Under the pieces are notes generated by a model. The model saw nothing but the letters and a program-made list of their open reading frames with translations, was not told the origin of the DNA and searched no databases. DNA of 64,000 bases from Polytrichum commune (Eukaryota; Streptophyta; Polytrichopsida; Polytrichales; Polytrichaceae). The first letter of the stretch is position 1, and each line of letters starts with the position of its first letter. The position numbers and the translations under genes are program-made. The stretch lies in assembly GCA_950295325.1 (NCBI GenBank), contig OX485804.1, forward strand, positions 40,548,001-40,612,000, written 5' to 3'. This document shows positions 1-64,000 of the stretch, one piece after another.

Positions 1-725
1 GGATGTGTACTTAAACATGCGCGTACTTAAGCGGGAGATTACCGTACTCATCGTCTCTTCCAACTGGTTCTGTGTGCTAACTTATTGCATAGCGCTCACG
101 ATGAACGTTAGATTAGATTGAGCATGATGGTTTTGGGTGGGATCCACAAGTTGTCAGAGTGCACACAATCTATCACCAACAACAACTCCCCTGCTGCTGC
201 TGCTGCTGCTGCTGGCAAGTGTGCCAATTGCAAGCGGAGCGATTTCCAATGGCGCCAACGCTTGTGAAGCCGATGAGCTTTTGCTCTGAATGTGAGGAGG
301 AGCTAAGTTAGTTTGGCATGATGTGCCGGCCCAGCACATGGTGGCAGCCAGTGCCACCATGTTTTTACGAAACTGGCGAGGTTTTGTAGGGTTTATCCTT
401 CATCCTGTGCCTGGGGAGATTTTTGGGCATAATCGCTCGAGATCCAAGTGTTCTCCCATGTCCAACCGCTTGCATGTTGACATCTTTCGCTTTTTCTTTC
501 TCTCTCGATTTTGAGGTTGATTCTATGAATTCCCACTAAACTGATCGACGATTTTCCTCGAGTCCTGAATTCTTAACCGGTCATTTCTCAAACCCAACGA
601 GCTCATCTGTAACTAGCGCTCGGTTCTCCCTGTTCATTGCCTTGACCTCCATGGGAGGTCTCGTTGGGAGTTTTCATGGGGGAGTTGCTCCTCTGTGATT
701 TGGCATTGGTTGCTTTGTATGCAAA
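1..725. other. Intergenic, no gene supported
   Basis: Only short unrelated open frames occur here. There is a short GCT/GCA-type trinucleotide run near 190-215. I see no splice-linked coding signal and no recognisable domain. Confidence 0.5.
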
Positions 726-985
726 AGAGTTATGGTTAACGAAACCGTGGGCTTGATCCTTCTCTGAAAGAAAGTCATGTTAAGAGTTCGACGTTAGTTT
801 GTTGCGTGTCGGAGTCTATTTTGGAAACTTTTTGGACTTTTTCTTGTCATCTCAAAAGCTTTGAGTGAAATTTAGGATCTAAAACATGGTATGGATATGG
901 GACCCGCCACCCTAAATCCCATATCGGTCTATGCAAGGCTAGTTTGGCCTACCCTTTCTCCTAGGGGGTGGACTCTTCATTGGAA
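726..985 (+). mobile_element. Dispersed 370-bp MITE-like family A, truncated copy
   Basis: This stretch is a diverged copy of a family that recurs at 28850-29087 (minus), 29833-30203 (plus) and 40012-40385 (minus). Shared landmarks are the block around GGGCTTGATCCTTCT at the left, a block around TCTCAAA.CTTTGAG in the middle, and TTTAGGATCTAAAA after it. The better-preserved copies are about 370 bp and have short inverted ends related to GATGAAACCATGG. I cannot assign the superfamily. Confidence 0.6.
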
Positions 986-1559
986 ACTTAGATGACGTAC
1001 GTGGGTCACTATGAAATTAAACCTTATATATGGGAACTTTATGGAGAAAGACAAATGTATACGTACTAATGGCAAGCTAGAAAATGGATTCATGTATATA
1101 TACGAAGGCTTTCAATTGATTGTGATAAAATACCTCCACTACATAAATATAATATAAAACCTGATTTAAATAGGCCCTTTTTACATATGAAATCCACTTC
1201 CAATGAGAAAGTCATTGAACATGACAAAATGAGTTTCACCCTCAATAAGCAGATAGAGAATGTTCTTTGTGCTCATGGATTGAAATAAATTTGGGGGATC
1301 CGCATGGACTAGTGTAAGCCACCAAAACGTTGTTTGGATAATTATAGTGTGATCATAGGATTGGAACTCCCAAGAACCTTTGTAATTTCTATAATTCAAC
1401 ACATGTCCTCATATCCAATCAAGACGAGAACACATTGGCAAATCACATGACCCAACCCCTATGATTTTGTATTAATTGCCAAGCACTTGGGCCATGTTTG
1501 CTTAAGATATGCATGCCTCATTGGGGAAGATTTTAAATCCAACACCTGTCTTTGAAGTG

Positions 1560-1700
1560 ATTTTGGGTTAGGTGTGGGAATCTAAGAACGGACACGAAAA
1601 ATGAACATGTCCAAAAGAGATTGGACTCCTTTCTTAAAATCTATTAACGCCTTTAGACTCAAATGTCAACACAATAATTGCACAGACCTAGATATTCATC
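1560..1700 (+). repeat. Dispersed repeat family E
   Basis: The core is a GATCTAAGAACGGACAC-like segment followed by AAAGAGATTGGACT. The same core, on either strand, recurs near 6655-6800, three times in the array at 16869-17539, and near 18120-18230, 23240-23345, 27625-27720 and 40430-40490. The longer copies suggest a parent of 300 bp or more with no coding capacity. The type of element is unknown. Confidence 0.6.
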
Positions 1701-1796
1701 TAAAGAATCAACACAAATGCCATAACATCATTCAGATCCATAACAATGTTGAGTAAGATTGATAGTATTCCATAAAAAATTCCCCACATTCAATCT

Positions 1797-2060
1797 AGGA
1801 CACCTAACACAAAACCAGGAGACCATGGCACTCCAAACACTCACAACCGTTGGTTTAATCTATTCTATCATGCATGAGGACCCTCATGAACAAAATTTTA
1901 ATTGAAAAAGCATTTGGTTGAGGGCCCAGTCACACTACACTTGAGGGTCCGTGACCACGTTACATGATTTTGGAGGTGTTTTGGGACGGCCTTTGGACAC
2001 GTTCTTTTGGACTCTCACAATTTCATGGTCACGGCTCTTGGCTCGTGTGTGGAGTGGCCC
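1797..2060 (+). mobile_element. MITE family B, 5'-truncated copy
   Basis: This is the right half of a roughly 500-bp non-autonomous element with intact copies at 36927-37415 (minus) and 44171-44670 (plus). It ends in GAGTGGCCC followed by TTA. The intact copies have inverted ends related to GGGCCRCTTCACNCACGAG and 3-bp flanking duplications, which suggests the PIF/Harbinger superfamily. Confidence 0.7.
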
Positions 2061-2269
2061 TTAGTCCACACCTCCATGGACGGGGCTACTCGGAGATGCA
2101 ATCGACCGTTGACAACTACAATTGGCTGAGCCAACGTCTCGGTCAATTCCCGGCCAATGATGATGCAAACTTTAAAGTGTTTTGAGCACCCTGTACGACT
2201 TTGGATGCTCTCCATCAGTATCTCTTCAAGTTCAGGTGCTTTAGTAAATGAGTTCATCAGTCAGGTCGA

Positions 2270-2520
2270 AGTGCACAGCACCACACCGGTTCTATGATCG
2301 GGGAGAACCGGCAGTTAGTTACAGATGAACCGGTTGAGTTTGAGAAAGAACCGGTTGAAGTTCAAGAACGTAGGAAAATTACCGATCATTTCTGAGGAAT
2401 TTATAGAATATACCCCACTTTAATAAAGGGAAACCGAAGGATGTCAACATGTAACCAGTTGGACTTGCAAACACTAGGATCCCAACCGATTATGCTCAAA
2501 AATTCCCCTGATCGTTACAC
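2270..2520. repeat. ACCGGTT-rich dispersed repeat family C
   Basis: This segment is rich in ACCGGTT motifs. It is clearly similar to 47874-48085, with shared blocks GGGGAGAACCG, GTTCAAGA and AACACTAGGAT in the same order, and more weakly similar to 10262-10430. It has no coding capacity. It abuts the foldback element that starts at 2521. Confidence 0.55.
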
Positions 2521-3563
2521 CGGTTATGGTATTTAGTGTCACGAACGGTATTTGCGAAGGGTCTAAACTAGATGCCTAGAGGTTTCAAAGTGTCACATCC
2601 GTTAATTGCCAATATGATGCTATTCATCAACATAAGTAATTCTTTTAAGTGAAAAAATTAGGTACATTATGACATTTAGCGTAGCACATTGTAATGCCTG
2701 AGATGATAATTTCGTGTTTTAATATGCAAGGGGAATATATTGTTGAGAATACTAATGACAAGTGTCATGTGTTTACATTTTAGTATGCAAGAGGGAGATA
2801 TTCTCGAGCACACCAATGCCAAGTGTCGTTTGTGTACACTTTAGTCAACTTTGTAAATGATTGTGTAACATAAGCATACACCTCAAAACACTATTGAACA
2901 TACTCATGTCAAGATATTGGTCAGCGCACTTGAACGCCAAGTGTGTGATGAGGTGACACCAATGGTCAAGTTTGTTGGTCATTAGTGTAACCTAGGTACA
3001 CCTCAAAATAGGGTAAGTGACATTGTTACACCATTCATGATATTTAGTATCACATGCGTAATAGTGTCACTAACCCTATTTTGAGGTGTATGCTAGGTTG
3101 CACTAATGATCAACAAACGTCACCATCAGTGTCACCTCATGACACTTAGCGTTCAAGTGCATTGGCTAATATTGGCATGAGCATGTTCTATGGCATATTG
3201 TTATGAGGTGTATGCCTTATTACACAATGGGCTACAAGTTGACTAAAGTGTACACAAACGACACTTGGCATTAGTATGCATAAGAATATCGTCCTCTTGC
3301 ATACTAAATTGTAAACACACAACACATGTCATTAGTATGCTCAATAATATATCCCCTCGCATACCAAAACGCAAGACTATCATCTCAAGTATCCCAATGT
3401 GCTACGCTTAATGTCATAATGCAAACAACTGTTCACTTTAAGAAATTACTTATGTCAACAAATAATTCATATTGGCAATTAGCAGATGTGACACTTTAAA
3501 ACCTCCATGCATCTAGTTTAGGCCCTTTGCAAATAGTGTATGTGACACTAAATACCATAAACG
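2521..3563. mobile_element. 1-kb foldback (palindromic) element
   Basis: The two halves are inverted copies of one another over about 500 bp each, with the centre near 3045. The outer ends read CGGTTATGGTATTTAGTGTC at the left and the near-perfect complement at the right, and both arms keep the same internal order of motifs. The terminal motif TATGGTATTTAGTGTCAC is shared with the short MITE at 59697-59927 and relates to 28044-28260, so these probably belong to one transposon lineage. There is no coding capacity. Confidence 0.8.
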
Positions 3564-3723
3564 ATGCACTGCTTGACTTCACTGAAAAGGTCGAGGCCCA
3601 GAAGGCAAATCCCCAGTTCTTTGGAGAACCAAATAGCAGAGGTCTCTCTACCTACCTCCATGCTCCAAAGTCCAGGGTCTCTTTGAAAATATATTTACAC
3701 CCAAGCCCTACTCAAGAGAGTTA

Positions 3724-4251
3724 GGGTGGGTTTAGACTTGGAGTCAAGGCTCAAAAATGGGTTGGGGTGAAAGAAATCCACTCCTCTCATTGGTAGAGAG
3801 GCTGGGACTCGCCTCTTCAAGTTTACACCATGAGTTGGGGCCAATTAACAAATAAATTATTTTATTCATCATGACAATGGCCTCAAGCCTTGGAAAAGAG
3901 AGCTCCCAACCTTGTGGACTCTTTCCCTCTAGTTGAGGCCATTGTCAGAGCTTTTATTTGCTTGTAGTAGTTTATTCTTTGAGCATTGAATAGGAGGGGA
4001 GACATTCTAAATTTATTATACTTTAATCATCATCCATAGAATAGTTCATGAGTACGTTGGAACCTCTCATAACCCTCTCATAATTGCAACCTCCAAATGG
4101 CCCCAACCCCACCTAAATAGGTTTACACATGAAAGCAATGAATGAAGTTAGGTTACTTTCTTATTAATGGCCTTGGGGGCCGATTTGCATGCCACATGGG
4201 ACATATTGGCCTTCGTTCACAATGGCCTTGGCCCCAAGTCTAAACAGGCCC
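3724..4251. mobile_element. PIF/Harbinger-like MITE with TTA target duplication
   Basis: The element is 528 bp. It is flanked by TTA at 3721-3723 and 4252-4254. Its ends are inverted repeats of about 30 bp: GGGTGGGTTTAGACTTGG at the left and the complement of CCAAGTCTAAACAGGCCC at the right. A TTA duplication with GGG-starting inverted ends is typical of Tourist-type non-autonomous PIF/Harbinger elements. There is no open frame of note. Confidence 0.8.
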
Positions 4252-4315
4252 TTAGTTATGCCTCCAGAATTTGATGTTGTAACTTAAGATAGTGGACTCA
4301 ATTTGACTCCCGAGC

Positions 4316-4833
4316 ATGCATACCAATGCGGTGCACGTGCCCATTGCCGTTGCCACACACAACTTGAGCTCAAGCTTGCAAGATTGGTGGGCCAAGGTAA
4401 AAGAATATGAGTCCTTGCATGTGCCTCAGATTGTGGAGTTTTATTTCAAGATTGCTAATTCTGGAATGTTTTCGACTCCAAGGCGACCTCGAACTAAGTT
4501 AGTGGAATTTGGATTGTACAGCTTTGATCAAGGTGAAGCATCACTCATTCACGCCCACGTAGGTTCATCTCTTTCTTTCTACTTTGGATTGACTTGACTT
4601 TGGCATGACTTTCGGTAGTGATAGGTGGGGGAAGTGCACCATGCTATTTGGGCAAGGCAATCCCGAATATGTTAGGATTGCGTGGGGCCAAAGCCCTCGG
4701 AGTGCGGAGGGATGAAGAGGAGGTTGTCATCTACGAAGAAGTCATGGACAACTATGATGCCGTGTGGAGAGACCACAATCTCTTTATTGCCGATCCAACT
4801 TCAATATTTTCTTGTAATGTTGAAGCTCCTTAA
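4316..4833 (+). other. Possible gene fragment, unrecognised
   Basis: Two adjacent open frames, 4316-4597 and 4618-4833, have a fairly protein-like composition, for example DWWAKVKEYESLHVPQIVEF in the first and DEEEVVIYEEVMDNYDAVWR in the second. A GT at 4560 and an AG at 4616-4617 could join them as exons. I do not recognise a family. A run of 19 A follows near 4951-4969, so a retroposed fragment is conceivable, but no matching target duplication is visible. Treat as an unproven pseudogene candidate. Confidence 0.2.
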
Positions 4834-5230
4834 TTTTATTGGCTTAGTTTGCTATATTTCTTGGGGTTGTTTGGTTCCATGCCATGCACTCAAAGCGTTG
4901 CCCCTCGGGCCCTCTCTTTGTTTCAGCTCCTAGTGGTCATGTTTGTCATGAAAAAAAAAAAAAAAAAACTTAAACATAAAAGTTGTAGAATTGTGAAGGC
5001 CAATTGTTGTATAAATTAGACAATGATGAACCAAAGTTTCATCATTTTTGGTACATGTGATGATGACAGTATGTTATCTTGGCAGAAATTGACTCCCATG
5101 ATTTAAAGTTCTCTTGAAAACCCGCATTTTGTTGTTGTGAATCAACAAGTGTTGTGGCTTTGGAGTGTACATCTCCGAGTGTTTCTACTCTTTCATGCAT
5201 TTGTGCTGTGTCGAGCTTTGCTTCTTCAAA

Positions 5231-5335
5231 GTTTAGGGTTTAGGGTTTAATACAATTCCAATAATGGAGATTGCACAGTAACACTTGTGAGACTTGTGGT
5301 GGGTTTTGAAGGTGTAGGGTTTAGGGTTTTGTGTT
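5231..5335 (+). repeat. Short TTTAGGG (telomere-type) motifs
   Basis: There are three TTTAGGG-type units near 5231-5248 and two more near 5315-5330. This is the plant telomere unit, but the runs are far too short for an interstitial telomere. They may be telo-boxes or chance. Similar short runs occur near 27118-27130 and 28316-28328. Confidence 0.4.
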
Positions 5336-5339
5336 GCAT

Positions 5340-6650
5340 TCTCTTCTTTATTTTTGTGTAGTGAGACGGCATTCTCGATTATAGATCGTTGGCATTTTCA
5401 AGTAATTCACAAGTTTGTCATTCCAATCCTAGCATTACACTCAGGAATCACACATTCCACGCTCAAAAGATCAAGATTGGAGATGCAAGTGGAAGGTGGT
5501 TTGCAAATAATTATTGACTTACAAGGGTTACTACTACTGTGAAGTAATTGCAAATGTCTCACACTTTGGCAATATCTTTTGACAACAAAACGACATGCAA
5601 TGGTCGAATGAATAGTGTGGTGATTTTCCAAGATGTGTGCATTTCCAACTCCGCATACAATTTTGGTTAGGTGCTTGAGGTGCCTACTTCCTCTACTTCC
5701 ATCATATTCATTTGTTTTGAATGCAAGCACCACCAAATTTTGGAATGCAGTGCTTCTTGTTGCATCAAATACTTAGTGGAAAGACTCATTTGTTTTCAAT
5801 TCACATGTTTAAATCCTACATTCATTCATACCACCAATGCTAGCACAAACATCCAGTATTCTTTGCAGTAACAATAACCACGTTAAATAAACCTGGCAAT
5901 ACCAATTAGCATTGACTTTGTAGTAACATTAAACACAAAATTTATTGGAAATAATAAAGACGACCATACAGTAATTGCAGCAAAAGTTGACACCAACAAA
6001 TTACATGTGTATAATAAGTAATACCTAGTGAGTTACTACGCATGGTTGTTATACCTACATGTGCTGTAAAATATGAAGTGGCTATCTAAACAGTGACTGT
6101 GGGAGCAGGGCCTATATTCTAACAATCTAACATGCCCTATTTTGAGAAAAGAAGTCCCAAACAATTGGGTGGTGCATGATCATTAGCACACGTCCAGGAC
6201 AACAACATTTTTACCAGGTCACGTCAGAGAGGGTCCATGCATTTACATTCATGAGAAGAGAAAAACTATGTTGTGTAAAAACCAGTCAAATTGATTGTCA
6301 CCTAGTACCCACAATCCTACTAGTGTATGTTCGTGTCCATCATTTGGGCACGTTCTTGAAGTCAAAGAGACCTCAACCGAAGGGACTCAATAATTGGGCC
6401 TTCCATGTGCCTTATGGCCTTGTTTCCCGGTTTAATTACCTCAAAATTTAAACGATAAAGAAGAGGAATGGTGCAGCTGGGTGGCCCAAGTCCAAACTAT
6501 AAGTTAGATTTTGCGTGTATAGGTGGCTCCTCAATTTGCTTAGTCAATCTCAATGAATGAGAAATAACGACTTGGTGGCCTGAACTTGCAGTCACAACAT
6601 GAATGTGTTGTGTTATTTGGTTGCTAGTCTTAGCCGGACCTCTATAATTT
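5340..6650. other. Intergenic, no gene supported
   Basis: AT-rich DNA with only short open frames on both strands. None carries a recognisable motif, and I see no repeat structure that ties it to the families elsewhere in the window. Confidence 0.5.
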
Positions 6651-6654
6651 ATCA

Positions 6655-6800
6655 ATGTGTGGTTAGTTGCGGATCAAAGAACAAACACCATAAAGACACA
6701 TCTTTAAAAGAGATTGGACTACATCTTCATATTTTATAAAGTACTCTGCAATCATTGTAAGGAGGATCTACGTATTCATCTAAGGCATCGACAATCATGC
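6655..6800 (+). repeat. Dispersed repeat family E
   Basis: A diverged copy of the family with core GGATC.AAGAAC.AACACC followed by TTTAAAAGAGATTGGACTAC and, further on, a TATTCATCTAAGG segment also present near 1690. Confidence 0.5.
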
Positions 6801-7409
6801 ACTTGTGATGATCATGATTAAATAAGGGGAGATCGATTTTTTTGGCCAATGTTTCATCGTAGATTTGCTAATCTATATACAATGGAAGATGTGGTGGTGG
6901 TGGTGGTGTTGCCCCACCGTTCTTGCAGAAAAATGAAAAACTTTTCCAAGAATAAAAGTCACATGTCAAAGATTCCTGCTCAAAATAAACATGTCACAAA
7001 GAAAGAGGAAGCAAATGTGGAAAGGTGGGGGGGCTACGAGTACAAAAGGTGGGTATAGTGGGGGATTCCCAGGGGAGGTGGCAGGCATGAAGCAATAGAA
7101 CAAAGTAGGACAATCTAATCAAAAAGAAAAGAAACTTCATTAATCCCGTAAAGAGCTCCATGGGGCATGTTGGCAGGTCATGAGGGCGTACAAGCATGGG
7201 CACATGCATACAAGCATAGGACATGGGCATGCGAGGCATACAAGCATGGCCATATAATTGCATTAGTGAATGGGGTTGGGTTCATCCATGATATTAATTC
7301 ATATGCACAAGTGCAACGGGCCGGGATGCCATGGGTCCAAGCTAGTGCAATACATGTTTCGTTGTGTAAATATAATTGGTAAAAGTTAGAGAAAATGATC
7401 GAAACAAAA

Positions 7410-7412
<3 letters not shown>

Positions 7413-7455
<43 letters not shown>
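7413..7455. repeat. (CA)n microsatellite
   Basis: An uninterrupted AC dinucleotide tract of about 43 bp. It produces a spurious open frame of repeated Val-Cys on the minus strand. Confidence 0.95.
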
Positions 7456-7456
<1 letters not shown>

Positions 7457-7528
7457 TAATTTGATAGAGTAGAAAGTACCAAAGTTTGCCTGCATCATAA
7501 CCCATCTAGAATATGTTGCCCTATCTTA

Positions 7529-9076
7529 GGGCCTGGCCACACCCAGGGGTGCCAGCCCGGAACCGGTGAGGTAACCGGATTTGGGGCAGATCCGGAACCC
7601 GCATCCGGTGGGTCCATACCGGACAACCTGTAGGTGTGTCAGAACCTGCCGGGGGCATGTTCCTCCCCGATAACGGAGCCAAGCACAAAGAAATGAGGGT
7701 TTTGAACTGCTGCTCCCAAGCAACGTTAGGGGTGAGGTTGGATGAGAATGCGTTTCGGTGGACAGAATATGTTAATCAGTCCTGCCTTGAAGTTGAGAGG
7801 GTCCTGCTCAAAAGTTCGAAAGGTTGTGAAGGTCTAGCACATTGAGAATTGACCAATCTGAGTGAATATTAGTTCTTCGCTGCGTCCGTGAGTTTTGGAA
7901 GTTTATGAAGAAGAGCCTAACTTCCTGGCTTCCTCATAGCCAGAACACAAAATATACAAAATCAGTGCCTGAACAAAATGGTATTCATACAGTTCTTGGA
8001 AAAAAACTTTGCAATATGCAACTTCCTCAACATTAGCGGCAGCAACACAATCTCAAGAACCACCTCGAAAAGCCCTTCGAATTTACAAAAGAGATCTACC
8101 TTTCCTGAATTTTCTGGGAGAGCAAGATTTATAGAACTTCATAGTTGCCGGCATTACTCTCCGAGATGAGATCCGCGACGGGTTGGTTGTTCCTCACACC
8201 CATCCGATACAGGAAAGGGATACAGATAAAGACTCCGCAATCCAAAAGGAAGCCTCAGGAAAGCTGAGATAGCATATGCATTACTTATTCAATTCATCCT
8301 CATCAAACGGATTACTATCATATCGTCCCACCATCTTTCCACCGCGCAGATTAGTTGCGCACTCCACCCAGAATTCAATCAAGCCCTCTCTACCAGATCA
8401 AACCCTCACAATTCCAATGCCCTGCCAACCCTATCCTACGGTCCATGGCGATGACCAAAATGCCCCCCACTCCTGCAATTTCGAACTCTCCCTCCGATCC
8501 AATCCACAGCTAGGGCACTGACCAAGAAAATAGCAAGCAAAGGATGGATTCCGAGAAAGAACGGGAGTTGTATGGATCCAAAAAGCCACAGGAGGTCTCT
8601 AATTACATAGAGAAGAAAGAGGTGAAGATTATTGATGAAAGGGAGATACGGAGGGGAGAAAGTGATACTGATCCATAGAGTGCCACCAAAACAAGAGAGT
8701 AAGTAACTTGGCAAGAAGAAGATGGATTCTGAGCAAAAACGGGAGTCGTAGGGCTCTAAAAAAAATGCAAAGTGTCTCTGATTGAAGGTGGAGAGCAGGA
8801 GATGATGCACGGAGTGCTGAAGGGAGGGATGGAGGAGAGAAAGAGGAAATGGAGCTCCTAAGTTAGCCACGGCACACGGTCGGAGAGCCATTGGAGAGCC
8901 AACAATAGAAAAAATTGGATGAACATTGGGGGTCACCGGCACAGACCTAGCCGGTGCGGCCTCCGTCATGGCCCCGGCATAAAGGACTGGCTAACCCCCC
9001 TACCCGGTTGGGAGCTTCCGGGTAGGCCTTGGTCGTATCCGGTCCCATGCCAACACCCCCTGGTGCGGTCATGCCC
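7529..9076. mobile_element. 1.55-kb non-autonomous PIF/Harbinger-like element
   Basis: The element is flanked by TTA at 7526-7528 and 9077-9079. Its ends form an imperfect inverted repeat of about 45 bp, starting GGGCCTGGCCACACCCAGGG at the left; the right end mirrors this with CACCCCCTGGTGCGGTCATG followed by CCC. It is more GC-rich than its surroundings. Inside, 8521-8620 and 8700-8800 are diverged direct copies of a GATGGATTC.GAG.AA..ACGGGAG segment. The 177-residue open frame on the minus strand at 8436-8969 crosses these copies and resembles no transposase, so I regard it as chance. Confidence 0.7.
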
Positions 9077-9079
9077 TTA

Positions 9080-10255
9080 GAAAGTCACATCTTGAACATT
9101 TTTAGCATTTAGAGAAGTACACTTTTTTTAAATATAATTTTTATTTTTTTTATTTTTTTTATTTTTGAGGGGGGGGCATGCTACAAACTAGTTATGAGTT
9201 TCAAAGTGTCATGATAGGGTGGTGTGTAATAGACCTAGTAGGAACTCATGTTAGATTAAAATAACTATTCCCATCATATAGATAACAATTGACAAACTTG
9301 TTTTTCTTATTTTTAGTTCTAGAGCTCAGTGAAAAGCACCCCTTTGGGATCTAGACACCATACCTTAGTATCATTTGCAATTGCGCATGGTCCCGGGTAC
9401 TTCATTATCCCATAGTTTATGTATATATGTGTGTTGAAGCTTTTTTTAGGGGGTGGCTATTTATCTAATACTTTTCTATTTCTAGTACCCTATTTCTCTA
9501 GTTTTGTTTTGCCCTGTTATCTTACACCCATTGGTAGTTTGAACTTAACTTTCTTATATTCAAATTTAGCCCTATGTTAATACAAAAAAATGCCTCTTTT
9601 TGTTGCTTAAAATAACTTGAACCGCTAGCAACTAGCATGTATTGTACGGAAGAGTTTATATTGGATGACATGAGCAGCCATGTACAAATATTCATCTACA
9701 TCGTGCACATCCTAGGGAAGACCCTCTAGAAGGTTTGTATCATACTAAACACAGTACCCTATGTGTATTAAAATTTGGGGGATTATAGATTTATAGTGTT
9801 GCAATTACTATCACTTACCAAGTGATTTTTCATCCAAACTTCAATCATCCATGACAATATTATATCACTAGCTGCTGACAAGAGAAGGTAGGGTTTTGGC
9901 AAATGGATGAACTCATCCATCATCCATGACAATATTTGTTCACTTATTCATAAGAATTGTCATCTGAAAAGTGGCCATAGTGACACTAAATACCATATTT
10001 AGTGTGGCTTTGTGCACAAGACCAAGTGCCTCACCCAATTTAGCCCTAGGGGGGGGATAAGCCATTAATTTAGATTCATGGATGTTCTTAAATGATGATA
10101 CTTAGACTTGTTATTCATGTGTGGGTGTCCACTCTTAGGTAATATGTCATTCTCAAGCTATGGGTAGTTTAACTGCATTATTTATGGTACTCAGTGTCAC
10201 GGACACTATTTGGAAACGGACACACTAAATTGCCTCTAACTTTACAAATGTCACC
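9080..10255. other. Intergenic with transposon remnants
   Basis: No gene is supported. A segment near 9775-9840 (GTTGCAATTACTATCACTTA and onward) is the inverted counterpart of 59570-59645. Near 9990-10010 and 10180-10210 there are single ends of the TATTTAGTGTCAC-type lineage seen in the foldback element. A T-rich, G-rich simple stretch lies at 9122-9178. Confidence 0.5.
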
Positions 10256-10261
10256 TTCATT

Positions 10262-10450
10262 ACTTGTCCTATGAACGGGGAGTACCGGCATTTAGTTACG
10301 ACCTAGCCGGTTGAAATTGAGAATTTCCGAATGAAATAGCAAAGTGTAGGATGAGCTTCCGGATGAATTTTTTTTTTGTAGGAAATGGACCGGTCTAGAA
10401 AATTATGTGTAGGAATTTTGCCTTTTACCTTTAGTGTAAGGGGGAAATTT
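10262..10450. repeat. ACCGG-rich repeat, family C-like
   Basis: This segment starts with GAACGGGGAGTACCGGCATTTAG-like sequence, corresponding to the start of the copies at 2290 and 47874, and then diverges. A further CCGG-rich, GGAAATTT-containing stretch lies at 11750-11960 on the other side of the LRR and hAT fragments. Confidence 0.45.
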
Positions 10451-10519
10451 ACCTACTGTAAATAATTTTTGTAGGCTAGTAGCCGGCCAATCTCATACTT
10501 TATAGGAATTAATTTTCAT

Positions 10520-10942
10520 ACTGGATCTCAAACCAGCAAACTGGATCTCTCCTACAATATCCTCCAAGGGAACTTCACAAAAAATGGGTTCGGTGTCTGC
10601 AAGGGGCTGCAAACCCTAAACCTAACAAGCAATGAGCTTGTGGGTAGCAACCGTAGCATACCTGCGGGGATGTACACACAGCTGCCATCCATCAAAGTGA
10701 TCGACCTTTCTCACAATTCTCTCACTGGGACCCTCCCAACTGAGATCAATTGCAGCAGCTTGCAGGTGCTGAGCCTCTCTTTCAACGACTTCACCGGCGC
10801 TATCCCTACTGGGCTTGGCTGGTGCCCGCAACTCACTCAGATCAAGAAGACCAATTCGTCGGAGCCTGTGGTTGTGTGGTCCAAATCTTACTGCCCGTAT
10901 GTCATTCTGGACGATTCTCTCCTGGATTGCTTCTGTGTTTGA
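10520..10942 (+). pseudogene. Leucine-rich-repeat receptor-like fragment
   Basis: An open frame runs from about 10474 to 10942. Between 10538 and 10860 it encodes about four plant-type LRR units with the LDLSxNxLxG pattern, for example KLDLSYNILQGNF, LQTLNLTSNELVGS, IKVIDLSHNSLTGTLP and LQVLSLSFNDFTGAIP. The homology then fades into an unrelated tail ending in a stop. There is no signal peptide, transmembrane segment or kinase domain nearby. In intact proteins such repeats form the extracellular part of receptor-like kinases. This is a stranded internal fragment, probably non-functional. Confidence 0.7.
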
Positions 10943-11186
10943 ATGTGTGCGAATTCTTGTGTGCATTCAAGTGACTGCATTGTGTGCATCAGGGAAATTT
11001 GTGGCACTGGCAATTTTGAGATGACAGAATTGAAAAGAAGAAGTGACGACTCCATGTTGCCTCGGTTGTGAATTATGTTGTGAATGCTTCATCTTTGAGC
11101 TTGTTATAGTCTATTTGTAAGCCCAAAATGTTGCTTCATCTTTTCAAGTCGGTCTAATTCTATACGAAATCCCTAATTTGACCTTT

Positions 11187-11435
11187 AGCATTCAAAATTT
11201 GATTAAAACACGGGTAAGGAATAGATTGGGAAGCAAAAACTTGGAAGCTTTACTCAGAGTTGCTTTAGAAGGGCCTGAAGAGGAGTATGATGCTATTTTG
11301 ATGGATGCCATGCCCATGTGGAAGAATGAAACAAAATACAAGTTTCTTTATGCTAACCCAACTACTTATCTGTCTGGTGCAGCCACGGGTCCTACAGCTA
11401 GCACTTCCACTTCAGTATATGATGATTTGTCTTGA
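11187..11435 (+). pseudogene. C-terminal fragment of a hAT-dimerisation-type protein
   Basis: The frame encodes FSIQNLIKTRVRNRLGSKNL followed by LEALLRVALEGPEEE and ends with a stop at 11433-11435. The pattern KTRxRNRLxxxxLExLLRxxxEGP is typical of the C-terminal dimerisation region of hAT transposase-like zinc-finger proteins. No upstream catalytic or BED-finger part is visible, so this is a terminal fragment. It lies about 330 bp after the LRR fragment and in the same orientation. Confidence 0.55.
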
Positions 11436-11582
11436 TACCTTGCATTTGGTTGCATCTTATGCTTTCCATTCTCTTCCCACATGTTTTGATTGTTATTAGT
11501 GGTGGATTGTATGTTCTTTCCTCTATGTTTTTTAACACATGCTTTGATTTTTGCATATGTGTGGGCATGTCGTACTAACCAG

Positions 11583-11632
11583 CTTCCCAAAAATGCATGA
11601 ATCTTATTCTAGGTTTGTGCATTTTTGGGAGG
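11583..11632. repeat. Short perfect-stem hairpin
   Basis: CCCAAAAATGCA and TGCATTTTTGGG face each other across about 20 bases. It lies immediately before the tRNA-like sequence at 11638-11689. Confidence 0.5.
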
Positions 11633-11637
11633 CTGAA

Positions 11638-11689
11638 TCTCTGGCCCTAATTTGGTAGGGGCAAAGCCAGGTTCAAATCCTGACAGAGA
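11638..11689 (+). other. tRNA-like relic lacking an anticodon arm
   Basis: TCTCTG and CAGAGA can pair as an acceptor-like stem. GCCC...GGGC encloses a TAATTTGGTA loop resembling a D arm, and CCAGGTTCAAATCCTGA resembles a T arm with a canonical GGTTCAAATCC B box. At 52 nt there is no room for an anticodon arm. It may be a deleted tRNA copy or the head of a tRNA-derived SINE. A functional tRNA is not supported. Confidence 0.3.
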
Positions 11690-12139
11690 TATGGAACAAA
11701 ACAATACTTTAGAAGTACAAAAAAATCAAAGAATACATGAAAATAAAAAAACCGGCTATATTTTCTTAGTGTAGGAAATTTGCCAATTGAAATTGGCCAA
11801 TGGAGGCAATGCCACCGGAAGAAATTGAAATTCTAGGAAATTTTCCGACTACTCTTACCACCTCACTGCCACTTCCGGGCAAATTTAAAAAAACCGGGAT
11901 GAATGAAAATTTGCAGGAAATCTACCGGTTGCCTCCCAGAACTTCCCGGACTCTGTACTTGTCAACATTGCACTTATTTGTCAACAAAAGTTATTTTTTC
12001 GATGTATTATTTTTACATATTTTGACAATTTGTGTAAGGAGCAAAAGGGGGGGGGAGTGGAGCAAGGAGTCAAGTAGCAAGTTAAGGTGGACCCAACACA
12101 CATGTTGGAGACCTCTCCATGCGTTTTTATGAGATTGAA

Positions 12140-14423
12140 TCTATTTGTCTAAAAATCATTTTTTTTGCTAGAACTATTTTGATGTATTATGGTGCCACTA
12201 AGATAAACATGTTCATTACTGGTTCTACTCATACTATCAAGTAAGATACAATTCTAGACACACTTTTAGTCAAGTTTGCTTCTATCTTGGTTGTGGCACT
12301 AATTGGAAACAAATTCACAATTAGAGTAACATATACATAGACTTCAAAATTGTGTATATGAAAATACTAGCCTAGCACTAGTAGAAAACTATGCCAAAAA
12401 GAACCGAAGCCAAAATCGGTTGCGGTATTTTGACCTGCCTGATCTACAGTCGTTAAACGATGACAAATTTTTATTTTTACTTTTGCAACTGCAATTTTAA
12501 AATAATATTGGGCGTGTAATATACCGTTGGAAAGGTATTTTTTAAGAACCAGTATATGTCATTACAATTTATCAATATTCTAATCAATAGATATTGCACC
12601 GTAGACATTCTAATCAATTATAACAATATGTTGCTCGCATCGGCCTCGGGTTCATGGCATCTAAGATAAATTAGTCCAACATGAATGAAGGGACCGTGGT
12701 AAGAACAAATCCCCTAAACTTTAACAATGATATCTCCCAATTACATCCCACTAGACTAATTCTTGGTCTCCAATGCTATTTCCATAGTTGAATCATAAAA
12801 AAAAAATCATTTTCCATGATATATAATAGCCCACATCGACACCGCGAATCCCTAGCCGCACAAAATTTGTGGGTGGATTGACACGACAAACTTTGATTGA
12901 TACGTTGCATTGACTTTGGAGTTTCGTGCCGACTAAGTTGATTGGCCAATTCGAATATGCTCGGGTGAAGAAGTGGCTCAAATGTCATTAAGTCTCTCCA
13001 AAATTTACTTTATAAGAAACTCATAGGAATGGTCAAATTGTAGTGGACTCCGAGTCATAGGCCCCTTACAAGAATTAATATTATGTGGCATAAAGATTTG
13101 AGTTAAGTTTTGAGAAAAATATGCAAGCTTGTCCTCTTGTAAGGGGCTTCATTGATACCACCCGTATAGTGTCACTCACTCTATATTGAAACTTATATAT
13201 ATATATGTGTTATACTAGTTTAAGTTGATTGCTACTAGCAGTTGATTTCAAAAATTGAATCATAAAAGAATTTTTAAATAAATAAATAAATAAATGAAAT
13301 CCTAGATCATTAAATCTTGCAGCTCATAGCATTTAATAGTTCATGTTCTTCAATTCTTGAATTTTTTATTTTATTTCCTTTTGGAAGCAATCGACAAATT
13401 AAATAACTCTTTAAAACTAAAATCGTTATTGTGATAATATCATCAACACGCCAAGGGTGGTCATGCCAACATCACATCCGTTGTGACGTAATGTAACGTC
13501 ATATCACGCCCATTTGCACATCTCTAGTCACATGAATATAGTTAACAATACAAATGTGCTTCTTTCACTCTAATAATAACTTTGAGAACAACAAATTTGA
13601 GATTCATCATAATAAGAAGAACTTGCTAACATTGAGTCAAATCGTAGACATGATAGATCGATAGAAACTTGCAAGCATAAGAATCATCTTGATTTGATCA
13701 AATTGTCAGAATGTTTGTATAGGTGTAAGCACTTTCTAAGGTATAGAAGATAAACATGCACATACCTTTTAAGATTGAGCTCTTGGAAATGACATGCGAT
13801 TTGGATTGCTCCATCTCAAAGAAGAAGAAAAATGCCTTAAAATGCTTCCTTCTAGCAAGATTTAACAATTTGAAATCAAGAGTTCTACTTTGCGATGTTG
13901 AGGGCAATAAGTGTTTTAAGTTTTAAAACAGTACTCCCTTTCCTCTATCCCACCAAGAGCCTATCCCAACATGGCACTGGTGCATAATAAATATAGGACA
14001 CAGCACGTGGTGCAAGAGTTAGGACCTAACTTGGAGGTCATCTTGGCAACAATCAAAGTCTTCATCGGGTTCGTGAACAAAGCAAAACAAAACAAAAACT
14101 AACCTCATCAAGTCAGCGCCGGAGCATCGCACATATCCAAGCATAATCTTCAATAATAACAAACATATCTTGGCCTTTCATATAAACCCGGACTCAAATG
14201 AAGATGGCGTTCAAAAAGAACCATCTTGAAATTTGTTCATGGAAGTTCAAACGTAATGAGCACCTAGTCTCCTCTTCGCTTAATGATTTTTCTTCCCTCC
14301 CTTCTTCTTTTCTTTTTTTGGGGGGCACACAACATCTTGACCCAACAAGACTTTGACGCCCACAAGATGATCATTGCCCAATAATGTTATGAGCTTAACA
14401 ACTTTGTTCTGTGAAATTTGTTG

Positions 14424-14425
<2 letters not shown>
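12140..14425. other. Intergenic, no gene supported
   Basis: AT-rich DNA with many stops. No domain, inverted repeat pair or splice-linked coding signal was recognised. An AAAT-type simple run lies at 13275-13296. Confidence 0.5.

Positions 14426-14428
<3 letters not shown>

Positions 14429-14469
<41 letters not shown>
14429..14469. repeat. (AT)n-(GA)n microsatellite
   Basis: A pure AT tract is followed directly by a GA tract. Confidence 0.95.
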
Positions 14470-16868
14470 CTGACTAATCTTGTCTGGATTAGAGTCATGT
14501 CACAATAGGTCATGTCACACCTATTGTAGAGTTATGTTATGTAAAGTCATTGACAACATACATCCTTGTTGGAATAAGGTCTTGATAATCTCATGGTATA
14601 TATATGTGTGTGTACTTCTTAGTTATGAAATGTTTCCAAGAAGTCACAGATATGTGGTAATTTCTGTTTTATCGGTTGTCCGTTAACCATAATTTATATA
14701 TGAGTCGTTATAGACCCTTATATTCATATCTGGATCAGACCAGTCTAGAGAGTGTCCTGGTATTATATTCACAGATATAAGCTCACTTCTTAGTCTGTAG
14801 TTTTAGATATTTCATGTGGTCAGTATCTCAGCAGTTAATCACCAACTGAGCAGACTTACTTCATCAATCCATCTATACTGAACAACTCTTCTTAGTCAGC
14901 AATAGGACTTGTAGTATAGAATATATACTCGTCCTAAGTTAGTATCCTCAACAACAGGTCCATATATACCCTTCATGATTTTATAGTAAAAAGATCCAGT
15001 AACTTTTGAAATCACCATCAACCCATTTTCCTTCTTTCTCAATCTGCAATATCTCAACAGTACTTTATGTAGTTCGAAATAGTCTGTTCAAAGAATACTG
15101 AATCAAAGAATTTACAGGGACAGATCCATGGGTATGTTTCCTCTGTAAATTTATAACATCCTGAAGTATAGTCAGATTATCACCACGTCTTATATAGACA
15201 GGAATTGTACTTAACATCATTATTAGAGTATTATATGAAAATGATCACGAATGATAATACTCATCACCACTTCTCTAGGAGAAATTTCAAGAAAGATAAG
15301 TGGTGAAGGGACAATTTCTTCCGAAGGTGCACCGCACTTGTAGAAGAGGTCCTCACCTGTGCCCATGCTCCCCAAATTACCAAAAGATAAATTAGTAGAG
15401 CGTACAACAGGTGTAGGCGGACCATCTTACTTGTTATCGATGTCAACAAGGCAATGCTACTTCCATGGAAATAGTTAACATACTCTTATATATATATATT
15501 GAATTGCTTATGAAGAAGCATTTGTCATTCTTGAATCAAGAAATAAATGATAGATGTTAAAGTACATAAACTGATAATCACAAGAACTCATATATATCGT
15601 CAAGTGTAGAATCATTTGATCGACACCTTATATTCATCTTGCGATGAGCTATTCTTTTTGGTCATCTTGAAGAACAGTGTGATCAGAGTATATTGAGGTA
15701 ATCGGCTCACAACCCTGCTTCACAGACTGAATCACCGAAATATTTCCTATGGTATCAGGATTTCGGGCCTTCAGGGATATGTTCAGTAATCTCTGTGGAA
15801 CTACACCTCACGCTCAGAGACTGCACTCGCAGACTTATCTCTTCTCTACTTCACAGCCAACCTCTGTCACTCAGCACTATCCATCCGCACTATAGAGGTG
15901 AGCCGTAATGGCATCGAGGGAGTTCCTTCAGCGGTGCTTTCTGGGGCTTCAATCCCCTTCTTTATATTGTGATAGTACTTTTTTCACGGGCAGCCCGTCA
16001 ACTTTTTGGACAGGAGCCCTTAAATCAAGAAGTAGAGAGAGAGAGAGAGAGAGAGAGAGCACCTCCTAAAAAAAAGTAACCGTGCTTGATAAAACATGAT
16101 CAAGACACAGAAAATTGAACTCCCATTCACACCGGTGCAAAAACAAACACCATTGTTACTTTTATTTTATTTATTTATTTATTCTCCATTATTTGACTTA
16201 AGTTGTAAACGATAAAACATTGCCCTCTTCTCAAGGGAAACCTTTGACAAAGCATGAGCTTTACTTGCATAAACCGCACATCGAGTGAGATCTCGCTCCA
16301 GGTGGACAGCACTCATCTCCAACACTTGGAACACAAACAAAAAGCCAAACGCATTTGAGGGCCCATATATTTACTTCCGGTATTTGACGTCGAGGCTTTA
16401 TGTTGAGGATGGATTTGTCGTATTGGGCTGTGGTCCAATTAATGCCGGGCTCTTCTTTTCAAGAAGATCTTACGGTTGTTTTGGACACGAGAAAAATCAA
16501 CATGCTGAACTTGCAGTTTGGTGTTGATGATGATGAGCTTTCCAGATGAACTCACAGATAGAACCGGCTCATGAAGTGACTGTTAATAAGGGAAATGAAG
16601 AACAAAGAATCTAATCATTCAACACGAGGCCCACCGATCTTATTCAACCTGAAGTTCCGGCTTCTCGTGTTTTTCTAATACCTAGAGCACAATCTCTTCT
16701 AGTTTATGAGACATCTCGCTTGCATTTTAAGACCTCGGAATCAATCCTCCGAGTCTCCTCGAGTTGCACCATTTCCTGTCCATGATTACATGCTTTCCTA
16801 GAATCAAAGATTTTCGTCATGGGAAACCGGTGAGGTAATTTCAAGCGCTCGTGTTATATACTTTTCTC
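14470..16868. other. Intergenic, no gene supported
   Basis: No coding sequence was recognised. The stretch contains a (GA)n tract at 16034-16059 and a TTTAT-type run near 16160-16182. A TGGTATCAG near 15750 resembles the start of a retrotransposon primer-binding site, but no flanking long terminal repeat can be shown. Confidence 0.45.
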
Positions 16869-17539
16869 GGTTACTCATCTTACACGGTGACCTATTTTTG
16901 AGTGGTGTGCAGTTAGGTGTGGATCTAAGAACGGACACCAAAAAAATTGTTGTGTGTTTTAATAGAGATTGGAGTACGTGTTTAAAATTTTGTTATTTTT
17001 CTAAGTCTTCGCAGGTAACGAAATCGGAGGAACCTATGTGGTCATTTAATGAGCAAGACAAACATTATTGAGAACAAGCATGTGAGCCTCGTGTTGTACT
17101 TTGGTTACTCATCTTACACGGTGGCCCGTTTTTGAGTGGTGTGCGGTTACGTGTGGATCTAAGAATGGACACCAAAAAAATTGTTGTGTGTTTTAATAGA
17201 GATTGGAGTACGTGTTCAAAAATTTGGTAATTTTTTCTAAGTCTTTGTGGGTAACGAAATCGGAGGAACCTATGTGATCATTTGATGAGCAAGACAAACA
17301 TTATTGAGAACAAGCATGTGAGCCTCGTGTTATACTTTGGTTACTCATCTTACACGGTGACCCGTTTTTGAGTGGTGTGCAGTTACGTGTGGATCTAAGA
17401 ACGGACACCAAGAATTTATTGTGTGTTTTAGTAGAGATTGGAGTACGTGTTTAAAGAAATTATTGATTTTTCTAAGTCTTTGTAGGTAACGAAATCCGAG
17501 GAACCTAAGTGATCATTTAATGAGCAAGACAAACATTAT
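16869..17539 (+). repeat. Tandem array, three units of about 235 bp
   Basis: Units begin with GGTTACTCATCTTACACGG at 16869, 17103 and 17339, giving periods of 234 and 236. The third unit is slightly shorter. Copies are highly similar, with small indels in the A/T runs. Each unit contains one copy of the dispersed family E core (GGATCTAAGAACGGACACC and AGAGATTGGAGTACGTGT). Confidence 0.9.
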
Positions 17540-17690
17540 TAAGTAGTGTGTGTTTGTTCATGTGGTCCCCAAGAATACAACCATGGGATGCCGCAGCCAA
17601 TGCATATTTGGACTGAATTTGCAACTAGTTACGGCATCCCGTGGTTATATTCTCGGGGTCCGCACGAACGTACACACCGCTTAATAATGT
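17533..17690. mobile_element. MITE of about 155 bp with long inverted ends
   Basis: Inverted arms of nearly 60 bp face each other: CATTATTAAGTAGTGTGTGT... at the left and ...ACACACCGCTTAATAATG at the right. The inner parts of the arms read CATGGGATGCCG and CGGCATCCCGTG. The element sits at the right end of the 235-bp tandem array, where its left end coincides with the ATTATT that closes the last unit. Confidence 0.75.
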
Positions 17691-17869
17691 GATGGAGAAT
17701 CTTCACTTTGATTACATACAAATGATATATTCATAGGAACTCCCCAAAATCATGAAGGAAATGGTGACGGGCATAGTGTGTGTATGCTAGTCACCCCCTC
17801 CACTATTTGTGTGCTTCATATCTTAGTTGGCGTAGAGTTCATGCTCGTGTCCGTTTAAGACCCACTTTC

Positions 17870-18235
17870 CTTCGATCGGCACCTTTAGTTCCGCCCCATT
17901 TCTCCTAGGGTGTTGAGCACCCAATTAGTATGAGATGATTGGCAATTTAAGGTCGAAGCCATTCTCAAATAAGTGTTAGGCTCGCATGAATATCATACTC
18001 ATTATCATACCAAAGATTCTTCTTAGATTGATTTATTTACATACACTCACACATATGTGTGTGTGTGTGTGTGTGTGTGTGTACATTCATTTTTGGACAT
18101 TAATAGCTAACAAATTTTGATCACATAGTCTAACCTCTTTTAAACACACATCACTTTTGTACCGTTTTAGATCCACACCTACCACACATGCCATTCAAAT
18201 AGAGGTGTCCAACTAAGAGAAGTATTTGAACTAGG
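17870..18235 (-). repeat. Dispersed repeat family E, long copy, with (GT)n
   Basis: This stretch shares CACCCAATTAGTATGAGAT, a downstream region with CATGAATATC.TA.TCATT, and the AACCTCTTTTAAACACACATC core with 27425-27720. It is interrupted by a (GT)n tract at 18059-18082. It shows that family E elements are at least 300 bp long. Confidence 0.6.
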
Positions 18236-18523
18236 TCCACCTACTTTATAAGATATGTAGTCCTATTGCTAGCACTTCCAACTCCACATACAAATTTGAT
18301 TGTTGTCCAGATCTAATCAAGATTTATCTCATTTGGTTCGCAAATGCAAATCATGCAAGTTTATCATTTTGAACTCTTAGTATCGGAGGTGAGATGCAAA
18401 AATTATATGGGATCAAAGTGAGATCATCTTAGTCTAAAACACCTTAGTGCATTCGGAACCCAAATGTGCCAAAAAAATGATTTTTTGTGGATTTTTTAAT
18501 TAATGTCTTGATCTAGATACCTG

Positions 18524-18564
18524 GTGTGTGTGTGTGTGTGTGTCTATCTATCTATCTATCTATC
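18524..18564. repeat. (TG)n-(CTAT)n microsatellite
   Basis: A TG dinucleotide tract is followed by a CTAT tetranucleotide tract. Confidence 0.95.
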
Positions 18565-18565
18565 A

Positions 18566-21125
18566 TTATGTTAGGTGCCATAAGTGTTGAAATCCATAGA
18601 TTTTTTTTTTATTCCAAATTATACCAAATATGAGACTTTAGAAAATTTTCGGATGCAAACTGGTTGGGATTTCTAATATATTTGTTCCCCCCAACTACGG
18701 GGTTGAGGGTGTAAGTTGTTAAGGGCCATATCTCCCTCTAATTTTGAAATTTATTCACCACATTTTGTTTCTTAGAAAAAATATATATTCATTATGCCAC
18801 ATCCACCATTGGGAATTAGATTTTGGGGTCCACAAGCACCCCATCAAGAGACTGGGATTTGATCTAACAATGTCATGTTTTCATAGCGTGATACACCAAA
18901 AAAATCAAAATATGGCATTTCAAGGAGTTGTGAATTTTGTGTTGCTCATATATTTAGTACCTTTCTAATAGTGTATTACTGAACTCAATACACCCAAACA
19001 AAGTATGGGTCTCGATAAGAAATGAAGATGAACAAAACCTCATCACACCAACATTACCATATCCTAGTGGGAGATACTTGAACGGTTGAAATGTTTTGAA
19101 ATACTCCAGACCTTGGACAATTGCCAAAATAACTATAGTTAACCGGATTTTTTTCAACACATTTTAGGAAACAAGAAAATATAACTAGAAACATAGTTAA
19201 CTAGAAAATTTTCAGACAACTATAACTTGAGAGTCTTAAAATTTGTAAGGAGCCAACTGGCGATTTCTTTCATTTATCTCAAAAAATGAAATGAAATATA
19301 TTACAATAACTTTCTAAAGGGACATTATGTTTGAATCAATGCTTGTTGCCCATGTTGGCCCATCCCAAGAAGGAATAGAACCCACCATTCCTTGCAACAA
19401 TTGAACCCATTATACTTTAAGTTACTTATAGATAATGAGGTCGTGCTCATTGGGTATTGATTGAGTCCGAGTCACAAATGGAATTAGGTCCCAAATTTAA
19501 AATTACGAATCGAGGAAAAAGGAAAAAGACATGGATGTTTTGATATGTCCTAGTACTACACTGCACATTGCGCTCAAACTTTAGTTAACTAGATATAACT
19601 ATAGTTAACTAGATTTTTTGTTAGACCAAAATTCTAAACTTACATATGGTTGGAATTGGATTTCACTTATGAGATGTGGCAATTGGAACCAGCAAAGCTT
19701 TGATATTCACAGAGGGGTTTCCATGGTCATCTGCGATTGGCCAACAAGTAGTCAAATTGATCACATAGGCCCTCCCAATTCTAGAAGGTCAATATATCTC
19801 AAGAACAACATAGTCCCATCTCACCGTAACACATGTCTTTATGGTTTCCATTCTTGACTACAAGCCTTGCCACTTACCACTCAAAAATGCATGCATGATA
19901 AAGAACCATGACCATATAAGGCTCATGTGCCTTATAACTTTGACTATTGAAATGTTCATTGACATGTATCATGTTAATGCAGGCCCAAAGCAAAAATGTA
20001 GTAAGCTTTGATATTTCACATAACATTGTTAAGCTCCTTATAACCGGGATTTCAGTATATTTGGATTTATGCATGAATTTTGGAGAATTCCAACTGCCAA
20101 TATGACATACACTAAATCATAAATCTACACAAATAATGGTGGTTGGTGAACATGGAATACAAACATTTGAAGTTGTGGTTGTTGTACTATTTCTTTTGTT
20201 GTTGTCGTTTGATTTTTATTGTCCCCACAAGTGCATATCTCTTATTATTTTTGGAGAAGTGTTTTGTCCAAATATCCTTAATGTCAGTTTTATGGGGCCA
20301 CCCATAGATGAGGAGTCAAAAGTCGATTACTACAAGAATAATGGGCCAAATTCAAATTAACATAGTATTCGTGAAAACGTCACGTTCACATGCTGCATTT
20401 TTTTTTTTTCAAGGCCAACTCAGTTTTTCGTCTTGTGGAGTGCACTTCAACTATGGAAAAATTTGCATTTTGAAATTAATTTTGTATGAGCACCTCTAGT
20501 ACAAGTTCATAGGGTAAAGAAGAAGTTTCTTATATTATGAATGTTATATTTTGATTGTTATCAAGAGTGTTTGAAGTAACAATGAAGAACATAACATGCA
20601 TGATAGAAAAAGACTTCTTCCTTCATTATCACCTGCACATGCTACTAACATTTTGTAAATACATCTAGATGTAGTTGGCAAAAGTAACCTCCAAAGACCA
20701 ATTCATGGTAGCCTTCCTTGTATTTAAGAAAACAACATTTGTGACATTTTTTTGCGTGTCGTGTGACGTTTCACAAATACCATGTTTATTGGATCTAGAT
20801 TACATGGGATTCCGCTTACCTTGATTATGCTAGTTTGCCTAAGTTGCATGTTTAAATGAAGATGGTAACAAGTAGGGAAACAGACCCCAAGTAGGTAGGT
20901 CACCACAACCAAATAATCATAGAAACTTGAACTTAGACATGGATAGTTCAAGTTCACCTACAAGTGATGCTTCCTCCCCATGGTTTACATGGTAAAATGA
21001 GCCGACGACCACTAGAAATGTATATTCTTCTCCACTTCTATTGCCCCCATTTGCAAGCAAATGTATAATTCACATTGGGGACCCCTATCTTAGTAGCTCT
21101 CTCTAGCCATGCCATACTATACATT
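18566..21125. other. Intergenic, no gene supported
   Basis: No domain was recognised in any frame. The palindromic motif AACTATAGTTAACTAG occurs near 19130-19145 and 19590-19612. The same motif is much more frequent at 41520-42230. Confidence 0.5.
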
Positions 21126-21129
21126 TGAC

Positions 21130-21270
21130 TTACTATGGCCCACATTATTCATCATCAACCCACGTTCAATTATCACTAGGTGGCAACTAGAGAAGGTGCC
21201 ACATGACACTCAATGCTACATAATAAGTCACGAAGACCACTATAATTAACATAGGACACCAATTTTAATG
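21130..21270. repeat. Dispersed repeat family H
   Basis: Shared with 24262-24425 inside RPB3 intron 3: CATCATCAACCCAC, ACTAGAAAGGGTGTCA-like, GAAGTCA and ATTAACAYAGGACACCAA.TTTAATGCCAC occur in the same order and orientation. It is non-coding and of unknown type. Confidence 0.6.
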
Positions 21271-23831
21271 CCACGTTAAATGTTCCATGTAGCCTCACTC
21301 CTACAACAATCATATGAACCCTATCCATACACCAAATTTTCCAATTGGCATGCATGTTGAACAAGCAATAGAATCTACAATTTTCATGTATCTAACCCCC
21401 ATTGCCCACCTACCGAAAGGTGGGTATTGCTCTCTACCTTGTAACAATGGGACCCTTGAATAGAATAGGGTTAATGAGCTCATATCCATGTCGGTGAAAA
21501 CAAATGATGATTCTATCTCTTTTCTTTATCCACTTGGACCATGTGCAACTCTCCCACAACCAAGAAGTGCTATGATTCATTAACAAATTTTTGTTCATTG
21601 ACTAGATATGAGTTCTCACCGGTCAATATCTTCTCTACGATTTTTTGTTTTTCGCCCAAACGGCACCAATGAAATAAAGAGTGTAGCACTTTCATCCACA
21701 ATTTTGAAGGAAATCACCATAAATGGATGCAAAATGGTCAAATGGATGATGTTTTGGTGATTTTTGTTTTGAGATACTAGTATGAATCTTGCATTAATGA
21801 ATATTTTGAAATAAACCCATTTTTGCCTCTATTTGGCCACTAAATTTTACAAAAAATATGTGTTGACATGTTGCGCAAGATGTACTTAGAAGCAAGACAA
21901 TTACACCAATAGACTTTGTAGACTAAACACGAATTTGTTCTCTAAGCTAAATGTAAGATGATAATACATCACTGGTACACAAAAACTAACAAAATCAAAC
22001 CCCATGCTTCTATGTAACTCAGATTTATGTCACGATAATGCAGGCTACTATGTGACATATCTTCGAAGCTACAATATGAGAAACTTTTCTAAAGTACTTT
22101 CAATGTTGATATATGTCAGTCTAGGATGCCACCTACCAATTGTTGATCTAAATATTGTGATATACACACTCAATTCACCTACTACCTAGTTAGGTAGATA
22201 ACTTGGTTATGAATCATGGAATACCAAGAGATGATAAACACATCATATGATGGAGAAAAACTTCCTCTAAATTTTTATTTTTTTGCTCTTATCAATTTCA
22301 AATATACATTATGAATGACACTTAATTTGAATATGTAGCTGGGTGAAACAAGTTTTTTGTTGTTCAATCAAGACAAGACCATGCAGCAATCACTCCTTTG
22401 TGACATATTGTCTTTTAACCTAAAGAGTGTCTTGATGCAATCTACCCTCTCTACAAGACTTCACATACCTAGAATCTATATAATGTGTCCAGAATTACTT
22501 AAGCAATCCAATGCACTATGTAGCCCAATTATATATCTGAAGCCCTCCAGTGCCAATCTCCTGCAATTGGAAGATTTATGTCTTTCAGCTGCCACTCACA
22601 GAGGTTAATTTCCCAAAATACTAAGAAACTGCAGATAAGAGAACTGGAATACTGCAAATTGCTAAATTTTTAGTAGATGTGTGATTTAAAGATCATGTAA
22701 AGCAAAAAGTCTGACGTCTACTCTTGGCTTGATCATGAATATTCGTTGCTGACTGGTGAGGACCTATGCATCATCCAAAGTTATGACCAGCATAATACAC
22801 CAGGAATCACATCGTTGCACTTCAACCTCAAGTCCATTTCCTACCTAGAATTGAGGGAAAGATATAACAGCCTCCTGATGGCAGTCAATTGTGTAATGAT
22901 GTCAACAGGCATGTCAGGCTTTTAAGTATTTTTTGCTCTTGCTGACCAACTACACTTAGGCTTTTCTGAACACTAACCATTCTCTACTGGGAAGATCAAA
23001 CAAGATACATGGGTGTTATTTGGTTCTTTTTCATATCATCCAACTTAAACCAATTAGACTTGCATAACAAAACTTGTGTTGCATTAGCAAGTATACAATG
23101 AATCATCTGCAAACAAAAACCGGATTGAAAACAGACCTCCCCTTATCTAGTTATGGTTATCAGAAGTGTATGTTTGTTAATTGCTTAACTAGATACAAAA
23201 GTCCTCCCAATTGTGTCCACTATTGAGTGTAGAGTAATTATTAATATTTGAAGACATACTCCAATCTCTTTTAAACACATGTCTTTATGATGTTTGCCCT
23301 TTGATCCTCGCCAAACAACATACCAGTCAAATATAGGGGTCCAATCAAGAAAACAAGCTTAAACCATCTGACCCATCTACCTTATTGATGAAGCACTCCC
23401 TCTGCATCTAAGAGTTCACGTCACCCGCACAATTCAATTTCAAAGAATCATCAGAGTGCCAAACAAACACATATCCTCTGAGTAGACTCACTGCCTGAAC
23501 CAAAATAAAACATCAAAATGAAAACTTAGCCACAACCTCAGTGGGCTTGTATTTCTCAAGTTTTACCTCAATAATGTTCATACAAACCCATTTCAGAGCT
23601 TCCCACTTGGTGCTGAACTACTGCAATGGAGCAATTTACAGGCTTTAGAATGTCTTACAATAAGAACGTGTCAGTTGTCAAGGCAGCAGTTGACTCCTCA
23701 TAAGTGATCTTGCACCTATGAAGCCATTTCCTCAAAAATGTGTACAGTTCTAGAATTAAGCTCAGAAACAGGGTGACCTCCTCTGCATTGCACAAGGTCA
23801 TCAAAATTAAGAGACCTTTAGTCAAAGAGCC
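21271..23831. other. Intergenic, no gene supported; RPB3 3' flank at right end
   Basis: Only short open frames occur. A family E core (CCAATCTCTTTTAAACACATG) lies on the minus strand near 23262-23345. The last few hundred bases before 23832 should contain the RPB3 3' UTR. I could not place a polyadenylation site. Confidence 0.5.
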
Positions 23832-26800
23832 TCAGATACCACCACCTCGCATGTGTGCACCAAGCTCTCCAAATTGGTCATCAGCCTCCTCTGTATCAAA
23901 TGAGAGACGGACCGCATCTAGCTTACTCTTCAAAATCTCAATGGCATTCAGAAACATCTGCGAGGCTTTGATAGCTCCAGTAGACTCCACAGTAAAGATA
24001 AAACTATCTTCTTTACTGTAAATTTCTACCAGTCCTGGCTTGCCCATTGCTTCTGCTTTTTTCAGCACCTCTTCGTCATATGTATATGCTTCTGGGTCAC
24101 ACACTACCACCTGCACCATGCCCAAAAATCTTTCACCTCCTAATCAACTATTGCCAACCTTAATAGAAGAATACTACATAAATTTTTAAGGAAGGAGCAC
24201 ACAGGATGGAGGTACACAACTCAGACAAGTTTATGAGCAGATGTCAAGTACACTTAACATCTGATTTGGTGTGGTCCACACTGTTCATCATCAACCCACA
24301 CTAATTGTCTTGCAACTAATCACTGGGTAGGAACTAGAAAGGGTGTCATATAACACTTGGTGCTACATGAGAAGTCAAATAGAACACTCTAATTAACACA
24401 GGACACCAAATTTAATGCCACACTATATCAGATATCTAGCATAGTGATTTTCAAAAGTGTGTAGTTCCCAACACTGTCCACAGCTAGTGTGATCACAAAA
24501 GTCAGTTCAACAACATGAAGGGAAATGACAGATGCCTCGAATTGCACCTGCTGAGTATTGGGATTCAACTCAAACACTTTGGTGGGGCTGCTCTCTACCC
24601 ATTCCCGCTTTTCTTCTAAAGACAGTGTTTCCATCAAGGCTTCGTTGATGTGAATGTCTGGTTCATACTGGAATGACACAGTTGCAGCTGGAGACCACTT
24701 TGCATGGTCCTTACCAATACCTTTCCTTGCAATGGCCCGCAACTTTAGCTCCTGCCCCTTCCGCAACTTCACAATCAGAATACCCCTGCTCATGCCAAAA
24801 CAAAGAAGCAATTTAGATTCCAGGCACAATTAGCCCTTCTGTTGCTTATCCCAGCTTATTCCAAGCAAGTAAGACTGCAAAGGAGCAGTTTCTGTAATAA
24901 TAAGTAGTCAACAATAAGTAGTCCCATTGTAAAAAATTCCTCACAAGTATGGAGGAAACTCAATTGAAACAAGTTCGTCTCCAAGGTCCTAATGAACAAA
25001 ATGCAACAGAGATATCCTCCCACCACCTCCTCAATGACTTTAATAAAACACAGAGGTATTCAGGAGCAGAGTAAATTTACCTCTGCTCTGGAGAATCAAA
25101 GCCACCAACATCCGATGGTCGGCCCGCAGAATCAACAGGTACGACCATACTATCTGAGCTTTGCAAATCATGGCTAGTGACATCCAACGTCTGGTCGCCT
25201 GTGCACTTGACATTCAGGTGAAATTCAATGGAGCAGAACTCACATCTGCAATACAACACCGACTCTAAGTTGTGTCTCTGCCCAGATTCAACCTCCACAG
25301 ATGCAAATTTCTTTATAAGCACAAAAATTCAAGCCTTGAACATGTTCAAGGTTAAAAATGGCTATCCACTACCTTGCATAGATGATTAAAATGATGAGTT
25401 ATCTGGGACCACATTAGTTTTGGCTCAAGGTTATCAACAAATAAGAATTCTCTTGAAGATCCACCAAAAACTGCACTTTAGAACTCCATTTGGTCATTGC
25501 CAATTAAGAGTATTGTGTTATTGACAACATGGATGATACCACATGATACACACCATACACACCTACTGATGATCTCTGCTCTTTCTACCCACAACCGGAG
25601 CTAACTTGTGCTCAGCACGACCTCCACAGACGCCAAGCTCTTAGAAACCACAAAAATTTGGGCCTTGAACAAGTTGACAGTGAAGAAATCTCCATCCACT
25701 ACCTTGCATTGATGATTTATTTGATCAGCTATCTGGGACCAGCAAATTCACTAGATTTGGCTCAAGGTTACAATCAGATACGAATATCTATTGAACATTA
25801 TGGCCCAAACTGCGTTTGAGAATTACCGATTAAGAGTATTGTGGTTTGTTAGACATGAATTGTACCACATGGTAAACAATAAACACGCCTACTGATGATG
25901 TCTGCTCTTTCTACTTACAACCGGAGCAAACTTGTGCTCAGCCCGACCAAATGCCAAGTGAAGAAGTTGACGGTAAAAAATTGCAGTCCACCACCTCAGA
26001 CTGATGATTTATTTGATCGGTTATCTAGGCCCAACCATTTCGCTAGATTTGGCTCAAAGTTAAACATCAGATAAGAATGTCTATTGAACATTATACCAAC
26101 CACTGCATTCCAGACCTCCATGTGGTCATTACCAATTTACACAATTGTGTCTATGGGAACATGACAGACACCACATGATACACTCTACACATACCTTACT
26201 GATGATATCTGCTCTTTCTACTCAAGAACCACTTGAGAATCATTATCATTCAATTAAACGTAAACCAAATAATCCGCTTCTCCATCTTTCCAATACTTTC
26301 TAACAGAAAATTCACTAGATTTGGCTCAAGGTAATCATCAAATATGAATGAGTATTGAACATTTTGCCAAAAACTGCATTCCAAATTCCTATGTGGGCAT
26401 TACCAATTTACAGTTCTATGTCTTTGTTAACCTGAAATGATACACACTACACACACCTTACTGATGACATCTGCTTTTTCTACTCAAGAACCTTATTAAA
26501 TTCTAAAATTTATTATTGTATTCAACGTTAACCAAGATCTCCTCTATCTTTCCAAAACCCTCTGACAAAACCCTAACCCTATAAACTTGGGAGAAGGTGC
26601 AAGAACCAACACTAAAGAAAGCGCACCTGCCATCTCCGTCGCAAGAATCGCAATCTCGAGACAACCGCATCTCCATGGCCCGATCACTGATGAGCGGGAT
26701 TAGCCCCAGGCGGTGAGCAAGAAACTCGTCGTTGAGCACGGAAGAATTCGTCTCAATTTCCACCAGGTCGATGGCCAGTGTGGGAACCTCGGCGATCATG

Positions 26801-26919
26801 ATCCGGCGGAGAGCATTGGCAATGCTGGCATCCGTGTCACGTAGCTCGAACTTCAACACATCGTCTTTCATGTCCCGAATGCGCACCGTCGGGAAGCGCT
26901 GATACGAGATGTTGTCCAT
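23832..26919 (-). CDS. NRPB3: DNA-directed RNA polymerase II subunit 3 (RPB3/NRPB3)
   Basis: Four exons on the minus strand: 26919-26627, 25245-25081, 24785-24548 and 24110-23832. All introns have GT/AG borders, and the joined frame is 975 nt, giving 324 residues, close to the usual plant length of about 320. RPB3 forms a heterodimer with RPB11 that nucleates assembly of Pol II; plant paralogues also serve Pol IV and V. The N-terminal domain carries [20 protein letters not shown] and [12 protein letters not shown], the alpha-subunit-like dimerisation signature. A zinc site is visible as Cys90, Cys93, Cys99 and Cys102, split by intron 1. The third exon has the [18 protein letters not shown] block and the last exon ends in [16 protein letters not shown]. 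No lesion is seen. Intron 1 is 1381 bp and built of tandem repeats; intron 3 carries a family H repeat. Confidence 0.95.
24262..24425. repeat. Dispersed repeat family H inside RPB3 intron 3
   Basis: Similar over about 140 bp to 21130-21270 in the same orientation. It lies wholly within the intron 24111-24547. Confidence 0.6.
25250..26510. repeat. Tandem repeats filling RPB3 intron 1
   Basis: The landmark CTTACTGATGAT.TCTGCTCTTTCTAC recurs near 25563, 25889, 26195 and 26457, giving units of about 326, 306 and 262 bp. A further diverged unit lies at 25250-25560, next to exon 2. Each unit also contains a GATTTGGCTCAAGGTTA segment and a TATTGAACATT segment. Divergence is moderate, so the array is not very recent. 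Confidence 0.85.
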
Positions 26920-27424
26920 TTTTTCCTCTTCCTTTCGCTACTTACAAGTTCTTATATCGACCCGATTGTTTGGTGCAGCTCCACAGGATGTTACAACAGG
27001 AGAGTCATCTTTGCCTTTGCTACAACAAATCTTACATTCCGACCCGATTGTTAGCACCTACCCCACAGAGTAGAACGAAAGAAGAAACGAGTTCAGAATT
27101 CTAAGGAAGTGACGCGTTAGGGTTTAGGGTTCAAGAGATCGACACTTCACTTCTCATCATAGAGCGTCTCCACTCTGCCATCACATCTCCCTCCACACTA
27201 TTCAACTTTAGATTTAGAGGGACCATAGAGTAGAGGACCCTCTATTTTCATTTATTAAAATAGAGTGCCCTTTATGTTTTGGTCCCTTAAATCTAGGTTA
27301 ATTGTGGATGGCATAGACATTGATCCTCTTGCTACAACCAATTTTTGTATTATGACCAAATTGTTGCAAACACCACTAGCGTAGACGTGTATTATTTGGA
27401 TGTTTTTTTCCCTCTCCGCACCCA

Positions 27425-27740
27425 CTTCTCGTAGGATATGAAACACGCAATTAGTATGAGATAATTAGTAAATCCAAATCGTGTATGTGGTCATTTGCCT
27501 CATAATTTTTGGAGCTCGTATGAATATCTTATTCATTGTCAAAAGTGAAGATTCATGTGCTCATAAATGGTCATACAAGTCCCCCGCAATTATGTTGATT
27601 ATTGAACCTAGAATGGTTAGCATATTTTGAACACATAATCCAATCTCTTTTGAGCACGTGTCTTTTTGGTGTTTGTTCTAAAGTTCCCACTTAACCACAT
27701 GTCAACCAAATATAGGTGTCCAATGTATTGCTATGTTGGA
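27425..27740 (-). repeat. Dispersed repeat family E inserted in RPB3 flank array
   Basis: Shares CAATTAGTATGAGAT and the AATCCAATCTCTTTTGAGCACGTGTC core with the copy at 17870-18235. It separates two units of the upstream tandem array. Confidence 0.6.
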
Positions 27741-28043
27741 ATCATACATGTCTACTTTACATAATAGAACAAAAGAAGACACAAGTTCAAAGGTCCAAGG
27801 TAGTGACGCGCTAGGGATTAGGGTTCCCCCCCCCCCCCAACCACCACCACACACACACTATTGACCTTAGATTTAGAAGGACCATAGGGTGTAAGACTCT
27901 CTATATTCATACATCTAAATAGAATGCCCTTCTCATTTTGGTCACTCTAAATTTAATAGTGTGGGAGGCAAAGCCATCTTCATCTTTTACGACAAATTCT
28001 ACACTCCAACCCAATTGTAGTAGCTCCAATGTGTTACCACTAT

Positions 28044-28260
28044 AGTAAATATGATATTTAGTGTGACTTACTATTTGGAATTACCCTATGCTATATCTAC
28101 AAACTGTACATCTTATATTTTACCAACAAATGTTGAATTGGTAGTTTAGACATTATAGAACATTGACAACTTTACTTAGTAAAAAGATATTTCAATAGTA
28201 AAAAGATATAGCACCATGTAAATCCAAATAGTTAGTCACACCAAATATCATATTTGGTGT
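28044..28260. mobile_element. Short MITE, family D
   Basis: Inverted ends of about 40 bp: AAATATGATATTTAGTGTGA at the left and its near complement at the right, followed inward by CTTACTATTTGGAATTAC. The centre contains GACATTATAGAACAT, shared with copies at 36882-37545 and 59697-59927. About 215 bp, non-coding. Confidence 0.75.
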
Positions 28261-28849
28261 ACATAACATAATGGATGAAGATGTGTATTCATAATTCTAA
28301 GGAAGCATGTGTAATAGGGTTTAGGGTTCCAATGACCAACACTTATCATCTTAAAGCATATCCACCTCAGCTTCATCCACACTAATCAACTTAAACTTAG
28401 AGGGACCCAAATGAAGAGGGCACTATGCTTTGATGTATGAATAGAGAGGGAACCTCACCCCATGTCAATTATCTTTTAATGTTAATTTTTTCTCTTTTTC
28501 ATAACACTTCATGCTTGATATATAAATATACAATACTTCAATAATATTAAAACACACTCTTTTTTAACATTTTCAAGGTATAATGATATTAAATATTGAG
28601 TAGGAATGGCATTGTAGCAGTGGCGCCTCCACCACTATAATTATAAAGCCCCTCCACTGCCGCTTTGGAGTATGAATTGGAGAGAGTTGTGATGATGGCA
28701 GTGAACGTACAATGATCAATGAATTACAACAACCAAAACAAAGAGGGTACTATACTTTTATGTATGAAGATAGATGTCCATGTATCCTATGAAACCAAAA
28801 AGTGGTTGTAAGCATTTATTTTTCAAATATATGTTAAAGGAAATAGACT

Positions 28850-29087
28850 TGTTCTACTAGGATGAGTGAACCACACTAGCCTTATATAAGCCAATCCAAG
28901 ATTGAGGACAACGTATCCTATGCGCATATCTTATTTTAGATCCTAACATTATCTCAAAGTTTGAGAGGTGGAAAGAAGAAGTCCCAAAAAATTCACCCAA
29001 CTTTCAAAATAGACTCAAATGTACGTCAAGCTAATGAGCTCTTAATAAAGAGTTTTCTCAAAGAAGGATCAAACCCATGGTTTCATC
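28850..29087 (-). mobile_element. MITE-like family A, truncated copy
   Basis: Nearly the exact inverse of the first 235 bp of the copy at 29833-30203. The two together form a foldback with 240-bp arms and a 745-bp loop. Its right end reads CCCATGGTTTCATC, the inverted terminus of the family. Confidence 0.8.
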
Positions 29088-29089
29088 AC

Positions 29090-29090
29090 T

Positions 29091-29131
<41 letters not shown>
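29090..29131. repeat. (CA)n-(TA)n microsatellite
   Basis: A CA tract of about 22 bp is followed by a TA tract of about 20 bp, directly at the end of the MITE-like copy at 28850-29087. Confidence 0.95.
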
Positions 29132-29832
29132 GGTGAATTATTTCCACTTGAAACTTGTATTTCTACGTCACCTTGAACAAACTGACTTAAACTTTAAATT
29201 TACATTTTTTGGGTGAATCTTGAAGTGGTTGGAGCCCCACAAATTATCACAAATTCAATTATCTGAAGAAGAAAAAGAAAAAAGAAAAAGAAAATGTCTT
29301 ACTTTTATTCAATAAAAGCGAAGCTTAAATGCATGTGATTTGTCTTTAAACCTTAGTTGTGCTCAAAGGAGAGTGCTTTCCATAGTGATTTGGTGGGAAC
29401 TCATGACAATAATCCTTATTCCAACCTTATAGATGAGATTTGAGTTTTACAAAGGGAAGAGTTGAACATTCATCATTTGATTATTTGAAAGGAAAAAGAA
29501 AAAGAAACTATGATCTTTGATGACCTACCTGAATCATAGGTATTTATTTATTGAATTCATGGCTATCCAAGTATTGCCTCCCATTAGAGAGGTGAACACC
29601 ATTGTTTGAGAACTAGATAAGTAAGAGTGGTTACTATGTTATGACGTGTCATCCCAAAATAAGAGCCACCAAGCTTTTACACAAGATCATGAACTTGTTT
29701 TTACATTGCAAGAAACAAGGGAGGAGTCTAGGTTGTAGAAATACTAAAGCTTCATCTAATTTCCTATTATTCATCAAGTTCCATCTACATGTTTGAACAT
29801 AATAGAGTTTTATGTAGAGTCCCCCAAAGAAA

Positions 29833-30203
29833 GATGAAATAGTGGGTTTGATCCTTCTTTGAGAAAACTCTTCATTAAGAGCTCGTTAGCTTGACGTATC
29901 TTTGAATCTATTTTGAAAGTTGGGTGAAATTTTTGGGGCTTCTTCTTTTCACCTCTCAAACTTTGAGATAATGTTAGGATCTAAAATAAGATATGCGCAT
30001 GGGATATGTTGTCCACAATCTCGGACTGGCCTATATAAGGCTAGTGTGGTTCACTCATCCTAGTAGAACAAGGTAGAAAGCCGGTTTTTTAATTAGGAAT
30101 ACATCACTCTTTGTATATGGTATTTTAAGCATTAAGAAACTTGGGTGAATTTTGTGATAATTCTCATAAACTCATGGTTTGGCACTAAACACATGGTTTC
30201 ATC
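29833..30203 (+). mobile_element. MITE-like family A, full-length copy (371 bp)
   Basis: Starts GATGAAATAGTGGGTTTGATCC and ends ACACATGGTTTCATC, so the termini are short inverted repeats. It matches 40012-40385 (minus, 374 bp) throughout, including GAAAGCCGGTTTTT and TTTAAGCATTAAGAAA near the right end. Confidence 0.75.
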
Positions 30204-30239
30204 TCCTTCACTTTAGAAATAAACCAGATATGTTTAGGG

Positions 30240-32095
30240 ATTTAATTTTTTTGAACTTAAAAAATATTTTAACTTCAACACATGTCTTGATAATCATGAA
30301 TCCTTTGAAAGAGGTCTTATTTTATGTATTAATGCTAGTGATCTAGCTATTGATATTGTAATGATGTAACAAAGACCAATGCTTGGTTACAAATCTTGTA
30401 AATTAAATTATGTGGAATTGAAATACCATGCCCCTGAGAAATAATTACTTGCAATTATTCACACTTGAAAAATGCAGAGACATTGCATGTTGGGAATAAA
30501 AATTAATATTAAAATTGACCATCAATCTTTGAGGTATTTGTCTACTTGACCAAACCTCAATAGAAGGCTATACATATAGATGGAGTTACTTCAAGTATTT
30601 GACTTTGATATAGAATAAATGGCAAATGCAATCTCATGTATCAAGTAATCTTTGATATATGATATTAAAAAACTCATAATGGTGAGAATGATGATACAAA
30701 TAAATTACTATTTGGAAATTTATCAAAAGGCTCTAGATCCATTAAAAAGATAAAACAATTCAAGTCTTGTGATTTGAGAAATGACATTTAATACTATTAT
30801 ACCAAAAATTGTATTTCCAAGGTTGGAAATTATAGACTCAATATTATGCATGATCTTTATGATATTCCAATAGCAAGCCATCTAGGATTCTAAAAGACAT
30901 ATATGACTATTAAATGTCATTGTTATGGGCTAGACATGAAGATAAACATTCAAGAATATGTAGAGCGTTGTTTATAATGTCAAGTATCTAATATTGAACA
31001 AATTAAGAGTCTCGGGTTGTTGCAACTACCAGAGGTAACTCATTCTGAATTTGAATTAATTAGTAGTATAGATTTTATCGTCAATCTTTCCAAGACACAA
31101 ACTAATTATGATAGCATGTTTGTGATTGTGGGTTGGTTAATAAATATAGCCCATTTCACATCAACTGTGACAACAATGACAATTTTGGGTGTTGCCAATC
31201 CATTTATGAAAAATAACTTAAAGATTTATGGAATGCTATCATAAATCATTATTGATCCGGATCATAAATTTGCAAGTGAATTTTGAACCACACTCCTCGA
31301 TATGTATGAAACTAAAATTAACTTGGCACAACTTATCATCATGAGACAATGGTCGAAGTGAACGAATGAATAGAGACATCAAAGACATGCTTTGAATGTA
31401 TGTTGGTAAGAGATAACAATCTTGGGAGAGTTGGTCACGACTTTGTGAATTTGCGTATAACCAAATATTGCATAGCAATAATGGTTGTAGTCCATTATTT
31501 GCTTTGTATGGACAAGAGTGTAAGACTCAAATGGCTATTTAAAGCCCTAACTCAAGGTTTGAAAGTATTAATCAATTGGTTCGAGAAATGAGTGGTCATT
31601 GAATCTATTAAATTGAGTATGAGGAGTGCTCAAGATAGAACCAAACACTATGCAGATTTTATTATAATAATAATAAAATCCCAAAAATTTGAAGTGGGTG
31701 ATGAGTTATTTTTGAAGGTCACACCTCCAAGATCTAGCTTGACATTGGGAAAGTTAAAGAAGTTAGTCTCCTAGATTTTGTGGTCCATTGGATATTATTA
31801 GGAGGGTTGGACAAGTTGCTTATGAATTGAATTTGCCAAAAGATGGGGAGTTACATAATGTTCTCATGTGAGTTTATTGCGAAAACATGTGTCGAAACCA
31901 TGTGTTGCCCAAGGTTCCTAAAGTAGCTCGTGGGTGAACATCCTAGGATGAACCTAAGAATATTTTGTAGATGGACACAATATCTACAAATTAGATATTT
32001 CAAAAGAGTCTTGGTGAAATGAAAAGGCTGAAATCTCTTGGAGCAAGAGGTTGATTTCATAAGAGATACTCCCATCCTTATCATTGAGGATAATA
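30240..32095 (+). pseudogene. Decayed Ty3/gypsy pol (RNase H, integrase, C-terminal part)
   Basis: Several frames, broken by stops and shifts, read in order as the second half of a Ty3/gypsy polyprotein. RNase H: CINASDLAIDIVMM near 30330-30370, then a TDHQSLRYL-like block near 30500-30560 and a MELLQVFDFDIE-like block near 30580-30610. Integrase: an HH-CC-like stretch near 30860-31000, then ISSIDFIVNLSKTQTNYDSM at about 31060-31115 and a LCEFAYNQ-like stretch near 31440. A GQVAYELNLPKDGELHNV stretch near 31810-31865 corresponds to the region after integrase, with weak chromodomain-like remains to about 32090. Reverse transcriptase, gag and long terminal repeats are not recognised. It cannot encode a functional protein. 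Confidence 0.8.
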
Positions 32096-32348
32096 ACATA
32101 TCTTAAAGAAAGAATATTGTGATATACTCGGAGTAAAAGACTTAATGTTGGATTATGCAAGAAAGAACTAGCCATACTCTGCTATACTTAGCATGTGAGC
32201 AAATGATATTTGGGGTCGGACAACTCAAAAAGAAAGAATTGGATGAGACAACCCATGAAGGAGTTGTGCACGGGGGTTAGACACCTCCCTCTGGAAGATC
32301 TATGTGTTAGAGTTAGATGACTCCAACTAGAAGATTTGAATTAGAGTT

Positions 32349-33914
32349 ATGGTAGACGGTCCTAATATTGCGCAGTGTTGACATCGACAAGACATATCAG
32401 GCAAAAAAATTATAATTTTTATAATTTTTTTTGGGAATATCTAGTGGGATGAAGCGTGGTTTGGATGGAAGAAAATTTATTTCATAACGGATGAAATCCG
32501 GACAAACAATCTTGCCCGATTACCAAGGGGGTGGATATTTTAGAATTTAAAAATGCCGCCCTAATACTGCGCAGATAATTGCGCGCGCAATGAACTGTGC
32601 AATATTAGGGCACACTTAAATCTCTTTCTGGGCATGTAATTTTTTTCATATGAGCTGATTTATTGCAATCTCCTACCCTAAAAATGGGTGGACTTATAGA
32701 TTTGGTGATCCCTGTTTGGAAGGATCATGTAGGCCAAACTGTCAGTTCATACAAGTTAAGACACGTGGATGTAGAGCATTTGATTTCATAACCAAAGAAC
32801 AGTCCCCCCTGTATAGCGTTGATTCCAATTTGGTGCGATGCAGTCCTGATGATCCTCTCCCTCTTCCATTTGCAAGTGGTTTGATCGTCAATGTGCAGTA
32901 TGTTATGAAACAATCAAGAATTCTTGGATTTGGTTATTATGCAACCACACTGCGATAAGGAAAGTTGCAGGCGTCTTCTTGTTGCTCGCAGAATCACAAA
33001 AGAAAACGCTCCTACTGGAGCACATAGAAATACTGCAAAATCTTGACCACGAGAAAAAATGGCGAATTGTAGGTCGATATAATCCACTTGCCAATCCGCT
33101 CCTGGTACTCTCTGCCATAGCTGCCTCTACTACTAATCCCGAAATCATTGCGTGCACTAAGCCCTAATGGATGAATGCATGCCAAACTTGTGGTGGTCTC
33201 AACCCTAAATTTAGACTGCTGATCATTCCGGGGTAGAATTCCACCATCTCGTGAGACTAGAGAAATCAATTCCAATGAAGTATATTTTGCAAGGGTAGAC
33301 GACAATCTCTTCTGTTTGTCTCTAGGAAAGAAATTTTCAGTGATGATGTTTGCATTTGCGAGAGAAAGGCTCCTAACGCATCAAAGACTTATGTATGATG
33401 CAAATACTGCGAAACCTATGAATGCATGTCAAACCCTATATTTGGACTGCAACTCGTACTTCAAGCCCTTGAAGACTCCAAAACAGATCCGAATTGTTCA
33501 ATTCAAAGCTCCCACACATCTGAATGTTTGATCATATATCGATCAAGAAGCTACTACTGATTTCGTACAGAAACGCAATTCTCACTTAAGAAAATTTCTT
33601 CACCTCGTAGGCGATACATCAGAATGCTTACCGTTCACGAAGAAATCCAAGGAATCACAAGAAAATCCAGAGTAGGGTTCCACCGTTTTGTGAGACTAGA
33701 GACACCAATGACACCATGGATGCAATCAGCAAAGGCAGGAGACGAGAATCTCTTCTGGTTGACTCTTGGCAAGGATTCTGCATGTAGGAATTGGTGAATT
33801 TCATGTTTTCCCTCCATGTTTGTGATGGAAGTGAGAGAATTTCCAATAAGCAATTGCTGCGCAACATAAGGGCAGCATGAACATTGCTGCGCAATATTAG
33901 GACCGGTTACCATA
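32349..33914. mobile_element. 1.57-kb inverted-repeat element with GCGC-containing ends
   Basis: The left end reads TATGGTAGACGGTCCTAATA then TTGCGCAG; the right end is its near-perfect complement, ending at 33914. Internal segments repeat: CCACC.T.TCGTGAGACTAGAGA near 33241 has a copy near 33680, and an ATGAATGCATG.CAAAC segment occurs near 33173 and 33419. Further CTGCGCAATATTAGG-type motifs lie just inside both ends. Open frames inside are short and unrecognised. It appears to be a non-autonomous DNA element. The flanks share GTTAGA.GA.TCCAACTAGA motifs, as if it landed in another repeat. Confidence 0.65.
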
Positions 33915-35430
33915 GACAACTCTTAGAGGATGGATTTTATTCATTGGAGCTAGAGAACTCTCAATGACTAAATCTACTTGGAAGGCATCAAGTTGGAGTT
34001 AGACAATTCCAACTAGAGGATTGTGGTTGATCCAAAAATTAAGAAAATATCATATGGTGAAATGTCTATGTATATAGATAAGGAAGATTTAGTTTAAATT
34101 TAGTAATACTTGAGACTTCTAAAAGTATCTCTTAGATACTATGGATAAAGACTAGGAGTGCCTTTGGGTATAAGATAGAGCTCGGGGGAGAAGAGAGGAT
34201 CATCTTTGGTCCTCCTATGGTCAAGTGGTTCGAGCTCATAACAATCAAAATATTGTGATTAAGTTGTAAAGCTTTTGTAATGTACAAAGTTCAAAAGTTT
34301 TCAATATTGGTATCTCATGTGCACTCAAGATTGCATTATTCTTATGTAAAGAATGAATACGACATATACCAATCCACCATTGGTTCTCAATCTTCCCTCA
34401 ACCGGTACTTAAATTAGATGTTCCAAAACTTTGCATGTGCTAACTTAGATGTGATACGAGGAAGTTAAGCTACTGACCTGGGTCAAGTGGGATTTGGGCA
34501 AACCAACTCATACACTCGTTCATTGTTGGATGCTTGAACCCTTGCCTCCAAGGAACCAATGTACATGTTGGTTCGCCCCAGCCGGTCAAGTGGGATGTTT
34601 CATGAAGAGGACTCTTCACGGGCACTGTGCAAATTATTAGAAAAGTAATCCTACCAAGCAAGATAAGTCTTATGAGGACTAGGTCCACCAACTAGCCTAT
34701 CAGGGAGAGGAGCTTTGTAGCTACTTACTTACCCTCCCTACATACCTACCAATCTAAGTTAAGGCCTCAACCGAATTTTCCTTCATAATATGAGGTGCCC
34801 TTATTTTGCGTGATGCACCCCATGTATTTTGGACTGCATTATGTTTATGGGTAGGGCATAATGTTTCTCCAACCAATCAGAGCCATTGAGCTCTATCCTT
34901 GAGCCTCTTACATTCGATAATGTATTCGAGAAGTGCATTGTGGGGATCACGGACACCTATCCTTGGCTACCACCTCGCATGGTGTTCTTATTTCCCATAA
35001 TATACTCCTCCAAATGCCTTACCTATTACGTTACTACCTACCTACTTACCTACCAATTCATACCTAGGTCCTACATGTATGCCTATACATAATTTAGTTG
35101 TAGGAAGAGAGGTGCATGGCATTTGGAAGGAGAGAGGGAATTATTGCATATGATTGCACCTCTCATCCATCCAACATAACAACCCTTGAAATAGTATACA
35201 TCCCATCTGAAACTGAATTTTAGATGATTTGACATTAAAATTAGCTTCAAAGATCCCAAATCAGTCTAGTCCACATCATTTAATCCTTAAATGCTCATGC
35301 AACCCGAAATGGGTTGCCACCTAATATTTTGATGGGATTTCCAGCCCACTAGATGGCAATCTACTTGGATGGAAGGTGTCTACATGTGTAGGGTGGTGCC
35401 CACTACCATGTGGGCCAAAATAAGATATAA
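33915..35430. other. Intergenic, no gene supported
   Basis: Short open frames only. A CTACCTAC/TTACCTAC-rich stretch lies at 35025-35060 and a related one at 34720-34750. No domain was recognised. Confidence 0.5.
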
Positions 35431-35431
35431 A

Positions 35432-35574
35432 GACATAACATTACTCAATGACGCATGCCCTGAAGATGGGAGCTTGGTTTGAATTTGAGTCTCCCTACAC
35501 GATTTTTCGAACATCCAATTGTTATATTATTTGGGCCCACATAACAAGAGTTGGACATTGAGTAATGTTATGCC
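35432..35574. mobile_element. Small MITE, 143 bp
   Basis: GACATAACATTACTCAATG at the left is mirrored by CATTGAGTAATGTTATGCC at the right. Non-coding; only one copy was noticed in the window. Confidence 0.6.
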
Positions 35575-35579
35575 TCATA

Positions 35580-36880
35580 CTCTAGGCATGTAGGAATATT
35601 TTGTTAGTTTGGCATGCTTGTTTTCGGAGGCAGTCCCATTAGCTGCCCAAATGTATAGGAGTGAATATGTTTCACATATGATACCCAATTTGGGTGGATT
35701 TTTTTTGTTTTGTTTTTGTTTTTTGTTTTTCCCCTTAGGTCAAGGTGATGGTTGTGCACAACTTGACCGGATAGATTTGGAAGAAACAATAGTGCACATG
35801 TTGCTTGCTCCATTAAAAAGGGAGAATCTCCCAAAATGTCCTCACGTGGCCCTCCAACTTTCAGGTGATGGACTACATCTAAATTTGCTCACAAAAACTC
35901 AAATTTTTGGGAGCAGCTCATTTGTCATCCACATAACATATTATGGCAAAGATACCAACTACCTAAAATCTCCGGCATGACCGAAATAGTCACGAAACAT
36001 AAAAAAATCAAAGTTTCCTTTATTCAATCCCCTGAACGAAAGGCCATGTTCATATGTCAAACTGACCTAGCAAATATGGTCCGATGGACTTCATAATTGC
36101 ATAGCAAGAATACACAGTAGTCTAGTTCACATCGTACAGTTGAGCTTCACAAAAACAAAGTTTGTTTCGCTACGTAATAGAAATTATTAGCATTGGTGCT
36201 AGAATGTCCGAAAATAGAATGTGAAGGCTTGAGCGTTTTAGGATTTAAAGGAAACTGACTGCAAACTTATAGGGATCGAGTTTTATTTTATTTCATTTTA
36301 TGTTGGATGGATGAGAGGTACGGTTGTATGTGATAATCCCCCCTCTCTCTCCGCATCCCGAGTGAAAGAAGGGAAAATGATTTGCATGGCGTTCCGATCG
36401 ATAAGTTAAGTTGAGCAGATAATTGAAGGTGCTGAGTTGTGAATCATTGAGAGTAATTGGAAGAGGGTTGCCAATGATAAGACTCCCTCACTCACTTATG
36501 CCCACGTCAGCTTAATTTAGGGGTGACCACCAGTGACCACACACACAATCCTTGATCCACGTCAACCAAGTCAGAGGAATCTTCGAAAGGCGGTTTTAGT
36601 AAGGGTGCCCTGCGAAAGCGTGTGGATCTTCGGATCCCATGGGCCCACCATCCCTTCTGGCCCCACCAGGGAGTGACACGTCACACGCCCTGGTCATATG
36701 TTGCCGAGGTTCATTTATGAGGGCCAGCCGCCACTCGTGCACCAGGACCTCTGTTTCAACGTCTTCAATACACAGTGGGCCCCATATTATTCCACGAATG
36801 GGCCCCACCATCACAGTTTAATTATGTAGGCTCCTGGAATAGTACTAGGCGGTGACTACACTGATTGTGCCAATTAGTGC
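35580..36880. other. Intergenic, no gene supported
   Basis: A 123-residue open frame at 35609-35980 contains a T-rich run giving a Phe/Leu tract and shows no family resemblance. The 36590-36830 segment is open on both strands and more GC-rich than its surroundings, but carries no recognisable product. Confidence 0.45.
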
Positions 36881-36881
36881 A

Positions 36882-37545
36882 TGTTACTATTTGGAATTAC
36901 ACAGTGCAATAATAATGTGTTACTCAGGGCCACTTCACACATGAGCCAAGAGCCGTGACCACGAAATTGTGAGAGCCCAAACGAAAGTGTCCAAAGGCCG
37001 TCCCAACACACCCCCAAAATCATGCAGTGTGGTCACGGACCCTCAAGTGTAGTGTGGAGTCATATGTGACCGGGCCCTCAACCAAACGCTATTTCAATGA
37101 ATTTCTATTCACGCGGGCCCTCACGTGTGATAAAATAGAATAAATCAACGGTTGTGAGCGTTTGGAGTGCCATGGTCTCCTGGTTTTGTGCTAGGCCTAC
37201 CTCCAAGAAGTGATTTTTAAAAATAATCCAAGTGATCATGAAACACGATCCATTTGATGCCATCTGGGAATCTGTGTAGACTTTACATCCATCTTGCACT
37301 CGAATACTTTGTTGGTCCCTCAAGCGTAGTGTGAAGCGAACTTGGACTGGCTCCGCGTTTCCCACCAATGAGAGTGCTTGGTCATGGGCTCTCAGTCTCG
37401 TGTGTGAAGTGACCCTCATAAGTTCAATTTTTACCAACGAAATTTCGGTAGATTATTTTTGACATTATAGAACATAAATGATTGCTTGATAAAATATTAC
37501 ATTCTTGTTAAATAGTGAAAGCAATGCGTAACTCCGAATAGTAAC
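36882..37545. mobile_element. Short MITE family D, split by a family B MITE
   Basis: The left part is 36882-36926 (starting TGTTACTATTTGGAATTACA) and the right part is 37416-37545 (ending in TAACTCCGAATAGTAACA). Removing 36927-37415 plus one TCA rejoins a family D element of about 170 bp, including the GACATTATAGAACATA centre shared with 28044-28260 and 59697-59927. Confidence 0.75.
36927..37415 (-). mobile_element. MITE family B, complete copy (489 bp)
   Basis: Starts GGGCCACTTCACACATGAGC and ends with the near complement, TCGTGTGTGAAGTGACCC. It is flanked by TCA at 36924-36926 and 37416-37418. It matches 44171-44670 in the opposite orientation over its full length. A TNA-type 3-bp duplication plus GGGCC ends suggests PIF/Harbinger. 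Confidence 0.8.
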
Positions 37546-38109
37546 ACACACTAACTAGGTTATTGATATCAATGTACTCATGACTTCACATATCTTTCAT
37601 ATATTGCTCTCATATTACCGAAGTGAAACCCACGTTTCCTTTCAATGTGGAATCTGTTTGGTAAATAACATAAGCATATTGGTTTTGGATGCGGATTCTA
37701 GAACCGTTGCAACGGCAGGTATCCAAGGGTTTACAAAAATGATTTGTCATATGTTAGATCATAGTACATACAAGTGCACTTCTCGTCCATCCATGTTAAG
37801 TTCATGCCCCGTACAAGTTTGTGGTTGTTCCGTTTGGATTATGTATCAATAAATTTAATTTGGATCTTTGAATCTAATTCCGGGTGTGAGATCAATTTTA
37901 AGAGTTGAAACACTGATTCTCTAGACTAAGTTAGTGATTCACTACATCAATTTTCACACACAATGTCAAGAAAGTCAAAACAAGAACATACAAATTTTCA
38001 TTTATGTGAGTTAACAATTGTAGTATAGTATATCATTGTCAAACTCTCGTGTATGTTGCAAAACTACGCATGGAAAAACAATGGTTTGAAGAGAACTATA
38101 CACATTGAC

Positions 38110-38760
38110 TAAGTTTTGTAACTTGCATCTACCTATAGACCAAGAATTTGTCCACCTTCCTATAGAAGCTAAAACAAGTTGGATAGGGTTGGGCATGCTA
38201 TGATAGAGTTTTTGACATTATTTAGGAAGTGATGGAATGGAAGAAGCTTGCACATGCTCCCACGTTTGATGCATTCACTTGGTTGATGTTGGTTTCTCGT
38301 TTAATTTCCATTTCACAGGTGACCACACATGCTCAATTGGATTGATCAATCTTAGTCTCATCACTAAAAATCACCCAATATTGATGACAATGAGCAAATT
38401 CCAACTTGCAACATACATTCTTGGCCGAGAGCAACAACTGCTTATGCTTCTCTAATGACCCAATGCCTGCTTCATGAAGTGCATGCCTCACTGTGTTGGT
38501 GCTCACTACCACATTCAATTGCTCACTCAAAGCATTCCTCACATCTACATCATTATCTAGTTCACCAATTGTGATGGTTCTTACAAACGCTCGTCATTGA
38601 GCACGGGTGATGATTCTTGGGCGCCCTCTTCTTGAAGGCTCCACATGAGAAACACACTCTCTACAAATCCTAGAGCATGTAGATTGAGAGATACCCAACA
38701 ATTTTGACACTTCCATGTGTGCTACACCCATGTTGCAACAAGGCTATAGCATTCAACCAC
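38110..38760 (-). pseudogene. Internally deleted Tc1/mariner transposase relic
   Basis: On the minus strand the reading begins with a helix-turn-helix region, VSKLLGISQSTCSRI near 38700-38650, followed by RRGRPRIITRAQ and an in-frame TGA near 38597. It continues as RNALSEQLNVVVSTNTVRHA and HEAGIGSLEKHKQLLLSAKN up to VIFSDETKI near 38350, which carries the Asp of the second catalytic block. The sequence then jumps in another frame to NPIEHVW, close to the third catalytic position, and runs on to SMPNPIQLVL near 38190. The middle of the DDE domain is missing. It is dead, and Tc1-type transposases are uncommon in plant chromosomes. Confidence 0.8.
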
Positions 38761-39479
38761 TTCTCCTATGATAATGATCTCGTGGGCAAAGAAAACCCTC
38801 ACAATTATAAGAGAAAATGTCCTAAGAACACTACTAACTATAAGTAAGAGGAAGAACGATAGGCAATATTGTGAAATTATTCTTGCAATTGAAAGCGAGC
38901 AATGAAAACAATTCCAAAACCAAATCAATAGACATAAGTTCATTCGCAATGCAATTTCTCTCTTGTTGTTACAATACTTAAGCTGAAATACTTAAGAAGA
39001 TGATAACCAGCTTGGTTGTGCATCCAAACCAATTTGTAGTTTGGCAGGGGAAAAAAGAAAAAAAGAAAAAACTCTTCCCAAAATTTGTTGTTTTGTTGAT
39101 TGACTTAATTTTGAGAGTTAGTGTATATGGGATGCATAACTATTTCAAGGACTTGGTCGTTGGATGAACGAGAGGGATGCCTGCATGCAATGATTCTCTT
39201 TCATCCTTGAATTTCATTTGACACGTACCATAACAAAGTACAATGAATAAGTCCAATACATAGCAATGTAATTATGTCATTGTTGCATTTCAGTTACCAA
39301 GTAATTTATGTCAATTTTTTCTTTTCTTTTCTTTTGAAAGGAAAGAATGGAAGTGAATTTATAAAAACAAAAGAGGGGTTGCCAATCGTTCAGGCTCTTG
39401 GGAAAAATGAACCATTGTGATTGGGAGCAAAAAGGAGAGATAACTTCAATGAAGGTGATAAAGTTGGGGAGCCACCTTT

Positions 39480-39970
39480 TTGTTCATTGTAATGTTGGAT
39501 GACTGAGAACGTTCAATGACCAATTGCGGAGTTCTACATAGTCATCAAACATTTTGAGATGTTCGGCGACTCTCAAACGCAGTAATAGTCCATCAACACT
39601 TACTAGTGCAGGCTACCATTGAATAGTGAGTATCAACACTGGTTGCAACCAATGGCTCTCACTGGCTAAACTAGCTCTAAAAGTGGCCCATGCTGGTATG
39701 AATCGTTCACTGGTGGCCTGCACTAGTAAGTGTGGGTGGGCTAGAAGATAGAAGACCAACTTACTTTCCTTGTCATAAATCTTGGCTTACGATTGGTGAC
39801 AACTTTGTTGGTTTCTCATCCTCACATGGTAATCATGACTTCTACTAGCATACTTTTGGAATGCTCAACATCTCAATAACATTTTGCACTCACCAACTTG
39901 AGGTTATTTTTTACAATGTTGGATGACTGAGAACGTTTGACGTTCCGCTTGTGTGAGTGAACTATGAGTT
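39480..39970. repeat. Direct repeat around a 137-bp MITE
   Basis: AATGTTGGATGACTGAGAAC occurs at about 39491 and again at about 39917. Between them, 39596-39732 is a MITE whose ends are ACACTTACTAGTGCAGGCTA and the near complement TGGCCTGCACTAGTAAGTGT. Confidence 0.6.
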
Positions 39971-40011
39971 GATAATTGAACTCATAATAGAGTTAATTGT
40001 AAAGTAAAGCA

Positions 40012-40385
40012 TATGAAACCATGGCTTTAGTCCCAAAGCTCAAGTTTTTGAGATTTAACACAAAGTCACATGAGTTTTCTTAATGCTTAAATTACCATAC
40101 ATCAAAGAGTGGTGTTAGATTATTAAAAACCGGCTTTCTAGCTTGTCCTACTGAGTTGGGCAGGTCAAGCTCGCTTTGCATAAGCTTATCCAAAATTTGG
40201 AAAGTGGGTCCCATGCACATACCTTATTTTAGATCTTGAAATTCTCTCAAAGTTTGAGAGGTGAAAAGTGGAGGTCTCAAAAATTTCACCCATCTTTCCA
40301 AATAGGCTTCAAAACATAACGAGCTAATGAGCTCTTAATAGAAAGTTTTCTCAAAGAAGGATCAAGCCCACGGTTTAGTCCCTTT
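40012..40385 (-). mobile_element. MITE-like family A, full-length copy (374 bp)
   Basis: Begins ATGAAACCATGGCTTTAGTC and ends CCCACGGTTTAGTCCC. Matches 29833-30203 throughout in inverse orientation. A family E core follows at 40430-40490. Confidence 0.75.
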
Positions 40386-41099
40386 TTGAGAGACTTTGAG
40401 AGACTTTACGGATAAGTTTTATGATTAACATATTTGAAGCACGTAGTCCAATCTCTTGAAAACACATGTCTACTTGGTGTCCATTCCTACATACACATAC
40501 TGGGATTTTAAGATTAGCATAGAGTATCTACTTAAAACTAGTTTTGTAGTGGTGGCGCCTCTACCCATATAATTGTAAAACCTCTCCATATAAGGTGCTA
40601 CCGAGCTCCTTGACCTCCGCCTTGAAATAGGAAATTGGAGGGAGATGTGGTGGCAACGTTGGAGACGCACTTTTGTCTAACAAAATTTTGAAGGCCATTG
40701 ATTGTGATGCATTATAAGCAAAACAATGAAGTTTGTTACACATAGTAAGTTATGTACTAATTTTGTTTTACACCATGGACCATGAAGTCATCCCATGGCC
40801 GTGTAAAATTTATGATTGGTTGTTGAACTCATCCTAGGAACACTTTGGTTTACATGAAGGAAAAAATGTCAAAGTGACAATGAAGTCCCCAAAATATATA
40901 TTCTAAGACCTACATTATCCACTAACATAGTCCAATTGGTTTTGCGGTGGGAGAGGCTAAAGAGATGCTCTAGTAGAAAAAGGCAAGGGCCCACTGTATA
41001 AAAAACAATACAATAATAATCTTCTAATTAAATTTTCTTTGGGGACGAATGACGAAGGCAAGAGAAAACAAAAGAATGGTCAAATTTGATTTTTCTTCT

Positions 41100-42420
41100 T
41101 CAAAATTGCCATTTTTGGACATATAATAACAAGAAAACGGTAGAACCGTGAGGCTCTGTCCTTTACTATGAAAGACTACAACTGTAGCTCATGTTAGCCC
41201 ATGGCCATTTACTATATCTATAATCAAACCTTTCTTGGATTTTGTGCACCTTCTTCTCAAATGCGGGACAAGGACTGAAGCTACTCATTTATCACCCAAA
41301 AATTGAAAAATAAACAAGAAAACGGTAGAACCGTGAGGCTCTGTCCTTTGCTATGAAATACTACAATTGTAGTTGATTACTTTGCTCATGCCAATCCATG
41401 GCTATTCACTATACCAAAGCTTTCTTGGATTTTGTGCACCTTCTTCTCAAATACGGGTCAAGGATTGAAGCTACTCATTTATCACCCAAATTTTTTAAAA
41501 TAAATAATCAAGAACTGCCGAAATAACTATAGTTAACTAGAATTCTTTCAATGCATTTTAGGGAGCACTTATATATATATATATATTATAGTTAACATCC
41601 ACATTACATAAAGTGGACCAAAAATAACAAGAACAAGTAACGTCCAAGTGTGAACACAAAGTGGTTAGGAAATTTGCTCTTGAAACGAAGAAGTTGATGC
41701 ATAGTCTCTGTCCTACAGACAAAGCCAATAAATAACAATTGCCAATATAACTATAGTTAACTAGATTTTTTTGAGCAACTATAGTTAACTACATATATAA
41801 CTGTAGTTACCATCCACATTCAATAAAATGGACCAAAAATAGCAAGAACAAGTAACATCCAAAACAAGTGTGAATGCAAAATGATTAGGAATTTGCTCTT
41901 GAAACAAGAAAACAATAGAACCGTGAGGCTCTGTCCTTTACCATGAAAGACTACAATTATAGTTGTCCACTTTGCTCATGCCAATCCATGGCTATTTACT
42001 ATACCAAACCTTTCTTGGATTTTGTGCACCTTCTTCTCAAATGCAGGTCAAGGATTTTGATATCACCCGAAATTTTTAGAATAAATAATCAAGAACTGCC
42101 AAAATAACTATACTTAACTAGATTTCTTTCAATGCATTTTAGGGAGCAATTATAGTTCTATATATACATATACATATACATATACATACGCGTATACATA
42201 CGCGTATACACATATAATTATAGTTAACATCCACATTAAATAAAGTGGACCAAAAATAACAAGAACAAGTAACGTCCAAGTGTGAATGCAAAGTGGTTAG
42301 GAAATTTGCTCTTGAAATGAAGAAGTTGATGCATAGCCTCTGTCCTACAGACAGATCCAATAAATCAACACATTCACTTTTTGGTGCATGGTCATTCCTC
42401 TTGGTCCACATTCAGTTTAC
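41100..42420 (+). repeat. Complex locally duplicated block
   Basis: Two repeat types alternate. Type 1 (GTAGAACCGTGAGGCTCTGT, then CTTTCTTGGATTTTGTGCAC) occurs from about 41130, 41314 and 41903. Type 2 (AACTATAGTTAACTAGA, CATCCACATT, ATAAAGTGGACCAAAAATA, CTCTGTCCTACAGAC) occurs from about 41525, 41750 and 42105. AT and ATAC simple runs lie at 41570-41588 and 42160-42216. Spacing suggests rounds of unequal duplication of a larger unit. Non-coding. Confidence 0.75.
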
Positions 42421-43047
42421 ACCCAGCGAGGAGCCCCAAAACTTTGTAAATTGATTTTCCAAAAAATCGAACCATGGAAAAAGGCCATCTTCCATGGTGT
42501 AAACCAGCCCTAAGCAAAAATTATGACCTAACTCTGTATCCTTTTCTAGGCAACTAGGTATCTACACTAATCGCTGACTTCTAGCTTGAAGGATACATAA
42601 TTAATAATGCTATGCCTTGAGAGAGTCATAATTTGGCTGGTAAAGTTTATTCTAAAAATAAGAATGAAAATAAGATCGCATATATATAAATATGCAGGCT
42701 GGCGCTACACAACAAGTTGCAACTTTATTGAGTGCATCAACTTTATCAAATGCCAAGTAAAGTAGTCATGTGTTAGTGACGGGTACAGTACTCCTACCTC
42801 TTTTATATGACACGTTTGGGAAACGAGAAAACCGTTGTGTTATTGAGGTGTCACAAATTTAATAATATGACACATTGGACCTCTCTGTCATAATAACAAA
42901 TGTCTTTACAAATATGCAAATTCATCTCATGACATCCATGTGGACATGAAGAAGGAATCAATAATTTGTTGGTGTTGCCACTTCACATTCAAATCACCAA
43001 AGTACAGTTTGCACATCACCCATTACTATCACATCTCTCTATCAAAC
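42421..43047. other. Intergenic, nothing recognised
   Basis: No coding frame or inverted repeat of note was seen. Confidence 0.5.
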
Positions 43048-43490
43048 AACTCAAAATTGAGATAAATTACCACCAGATGATGCACTATTTCAATAGCTTT
43101 CCAACAATATAACAATTAGAATGATCGGATCATAATTGACCTTGCAATATGCAAAGGTAGACCGTTCTTTTGAAATCAATTTCTAAAACCAACCAACCTT
43201 CAAACGGTCATAACTTTGCCAATACAACTCATAATCGAGCCAAACTACCACAAAAAGAAGTGCACTTTCAATAGCTTTCCAAAAATATGCAGATTGTAAT
43301 GACCGGATCATAACTAATCTCAGATAATGCAAAAGTACATCATTGCCTTGACATCAACTTCTAATACTCAACCAATCTTCCAAAGGTCATAACTTCGCCA
43401 ATGCAACTTAAAATTGAGCAAAACTACCACCAAAAGGAGCGCAAGTTGAGTAACTTTCCAACAACATGCAAATCAATCAATTTGAAAAAT
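43048..43490 (+). repeat. Tandem array, about 178-bp units
   Basis: CAACTCAAAATTGAG-like starts occur at 43048, 43225 and 43404. Each is followed by AAACTACCAC.A, CAATAGCTTTCCAA.AATATG and, in the first two units, a GATCGGATCATAA-like segment. The third unit is incomplete. Non-coding. Confidence 0.85.
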
Positions 43491-44170
43491 ATCGAGTTCA
43501 AAATGCTCAAAATTGTGCACCTTGGTTTAAGGGTTCAGGTGAAAAAATGTTGTGAGAGAGACAAAAGCTAATGAGTTTCTTGGTTAGGTTTTGAGACAGA
43601 GAACCTAGCTCCCTTACTTCCCATGTTGTAACATAATTTCACATCGAAAGTTTATTTTATCCACATTTCATATGTGAAAGTTACATAGATTTCATATGAA
43701 CTATGTACTGAGACCCGTTTGTGACCCACCACAGAAGCATTTATGACCTCTATAATATGACATTTTTGGGGGCCAAGGATGTCTTATCAACAATGTCACA
43801 ATCATATCATAGAGGTAGATTCTAACTAGAACGTCCGGTTTACAAAACTCGTGTCATTAGATCGAGGTTGTTGTATTATCGAGGTTGTCATATTAAAGAG
43901 GAAGGACTGTATTATAAACGGACACAATCAAACTGAACAGACACCTGCGGCCATTTTGCTTCCCCAGAATTGCTAACAGATGAAGTTAATAAGTATATTA
44001 ATACTCATTCGTACTACCAATAAGATGGACCATTAAACCAGATTTACTCCTGATGTCAGAGTAGGCTCATAGAATCTTGTACGAAAAATAAATTTGAAAA
44101 ATCCGAAGTCGTACAAATGCATATTGTGACCTGACAGACAAAAAGGAGAGACCACATGGATCCTTTGTAA
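43491..44170. other. Intergenic, nothing recognised
   Basis: AT-rich sequence without a supported gene or clear repeat. Confidence 0.5.
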
Positions 44171-44670
44171 GGGCCGCTTCACTCACGAGACTGAGAGCCC
44201 GTCACCATTACACTTCAAGCACTCTCATTGGTGGAAAAGGTGGAGCCGGTCCAAGTTCCCTTCACACTACGCTTGAGGGACCAACGGAGTATGTGAGTGC
44301 AAGATGGATGTGAAGTCGACATGGATTCCTACATGGCATCAAATGGATCATGTTTCACGGTCACTTGGATTGTGTTTAAAAACCACCTCTTGGAGGTAGG
44401 CGTAACACAAAACCGGGAGACCATGGCACTCCGAACGTTTACATCCACCGATTGTTTCTATTTTTATCATGGTTGAGGACCCGCGTGAATAGAAATTCAT
44501 TGAAATAGTATTTGGTTGAGGGCCCAGTCACATATAGCTTCACACTACACTTAAGGGTCCGTGACCACACTGCATGATTTTGGAGGTGTGTTGGGATGGC
44601 CTTTGCACACTTTCTTTTGGGCCCTCACAATTTCATGGTCACGGCTCTTGGCTCATGTGTGAAGTGGGCC
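44171..44670 (+). mobile_element. MITE family B, complete copy (500 bp)
   Basis: Starts GGGCCGCTTCACTCACGAGA and ends CTCATGTGTGAAGTGGGCC. Flanks are TAA at 44168-44170 and TGA at 44671-44673, so the 3-bp duplication is either diverged or inexact. It is the best full-length reference for the family together with 36927-37415. Confidence 0.8.
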
Positions 44671-44673
44671 TGA

Positions 44674-46267
44674 AACTTTGAAGCACACTCAGGTCTACGT
44701 CACTGAGGCGCTGTGATCCCGTGTGGTCGCGTGCTAGGAAGATTTCGGCCATCGATTGCAATTTGAGAGATTTTTAAGGGCTCCTATGCTGCCCCAACTC
44801 CTAGCTTCTCTTCCTGTCATGTGGAGTTTGAAAAACTTCACGTTGGATGAAATCTCCACCTCCATCCACTTATAAATCTAGCAAGAATTTCTTCAAAGTC
44901 AATGCTTCACTAAAAGGGACTTGTGGAAGAGATAATGCCAACGGGAGGAATCAAACTCCTACCTCTTCCTTCCCAAAGGTAGAGCCAAGGGTACCTCCAG
45001 GGAAACTCCATTAGAAACTCTGGAAACCCTCAAAATCCCACACAAACGCTCTCACACAACCGGATGAACAATCAACCCTCCATCTTGCAAACATCGATTT
45101 CTCATCCACTGAAATTTCACCCATCAAAAAGTTGTTCTTCCCAGACCGCCCGAGCAGTTCCGTAGACCGTAGGATGAAACACTACGAATGGATGGCTCAG
45201 ACGTGGTCTGCCCACGAAACCACACCCTCCATTCACAACGCCTCAGTGACATGGCACCCAGGAAGCGAACCTCATCTCATTTGAAGTGTTATTCTATTAT
45301 CAAGAGAGATCCATGATCCTACGGCCACAAGCTCTCGATGGCGGGAAGAGGCCCATGGTTGACACCTCCTTGCTATCCGAGCTGGCCTCCACTTATGGAT
45401 CATGCAATTCCATTCAAAGCCAGTGCGAGATGGCAGTAGCAGCAGCAGCAGCAGCAGCAGCAAGTGCCCCTCCAGACTCCCTTGCATGTTGTTTAAAGCA
45501 AGCAAGCAAGTCAAGTACCAAGTACACCACAGAGCCTGCCCCTCCCAGTTCCACTGTCCGTTACACAACTGGAAAAAAAAACCCATCACTATTCCATCGT
45601 CGTTCAATTGTACTCTCCACAAGCCCCCTTATTAGGGCTGCCATTAATTACTTCGGCCCTCCCCCCCCCCCGGTTACCGGTGACTACACCAATTGTCCCA
45701 TCTAGTGAGGGTGGGCTAATAGTGCGCGTGTGGGGGAAATTTCGAAAGGTCGCAGTAGATTTCTTTGCGCGGTGAAATTCGTGTCACCAGAAGATCTAGG
45801 GTTTCAGGAGTTCAGAGTGTTTTAAGTGTCGGAAACTCTCGATACAAGCTTGACTCTTCGGTTTCTCAGTGTGAGGAGATGCCTTTGGAGTGAGTGGCGT
45901 CGATAGAGGAGAAGAAGAGGAAGAAGAAGAGGAGGAAGAGAAGAAGAAACTTCTTTGAGCTCATCAAAACAAACTATGCACTCTACTACAACCACCTTAG
46001 AACACGCACTAAGTTTCTTGAAATGTGTGGTAAATGATCATGTATTCATGAATTTAGTATCACTCGGCACAACGTTCAACCCTCACTAATTTTTGAGATT
46101 TGGCAAAATAGTGCATGTTTTGTGGAATTAGTGCCATATGCACTAAATGGCATAATGCAGATGTATGAATGATTGGGCTTGCTCGTTAATGTACAAAGAC
46201 AAGTCCATCCACTCGTCAATTTTGCTCATAGTGACTCATATATTCAAGGACAAAGATGTGCATGGAC
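44674..46267. other. Intergenic, no gene supported
   Basis: This is somewhat GC-richer than its surroundings. The 139-residue open frame at 45286-45705 owes part of its length to a GCA run at 45437-45462 that codes for alanines, and I see no homology. An AAG/GAGG-rich stretch lies at 45908-45950. Confidence 0.4.
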
Positions 46268-46270
46268 TAA

Positions 46271-46664
46271 GGGCATCGCCAGTGGACCTAGGTAAAGCTC
46301 ACTGCAAACCAAAACCTATCTTTTGACTGACCTAAAATTAGAAACTGAAATTACCATCATTAGAAGCACACCTAAATAAACGTGAGATATTTCTCAAGAA
46401 AAAAGAATTGTAAAAATTTGACGTAGGTGAAATCCCTCATTGAAAACACCACATTTTCAAAATTTAGAGGGAGTGCACCAAATCTTGCTTTAAAATGGAA
46501 AGATCCTCCCACACTCCCTCCAAATTTTTGACATTTAGAGGGAGTGTGGGAGGATCTGTCCATTTTAAGCAAGATTTGGTGCACTCCCTCTAAATTTTGA
46601 GCAATTTTAAGCAAGATAGGTCTTGGTTTGCAGTGAGCTTTACCTAGACCGACTGAGGATGCTC
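46271..46664. mobile_element. MITE with TAA duplication and hairpin core
   Basis: Flanked by TAA at 46268-46270 and 46665-46667. The ends are inverted repeats of about 50 bp: GGGCATCGCCAGTGGACCTA then GGTAAAGCTCACTGCAAACC at the left, complementary at the right. The core at 46459-46598 is itself a near-perfect hairpin with arms of about 65 bp. The type resembles Tourist/PIF-Harbinger MITEs. The core could be a small-RNA precursor if transcribed. Confidence 0.8.
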
Positions 46665-46686
46665 TAACACATGCCAACTTAACTTA

Positions 46687-46993
46687 GGGCCCCTTCACAC
46701 ACGAGCCAAGGGTCTAACGGTCAAGATCTTGTCAGTTTTCAAAAAATTTATGAAAAAAAAATCGACGGCCTCTCGACCATAGTTTGGGTTTCCATTCCTA
46801 TCCCACCCAAACTTCCTTCGAGAGTCCGTCGCCTTAGTCAAAAAGCAATGCCATGTAGGCATTTGGAAAAACGACGACCTTCAGACTTTGGCCTCTCGTG
46901 TAAAGAGTTCAGAGGCCAAATTCTTGGTTTTTTGCAATACGATTGGTGGAAATCAACGGTCTCTCAACCTTCAGCCCTAGTGTGAAGCAACCC
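46687..46993. mobile_element. MITE (307 bp) related by its ends to family B
   Basis: Starts GGGCCCCTTCACACACGAGC and ends CTAGTGTGAAGCAACCC. It is flanked by TTA (46684-46686) and TAA (46994-46996). The termini resemble those of family B but the interior differs, so it is a separate deletion derivative or sub-family. It lies 20 bp to the right of the hairpin MITE. Confidence 0.65.
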
Positions 46994-46996
46994 TAA

Positions 46997-47873
46997 TTGG
47001 GATCAGTCGAAGAACATGAGAAAGGATACCAAATAACACCCACGTACCTTTACGAAAGAGGGTCATAACAATATTTTTATTTTATTTTATTTTGGGTCTT
47101 GGACCGTGGTGTGGGGGTGGGCCCCTCCATGCAATGGTTCGTTACTTGTTTGGGCTAAGTTACAGCTCACACAGCCACTCACTGATGACTGCTGTCGCCA
47201 GGCTCCTTCATTAGTAGAACTGCACCACAAGCACATCTCGTGTGGGATGTGATTAAGTTAGATCTATAATTGACGTCAAATCAGGGTTTCGCTTCCCAAC
47301 ACCTATAGTCCAGGGTGCACTAAATTCCGCCTCTCTAGGATTATTGTGTTATTCATACTAAATTAACCTTCATACAGACTTAATTTGGGAACTCCGACCT
47401 TGGTTTAGGTGTTAGCTTGACTAAACGTAACAATCACTTGGGGCTCTACGAAGGACTCAACATTTTCACCCTCCCCAACGGTAAGTGTCGTGTACATGTT
47501 ATCCTCATATCATATTTGTTAATTTTAAGTGAACTTAGTTGAAGTTAATTGTCGTGGTTCACGACACATGTCTTGTTATTTGAGGGTGAATTTGGAGGGG
47601 GGGGGGGGGCTGTGGTGGTAAAACCCAATGTTGGATTGGTATCGCCTTTTTAAATGATAAATACCATTTGGGTTATTTATAACAAGGATATCTTATTTTT
47701 TATATCAAAAGGGTATGGGTATTTGAGGATGTTTTTTTGTTTTCTATACCATTGGGGCATGTATACCATGCAAGAACCGTGTCATACCTAGGCAAAATCG
47801 CCCCAATATCAATATGGATTCGATTGGTAGAGCTCCTCCCCCCCTCCAAAGTTGCTCTTGAGCTAAATGATCC
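46997..47873. other. Intergenic, nothing recognised
   Basis: No gene supported. Contains a TTTTATTTTATTTTA run near 47070-47095 and a G-run at 47598-47610. Confidence 0.5.
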
Positions 47874-48085
47874 AATGAATGGGGAGAACCGACCGCTAGT
47901 TGTAGATAAACTGGTTAAACATGAGAAACACCTGGTTGATGTTCAAGACTTTAGGAACATTCCCGATCATTTGAGAAATCCATGGAATACACCTGAATCG
48001 ATGAAGAAAAACTGAAAGATCACAACATGTAAGCAACTGGACTTGAAAACACTAGGATATCGACCGAGTATGCCAAAAAAAGTCT
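47874..48085. repeat. Dispersed repeat family C
   Basis: Colinear with 2290-2520: GGGGAGAACCG, CTGGTT, GATGTTCAAGA, CCCGATCATTTGAG, AACATGTAA.CA.CTGGACTTG and AACACTAGGAT appear in the same order. Confidence 0.65.
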
Positions 48086-48827
48086 CCTAAACATTGAATT
48101 GAACCCCTAAACCGGACGAAAGACCCAAATTAGCATAACGAGCTCTAATTGGGATGAATGAACAATCAACATGTAGGGAATTACTAGGACCCCCTTGGTA
48201 GTAGGCCCAGTTATAGGTGGTGGTAGGAAACCAAACCGTACCGGACCCTGCAGTGAGACTTTCCGTTAATGAGTTACCTGTTTCCAGCTCGCTCGCCAAG
48301 ACAAATTGACCAGCTAAGCTATGTACACAGTGTCTCATTCCCAGCTGCACAAACCGCTTTTCACTTCACCACTTTTTTAAAACTTTCACCACTTTTTTTA
48401 TTAAAAAAAAACTTAACCTCCTTTTTACTTCTGTGCCAATCCTTTATTACCCACCCGCAAACACAATCATTCGTCCGAGCATCCAATCCCCTCCGTAATA
48501 ACACACTCTAAACTCCGTAGTATCACACCTGTGGCGACCAAAGTGCACGTGATGCTACGGAGTTTTGTAGTGCTAGCATGGATGTGTGATACTACAGAAG
48601 CAGTGTAGCATGTGACTCTATGGAATAACACAAAGTGCGACATTTGAATGGTGGGGTGCGGTGTGGTCCACTCCACTTGGCCTTCCTAGGCGATGTGGCA
48701 TATGCATGCACCAACATTCAACAAGTGACATAAGAAGAAGAAGAAGAAGAAGAAGGTGACACTCCACATATTGACACATGGTGCAATGCGAGGGTGAAGG
48801 TTGACGTATTTGGTGGTTTGCAGTAAT

Positions 48828-49377
48828 GACAAACTTTGTGATATAAGGGAGAGAAATGGGACAATAAGAAGTGAACTACGAACATCCGTGCCCTAGGGTT
48901 TCGGGATGTTAGAGAATGTGTGACATTATGGGGGTTTGATATTACGGAGTTTAGGGTGTACTCTAGGGTCAAACCAGAGCCCAACTTATTTACTAAAGCA
49001 AGTAAGTAAGCAAACGGGGTTAAATACTTTAACCAAAGCTGTAAGAATTAACGGCAGGCCCACTAGGCACTAACAAAGGGCTCGGTGGCAAACTTCGTGA
49101 TATAAAGTAGAGAAATGTGACGATAATAAAGAGTGAGATCTGAACTACGAACATCCGTGCCCTAGAGTTTCGGGATGTTAGAGAGTGTGTGACATTATCG
49201 GGGTTGATATTACGGAGTTTAGGGTGTACTCCAGAGTCAAACTAGAGCCCATCTTATTTACTAAAGTAAGTAAGTAAGTAAGCAAGCGAGGTTAACTTAA
49301 TTAATTAGCTAGTTTAAGCGAAGCTGTAGAAATTAACGGTAGGCCCACTGGCATGGGCACTAACAAAGGGCTCGGTC
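48828..49377 (+). repeat. Two tandem copies of about 269 bp upstream of EXORDIUM-like
   Basis: Copy 1 is 48828-49086 and copy 2 is 49087-49377. Both contain GAACTACGAACATCCGTGCC, TTTCGGGATGTTAGAGA, GATATTACGGAGTTTAGGGT and CACTAACAAAGGGCTCGG. GTAAGTAAGTAA-type simple repeats vary between the copies. An inverted relative of the GGAGTTTAGGGTG segment lies near 48500-48525, so the duplicated block may include the end of a transposable element. Confidence 0.85.
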
Positions 49378-49799
49378 AATGACACGCCAGCAGCAGCAGC
49401 AGTGTCGGAGGACTGATCCCCATCATCAAGGCACCGTTGGTTGGTCGTACCCACCTCGGATCCAGAATGCCACCTGAGCTGGCACCCCAGTGATGAGCTG
49501 GCCGCCCATCATGGTTTTTACTATTTTCGCAGGGGCAGCCTCGGAGGATCTCCCGAACGGCACTTTAGGGGCAGCGTAGGTACTAGGATGCGAGGCTACG
49601 AGGCTCACGGCTAGCCTCCTCGGGCAGCTAAAAAAAGGCGACCACTGCTTACTTGTCGGATATGGTAGCTGGCTTAAAGCCTTTAAAGGTAATTTATTAC
49701 CCACAGGGTCGGTCACTCCAGCGCCCCATCGCTCCTGCGAGGAAGCTACGGAGAGAGATCAGTAAAGCTTTCGTTTGGTACGTGTGTCAAGTCGCACGC

Positions 49800-50084
49800 G
49801 GCCCTGCCTCTGCGTCTCCCCCACTCCCCCACTCCCCCAGCTACTAAGCTTGTCAAGAAAGCTCTCTCTTCTTCATCATCACCACCGCCGCTGGAACTGT
49901 CTTTCTCCTCTGTGTACATAAGCTCCTCTCTCCTGCGGTCGTTTGCATTCCGCAAACAAACTTTCTTGGATCGTGCGCTGAAAGGTGTGCCTTAATTCTG
50001 CGCTTCGGAAGACGCGGGAGTCGTTTGGAAAGTGTTGCAGGGGTTTTTGTTTTACCGGTGTGGTGTCGAGGGGAGTTTGGGGCA
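49800..50084 (+). promoter_or_regulatory. Probable core promoter and leader of EXORDIUM-like
   Basis: Pyrimidine-rich stretches CTCTCTCTTCTTCATCATC near 49861-49880 and CTCCTCTCTCCTG near 49922-49935 resemble the Y-patch region of plant core promoters. No convincing TATA box was placed. Position is inferred only from distance to the start codon. Confidence 0.3.
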
Positions 50085-51092
50085 ATGGCGGTCGCCAGTG
50101 GGGTGATGCGAGTGGTGTTGGCGTTGGTGATGGTTGTGATTTGTGATGCGAGGGGTGCGATGTTCTCAATTTTGATGGGTTCTGGAGTACAGGGTGGTCA
50201 TAGCGCAGGGGAGGAGGCGCCTGTGCCCGTGAGGTCGACAGTGGAGTTGGAGTATCACAGTGGGCCGATGTTGTCTGGAATTGGTAGCTTGGATGTGAAC
50301 TTAATCTGGTACGGGAGCTTCAGCGATTCGCAGCGCTCCACCATTGTGGATTTCTTCTCCTCGTTCCAAGAGTCACCGGATGTTCACCCTTCCGTGAGCA
50401 GCTGGTGGAAGACGACATCAGCCTACAAGGATTTCTCCAATACAGGAGTGAAGCCGACCGTGAAATTGGCGGGGGAGGTTTCCAACACGGATTACACGCT
50501 TGGAAGGAGGCTAAGCAGGTGGGACGTCGAGTTGTTGGTGCTGGACTCGTTAAGCTCCTTCACACCCGATTCCAAGGCAATTTACCTCGTCTTGACCTCG
50601 GAGGACGTGTACGTGGATGGCTTCTGCAGAAGCGCATGTGCTTCCCACTCGTTTATTCCTCCCTCTGCGGTCTCCATGGGACATCAGCTCTCATACGCAT
50701 GGGTTGGAAACTCAGGAACTCAGTGTCCTGGCATGTGTGCGTGGCCTTTCGCTCTACCGGCGTATGCTCCTCTTAATGCTCTCCCTCTTGTAGCTCCAAA
50801 TGGGGACATAGGTTTGGACGGCATGGTGATCAACATTGCTAACATGCTCGCGGGTACTGCTACCGATCCTTACATCAATGCGTACTACCAAGGGGATGCG
50901 TTGGCTCCTCTGGAGTCCGCGACTGCATGTGCAGGCATCTATGGCGAGGGAGCTTACCCTGGTTACCCTGGACAGTTGTTGAAGGACCCTATCGTTGGTG
51001 CAAGCTACAATGTGCATGGGGTTAACCGGAGGATGTTCCTGTTGCCTGCGCTGTGGGATCCTGTTACTCGAACTTGTGCACCTCCTTCTTAA
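50085..51092 (+). CDS. EXORDIUM-like protein (phosphate-induced protein 1 family)
   Basis: A single intronless frame. The start at 50085 gives 335 residues and places a hydrophobic signal peptide (GVMRVVLALVMVVICDARG) at the very N-terminus; an upstream in-frame ATG at 50025 would add 20 residues before it and is less likely. The family motifs are in order: LEYHSGPMLSG and LNLIWYGSF-type block, then VSSWWKTTSAYKD, YLVLTSEDVYVDGFCRSACA, YAWVGNSGTQCPGMCAWPF, PNGDIGLDGMVINIANMLAG, INAYYQGDALAPLESATACA, and GASYNVHGVNRRMFLLPALW near the end. Paired cysteines fit an extracellular protein. In Arabidopsis, EXO and EXL proteins are apoplastic and link carbon status and brassinosteroid signalling to growth; the role here is by family only. 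Nothing looks broken. Confidence 0.93.
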   Translation: MAVASGVMRVVLALVMVVICDARGAMFSILMGSGVQGGHSAGEEAPVPVRSTVELEYHSGPMLSGIGSLDVNLIWYGSFSDSQRSTIVDFFSSFQESPDVHPSVSSWWKTTSAYKDFSNTGVKPTVKLAGEVSNTDYTLGRRLSRWDVELLVLDSLSSFTPDSKAIYLVLTSEDVYVDGFCRSACASHSFIPPSAVSMGHQLSYAWVGNSGTQCPGMCAWPFALPAYAPLNALPLVAPNGDIGLDGMVINIANMLAGTATDPYINAYYQGDALAPLESATACAGIYGEGAYPGYPGQLLKDPIVGASYNVHGVNRRMFLLPALWDPVTRTCAPPS

Positions 51093-52345
51093 TTATTGCC
51101 GAGATTGGATGCTGTTGAGCCTGTACAGATAGGATATATCACTCTTGTGCATACACGGTAGAACGAAACTGTACACGGAGAACAATTTTGAGAAACTTCA
51201 TACTAGGTCATTGACACAGAGATAGAGTGAGAGTTTGTATCATGAGGCGGATTAGAAATGTAGGAATGAGAAATGTAAAATATACATACAACGCAAATAT
51301 TCTGAAGAGAATCTTTGGCATTTGTTCTGCTCAATTTTGGCTAGTGGTGTCTTCACATGATGGAATGGATTTGGCTATGGCACATTCTCTGCCGGGTTGT
51401 TAGTAGTTTTATTGCTGTAGGGCGTGTTTGTCTTGTGTTTTGAATTTCGTTCGAGTACTGTTGGGTTTTTCCCCACATGCTACAATGTTATCATCCTTGG
51501 ATATTTCCGTATTGGTAGTGAAGGAAATGGGATCATGTCACTCGAGCTTGTGCATCTCCTTTATTTTGCCGAAATACAGTGGATGCTGTTGGGTCAGGAT
51601 AGAGAGGTAGGTTACTCTTGTGCATCTTGAAGCGGGTGAACGAAACCGTACACGGAGAACAATTTTGAGGAACTTTATAGTATATCATGAACACAGAGAT
51701 AGAGAGGGGAGTTTGCACCAGGAGACGGATTAGAAGATAGGAACATGAAATGCAAGTTATACATACAACGCAATCACTTTGAAGAGAATGTCCGGCATTT
51801 GTTCTGCTCAATTGTGGCTAGTGATGTCTTATACAGAATGGAGTTTGGCTATGGCACATTCTCTGCCTGTTTGTTGGTTGTAGAGCATGTTTGTCCTGTA
51901 TTTTGCATTTCGTTCAGTTCAAATTTTTTCACATGCAGCAAAGCTATCATCCTTAGAATCCGTTATGGTAGTGAAGGAAATGGGATCCTTAATTTTGAGG
52001 GATGCTGTTGACTCTATAGATAGGTAGAATCGTACACGGAAAGCAATTTTGAGGAATATTTTACTAGATCGTAAACACAGAGAGTTAGAACGAAGTTATT
52101 GTAGACTATACATGCAATGCGAATGCTCGATAGTCTTTGGCGTTTGTTCTGCTCGATTCTGCCCTGTGATAACACTGTGTCGGCATATACTGGAAAGGAG
52201 CTGACTATGGCACACTTCTCTACCTATTTCTCAGAAATTTTCTTCTTGTAGAGCATGTCTGTCCAGTGTTTTGCATCTCGGACGATACCGCTGATTTTTT
52301 CACATGCCACAAAGCCATCAACCTTAGAAACTTCCGTTACGGTGT
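51055..52345 (+). repeat. Three tandem copies of the 3' end of EXORDIUM-like
   Basis: Copies start with GGGATC at 51055, 51529 and 51982, with periods of 474 and 453. The first copy begins inside the gene: its first 38 bases are the last codons, and the second copy preserves a diverged version of that coding tail (TCACTCGAGCTTGTGCATCTCC). Shared landmarks after that are GTACACGGAGAACAATTTTG, TACATACAACGCAA and TTTGTTCTGCTCAATT. The third copy is shorter and more diverged. Confidence 0.88.
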
Positions 52346-53620
52346 TCAGCTGAGTGGAGATTGTGCAAAATACCTTTCAGAACAATACTCATGACAGCCT
52401 CTTCCAGGGCACAAGTGGTCACTGGGAAATCGTGTTAGCCATAGGTTGTAGAAATTTCAATTGCCTTGCTGGTTGATCCGGTCTGCTTGCTGGATATATC
52501 TAACCTTGTGAAATTAGTGATTCTGCACAGTCTTTACCAGGACTCAGGAGATAGTGCACTTAACAGAATGGAAGAGCGGCTTGAACTATAGCAGACTAGG
52601 ATTCTGAAAGACTTGACATGAGAGAGCTCTTTCAAATGTCAATGGTACCCTAGGCGGATACTAACATTCAGTTGTTCCATTGCATTTTCGAGTAGTGCAG
52701 TGGATGTTCTCCACTAATATGATGAAGAGAAACTCGGTGAATTTTTTTTTTGCAAGGTCTCATGGTTAGATCTTGGTAGATGGGAGGAGGCTTTACCCGA
52801 AGATAGGTATTGAGGCGTCCACTAATGAGAGTTTGCCACTTGCCTATGCTTGGCATACATGCACGTGATGAAGGACCTTGATTCTTGGATTTATTCTTGA
52901 CGCTAGAATAGAAAGAGGACGCCCTTGCATTGAGGATCCTTCAATGACAAGGTGGAGACCCTGAGCCACACATGTAACATGTGTGGCAAATGCGAGCGCA
53001 TTTCGCATTTCTCTTCTACCATTTTGCACGACCCAAGTATTGCTGGAGATTCACATGCATGCATGTTTTAAGTGCAGTTACGATGTGAAGTTCTTCATGA
53101 CTGTGAATGACTTACTTCCGTAACATGACCTTGACAGAGGTACCATCGATGGAATCAGCAAACATTTTCTTTCCCAAAATCATTTCGGACTTGCCTAACG
53201 AGCAAAGATTACGACATCATGTGTGCTTTAACATATAGCTCAAAGTACTGGAATATGACGGTGGTTGCAAAGCATCACGATAATTAAAAGTTTTGCAAGA
53301 AGTAAGGTATTGGTCTTCTGAAAGGCGAAGATGTTTCAGTGATTCTTCTGCTTTGAAACCTCATGACCTCTGGTACAAGTCAACATTCTTTTCAATCAAC
53401 AATCCAGCTTCAACTTGTGAGAGCTGGGAAGGCAGGGATGTTTATCCTTCAAGGAGAATTTTCCCAGCAAGGTGACTCTTCAAATGATAAAAAAGAGTTT
53501 ATGATTCATACACTACAGTTGCATATACAAATTCACATAATGGTTTGTTTACGTATTAGCCGAACGACCTATAACTTCGTCTCCAGTGTCATAATTCTCA
53601 ATTTGATAGTAGCTTCCGGA
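52346..53620. other. Between EXORDIUM-like and Fe-SOD, no gene supported
   Basis: Short open frames only. On the minus strand, around 53110-53190 and 52850-53030, there are short protein-like stretches with stops. I cannot assign them to a family. The Fe-SOD 3' UTR should lie at the right end. Confidence 0.45.
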
Positions 53621-55357
53621 TCAGCTCTCGGACAGGGCGGCCTGTAGACGTTTGGCAACCGCATCCCAAGAAACCAGCTCATTCATGAATGTGGTCAAAT
53701 AATCAGGCCGTCGGTTCTGTAAAACATGGATAAATTCACAATTGTTCAAATATAAGTACACTGGCGCGGGTGGACAAGTATTTTCGCTACCCGCACATTC
53801 GTTCTCGGACACACAACTCGCAACATCAGCAATTTACAATGGTGCCGAATAAGCGAATTAAATAGAAATTCCATAGCAGGTTAGATTCTTTCAATCGAGA
53901 TGCAAGTTTCATTTTCTTAAGAACCTAATTACCTCATCCATATCCAAAAGCTTTCATGCAAGCATGTGTTGCATACATAAACATAGTGAAAGAAAATAAA
54001 AATGTGATTGAGAATGTATTCAGAGCCATCAACTAACCTGGTAATCGAGGTAGTATGCGTGCTGCATCAGAGACGACATGACATCCACACGTCAGTTTAT
54101 GTACACATTAGTTCGTATCGCAATTCTGCTAAGATGAACAACAAAAACAACAACAACCCTACAGAATAGATGCTAACCTGAAACTACAAATTTTGAAAAT
54201 GGAAGAAAACTATTGATACGAGCAGAACAAGTTACATTTCTTAGAAAAAGTCCGATAGTCAAGTCAATTACCTCCCAGACGTCTGCGACGAGCAGTGGCT
54301 GTTCACAGTGCAACTCCACATGTTAGTTCGGCTGAATTCCGGTAGCCACCGCTACCTATGTCCCACAAGTGATATTCTCTTCATGCTTCTTATGTTTAAA
54401 AGGCAGAGATCTGAAAACCCTTGGCCGCAATCCATGGCATTATGACTGTTGCACTTGTATAAGTCTTAAGAGTTTCGGCAGATAGCAATACAAAAGTCCT
54501 ATGCTAATGGAACATTGATTTGGCATTACGAGTGCAATTTGCGATCGAATGAGATGAGTGTAATTCATGCATGACTCACAGTGTGGCCAAACACAAGCGG
54601 GTTGATAGCGTTGGGGCTATTCTGGACTGTCAATTTGCCATCCTGCATGGTCAACCAAGCCCAGCCTGATCCGAACTGAGTGGCACCTGCTTGCTTGAAC
54701 TGCGTTACAAACTGGTCGTAAGAGCCGAAATCACGTTTGAGAAGCCCCAACAGCTCTCCCTCGGGGGCCTTTCCACCGTCCGGCGACATCGACAGCCAGA
54801 AGAACTCATGGTTCCACGCCTAACCTCGACCATATACTAGCAATGTTAGAACTGCAAAAAGGTGCAGTGCACATGTAACACCCAGGAAGCATATTGAAAA
54901 TTTACTACGAAGAATGAGCATGGGTGGGACCTAAGTTGCTGCAGTCATAAGGGCTTTGAGTTGTAGTCGATCACCTGACCCGCATTGTTGAAAGCAGCTG
55001 TTGGCTGTCCGTTGTTGTAGGAAATTTTCACAATCTCCTCCAAGCTTTTGGTGGCCAACTCGGTACCTTCTATCTGCTTCTTCAGGTTGTCTACGTAAGA
55101 GCGGTGGTGCTTGCCCCAGTGATACTCCAACGTCTGTTTGCTCATGTGAGGCTCCAATGCATCCTGCCAACAATCGTTTTACCGATAATGTCATTATACC
55201 ATCGGCATCATCGTCAGTACGAATCACTCTCCAAGAATTTCACGGAGTAGACACAAATCCTTTGTAAGAAGGCAGATTCGGTGTGATTTGTACTCACCAG
55301 AGCATATGGGGGAGGTCTCAGATCCACTGTTGTCAAAGGGAGCGGAACTGTTGCCAT
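53621..55357 (-). CDS. FSD: Iron superoxide dismutase (Fe-SOD)
   Basis: Six exons on the minus strand: 55357-55298, 55163-54975, 54819-54580, 54298-54272, 54061-54038 and 53716-53621. All introns are GT/AG and phase 0, and the frame gives 211 residues, matching short plant Fe-SODs of about 212. It dismutates superoxide to oxygen and hydrogen peroxide. Metal ligands are visible: His35 (LEYHWGKHH), His87 (AWNHEFFW), Asp169 and His173 (DVWEHAYY). The block [12 protein letters not shown] is present. An in-frame TAG four codons before the ATG supports this start unless an upstream exon exists. No clear plastid transit peptide is seen, as in Arabidopsis FSD1. Exons 4 and 5 are only 27 and 24 nt. 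The gene is head to head with CCS, and the shared region is rich in GTACT. Confidence 0.95.
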
Positions 55358-56651
55358 GCTTAACAGCTACCTAGAGTTGTAATGTTCTGCAACGCCCCAC
55401 AGAATCGGCCCACGGACTTACACGATTATCAAAGCTTCGGCGAAAATCAGCAACGTCAAAGCCAGTGACTGAACCAGAGTGTTCAAAGAAGAAGAGATAC
55501 ACACATGGTGAGGATACTGATGAGATGTGGGGTTTGATGAGTTGCACTAACTTCAATTTCCCAAAAGAAGATAGGCGAGTGGTGAGCACATGTACTGGGG
55601 AACTTGGAAGAGATAAAGTGAAGATAGTGGTAAGAGTTAAAAAAGGCTGTGTAAGATCGAAGTAGTACTGCAACAAAAAGTGCGTACTACTTGTAGTACA
55701 CTGGTGAAGGTTGAAGAAGGATATACTTCCCGCATTGAGAGTTCAAGATGATGTACTACGTCTGCTGTGCCCAGAAGAATTCTACAGCTCTTCTCCACAT
55801 TCACCTGAGTGTAGTACACCAGGCTATTGGAACGGTCAAGCTTTTCAGCTGGTACTACCAATTGTACTAGATAATTAGGTCAATGCGTTTGAGTCTCCAG
55901 GTCATCCTCCCTAGTCACATGCTACTACTGATGCTTCAGCTGGGGCTAATTAATTGTGTGGAAAATTTAATCTCTCTACTTCAATGACTGATCCAGGTAA
56001 CTTATTACTCTCATGGCAATTGCATGTACGTACTCCATGTACTTGAAATCCCAACAGAATATTCTCGCATTCACCGTATATTCTGACTGTTAAGACTTTC
56101 GTCCATTCAACCTAATCTTGTTTATGAATCTTTGAAGCTCAATGCCAAGCGGACAGGCGTTGTATTGATTTTTCAAAGATATAAAAGCTTGCCCAGCAAT
56201 TCTAGTCTGTTCAGGAATCATCATATGTCCACAGGCGTCTCATTACTGGAAAATGCACGTTGCTATCGTGGAGTGATCTTGTTGACATGGTGTTGTCATT
56301 GTTTTGGCATTTTGTATACAGATACAAATCCACAGATGTTCACACTTGTTGGTAACTCAACCAACGCCCACGATTGAATCGATGATGAAAAGTGGTCGAT
56401 AACACTTCCACCTTACCCAAACAGAAAGGTAAAACTGGAGGGCCCCAGTACTTCAACAGGAGTACTGCATCGTAGTTTGGCAGTACATCTAAGTAGTACC
56501 AATGTGACACCATTGTGACACCATTATTTACCTACTTACTTTCAAGTCATAAGGAACCATCAATAGTAGTGGCATTCAAGAAGGCACCGAGCACTTGACC
56601 AGCTTACACAGTACCTCAAAGAAGCGGAGATTGTGAAGCTGTTGGAAAGTC
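55358..56651. promoter_or_regulatory. Bidirectional Fe-SOD/CCS intergenic region with GTACT cluster
   Basis: This 1294-bp stretch separates two divergent start codons. GTAC occurs 16 times, at 55592, 55665, 55684, 55696, 55753, 55814, 55852, 55864, 56026, 56030, 56039, 56448, 56462, 56483, 56496 and 56611. All but the one at 56026 are in the form GTACT or AGTAC. Eight fall within 276 bp at 55592-55867. GTAC is the core bound by the SBP-domain copper regulators CRR1 (Chlamydomonas) and SPL7 (Arabidopsis), and a GTACT element was described in the copper-repressed Fe-SOD promoter of the moss Barbula unguiculata. The motif positions are seen; copper regulation is inferred. Confidence 0.6.
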
Positions 56652-58394
56652 ATGCCTGTGTTCACCCTCCCAAGCCTCAGCAGCATTAGCATCGCCGGCA
56701 TTGAGGTAAGGAGCACTCGATCGACAATTGTTGCTTCCATTTCATCTCATCTCACTGTTCAATGTCTGCAACTCTTATGTGATTCTATAGAAATGTGTAT
56801 CTATGCTTCTGAGTACCCTTGGAATTGGGGGTTGCAGGGGAATTTGAAGGTTCTGAATAAGGGTTCCAGTACTGAATTAACGAAACGTTTCCCGCCTGTG
56901 CTCGCCACAATGGGTGCGAGCAGCAAAGTATTTAATACAGGTATGTTAATTTCCGATGGATTTACGGCCATCCAATTCTATAAACAGGCGGAATATTGTA
57001 GCTTGCGAGTAGGTTGACAGCTGCAGAGTTAGCAATGGAGAGCAGGATGAATTCATTGACTGAGAAAATGAGAGTCGTTCTTAACCTGCAGGTGAAGCTG
57101 ATGTCGGTACTCTCAAGGAGCTTAGTGTAGGCAATAATCAGCACACATTGGAAGTAATGGGTATTGTGCAATCGACCAAGTTTCCTCCGCCCATCGTAAT
57201 TAGCGATCAACAACCCAACCCTTCAGCATGTAAGTATATACACCAACCCGCATGATATCATTGTTTAATAATCTTTCCCTCCTGAAGTATATCCTGTGCA
57301 ATTTAATTCCGAGCATTTCGGTCCTCATCAAAGAATTTGGTGGATCGGTTCACTGATACGCCAACTCAGGATCAGGGAAGAATTTCAAGGTGTACAAGAG
57401 GATGGTATCTTTTCAAAACAATTCACCGATGTTGTGGTTTGGATGTAATTCATGGCAGGTGTTCCGATGACAATAGCAGTGGCAGAATTCAAAGGACCGG
57501 ATGTGCATGGGGTGGTGCGATTCGCCCAAGGGAGCACTGGAGAGCGGGCTTCTTGCAGCATTGAAGCTGTCATTGATGGATTGGCTCCCGGCGCACATGG
57601 CTGGAGTGTCCATGAATTTGGCGATTTGACACAAGGTCCGATGACCACTGGCCCTGTCTACAATATTGATCCCGCATCGTCACCCTCTGTAAGATATTCT
57701 TCATCACACATACATTCTCGCTTGAAACATCATCTCAAGCTGATTTCCATTGTAATTTCTGCTGATAAGTATTGGAATTCGTAGCACCCGCAGAGAACCT
57801 GGTTTGAATCTTCTAAAATACTTAAGAAGCACTATCGTGGAGCTGCTTTCGCACACAAGAACTATTCTTAAGACTACCGATACACTCTAAGAAGATGAAT
57901 AATTTTGTTCACAAATGAACATGAATACCTAAAGTTTGGGACACTGCTTTAGAAGAACTGCTTCCCATTAGTTTTCAAATTGGTTCATGAATGCGTATAC
58001 CATGTCTAGTTCACACGCAAATCTATCAATAAGAGTTCCCTTAATGCCCTATTTCCAAGCACGTTTCTCCTCTTTGTGGGGACTTATGCTGAAATCTGAA
58101 TGTGTGATGATTAAATTCTTGCAATGGTGGCAGCATGAACAGGAGAAGAGGGGCAACCTGGGAATGTTGTTGGTAGACAGCCATGGCCATGTGGAAAGCA
58201 CTGCCACGCATGACATGCTCATGGTGGCCGACGTCATTGGCCGCTCAGTAGTGCTCTATGGTGTCTCCGAGGAAGGCCACATCACACGAGTGGCTGCGGC
58301 TGTCATCGCTCGCAGCGCCAGACCTAGCTCCCTCAATCCCCAGCTCTGCAATTGCGATGGCTCTATCCTTTGGCAAGGCACGACCACTTCGTAG
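56652..58394 (+). CDS. CCS: Copper chaperone for Cu/Zn superoxide dismutase (CCS)
   Basis: Predicted exons are 56652-56705, 56838-56940, 57459-57688 and 58134-58394, giving 215 residues. CCS docks on Cu/Zn-SOD, delivers copper and forms its disulfide. The SOD-like domain II is clear: GVPMTIAVAEFKGPDVHGVV, HGWSVHEFGDLTQGPMTTGP, then NLGMLLVDSHG, VADVIGRSVVLYG and AAAVIARSARP. Copper ligands of real SOD are partly lost, as expected for CCS. Domain III keeps the CXC motif in LCNCDGSILW near the end. Domain I, usually a heavy-metal-associated fold with MXCXXC, is short and reads MPVFTLPSLSS at that place, without cysteines. The tail end of domain I aligns loosely with other plant CCS proteins. 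No transit peptide is visible. The first exon and the 58134 acceptor are the least certain; an alternative acceptor lies six bases downstream. Confidence 0.85.
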
Positions 58395-59300
58395 AAGCAT
58401 GGGATCATCTGCCCCCCAACTTCCTTGCACACAGATGTATCATGTTTGTCACCTTCTGTACATATACATACGTCACCTTGTGAATTCCTTCCTCTGAATT
58501 CTCGATTCTCCAATTCTAAATGCAAGTGCAAAGATTATTGTCAAGTCATCAGCACAATGAATTGCTTCCATCAGTAATTCCTTGGACATCATTAAATCGC
58601 ATCGTGGACACTCATCTTTCTCTCACACAACATGTACAGACAATCGTGAATGCTTCTTCACTCCATAATTGTGGATAATGCAAGTAGATGGGTTGGTTCC
58701 TCAACCCCCTGCTCTGCAATTGTGATGGTTCTCTCTTGTGGCAGGGCTTGCCCAGTTCGTAACTTCGGATCAACTGCCTCCGAAGATGTTCGCACATCGA
58801 TTCACCGCCCACGTCGCCTTGTGCACATAGCTATGCGGACCTTGGATTTTTTTCATCTAAAATCTCCATTCTCGAATGGTAAATGCAATCCATGTCATAT
58901 TGTTGTTGAATTCATCAGCGCTGTGAATTCCATATCAGTAATTCTCTAACTTCTTGCCAGCATAGGGTGTGCACTCATTTTACTCCAATCCAATTGCATG
59001 CCGAAAGACATATTAATGATCTGTGACTTCCGGCGACCCATGTGTACAGAATTCTTGGATGATTTATTCCATAAACTTAGACCTGCCCCTGGAGCTCGTT
59101 GCAGATAGATTCACCACAACCGAATCGCCAGACTCTATCTCTCTCGTCTGCAACATTCCCCCGCACCTTCTAGTGTAGATATATACAGATTTTATCACTC
59201 TCGATTCTCGACTTGTAAATACAATTGGTGAAATTGTTGTCGAAATCACCACTCCTATCCGTCCTCCCTTCGAATTCTTCCTATCTCATGGTGTACACTC
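58326..59300 (+). repeat. Tandem copies of the 3' end of CCS
   Basis: Copy 1 (58326-58692) includes the end of the last CCS exon. Copy 2 (58693-59055) repeats it with a period near 367: CTGCTCTGCAATTGTGATGG corresponds to the codons for the CXC motif. Later landmarks TAAATGCAA, TCATCAGC.C..TGAATT and CATCAGTAATTC are shared. Copy 3 (about 59056-59300) is partial and more diverged, recognisable by GATTCACC, CTCGATTCTCGA, TAAATACAATTG and CTCGTTTTACTC. Confidence 0.75.
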
Positions 59301-59696
59301 GTTTTACTCTAAGAAATCCATTAGATTTTCTAAAACTCCATGCATTAAGTACACGACACATTGTATTCAGTGTCATATGCTATTTTATGTCACTGCGGTA
59401 ATTTATCTAATGACACTTCTTACGGATATATATCGTATTTATAACAGTAAGTAAGAGTTTACAATAACTTTACAAATACTGCTGTTCCAATTTACTTTTA
59501 GTTCATCCACTTTTGATATATTCTACATCTTGACATTTACATAAATGTATTATTGTATTGGATGATTAAAAGATGGGATGAAAAATCACTTAGTAAGTGA
59601 CAGTAATTGCAACAATGTTAAACCTATAATTGTTGGTTGCTACAGTTTGAACCATAGACTTGCCATTGGAATTGGACGATGGTTGACTAGCCCCTG
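59301..59696. other. Intergenic with transposon remnants
   Basis: Contains TTGTATTCAGTGTCATA near 59370 and, at 59570-59645, the inverted counterpart of 9775-9840 (GGGATGAAAAATCACTTAGT). No coding sequence. Confidence 0.5.
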
Positions 59697-59927
59697 TCTC
59701 TACATTGTTTATGGTATTTAGTGTCACATACTAATTGGAATTATGCAATGCAATAATTGCTTGCTCTTGACTTCAATTTTAACTCACAAAAGTTGAATAG
59801 GTTGTTCGGACATTATAGAACATAGATGACTTTGCATGGTGAAATTTTATATTCTCAATAAATTTATAGCATTGTGTAACTCCCATATTGAGTGACACTA
59901 AATACCATAAATGGTGTAGAGGTACTA
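59697..59927. mobile_element. Short MITE, family D
   Basis: Inverted ends: TTTATGGTATTTAGTGTCAC at the left, and GTGACACTAAATACCATAAA at the right, an exact complement over 20 bp. CTCTACA/TGTAGAG lies outside both. Centre carries GACATTATAGAACATAGATG, shared with 28044-28260 and 36882-37545. Confidence 0.85.
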
Positions 59928-59952
59928 GACTATGCCATTTTTGCTACCATAA

Positions 59953-60159
59953 ACGATTGAAAATGAGTCTCATTTCATGTTGGAATGTCCCCTATATAAG
60001 CCCATTAGAGATAAGCTTCCATCATCATTTGAGAATGTAGTTTTAGGCATACTCAAGTCTTTCTTTCAATTGGACCATCATATGGACATTAGCCTCTATC
60101 TCACGGAGGCTACCGCACTCTGGTTTGAAACCATCATGATGTACTTTCAATCCCATTAG
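59953..60159 (+). pseudogene. C-terminal fragment of a LINE-type retroelement protein
   Basis: The frame reads ESHFMLECPLYKPIRDKLPS and ends in LYLTEATALW before a stop. The pattern HFxLECPxYxxIRxK is typical of the C-terminal Cys-containing region behind reverse transcriptase in LINE-like and bacterial-type plant retroelement proteins. No reverse transcriptase is visible upstream; the preceding sequence is the family D MITE. Confidence 0.5.
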
Positions 60160-61991
60160 CCTTCTAGACTTCCCGGACTTTAAAATCAATTTCATTTCAT
60201 AATGTCCAATTTTTTATTTTTTACAAGAAATGACAAATAATGTTAAGTTTGCATTTAGTGTTGGTGACACTACACTTGTGGTTTACAATTACTATTGGTG
60301 ACTCAGATTATATATAAATACATGAAGTGTCTCTCCATAGTTAAAAGTACATGAAGTGTCTCTCCTTAGCTAAAAGTACATGATGAATCCTAAAAATGTG
60401 TGTGTTATCATTTATGATTACATAGTGCTATAACTTGTTGAGGATTGTGATTCATTACAAATACAACACAAATAGATAGCTAGAATGCCCTTTATAAAAG
60501 CTAACAAACAAATTTTCATTTAAAGCTTACATCCTTTAAATAGTTATAGCATTACATTGGCAATCCAAACTCGTTAAAATAAAACAATGTAGTTGTTTTT
60601 TACAAGTTATTGGCATATTATTGTTGCAACAACTATACAAGGTAATGGGCATTGGGTCGGACTTGGCCGATCCATGAACGAACCAACTTGAAGAGTCAAG
60701 TGCTCCTAATGACCATCAATCAACTTACACAATTTATATTGGAAAGAGATTATGCACGTCATTGAGGCACTTTCTAACAATTTGTTGAACCATGTGATAT
60801 TTCATGAATAATGTAGATGTGTTTAAATGTGTGGTTTGCCCTAAGAAACATTGGTCAATACAATGCCAAGACCAACTACACTAAGGTAAGTAGGCCTAAT
60901 TTGGTTATTGATCTTTACCATATACCTATATGTGAACAGTGGGTGGCTAGATGCAAATCAAAAAATAAACTACAAGAAAAGATTGAACTACGTGTCAAAA
61001 ATACATTAATCATTCTAAACTCAGTGATCAACATAATTGGGGAGACTTTTGTGATCTTCACATGGCTCACTATCAATGGACTTTGACAATTCATAACATG
61101 TTGACATCAACTCCACAACTTTCTAAAGTTAATCATGACTTCTTCACATATATTTGGGGATACACCAAAAAAATTTAATTTTAAATAAATCTATTGAATT
61201 TAAGCAATGTAAGGTAGTAAATAACAAGGGAATGTGGCTTTGTCATGAGAGGCTTTGTCCTAAAATGATATTTTTAAAGTAAATATTTTTAGTTATTAAC
61301 TCTTTTCATATTAAATTGTAAATTTCATTGAGTTTCCACCAAGCCTCCTTTGAGCTTCACCAAACCTTGTTCATTAAGTTTTGACATGTGTTACTCAGAC
61401 CCTAATACCACTCAAAAATAGTCTCCACAATGCATGTATCTCATGATATGGGACAAAACCAACCAAAAAAAAAATAACCACATAAGGCCCATCTATCTTA
61501 GAGAAGGTTCAAATCCCCAAAGTGGCAATTTCCGGGACCTAATACAACCCTCTCCACGAGGAAGTCGACATGGAATCCTACATGTCAAAACACACCTCCG
61601 TGGAATCCGACGTGGCAGGGAAGTCTCTCCGCTCCTCTTCCCTTCTCTCGCAGAACAGGCGCCGGAACTCCTCGCCATAGCCAACCACGCATCAGGCTCC
61701 CTACTCCCTCTTCCCACAAATCACTCCTCAACTCCGCTATCACAACTCCTGCCAGCAGCAAGCAACTTGAACCTTGAGAATCACAGGTAAAGCATGAGGA
61801 GGAGGCCAAAACGAGCAGTGAATGAGCGCTGTTCGAGCTAACTTGGGAAGGGATTTCGCGAGGTCAGAACACAGGGTAGGTAGGGTCAGGATACAAAGCG
61901 GGGTCAGGAGATGAGGCCCAGTAGGCATATCTTCGGTGGCGGAGGTTTGTGACAAGTTCTGGTAGGTTGGATTGTTGCGAGGGGCGGAGCA
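60160..61991. other. Intergenic and 5' flank of the Cdc14-like gene
   Basis: 60160-61480 is AT-rich with no supported gene; CATGAAGTGTCTCTCC is directly repeated near 60322 and 60350. From about 61490 the base composition becomes GC-richer and open on both strands, as expected for a leader and promoter. CACCTCCGTGGAATCC near 61591 resembles GACATGGAATCCTAC near 61567. Confidence 0.45.
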
Positions 61992-63892
61992 ATGATCCTA
62001 AGGCAGCCGAATTGGGCGGAGGATCTGTTGACCACAGAGACCCCGGAAGCAGGGGCTGCTGAGGCCAGGAAACCCCAATCCGAAGCCGTGTTGGAGCTCG
62101 TGAGGGCGCTCACGGACCAAAGGTTGTACAGGGACGTGGTGTTGTGCCTCCGGAAGGGCTTGCGCGATGCGCGATCGGAGTTTTCGTTCATGCGAGTTCG
62201 GGGGTTGAATGCCCTTGCCAAGTTCATTGCATCTGCTGTGAATTCGGAGAAAGCTATCGAGCTTTTTCGAGACAGCCAGAGCTGCCAAGACCTCCAAGGT
62301 GCGTGTGGGGGTGGGGGGACATTGCTCTGTTTTCTCACATCATTGCTTTGTGACATACCGCCATGTTGGAGCCCTTAAGGGTACAGTGTGTTCCTTTTAT
62401 GTCATGTGTGTTCTTTTGATTGCAAGCCTCGGATACATTCAGGTTCAGAATGCTGTGACCTGCTTGGAAATTTAGGGCGACTTGTAAACTTTTACTCCTC
62501 CAGAGTATGCAGATAATAAGGATACAAATATCTAAGACTGTGGAATAGAGCGATGAATCAATGTCACCAGTGGATTTATGTCAATGTTCTGAAACGCTTT
62601 CTAGCCCATACCACCAGCATGAAATTTGTATTCTGTGATTCACCTGTTCTTTTTCCACATCATTGCTTTGTTTTATCAGCCAATTGTGACATACCGCCAT
62701 GTTGGAGTTCTTAAGGGCACAGTGTGTTCCTGTTTTGTCACGTGTTGATACAATCAGGTTCAGAATTCTCTGTGACGTGCTTGGGAATTTAGAGTGAATC
62801 GTAAATTTATATTCTCCAGAAAATGCAGATAATAAGGACACAAGTATGTAAGACCAATGTAACCAGTGGATATATTTCAATGCTTTGAGGGACTTTCTAG
62901 CCCACATTACTAGCATGGAATTTGTAATCCGTAAGTCACCTGCATGCGAATTTTAGCATAATTCTTATGTCTAAAGTTGATCAGCCCTTGGTGCCCCTGC
63001 CCTTTCAAGCAGTTCCCCGCAACAATCGAACTCGTTCAGAAACACTGGCAAGAAAGGATTGATGAGAAGTTGTTGCACTTTCTGAAAAATTCAATTCAAG
63101 GTTTTCCAATGTTGGAGATTCATAGGAAAAAAAGAGGCCTCATAGACATGTTCATCTGGTCGAGCCTCTAGCTCCTCTTTGACACATGCTAGGGACTAAT
63201 CCTAGCTGAAATAGGGTTCACCAAGTGTCTCACTTACTCTGATCTTACTCCAATATCAACCTGACCTACTCTAGGCTTATGTCAACTGGATTGAATTCTT
63301 GTTCTTGTGGAAAAGTGTAAGAGGGGTGACTGAATCTCATATCACTTATTTGTTGTCTTTTGGTCAGTCGTACCAGTTCTGTTTGAGTACACATTGGCTC
63401 CAAAGAAGCATATTGCAAAGACTCCCAACGCCCTTGCAGTTGCAGATGTTGTCACTGAAATGGAGAGTCCTCCTAGTAGTGTAGAGGTGGCTCTCGCCCT
63501 TAGGGTGTTGGAAGGCTGTTGTCTCCTCTACAGTGCTTGTCGAACAACTGCATCTCATCATTCAGCTGTCTCAGTAAGACTCTGATCCCTCCTCTTCCTT
63601 GTCAAGCTTGCATTTCGTTTTACCATTGTCTAATTACATTTCTGGAGCTCGAACCACTACTCTGGAATGTCAGCACATCTCTGTGGAAAAGATGATGTCT
63701 TATGTGAACGTACTGCGTTTGCACTGGTAGTAGCATTTCATGAACTTGTACAATTCCCATGCAGCTGCCTTACAGTGAGATGTTGGGATTCAGGAACTTC
63801 TTGACTTCTTTTTAGCTGGAGGGACATCTATTCAAAGCACGTGTCTGGATGGTTTACTGGCAGTTATGCTGGACTCGTCGTCCAATCAAAAG
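61992..63892 (+). CDS. Cdc14/SIN-component-like armadillo-type protein, 3' end outside window
   Basis: Three exons are seen: 61992-62298, 63368-63573 and 63794-63892, each with GT/AG borders; the frame stays open through 204 codons and continues past the window. The first exon reads RALTDQRLYRDVVLCLRKGL and LRDARSEFSFMRVRGLNALA. The second has KTPNALAVADVVTEMESPPS and VALALRVLEGCCLLYSACR, and the third GGTSIQSTCLDGLLAVMLDS. These blocks match the conserved plant family annotated as Cdc14, SIN component (an ARM-like helical protein; in fission yeast Cdc14 partners the kinase Sid1 in septation signalling). The plant function is not established. The exon 3 acceptor is chosen because upstream alternatives give a stop. 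Confidence 0.7.
62338..62940 (+). repeat. Tandem duplication in intron 1 of the Cdc14-like gene
   Basis: GTGACATACCGCCATGTTGG occurs at 62350 and 62686, period 336. Shared landmarks follow in both copies: AAGGG.ACAGTGTGTTCC, ATTCAGGTTCAGAAT-like, GCAGATAATAAGGA and CTTTCTAGCCCA. Wholly within the intron 62299-63367. Confidence 0.85.
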
Positions 63893-64000
63893 GTTTGTTT
63901 CTTCCACTCACAGACACTTGGTAAGGTTCCTAAGTAGTCGTGTGATAATTCAGGCTTGGTTTAGAATAACAGGACTAGTTTCATGACTTTATGTACCAAA

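Follow-up and report, generated by a model that had tools for sequence, protein, structure and literature searches.

In the 64-kb stretch of Polytrichum commune DNA analysed here (the window), an Fe-SOD gene and a divergent CCS paralogue (CCS-like) lie head to head, and the 1.3-kb spacer between them probably acts as a two-ended, SPL7-type copper-response promoter that co-controls both genes. An SBP factor of the SPL7/CRR1 type would bind clusters of GTACTRC and GTAC sites beside each gene, and the two genes would be controlled together, most likely by induction under copper scarcity, when Fe-SOD would take over from Cu/Zn-SOD. The partner is a divergent CCS paralogue that has lost the copper-collecting MXCXXC domain but still has its CXC tail and a docking domain resembling SOD. 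The parts of this proposal differ in strength: the sequence gives strong support to a copper-control region in the spacer and good support to control of Fe-SOD by an SPL7-type factor, and such control of CCS-like is likely. Factor binding, co-expression, the low-copper direction of the response and the role of the CCS-like protein are what we infer from the arrangement of sites and domains.

Seed plants swap Cu/Zn-SOD for Fe-SOD through SPL7, which acts directly on FSD1 and, via miR398, on CSD and CCS. If our proposal is true, Fe-SOD and CCS-like on one SPL7-type promoter would represent a different wiring of the same copper economy, and a CCS paralogue that no longer has the domain for collecting copper would have been put to use under copper scarcity.

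The Fe-SOD gene and its CCS-like partner

The initial annotation had placed a minus-strand Fe-SOD and a plus-strand CCS with starts 1.3 kb apart, and the rebuilt GT-AG models bear this arrangement out, with 1294 bp between the two start codons (Table 1). Measured between start codons, the pair has the head-to-head orientation and the short spacer expected of a bidirectional promoter. The minus-strand gene is a plant Fe-SOD: its protein carries both Sod_Fe domains (Pfam Sod_Fe_N, 4.5e-25; Sod_Fe_C, 4e-36), its top PDB match is a superoxide dismutase (2.7e-90), and the next PDB matches include chains named iron or chloroplastic Fe superoxide dismutase.

The label given to the plus-strand gene was right in part. 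Its protein has the SOD-like domain II (Pfam Sod_Cu, 9e-17; the top PDB match is a CCS, 7.3e-21) and a C-terminal CXC (domain III), in which CNCDG aligns to CSCDG of a solved CCS, and it shares both domains with canonical plant CCS. The canonical gene is present in two copies on a different contig from the window (C4), and both carry MKCEGC. CCS-like, in contrast, lacks the MXCXXC domain I: the pattern M.C..C is absent from both strands of 55359-58500, and no HMA domain I was found among the Pfam matches listed up to E 10, where filters drop most weak matches. An ATG near 56910 may serve as an alternative start. Over aligned exons, CCS-like is 42-52% identical to canonical CCS. Rather than an ordinary CCS, the gene on the plus strand is a divergent paralogue that has no domain I with MXCXXC. 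Its reading frame is intact across domains II and III, with a dN of 0.42 against a canonical copy; dS was not computable for this comparison, which we take as saturation, and this suggests long constraint.

Table 1. Features of the gene pair and the intervening spacer (positions within the window).
Feature	Position	Strand	Description
Fe-SOD gene	53621..55357	minus	rebuilt GT-AG model, 6 coding exons, 211 aa
Fe-SOD exons	55298-55357, 54975-55163, 54580-54819, 54272-54298, 54038-54061, 53621-53716	minus	
Spacer	55358-56651		between start codons at 55357 (minus) and 56652 (plus)
Fe-SOD-side cluster	55592..55868		8 GTACT/AGTAC, 7 GTACTRC; 235-511 bp upstream of Fe-SOD ATG
Middle trio of GTAC cores	56026..56043		zero GTACTRC
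TATAAA	56180..56185	plus	sole one in 55359-56700; faces CCS-like gene
CCS-like-side cluster	56448..56614		5 GTACT/AGTAC, 3 GTACTRC; 38-204 bp upstream of CCS-like ATG
CCS-like gene	56652..58394	plus	rebuilt GT-AG model, 5 coding exons, 261 aa
CCS-like exons	56652-56705, 56838-56940, 57092-57229, 57459-57688, 58134-58394	plus	

Site content and layout of the spacer

Recounting the spacer gave the figures first reported for it: 16 GTAC cores, 15 of them in the form GTACT or AGTAC, with eight inside 276 bp from 55592. GTACTRC, given as the Arabidopsis SPL7 motif in PMC9516184, has 10 matches on nine cores in the spacer and 15 matches in the whole 64 kb (the counts of GTACT/AGTAC and GTACTRC, as well as the simulations below, used 55359-56655). 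In a background of 192.7 kb, made up of 13 arbitrary 10-kb regions and the remainder of the window, GTACT/AGTAC occurs at 1.09 cores/kb, resulting in an expectation of about 1.4 for the spacer against the 15 observed; the highest count among 1746 sliding 1297-bp background windows is 9. The excess noticed at the outset is therefore real, but other DNA can be as crowded: 1.3 kb of L034, one of the 13 arbitrary regions, contain 10 GTACT/AGTAC cores, and for this reason plain GTACT density was set aside as key evidence.

GTACTRC separates the spacer from the background better than plain GTACT does, occurring at 0.119/kb in the background with a maximum of two in any of the 1746 windows. Simulations were run under four models, one of first and one of second order for the window and likewise for the region (2000 sequences each). 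Fifteen cores were reached in 0 of 2000 sequences under each window model and under the first-order region model, and in 26 of 2000 under the second-order model of the region itself; 10 GTACTRC were reached in 0 of all 8000 simulated sequences.

The GTACTRC sites form two clusters, one beside each gene, and about 400 bp without any GTAC start lie between the middle trio of cores and the CCS-like-side cluster. This layout bears on the possibility that the sites serve Fe-SOD alone, with CCS-like a bystander or a decaying gene. In Arabidopsis, regulation that depends on SPL7 is most pronounced for FSD1 (PMC9516184), and CCS-like, besides lacking domain I, has a duplicated tail fragment downstream, both of which would suit sites devoted to Fe-SOD. 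However, a separate cluster with its own GTACTRC sites lies close to the CCS-like start, past the GTAC-free stretch, and the intact frame points to long constraint, making service to Fe-SOD alone unlikely, though by no means negligible. The TATAAA that faces CCS-like lies upstream of the cluster on that side, so that this cluster may sit in the leader and not in the promoter, which counts against a two-ended promoter.

GTACTRC clusters across the genome

The 408-Mb genome was scanned three times for a close GTACTRC pair with a third GTAC, using patterns designed after the window and the CTR promoters had been seen, a circumstance that counts against the two-ended promoter. The scans gave 25, 49 and 20 places, which merged into 69 loci, of which 52 remain after three repeat families were dropped by eye. 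All three scans picked up the Fe-SOD-side cluster and two of them the CCS-like-side cluster, and the spacer is the sole merged locus spanning two separate clusters. Controls with the reversed pattern returned more places on the two strands (202/163, 215/187 and 179/148) than the scans themselves, but the reversed word has a different sequence context and was thus not used as a null. At face value, this control means that GTACTRC clusters are not over-represented in total genome-wide, and the argument for copper control therefore rests on where the clusters lie.

Genes were scored for a merged locus no more than 5 kb upstream. The same site clusters occur at other known SPL7/CRR1 target classes: two of the three CTR (copper transporter) genes, 1.4 and 0.35 kb upstream; the one MIR408 candidate found, 2.6 kb upstream, which scores 42.5 bits, under the Rfam gathering score of 64 bits; and one ferric-reductase locus, where the distance to the first exon detected is 3.5 kb. 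The latter is one of 18 ferric-reductase-superfamily loci, a set that takes in all 39 rows, including those taken for NADPH-oxidase types. Listed clusters are absent within 5 kb upstream of the third CTR gene, of 17 of these 18 loci and of all eight SBP genes, the SPL7-type included, and these absences count against the two-ended promoter. No cluster lies near the two canonical CCS copies, two CSD (Cu/Zn-SOD) loci, the second Fe-SOD or a Mn-SOD-like gene (we assigned the CSD and Mn-SOD-like labels by eye, using matches to families and in tblastn), and the 10-kb stretches around both canonical CCS copies contain no GTACTRC.

Taking every located gene except the window pair, 4 of 37 have a cluster against 0.024 expected. 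For the genes located after the scan lists were fixed (MIR408 and the ferric reductases), the count is 2 of 19 (Poisson P 7e-5 with 52 loci, 1.3e-4 with 69), and adding the eight SBP genes makes it 2 of 27 (P 1.5e-4 to 2.6e-4). Chance, or a GTAC-rich repeat element, could draw on the GTACT-dense regions elsewhere, the repeat families feeding the scan lists and the high reversed-pattern counts. Yet the cluster strings of the spacer are absent from all other places in the three scan lists, the simulations never reached its GTACTRC count, and copper genes are enriched near cluster loci, which together render this origin extremely improbable. The list of GTACTRC clusters, which includes loci at C1:58227634 and C6:34835670, offers testable candidates for the copper-scarcity targets of this genome.

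Direction of the response and the SBP factor

The initial annotation had proposed a copper switch in which scarcity would raise Fe-SOD and lower the CCS gene, and copper plenty would reverse both. Opposed responses would fit what Fe-SOD and CCS do physiologically in other plants, and P. patens lacks miR398 according to a review (PMC9502370), leaving room for transcriptional control to lower CCS. In our Rfam MIR398 search, no match was found among the 46 of 77338 candidates scored, and the control was also without a match. Against an opposed switch, the partner differs from canonical CCS, whose two copies lack GTACTRC in the 10 kb around them, and there is a cluster near the start of CCS-like, as at a CTR gene. 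Sites beside both genes predict a response in the same direction, and we consider opposed responses improbable. The copper-control half of the earlier proposal fares better, being in line with the clusters at two CTR genes, the MIR408 candidate and one ferric-reductase locus and with the presence of an SBP domain of the SPL7 type.

Given joint induction from a two-ended promoter, we can speculate on the function of CCS-like, although the following is very doubtful. Induced by copper scarcity, the protein might dock on Cu/Zn-SOD or canonical CCS and restrain copper loading, with the same promoter raising Fe-SOD. If true, such an antagonist would be a protein-level, transcriptionally coupled stand-in for the miR398-CCS/CSD arm, reportedly missing from P. 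patens.

Eight SBP genes were detected in the genome. The SPL7-type domain lies at C1:113664-113812 (Pfam SBP; read from the first SBP exon), and its top PDB match is AtSPL7, with 71.8 bits vs 51.3 for the next. As in this genome, GTACT at bryophyte Fe-SOD genes has been linked to copper in Barbula and Physcomitrella (Nagae 2008, cited in PMC3617394). In the accessible part of PMC3617394, which does not mention a CCS-like partner, the Physcomitrella element is repressive in high copper via PpSBP2 and not SPL7, counting against a two-ended SPL7 promoter. A PpSBP2-type repressor, through which copper would repress both genes, would agree with this control of a moss Fe-SOD and with the number of SBP genes. 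It is nevertheless quite unlikely, as the sites fit the SPL7 consensus GTACTRC and the scan lists recover SPL7-type target classes. The SPL7-type promoter proposed here also has a counterpart in Arabidopsis, where FSD1 is a direct SPL7 target (PMC9516184): both systems combine an Fe-SOD with many GTAC cores, GTACTRC and an SPL7-type SBP domain. The AtFSD1 peak holds eight GTAC cores and two GTACTRC, compared to 16 and 10 in the spacer, which is shared head to head with CCS-like.

Putative copper-response motifs between the two genes

The gap of 1294 bp between the Fe-SOD and CCS-like start codons contains 16 GTAC cores, 15 of them as GTACT/AGTAC and eight within 276 bp, and a recount thus reproduced the motif numbers of the initial annotation. 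The longer motif GTACTRC is, in passages of a study of Arabidopsis, enriched in genes bound and raised by SPL7 at low copper (PMC9516184). Of its 15 matches across the entire 64 kb window, two thirds lie in the gap (10 matches, on nine cores). Background densities over 192.7 kb are 2.18 (GTAC), 1.09 (GTACT/AGTAC cores), and 0.119 (GTACTRC) per kb, with a maximum of two GTACTRC in any 1297-bp background window (n = 1746). Ten GTACTRC were reached in none of 8000 simulated sequences (four models, 2000 each). Simulations under a second-order model of this same region reached 15 GTACT/AGTAC cores in 26 of 2000 runs and eight cores per 276 bp in 6 of 2000; an arbitrary 10 kb background region (L034) holds 10 such cores within 1.3 kb; plain GTACT density is therefore less distinctive than GTACTRC. 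The sites are grouped (see table), with no GTAC starting between 56040 and 56447.

Features of the gene pair and its gap (window positions)
Feature	Position	Strand	Description
Fe-SOD gene	55357 to 53621	minus	six exons, all introns GT-AG
Fe-SOD-side cluster	55592-55868		8 cores, 7 GTACTRC matches
Middle trio	56026-56043		no GTACTRC
CCS-like-side cluster	56448-56614		5 cores, 3 GTACTRC matches
CCS-like gene	56652 to 58394	plus	five exons, all introns GT-AG

Assignment of the minus-strand gene as Fe-SOD is based on its product matching Pfam Sod_Fe_N and Sod_Fe_C, with Fe-SODs among the top PDB matches. Elsewhere in the window, the reading frame of a Phi_1 (phosphate-induced protein 1) gene at 49848-51092 contains two GTACTRC matches, at 50854 and 50882.

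A CCS-like gene and the canonical CCS copies

The plus-strand gene, initially annotated as CCS, is CCS-like through domain II and a CNC tail, but no HMA domain is among the matches listed (E up to 10) and M.C..C is absent from both strands of 55359-58500. Judged by eye, exon 57092-57229 resembles a remnant of domain I, from its second half. Canonical CCS, with MKCEGC present, is found at C4:15.01 Mb (L018, C4:15004001-15014000) and as a similar, inverted copy, also with MKCEGC, ~57 kb apart at C4:14.95 Mb (L019, C4:14952001-14962000). Between the window gene and canonical CCS, dN over domains II/III is 0.42 and dS is not computable, which we take as saturation; together, these values suggest that the paralogue is old and constrained and not a pseudogene of recent origin, though they would not date a loss of function within a single lineage. 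A CCS without domain I could still act in Cu/Zn-SOD maturation, or might compete with the canonical form. Downstream of the gene, at about 58698-59000, lies a duplicated fragment of 58330-58640, a stretch made up of the last exon's end and 3′ flank.

SBP factors and the proposed direction of control

Sixteen exon matches correspond to eight SBP genes. The one read, the weakest first-exon match (C1:113668), reads RCQVPACGADLARLKGYHQRHRVCLRCANATTVVLHDISQRYCQQCGK; its SBP domain matches AtSPL7 best in the PDB (71.8 bits), followed by SPL12 (51.3), and has the CLRC of SPL7 rather than the CEIH of SPL12 or the CEVH of SPL4. AtFSD1 is described in passages of the Arabidopsis study as a direct SPL7 target, with a peak holding eight GTAC and two GTACTRC (PMC9516184), and part of a review describes P. 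patens PpSBP2 as binding GTACT motifs of the Fe-SOD promoter, repressing it at high copper (PMC3617394).

One two-ended SPL7-type promoter would shift Fe-SOD and CCS-like expression the same way, most likely upwards when copper is low. The initial annotation had proposed an opposed switch, with copper driving the two genes in contrary directions. As sites lie near both starts and both canonical CCS copies have no GTACTRC (0 and 0, 10 kb each), we disfavour that switch and, from the arrangement of sites, favour same-direction control. A shared Fe-SOD/CCS promoter is not described in the titles and abstract openings of the papers listed from the open-licence literature, a set missing most subscription papers. 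For P. patens, part of one paper reports that miR398 is absent and that miR1073 takes its place in targeting CSD1 (PMC9502370); our MIR398 search gave no match among the 46 of 77338 candidates scored.

Genome-wide positions of GTACTRC clusters

Three patterns, each a differently arranged GTACTRC pair followed by GTAC (gaps ≤30), were searched in the assembly surrounding the window (408 Mb, 64 contigs), in which the window occupies C2:40548001-40612000. They matched 25, 49, and 20 places, merging into 69 loci, or 52 once 17 that inspection by eye placed in three repeat families are removed. Reversed patterns are commoner (202/163, 215/187, and 179/148 places), so GTACTRC clusters as such are not over-represented, and the weight of the cluster evidence is in their positions, not their totals.

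For all genes located by family searches, we asked for a cluster locus ≤5 kb upstream; with the first exon detected standing in for the gene start, distances are rough. Clusters lie upstream of the window pair, two of three CTR (copper transporter) genes (1.4 and 0.35 kb), one of 18 ferric-reductase-superfamily loci (3.5 kb, measured to the first exon detected), and the sole MIR408 candidate (2.6 kb), which scores 42.5 bits (E 4.6e-7), below the Rfam gathering score of 64. None lies ≤5 kb upstream of the remaining CTR, both canonical CCS, two CSD (Cu/Zn-SOD) genes, the second Fe-SOD, a Mn-SOD-like gene, an intronless SOD on contig C19, the other 17 ferric-reductase-superfamily loci, or any of the eight SBP genes. 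Without the window pair, 4 of 37 genes have a cluster, with ~0.024 expected at 0.00064 per gene; the CTR sites were already known when the patterns were designed, whereas the MIR408 and ferric-reductase places were not. The latter two sets give 2/19 (Poisson P 7e-5 with 52 loci, 1.3e-4 with 69), or 2/27 with the SBP genes added (1.5e-4 and 2.6e-4, respectively). GTACTRC counts are 3, 4, and 5 at the CTR loci (10 kb each; the locus with 5 has no cluster) and 2 and 0 at the CSD loci (10 kb each), and 0 at both the second Fe-SOD (8 kb) and the Mn-SOD-like gene (7 kb).

The C19 SOD is 34% identical to the window Fe-SOD; its contig (17,233 bases; L046) is possibly a contaminant. A repeat family with a close GTACTRC pair (C1:943272, C1:75550069, and C3:10988061) could spread SBP sites. 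A dense cluster at C1:58227631-58227683, matched by all three patterns, marks a candidate copper-scarcity gene.
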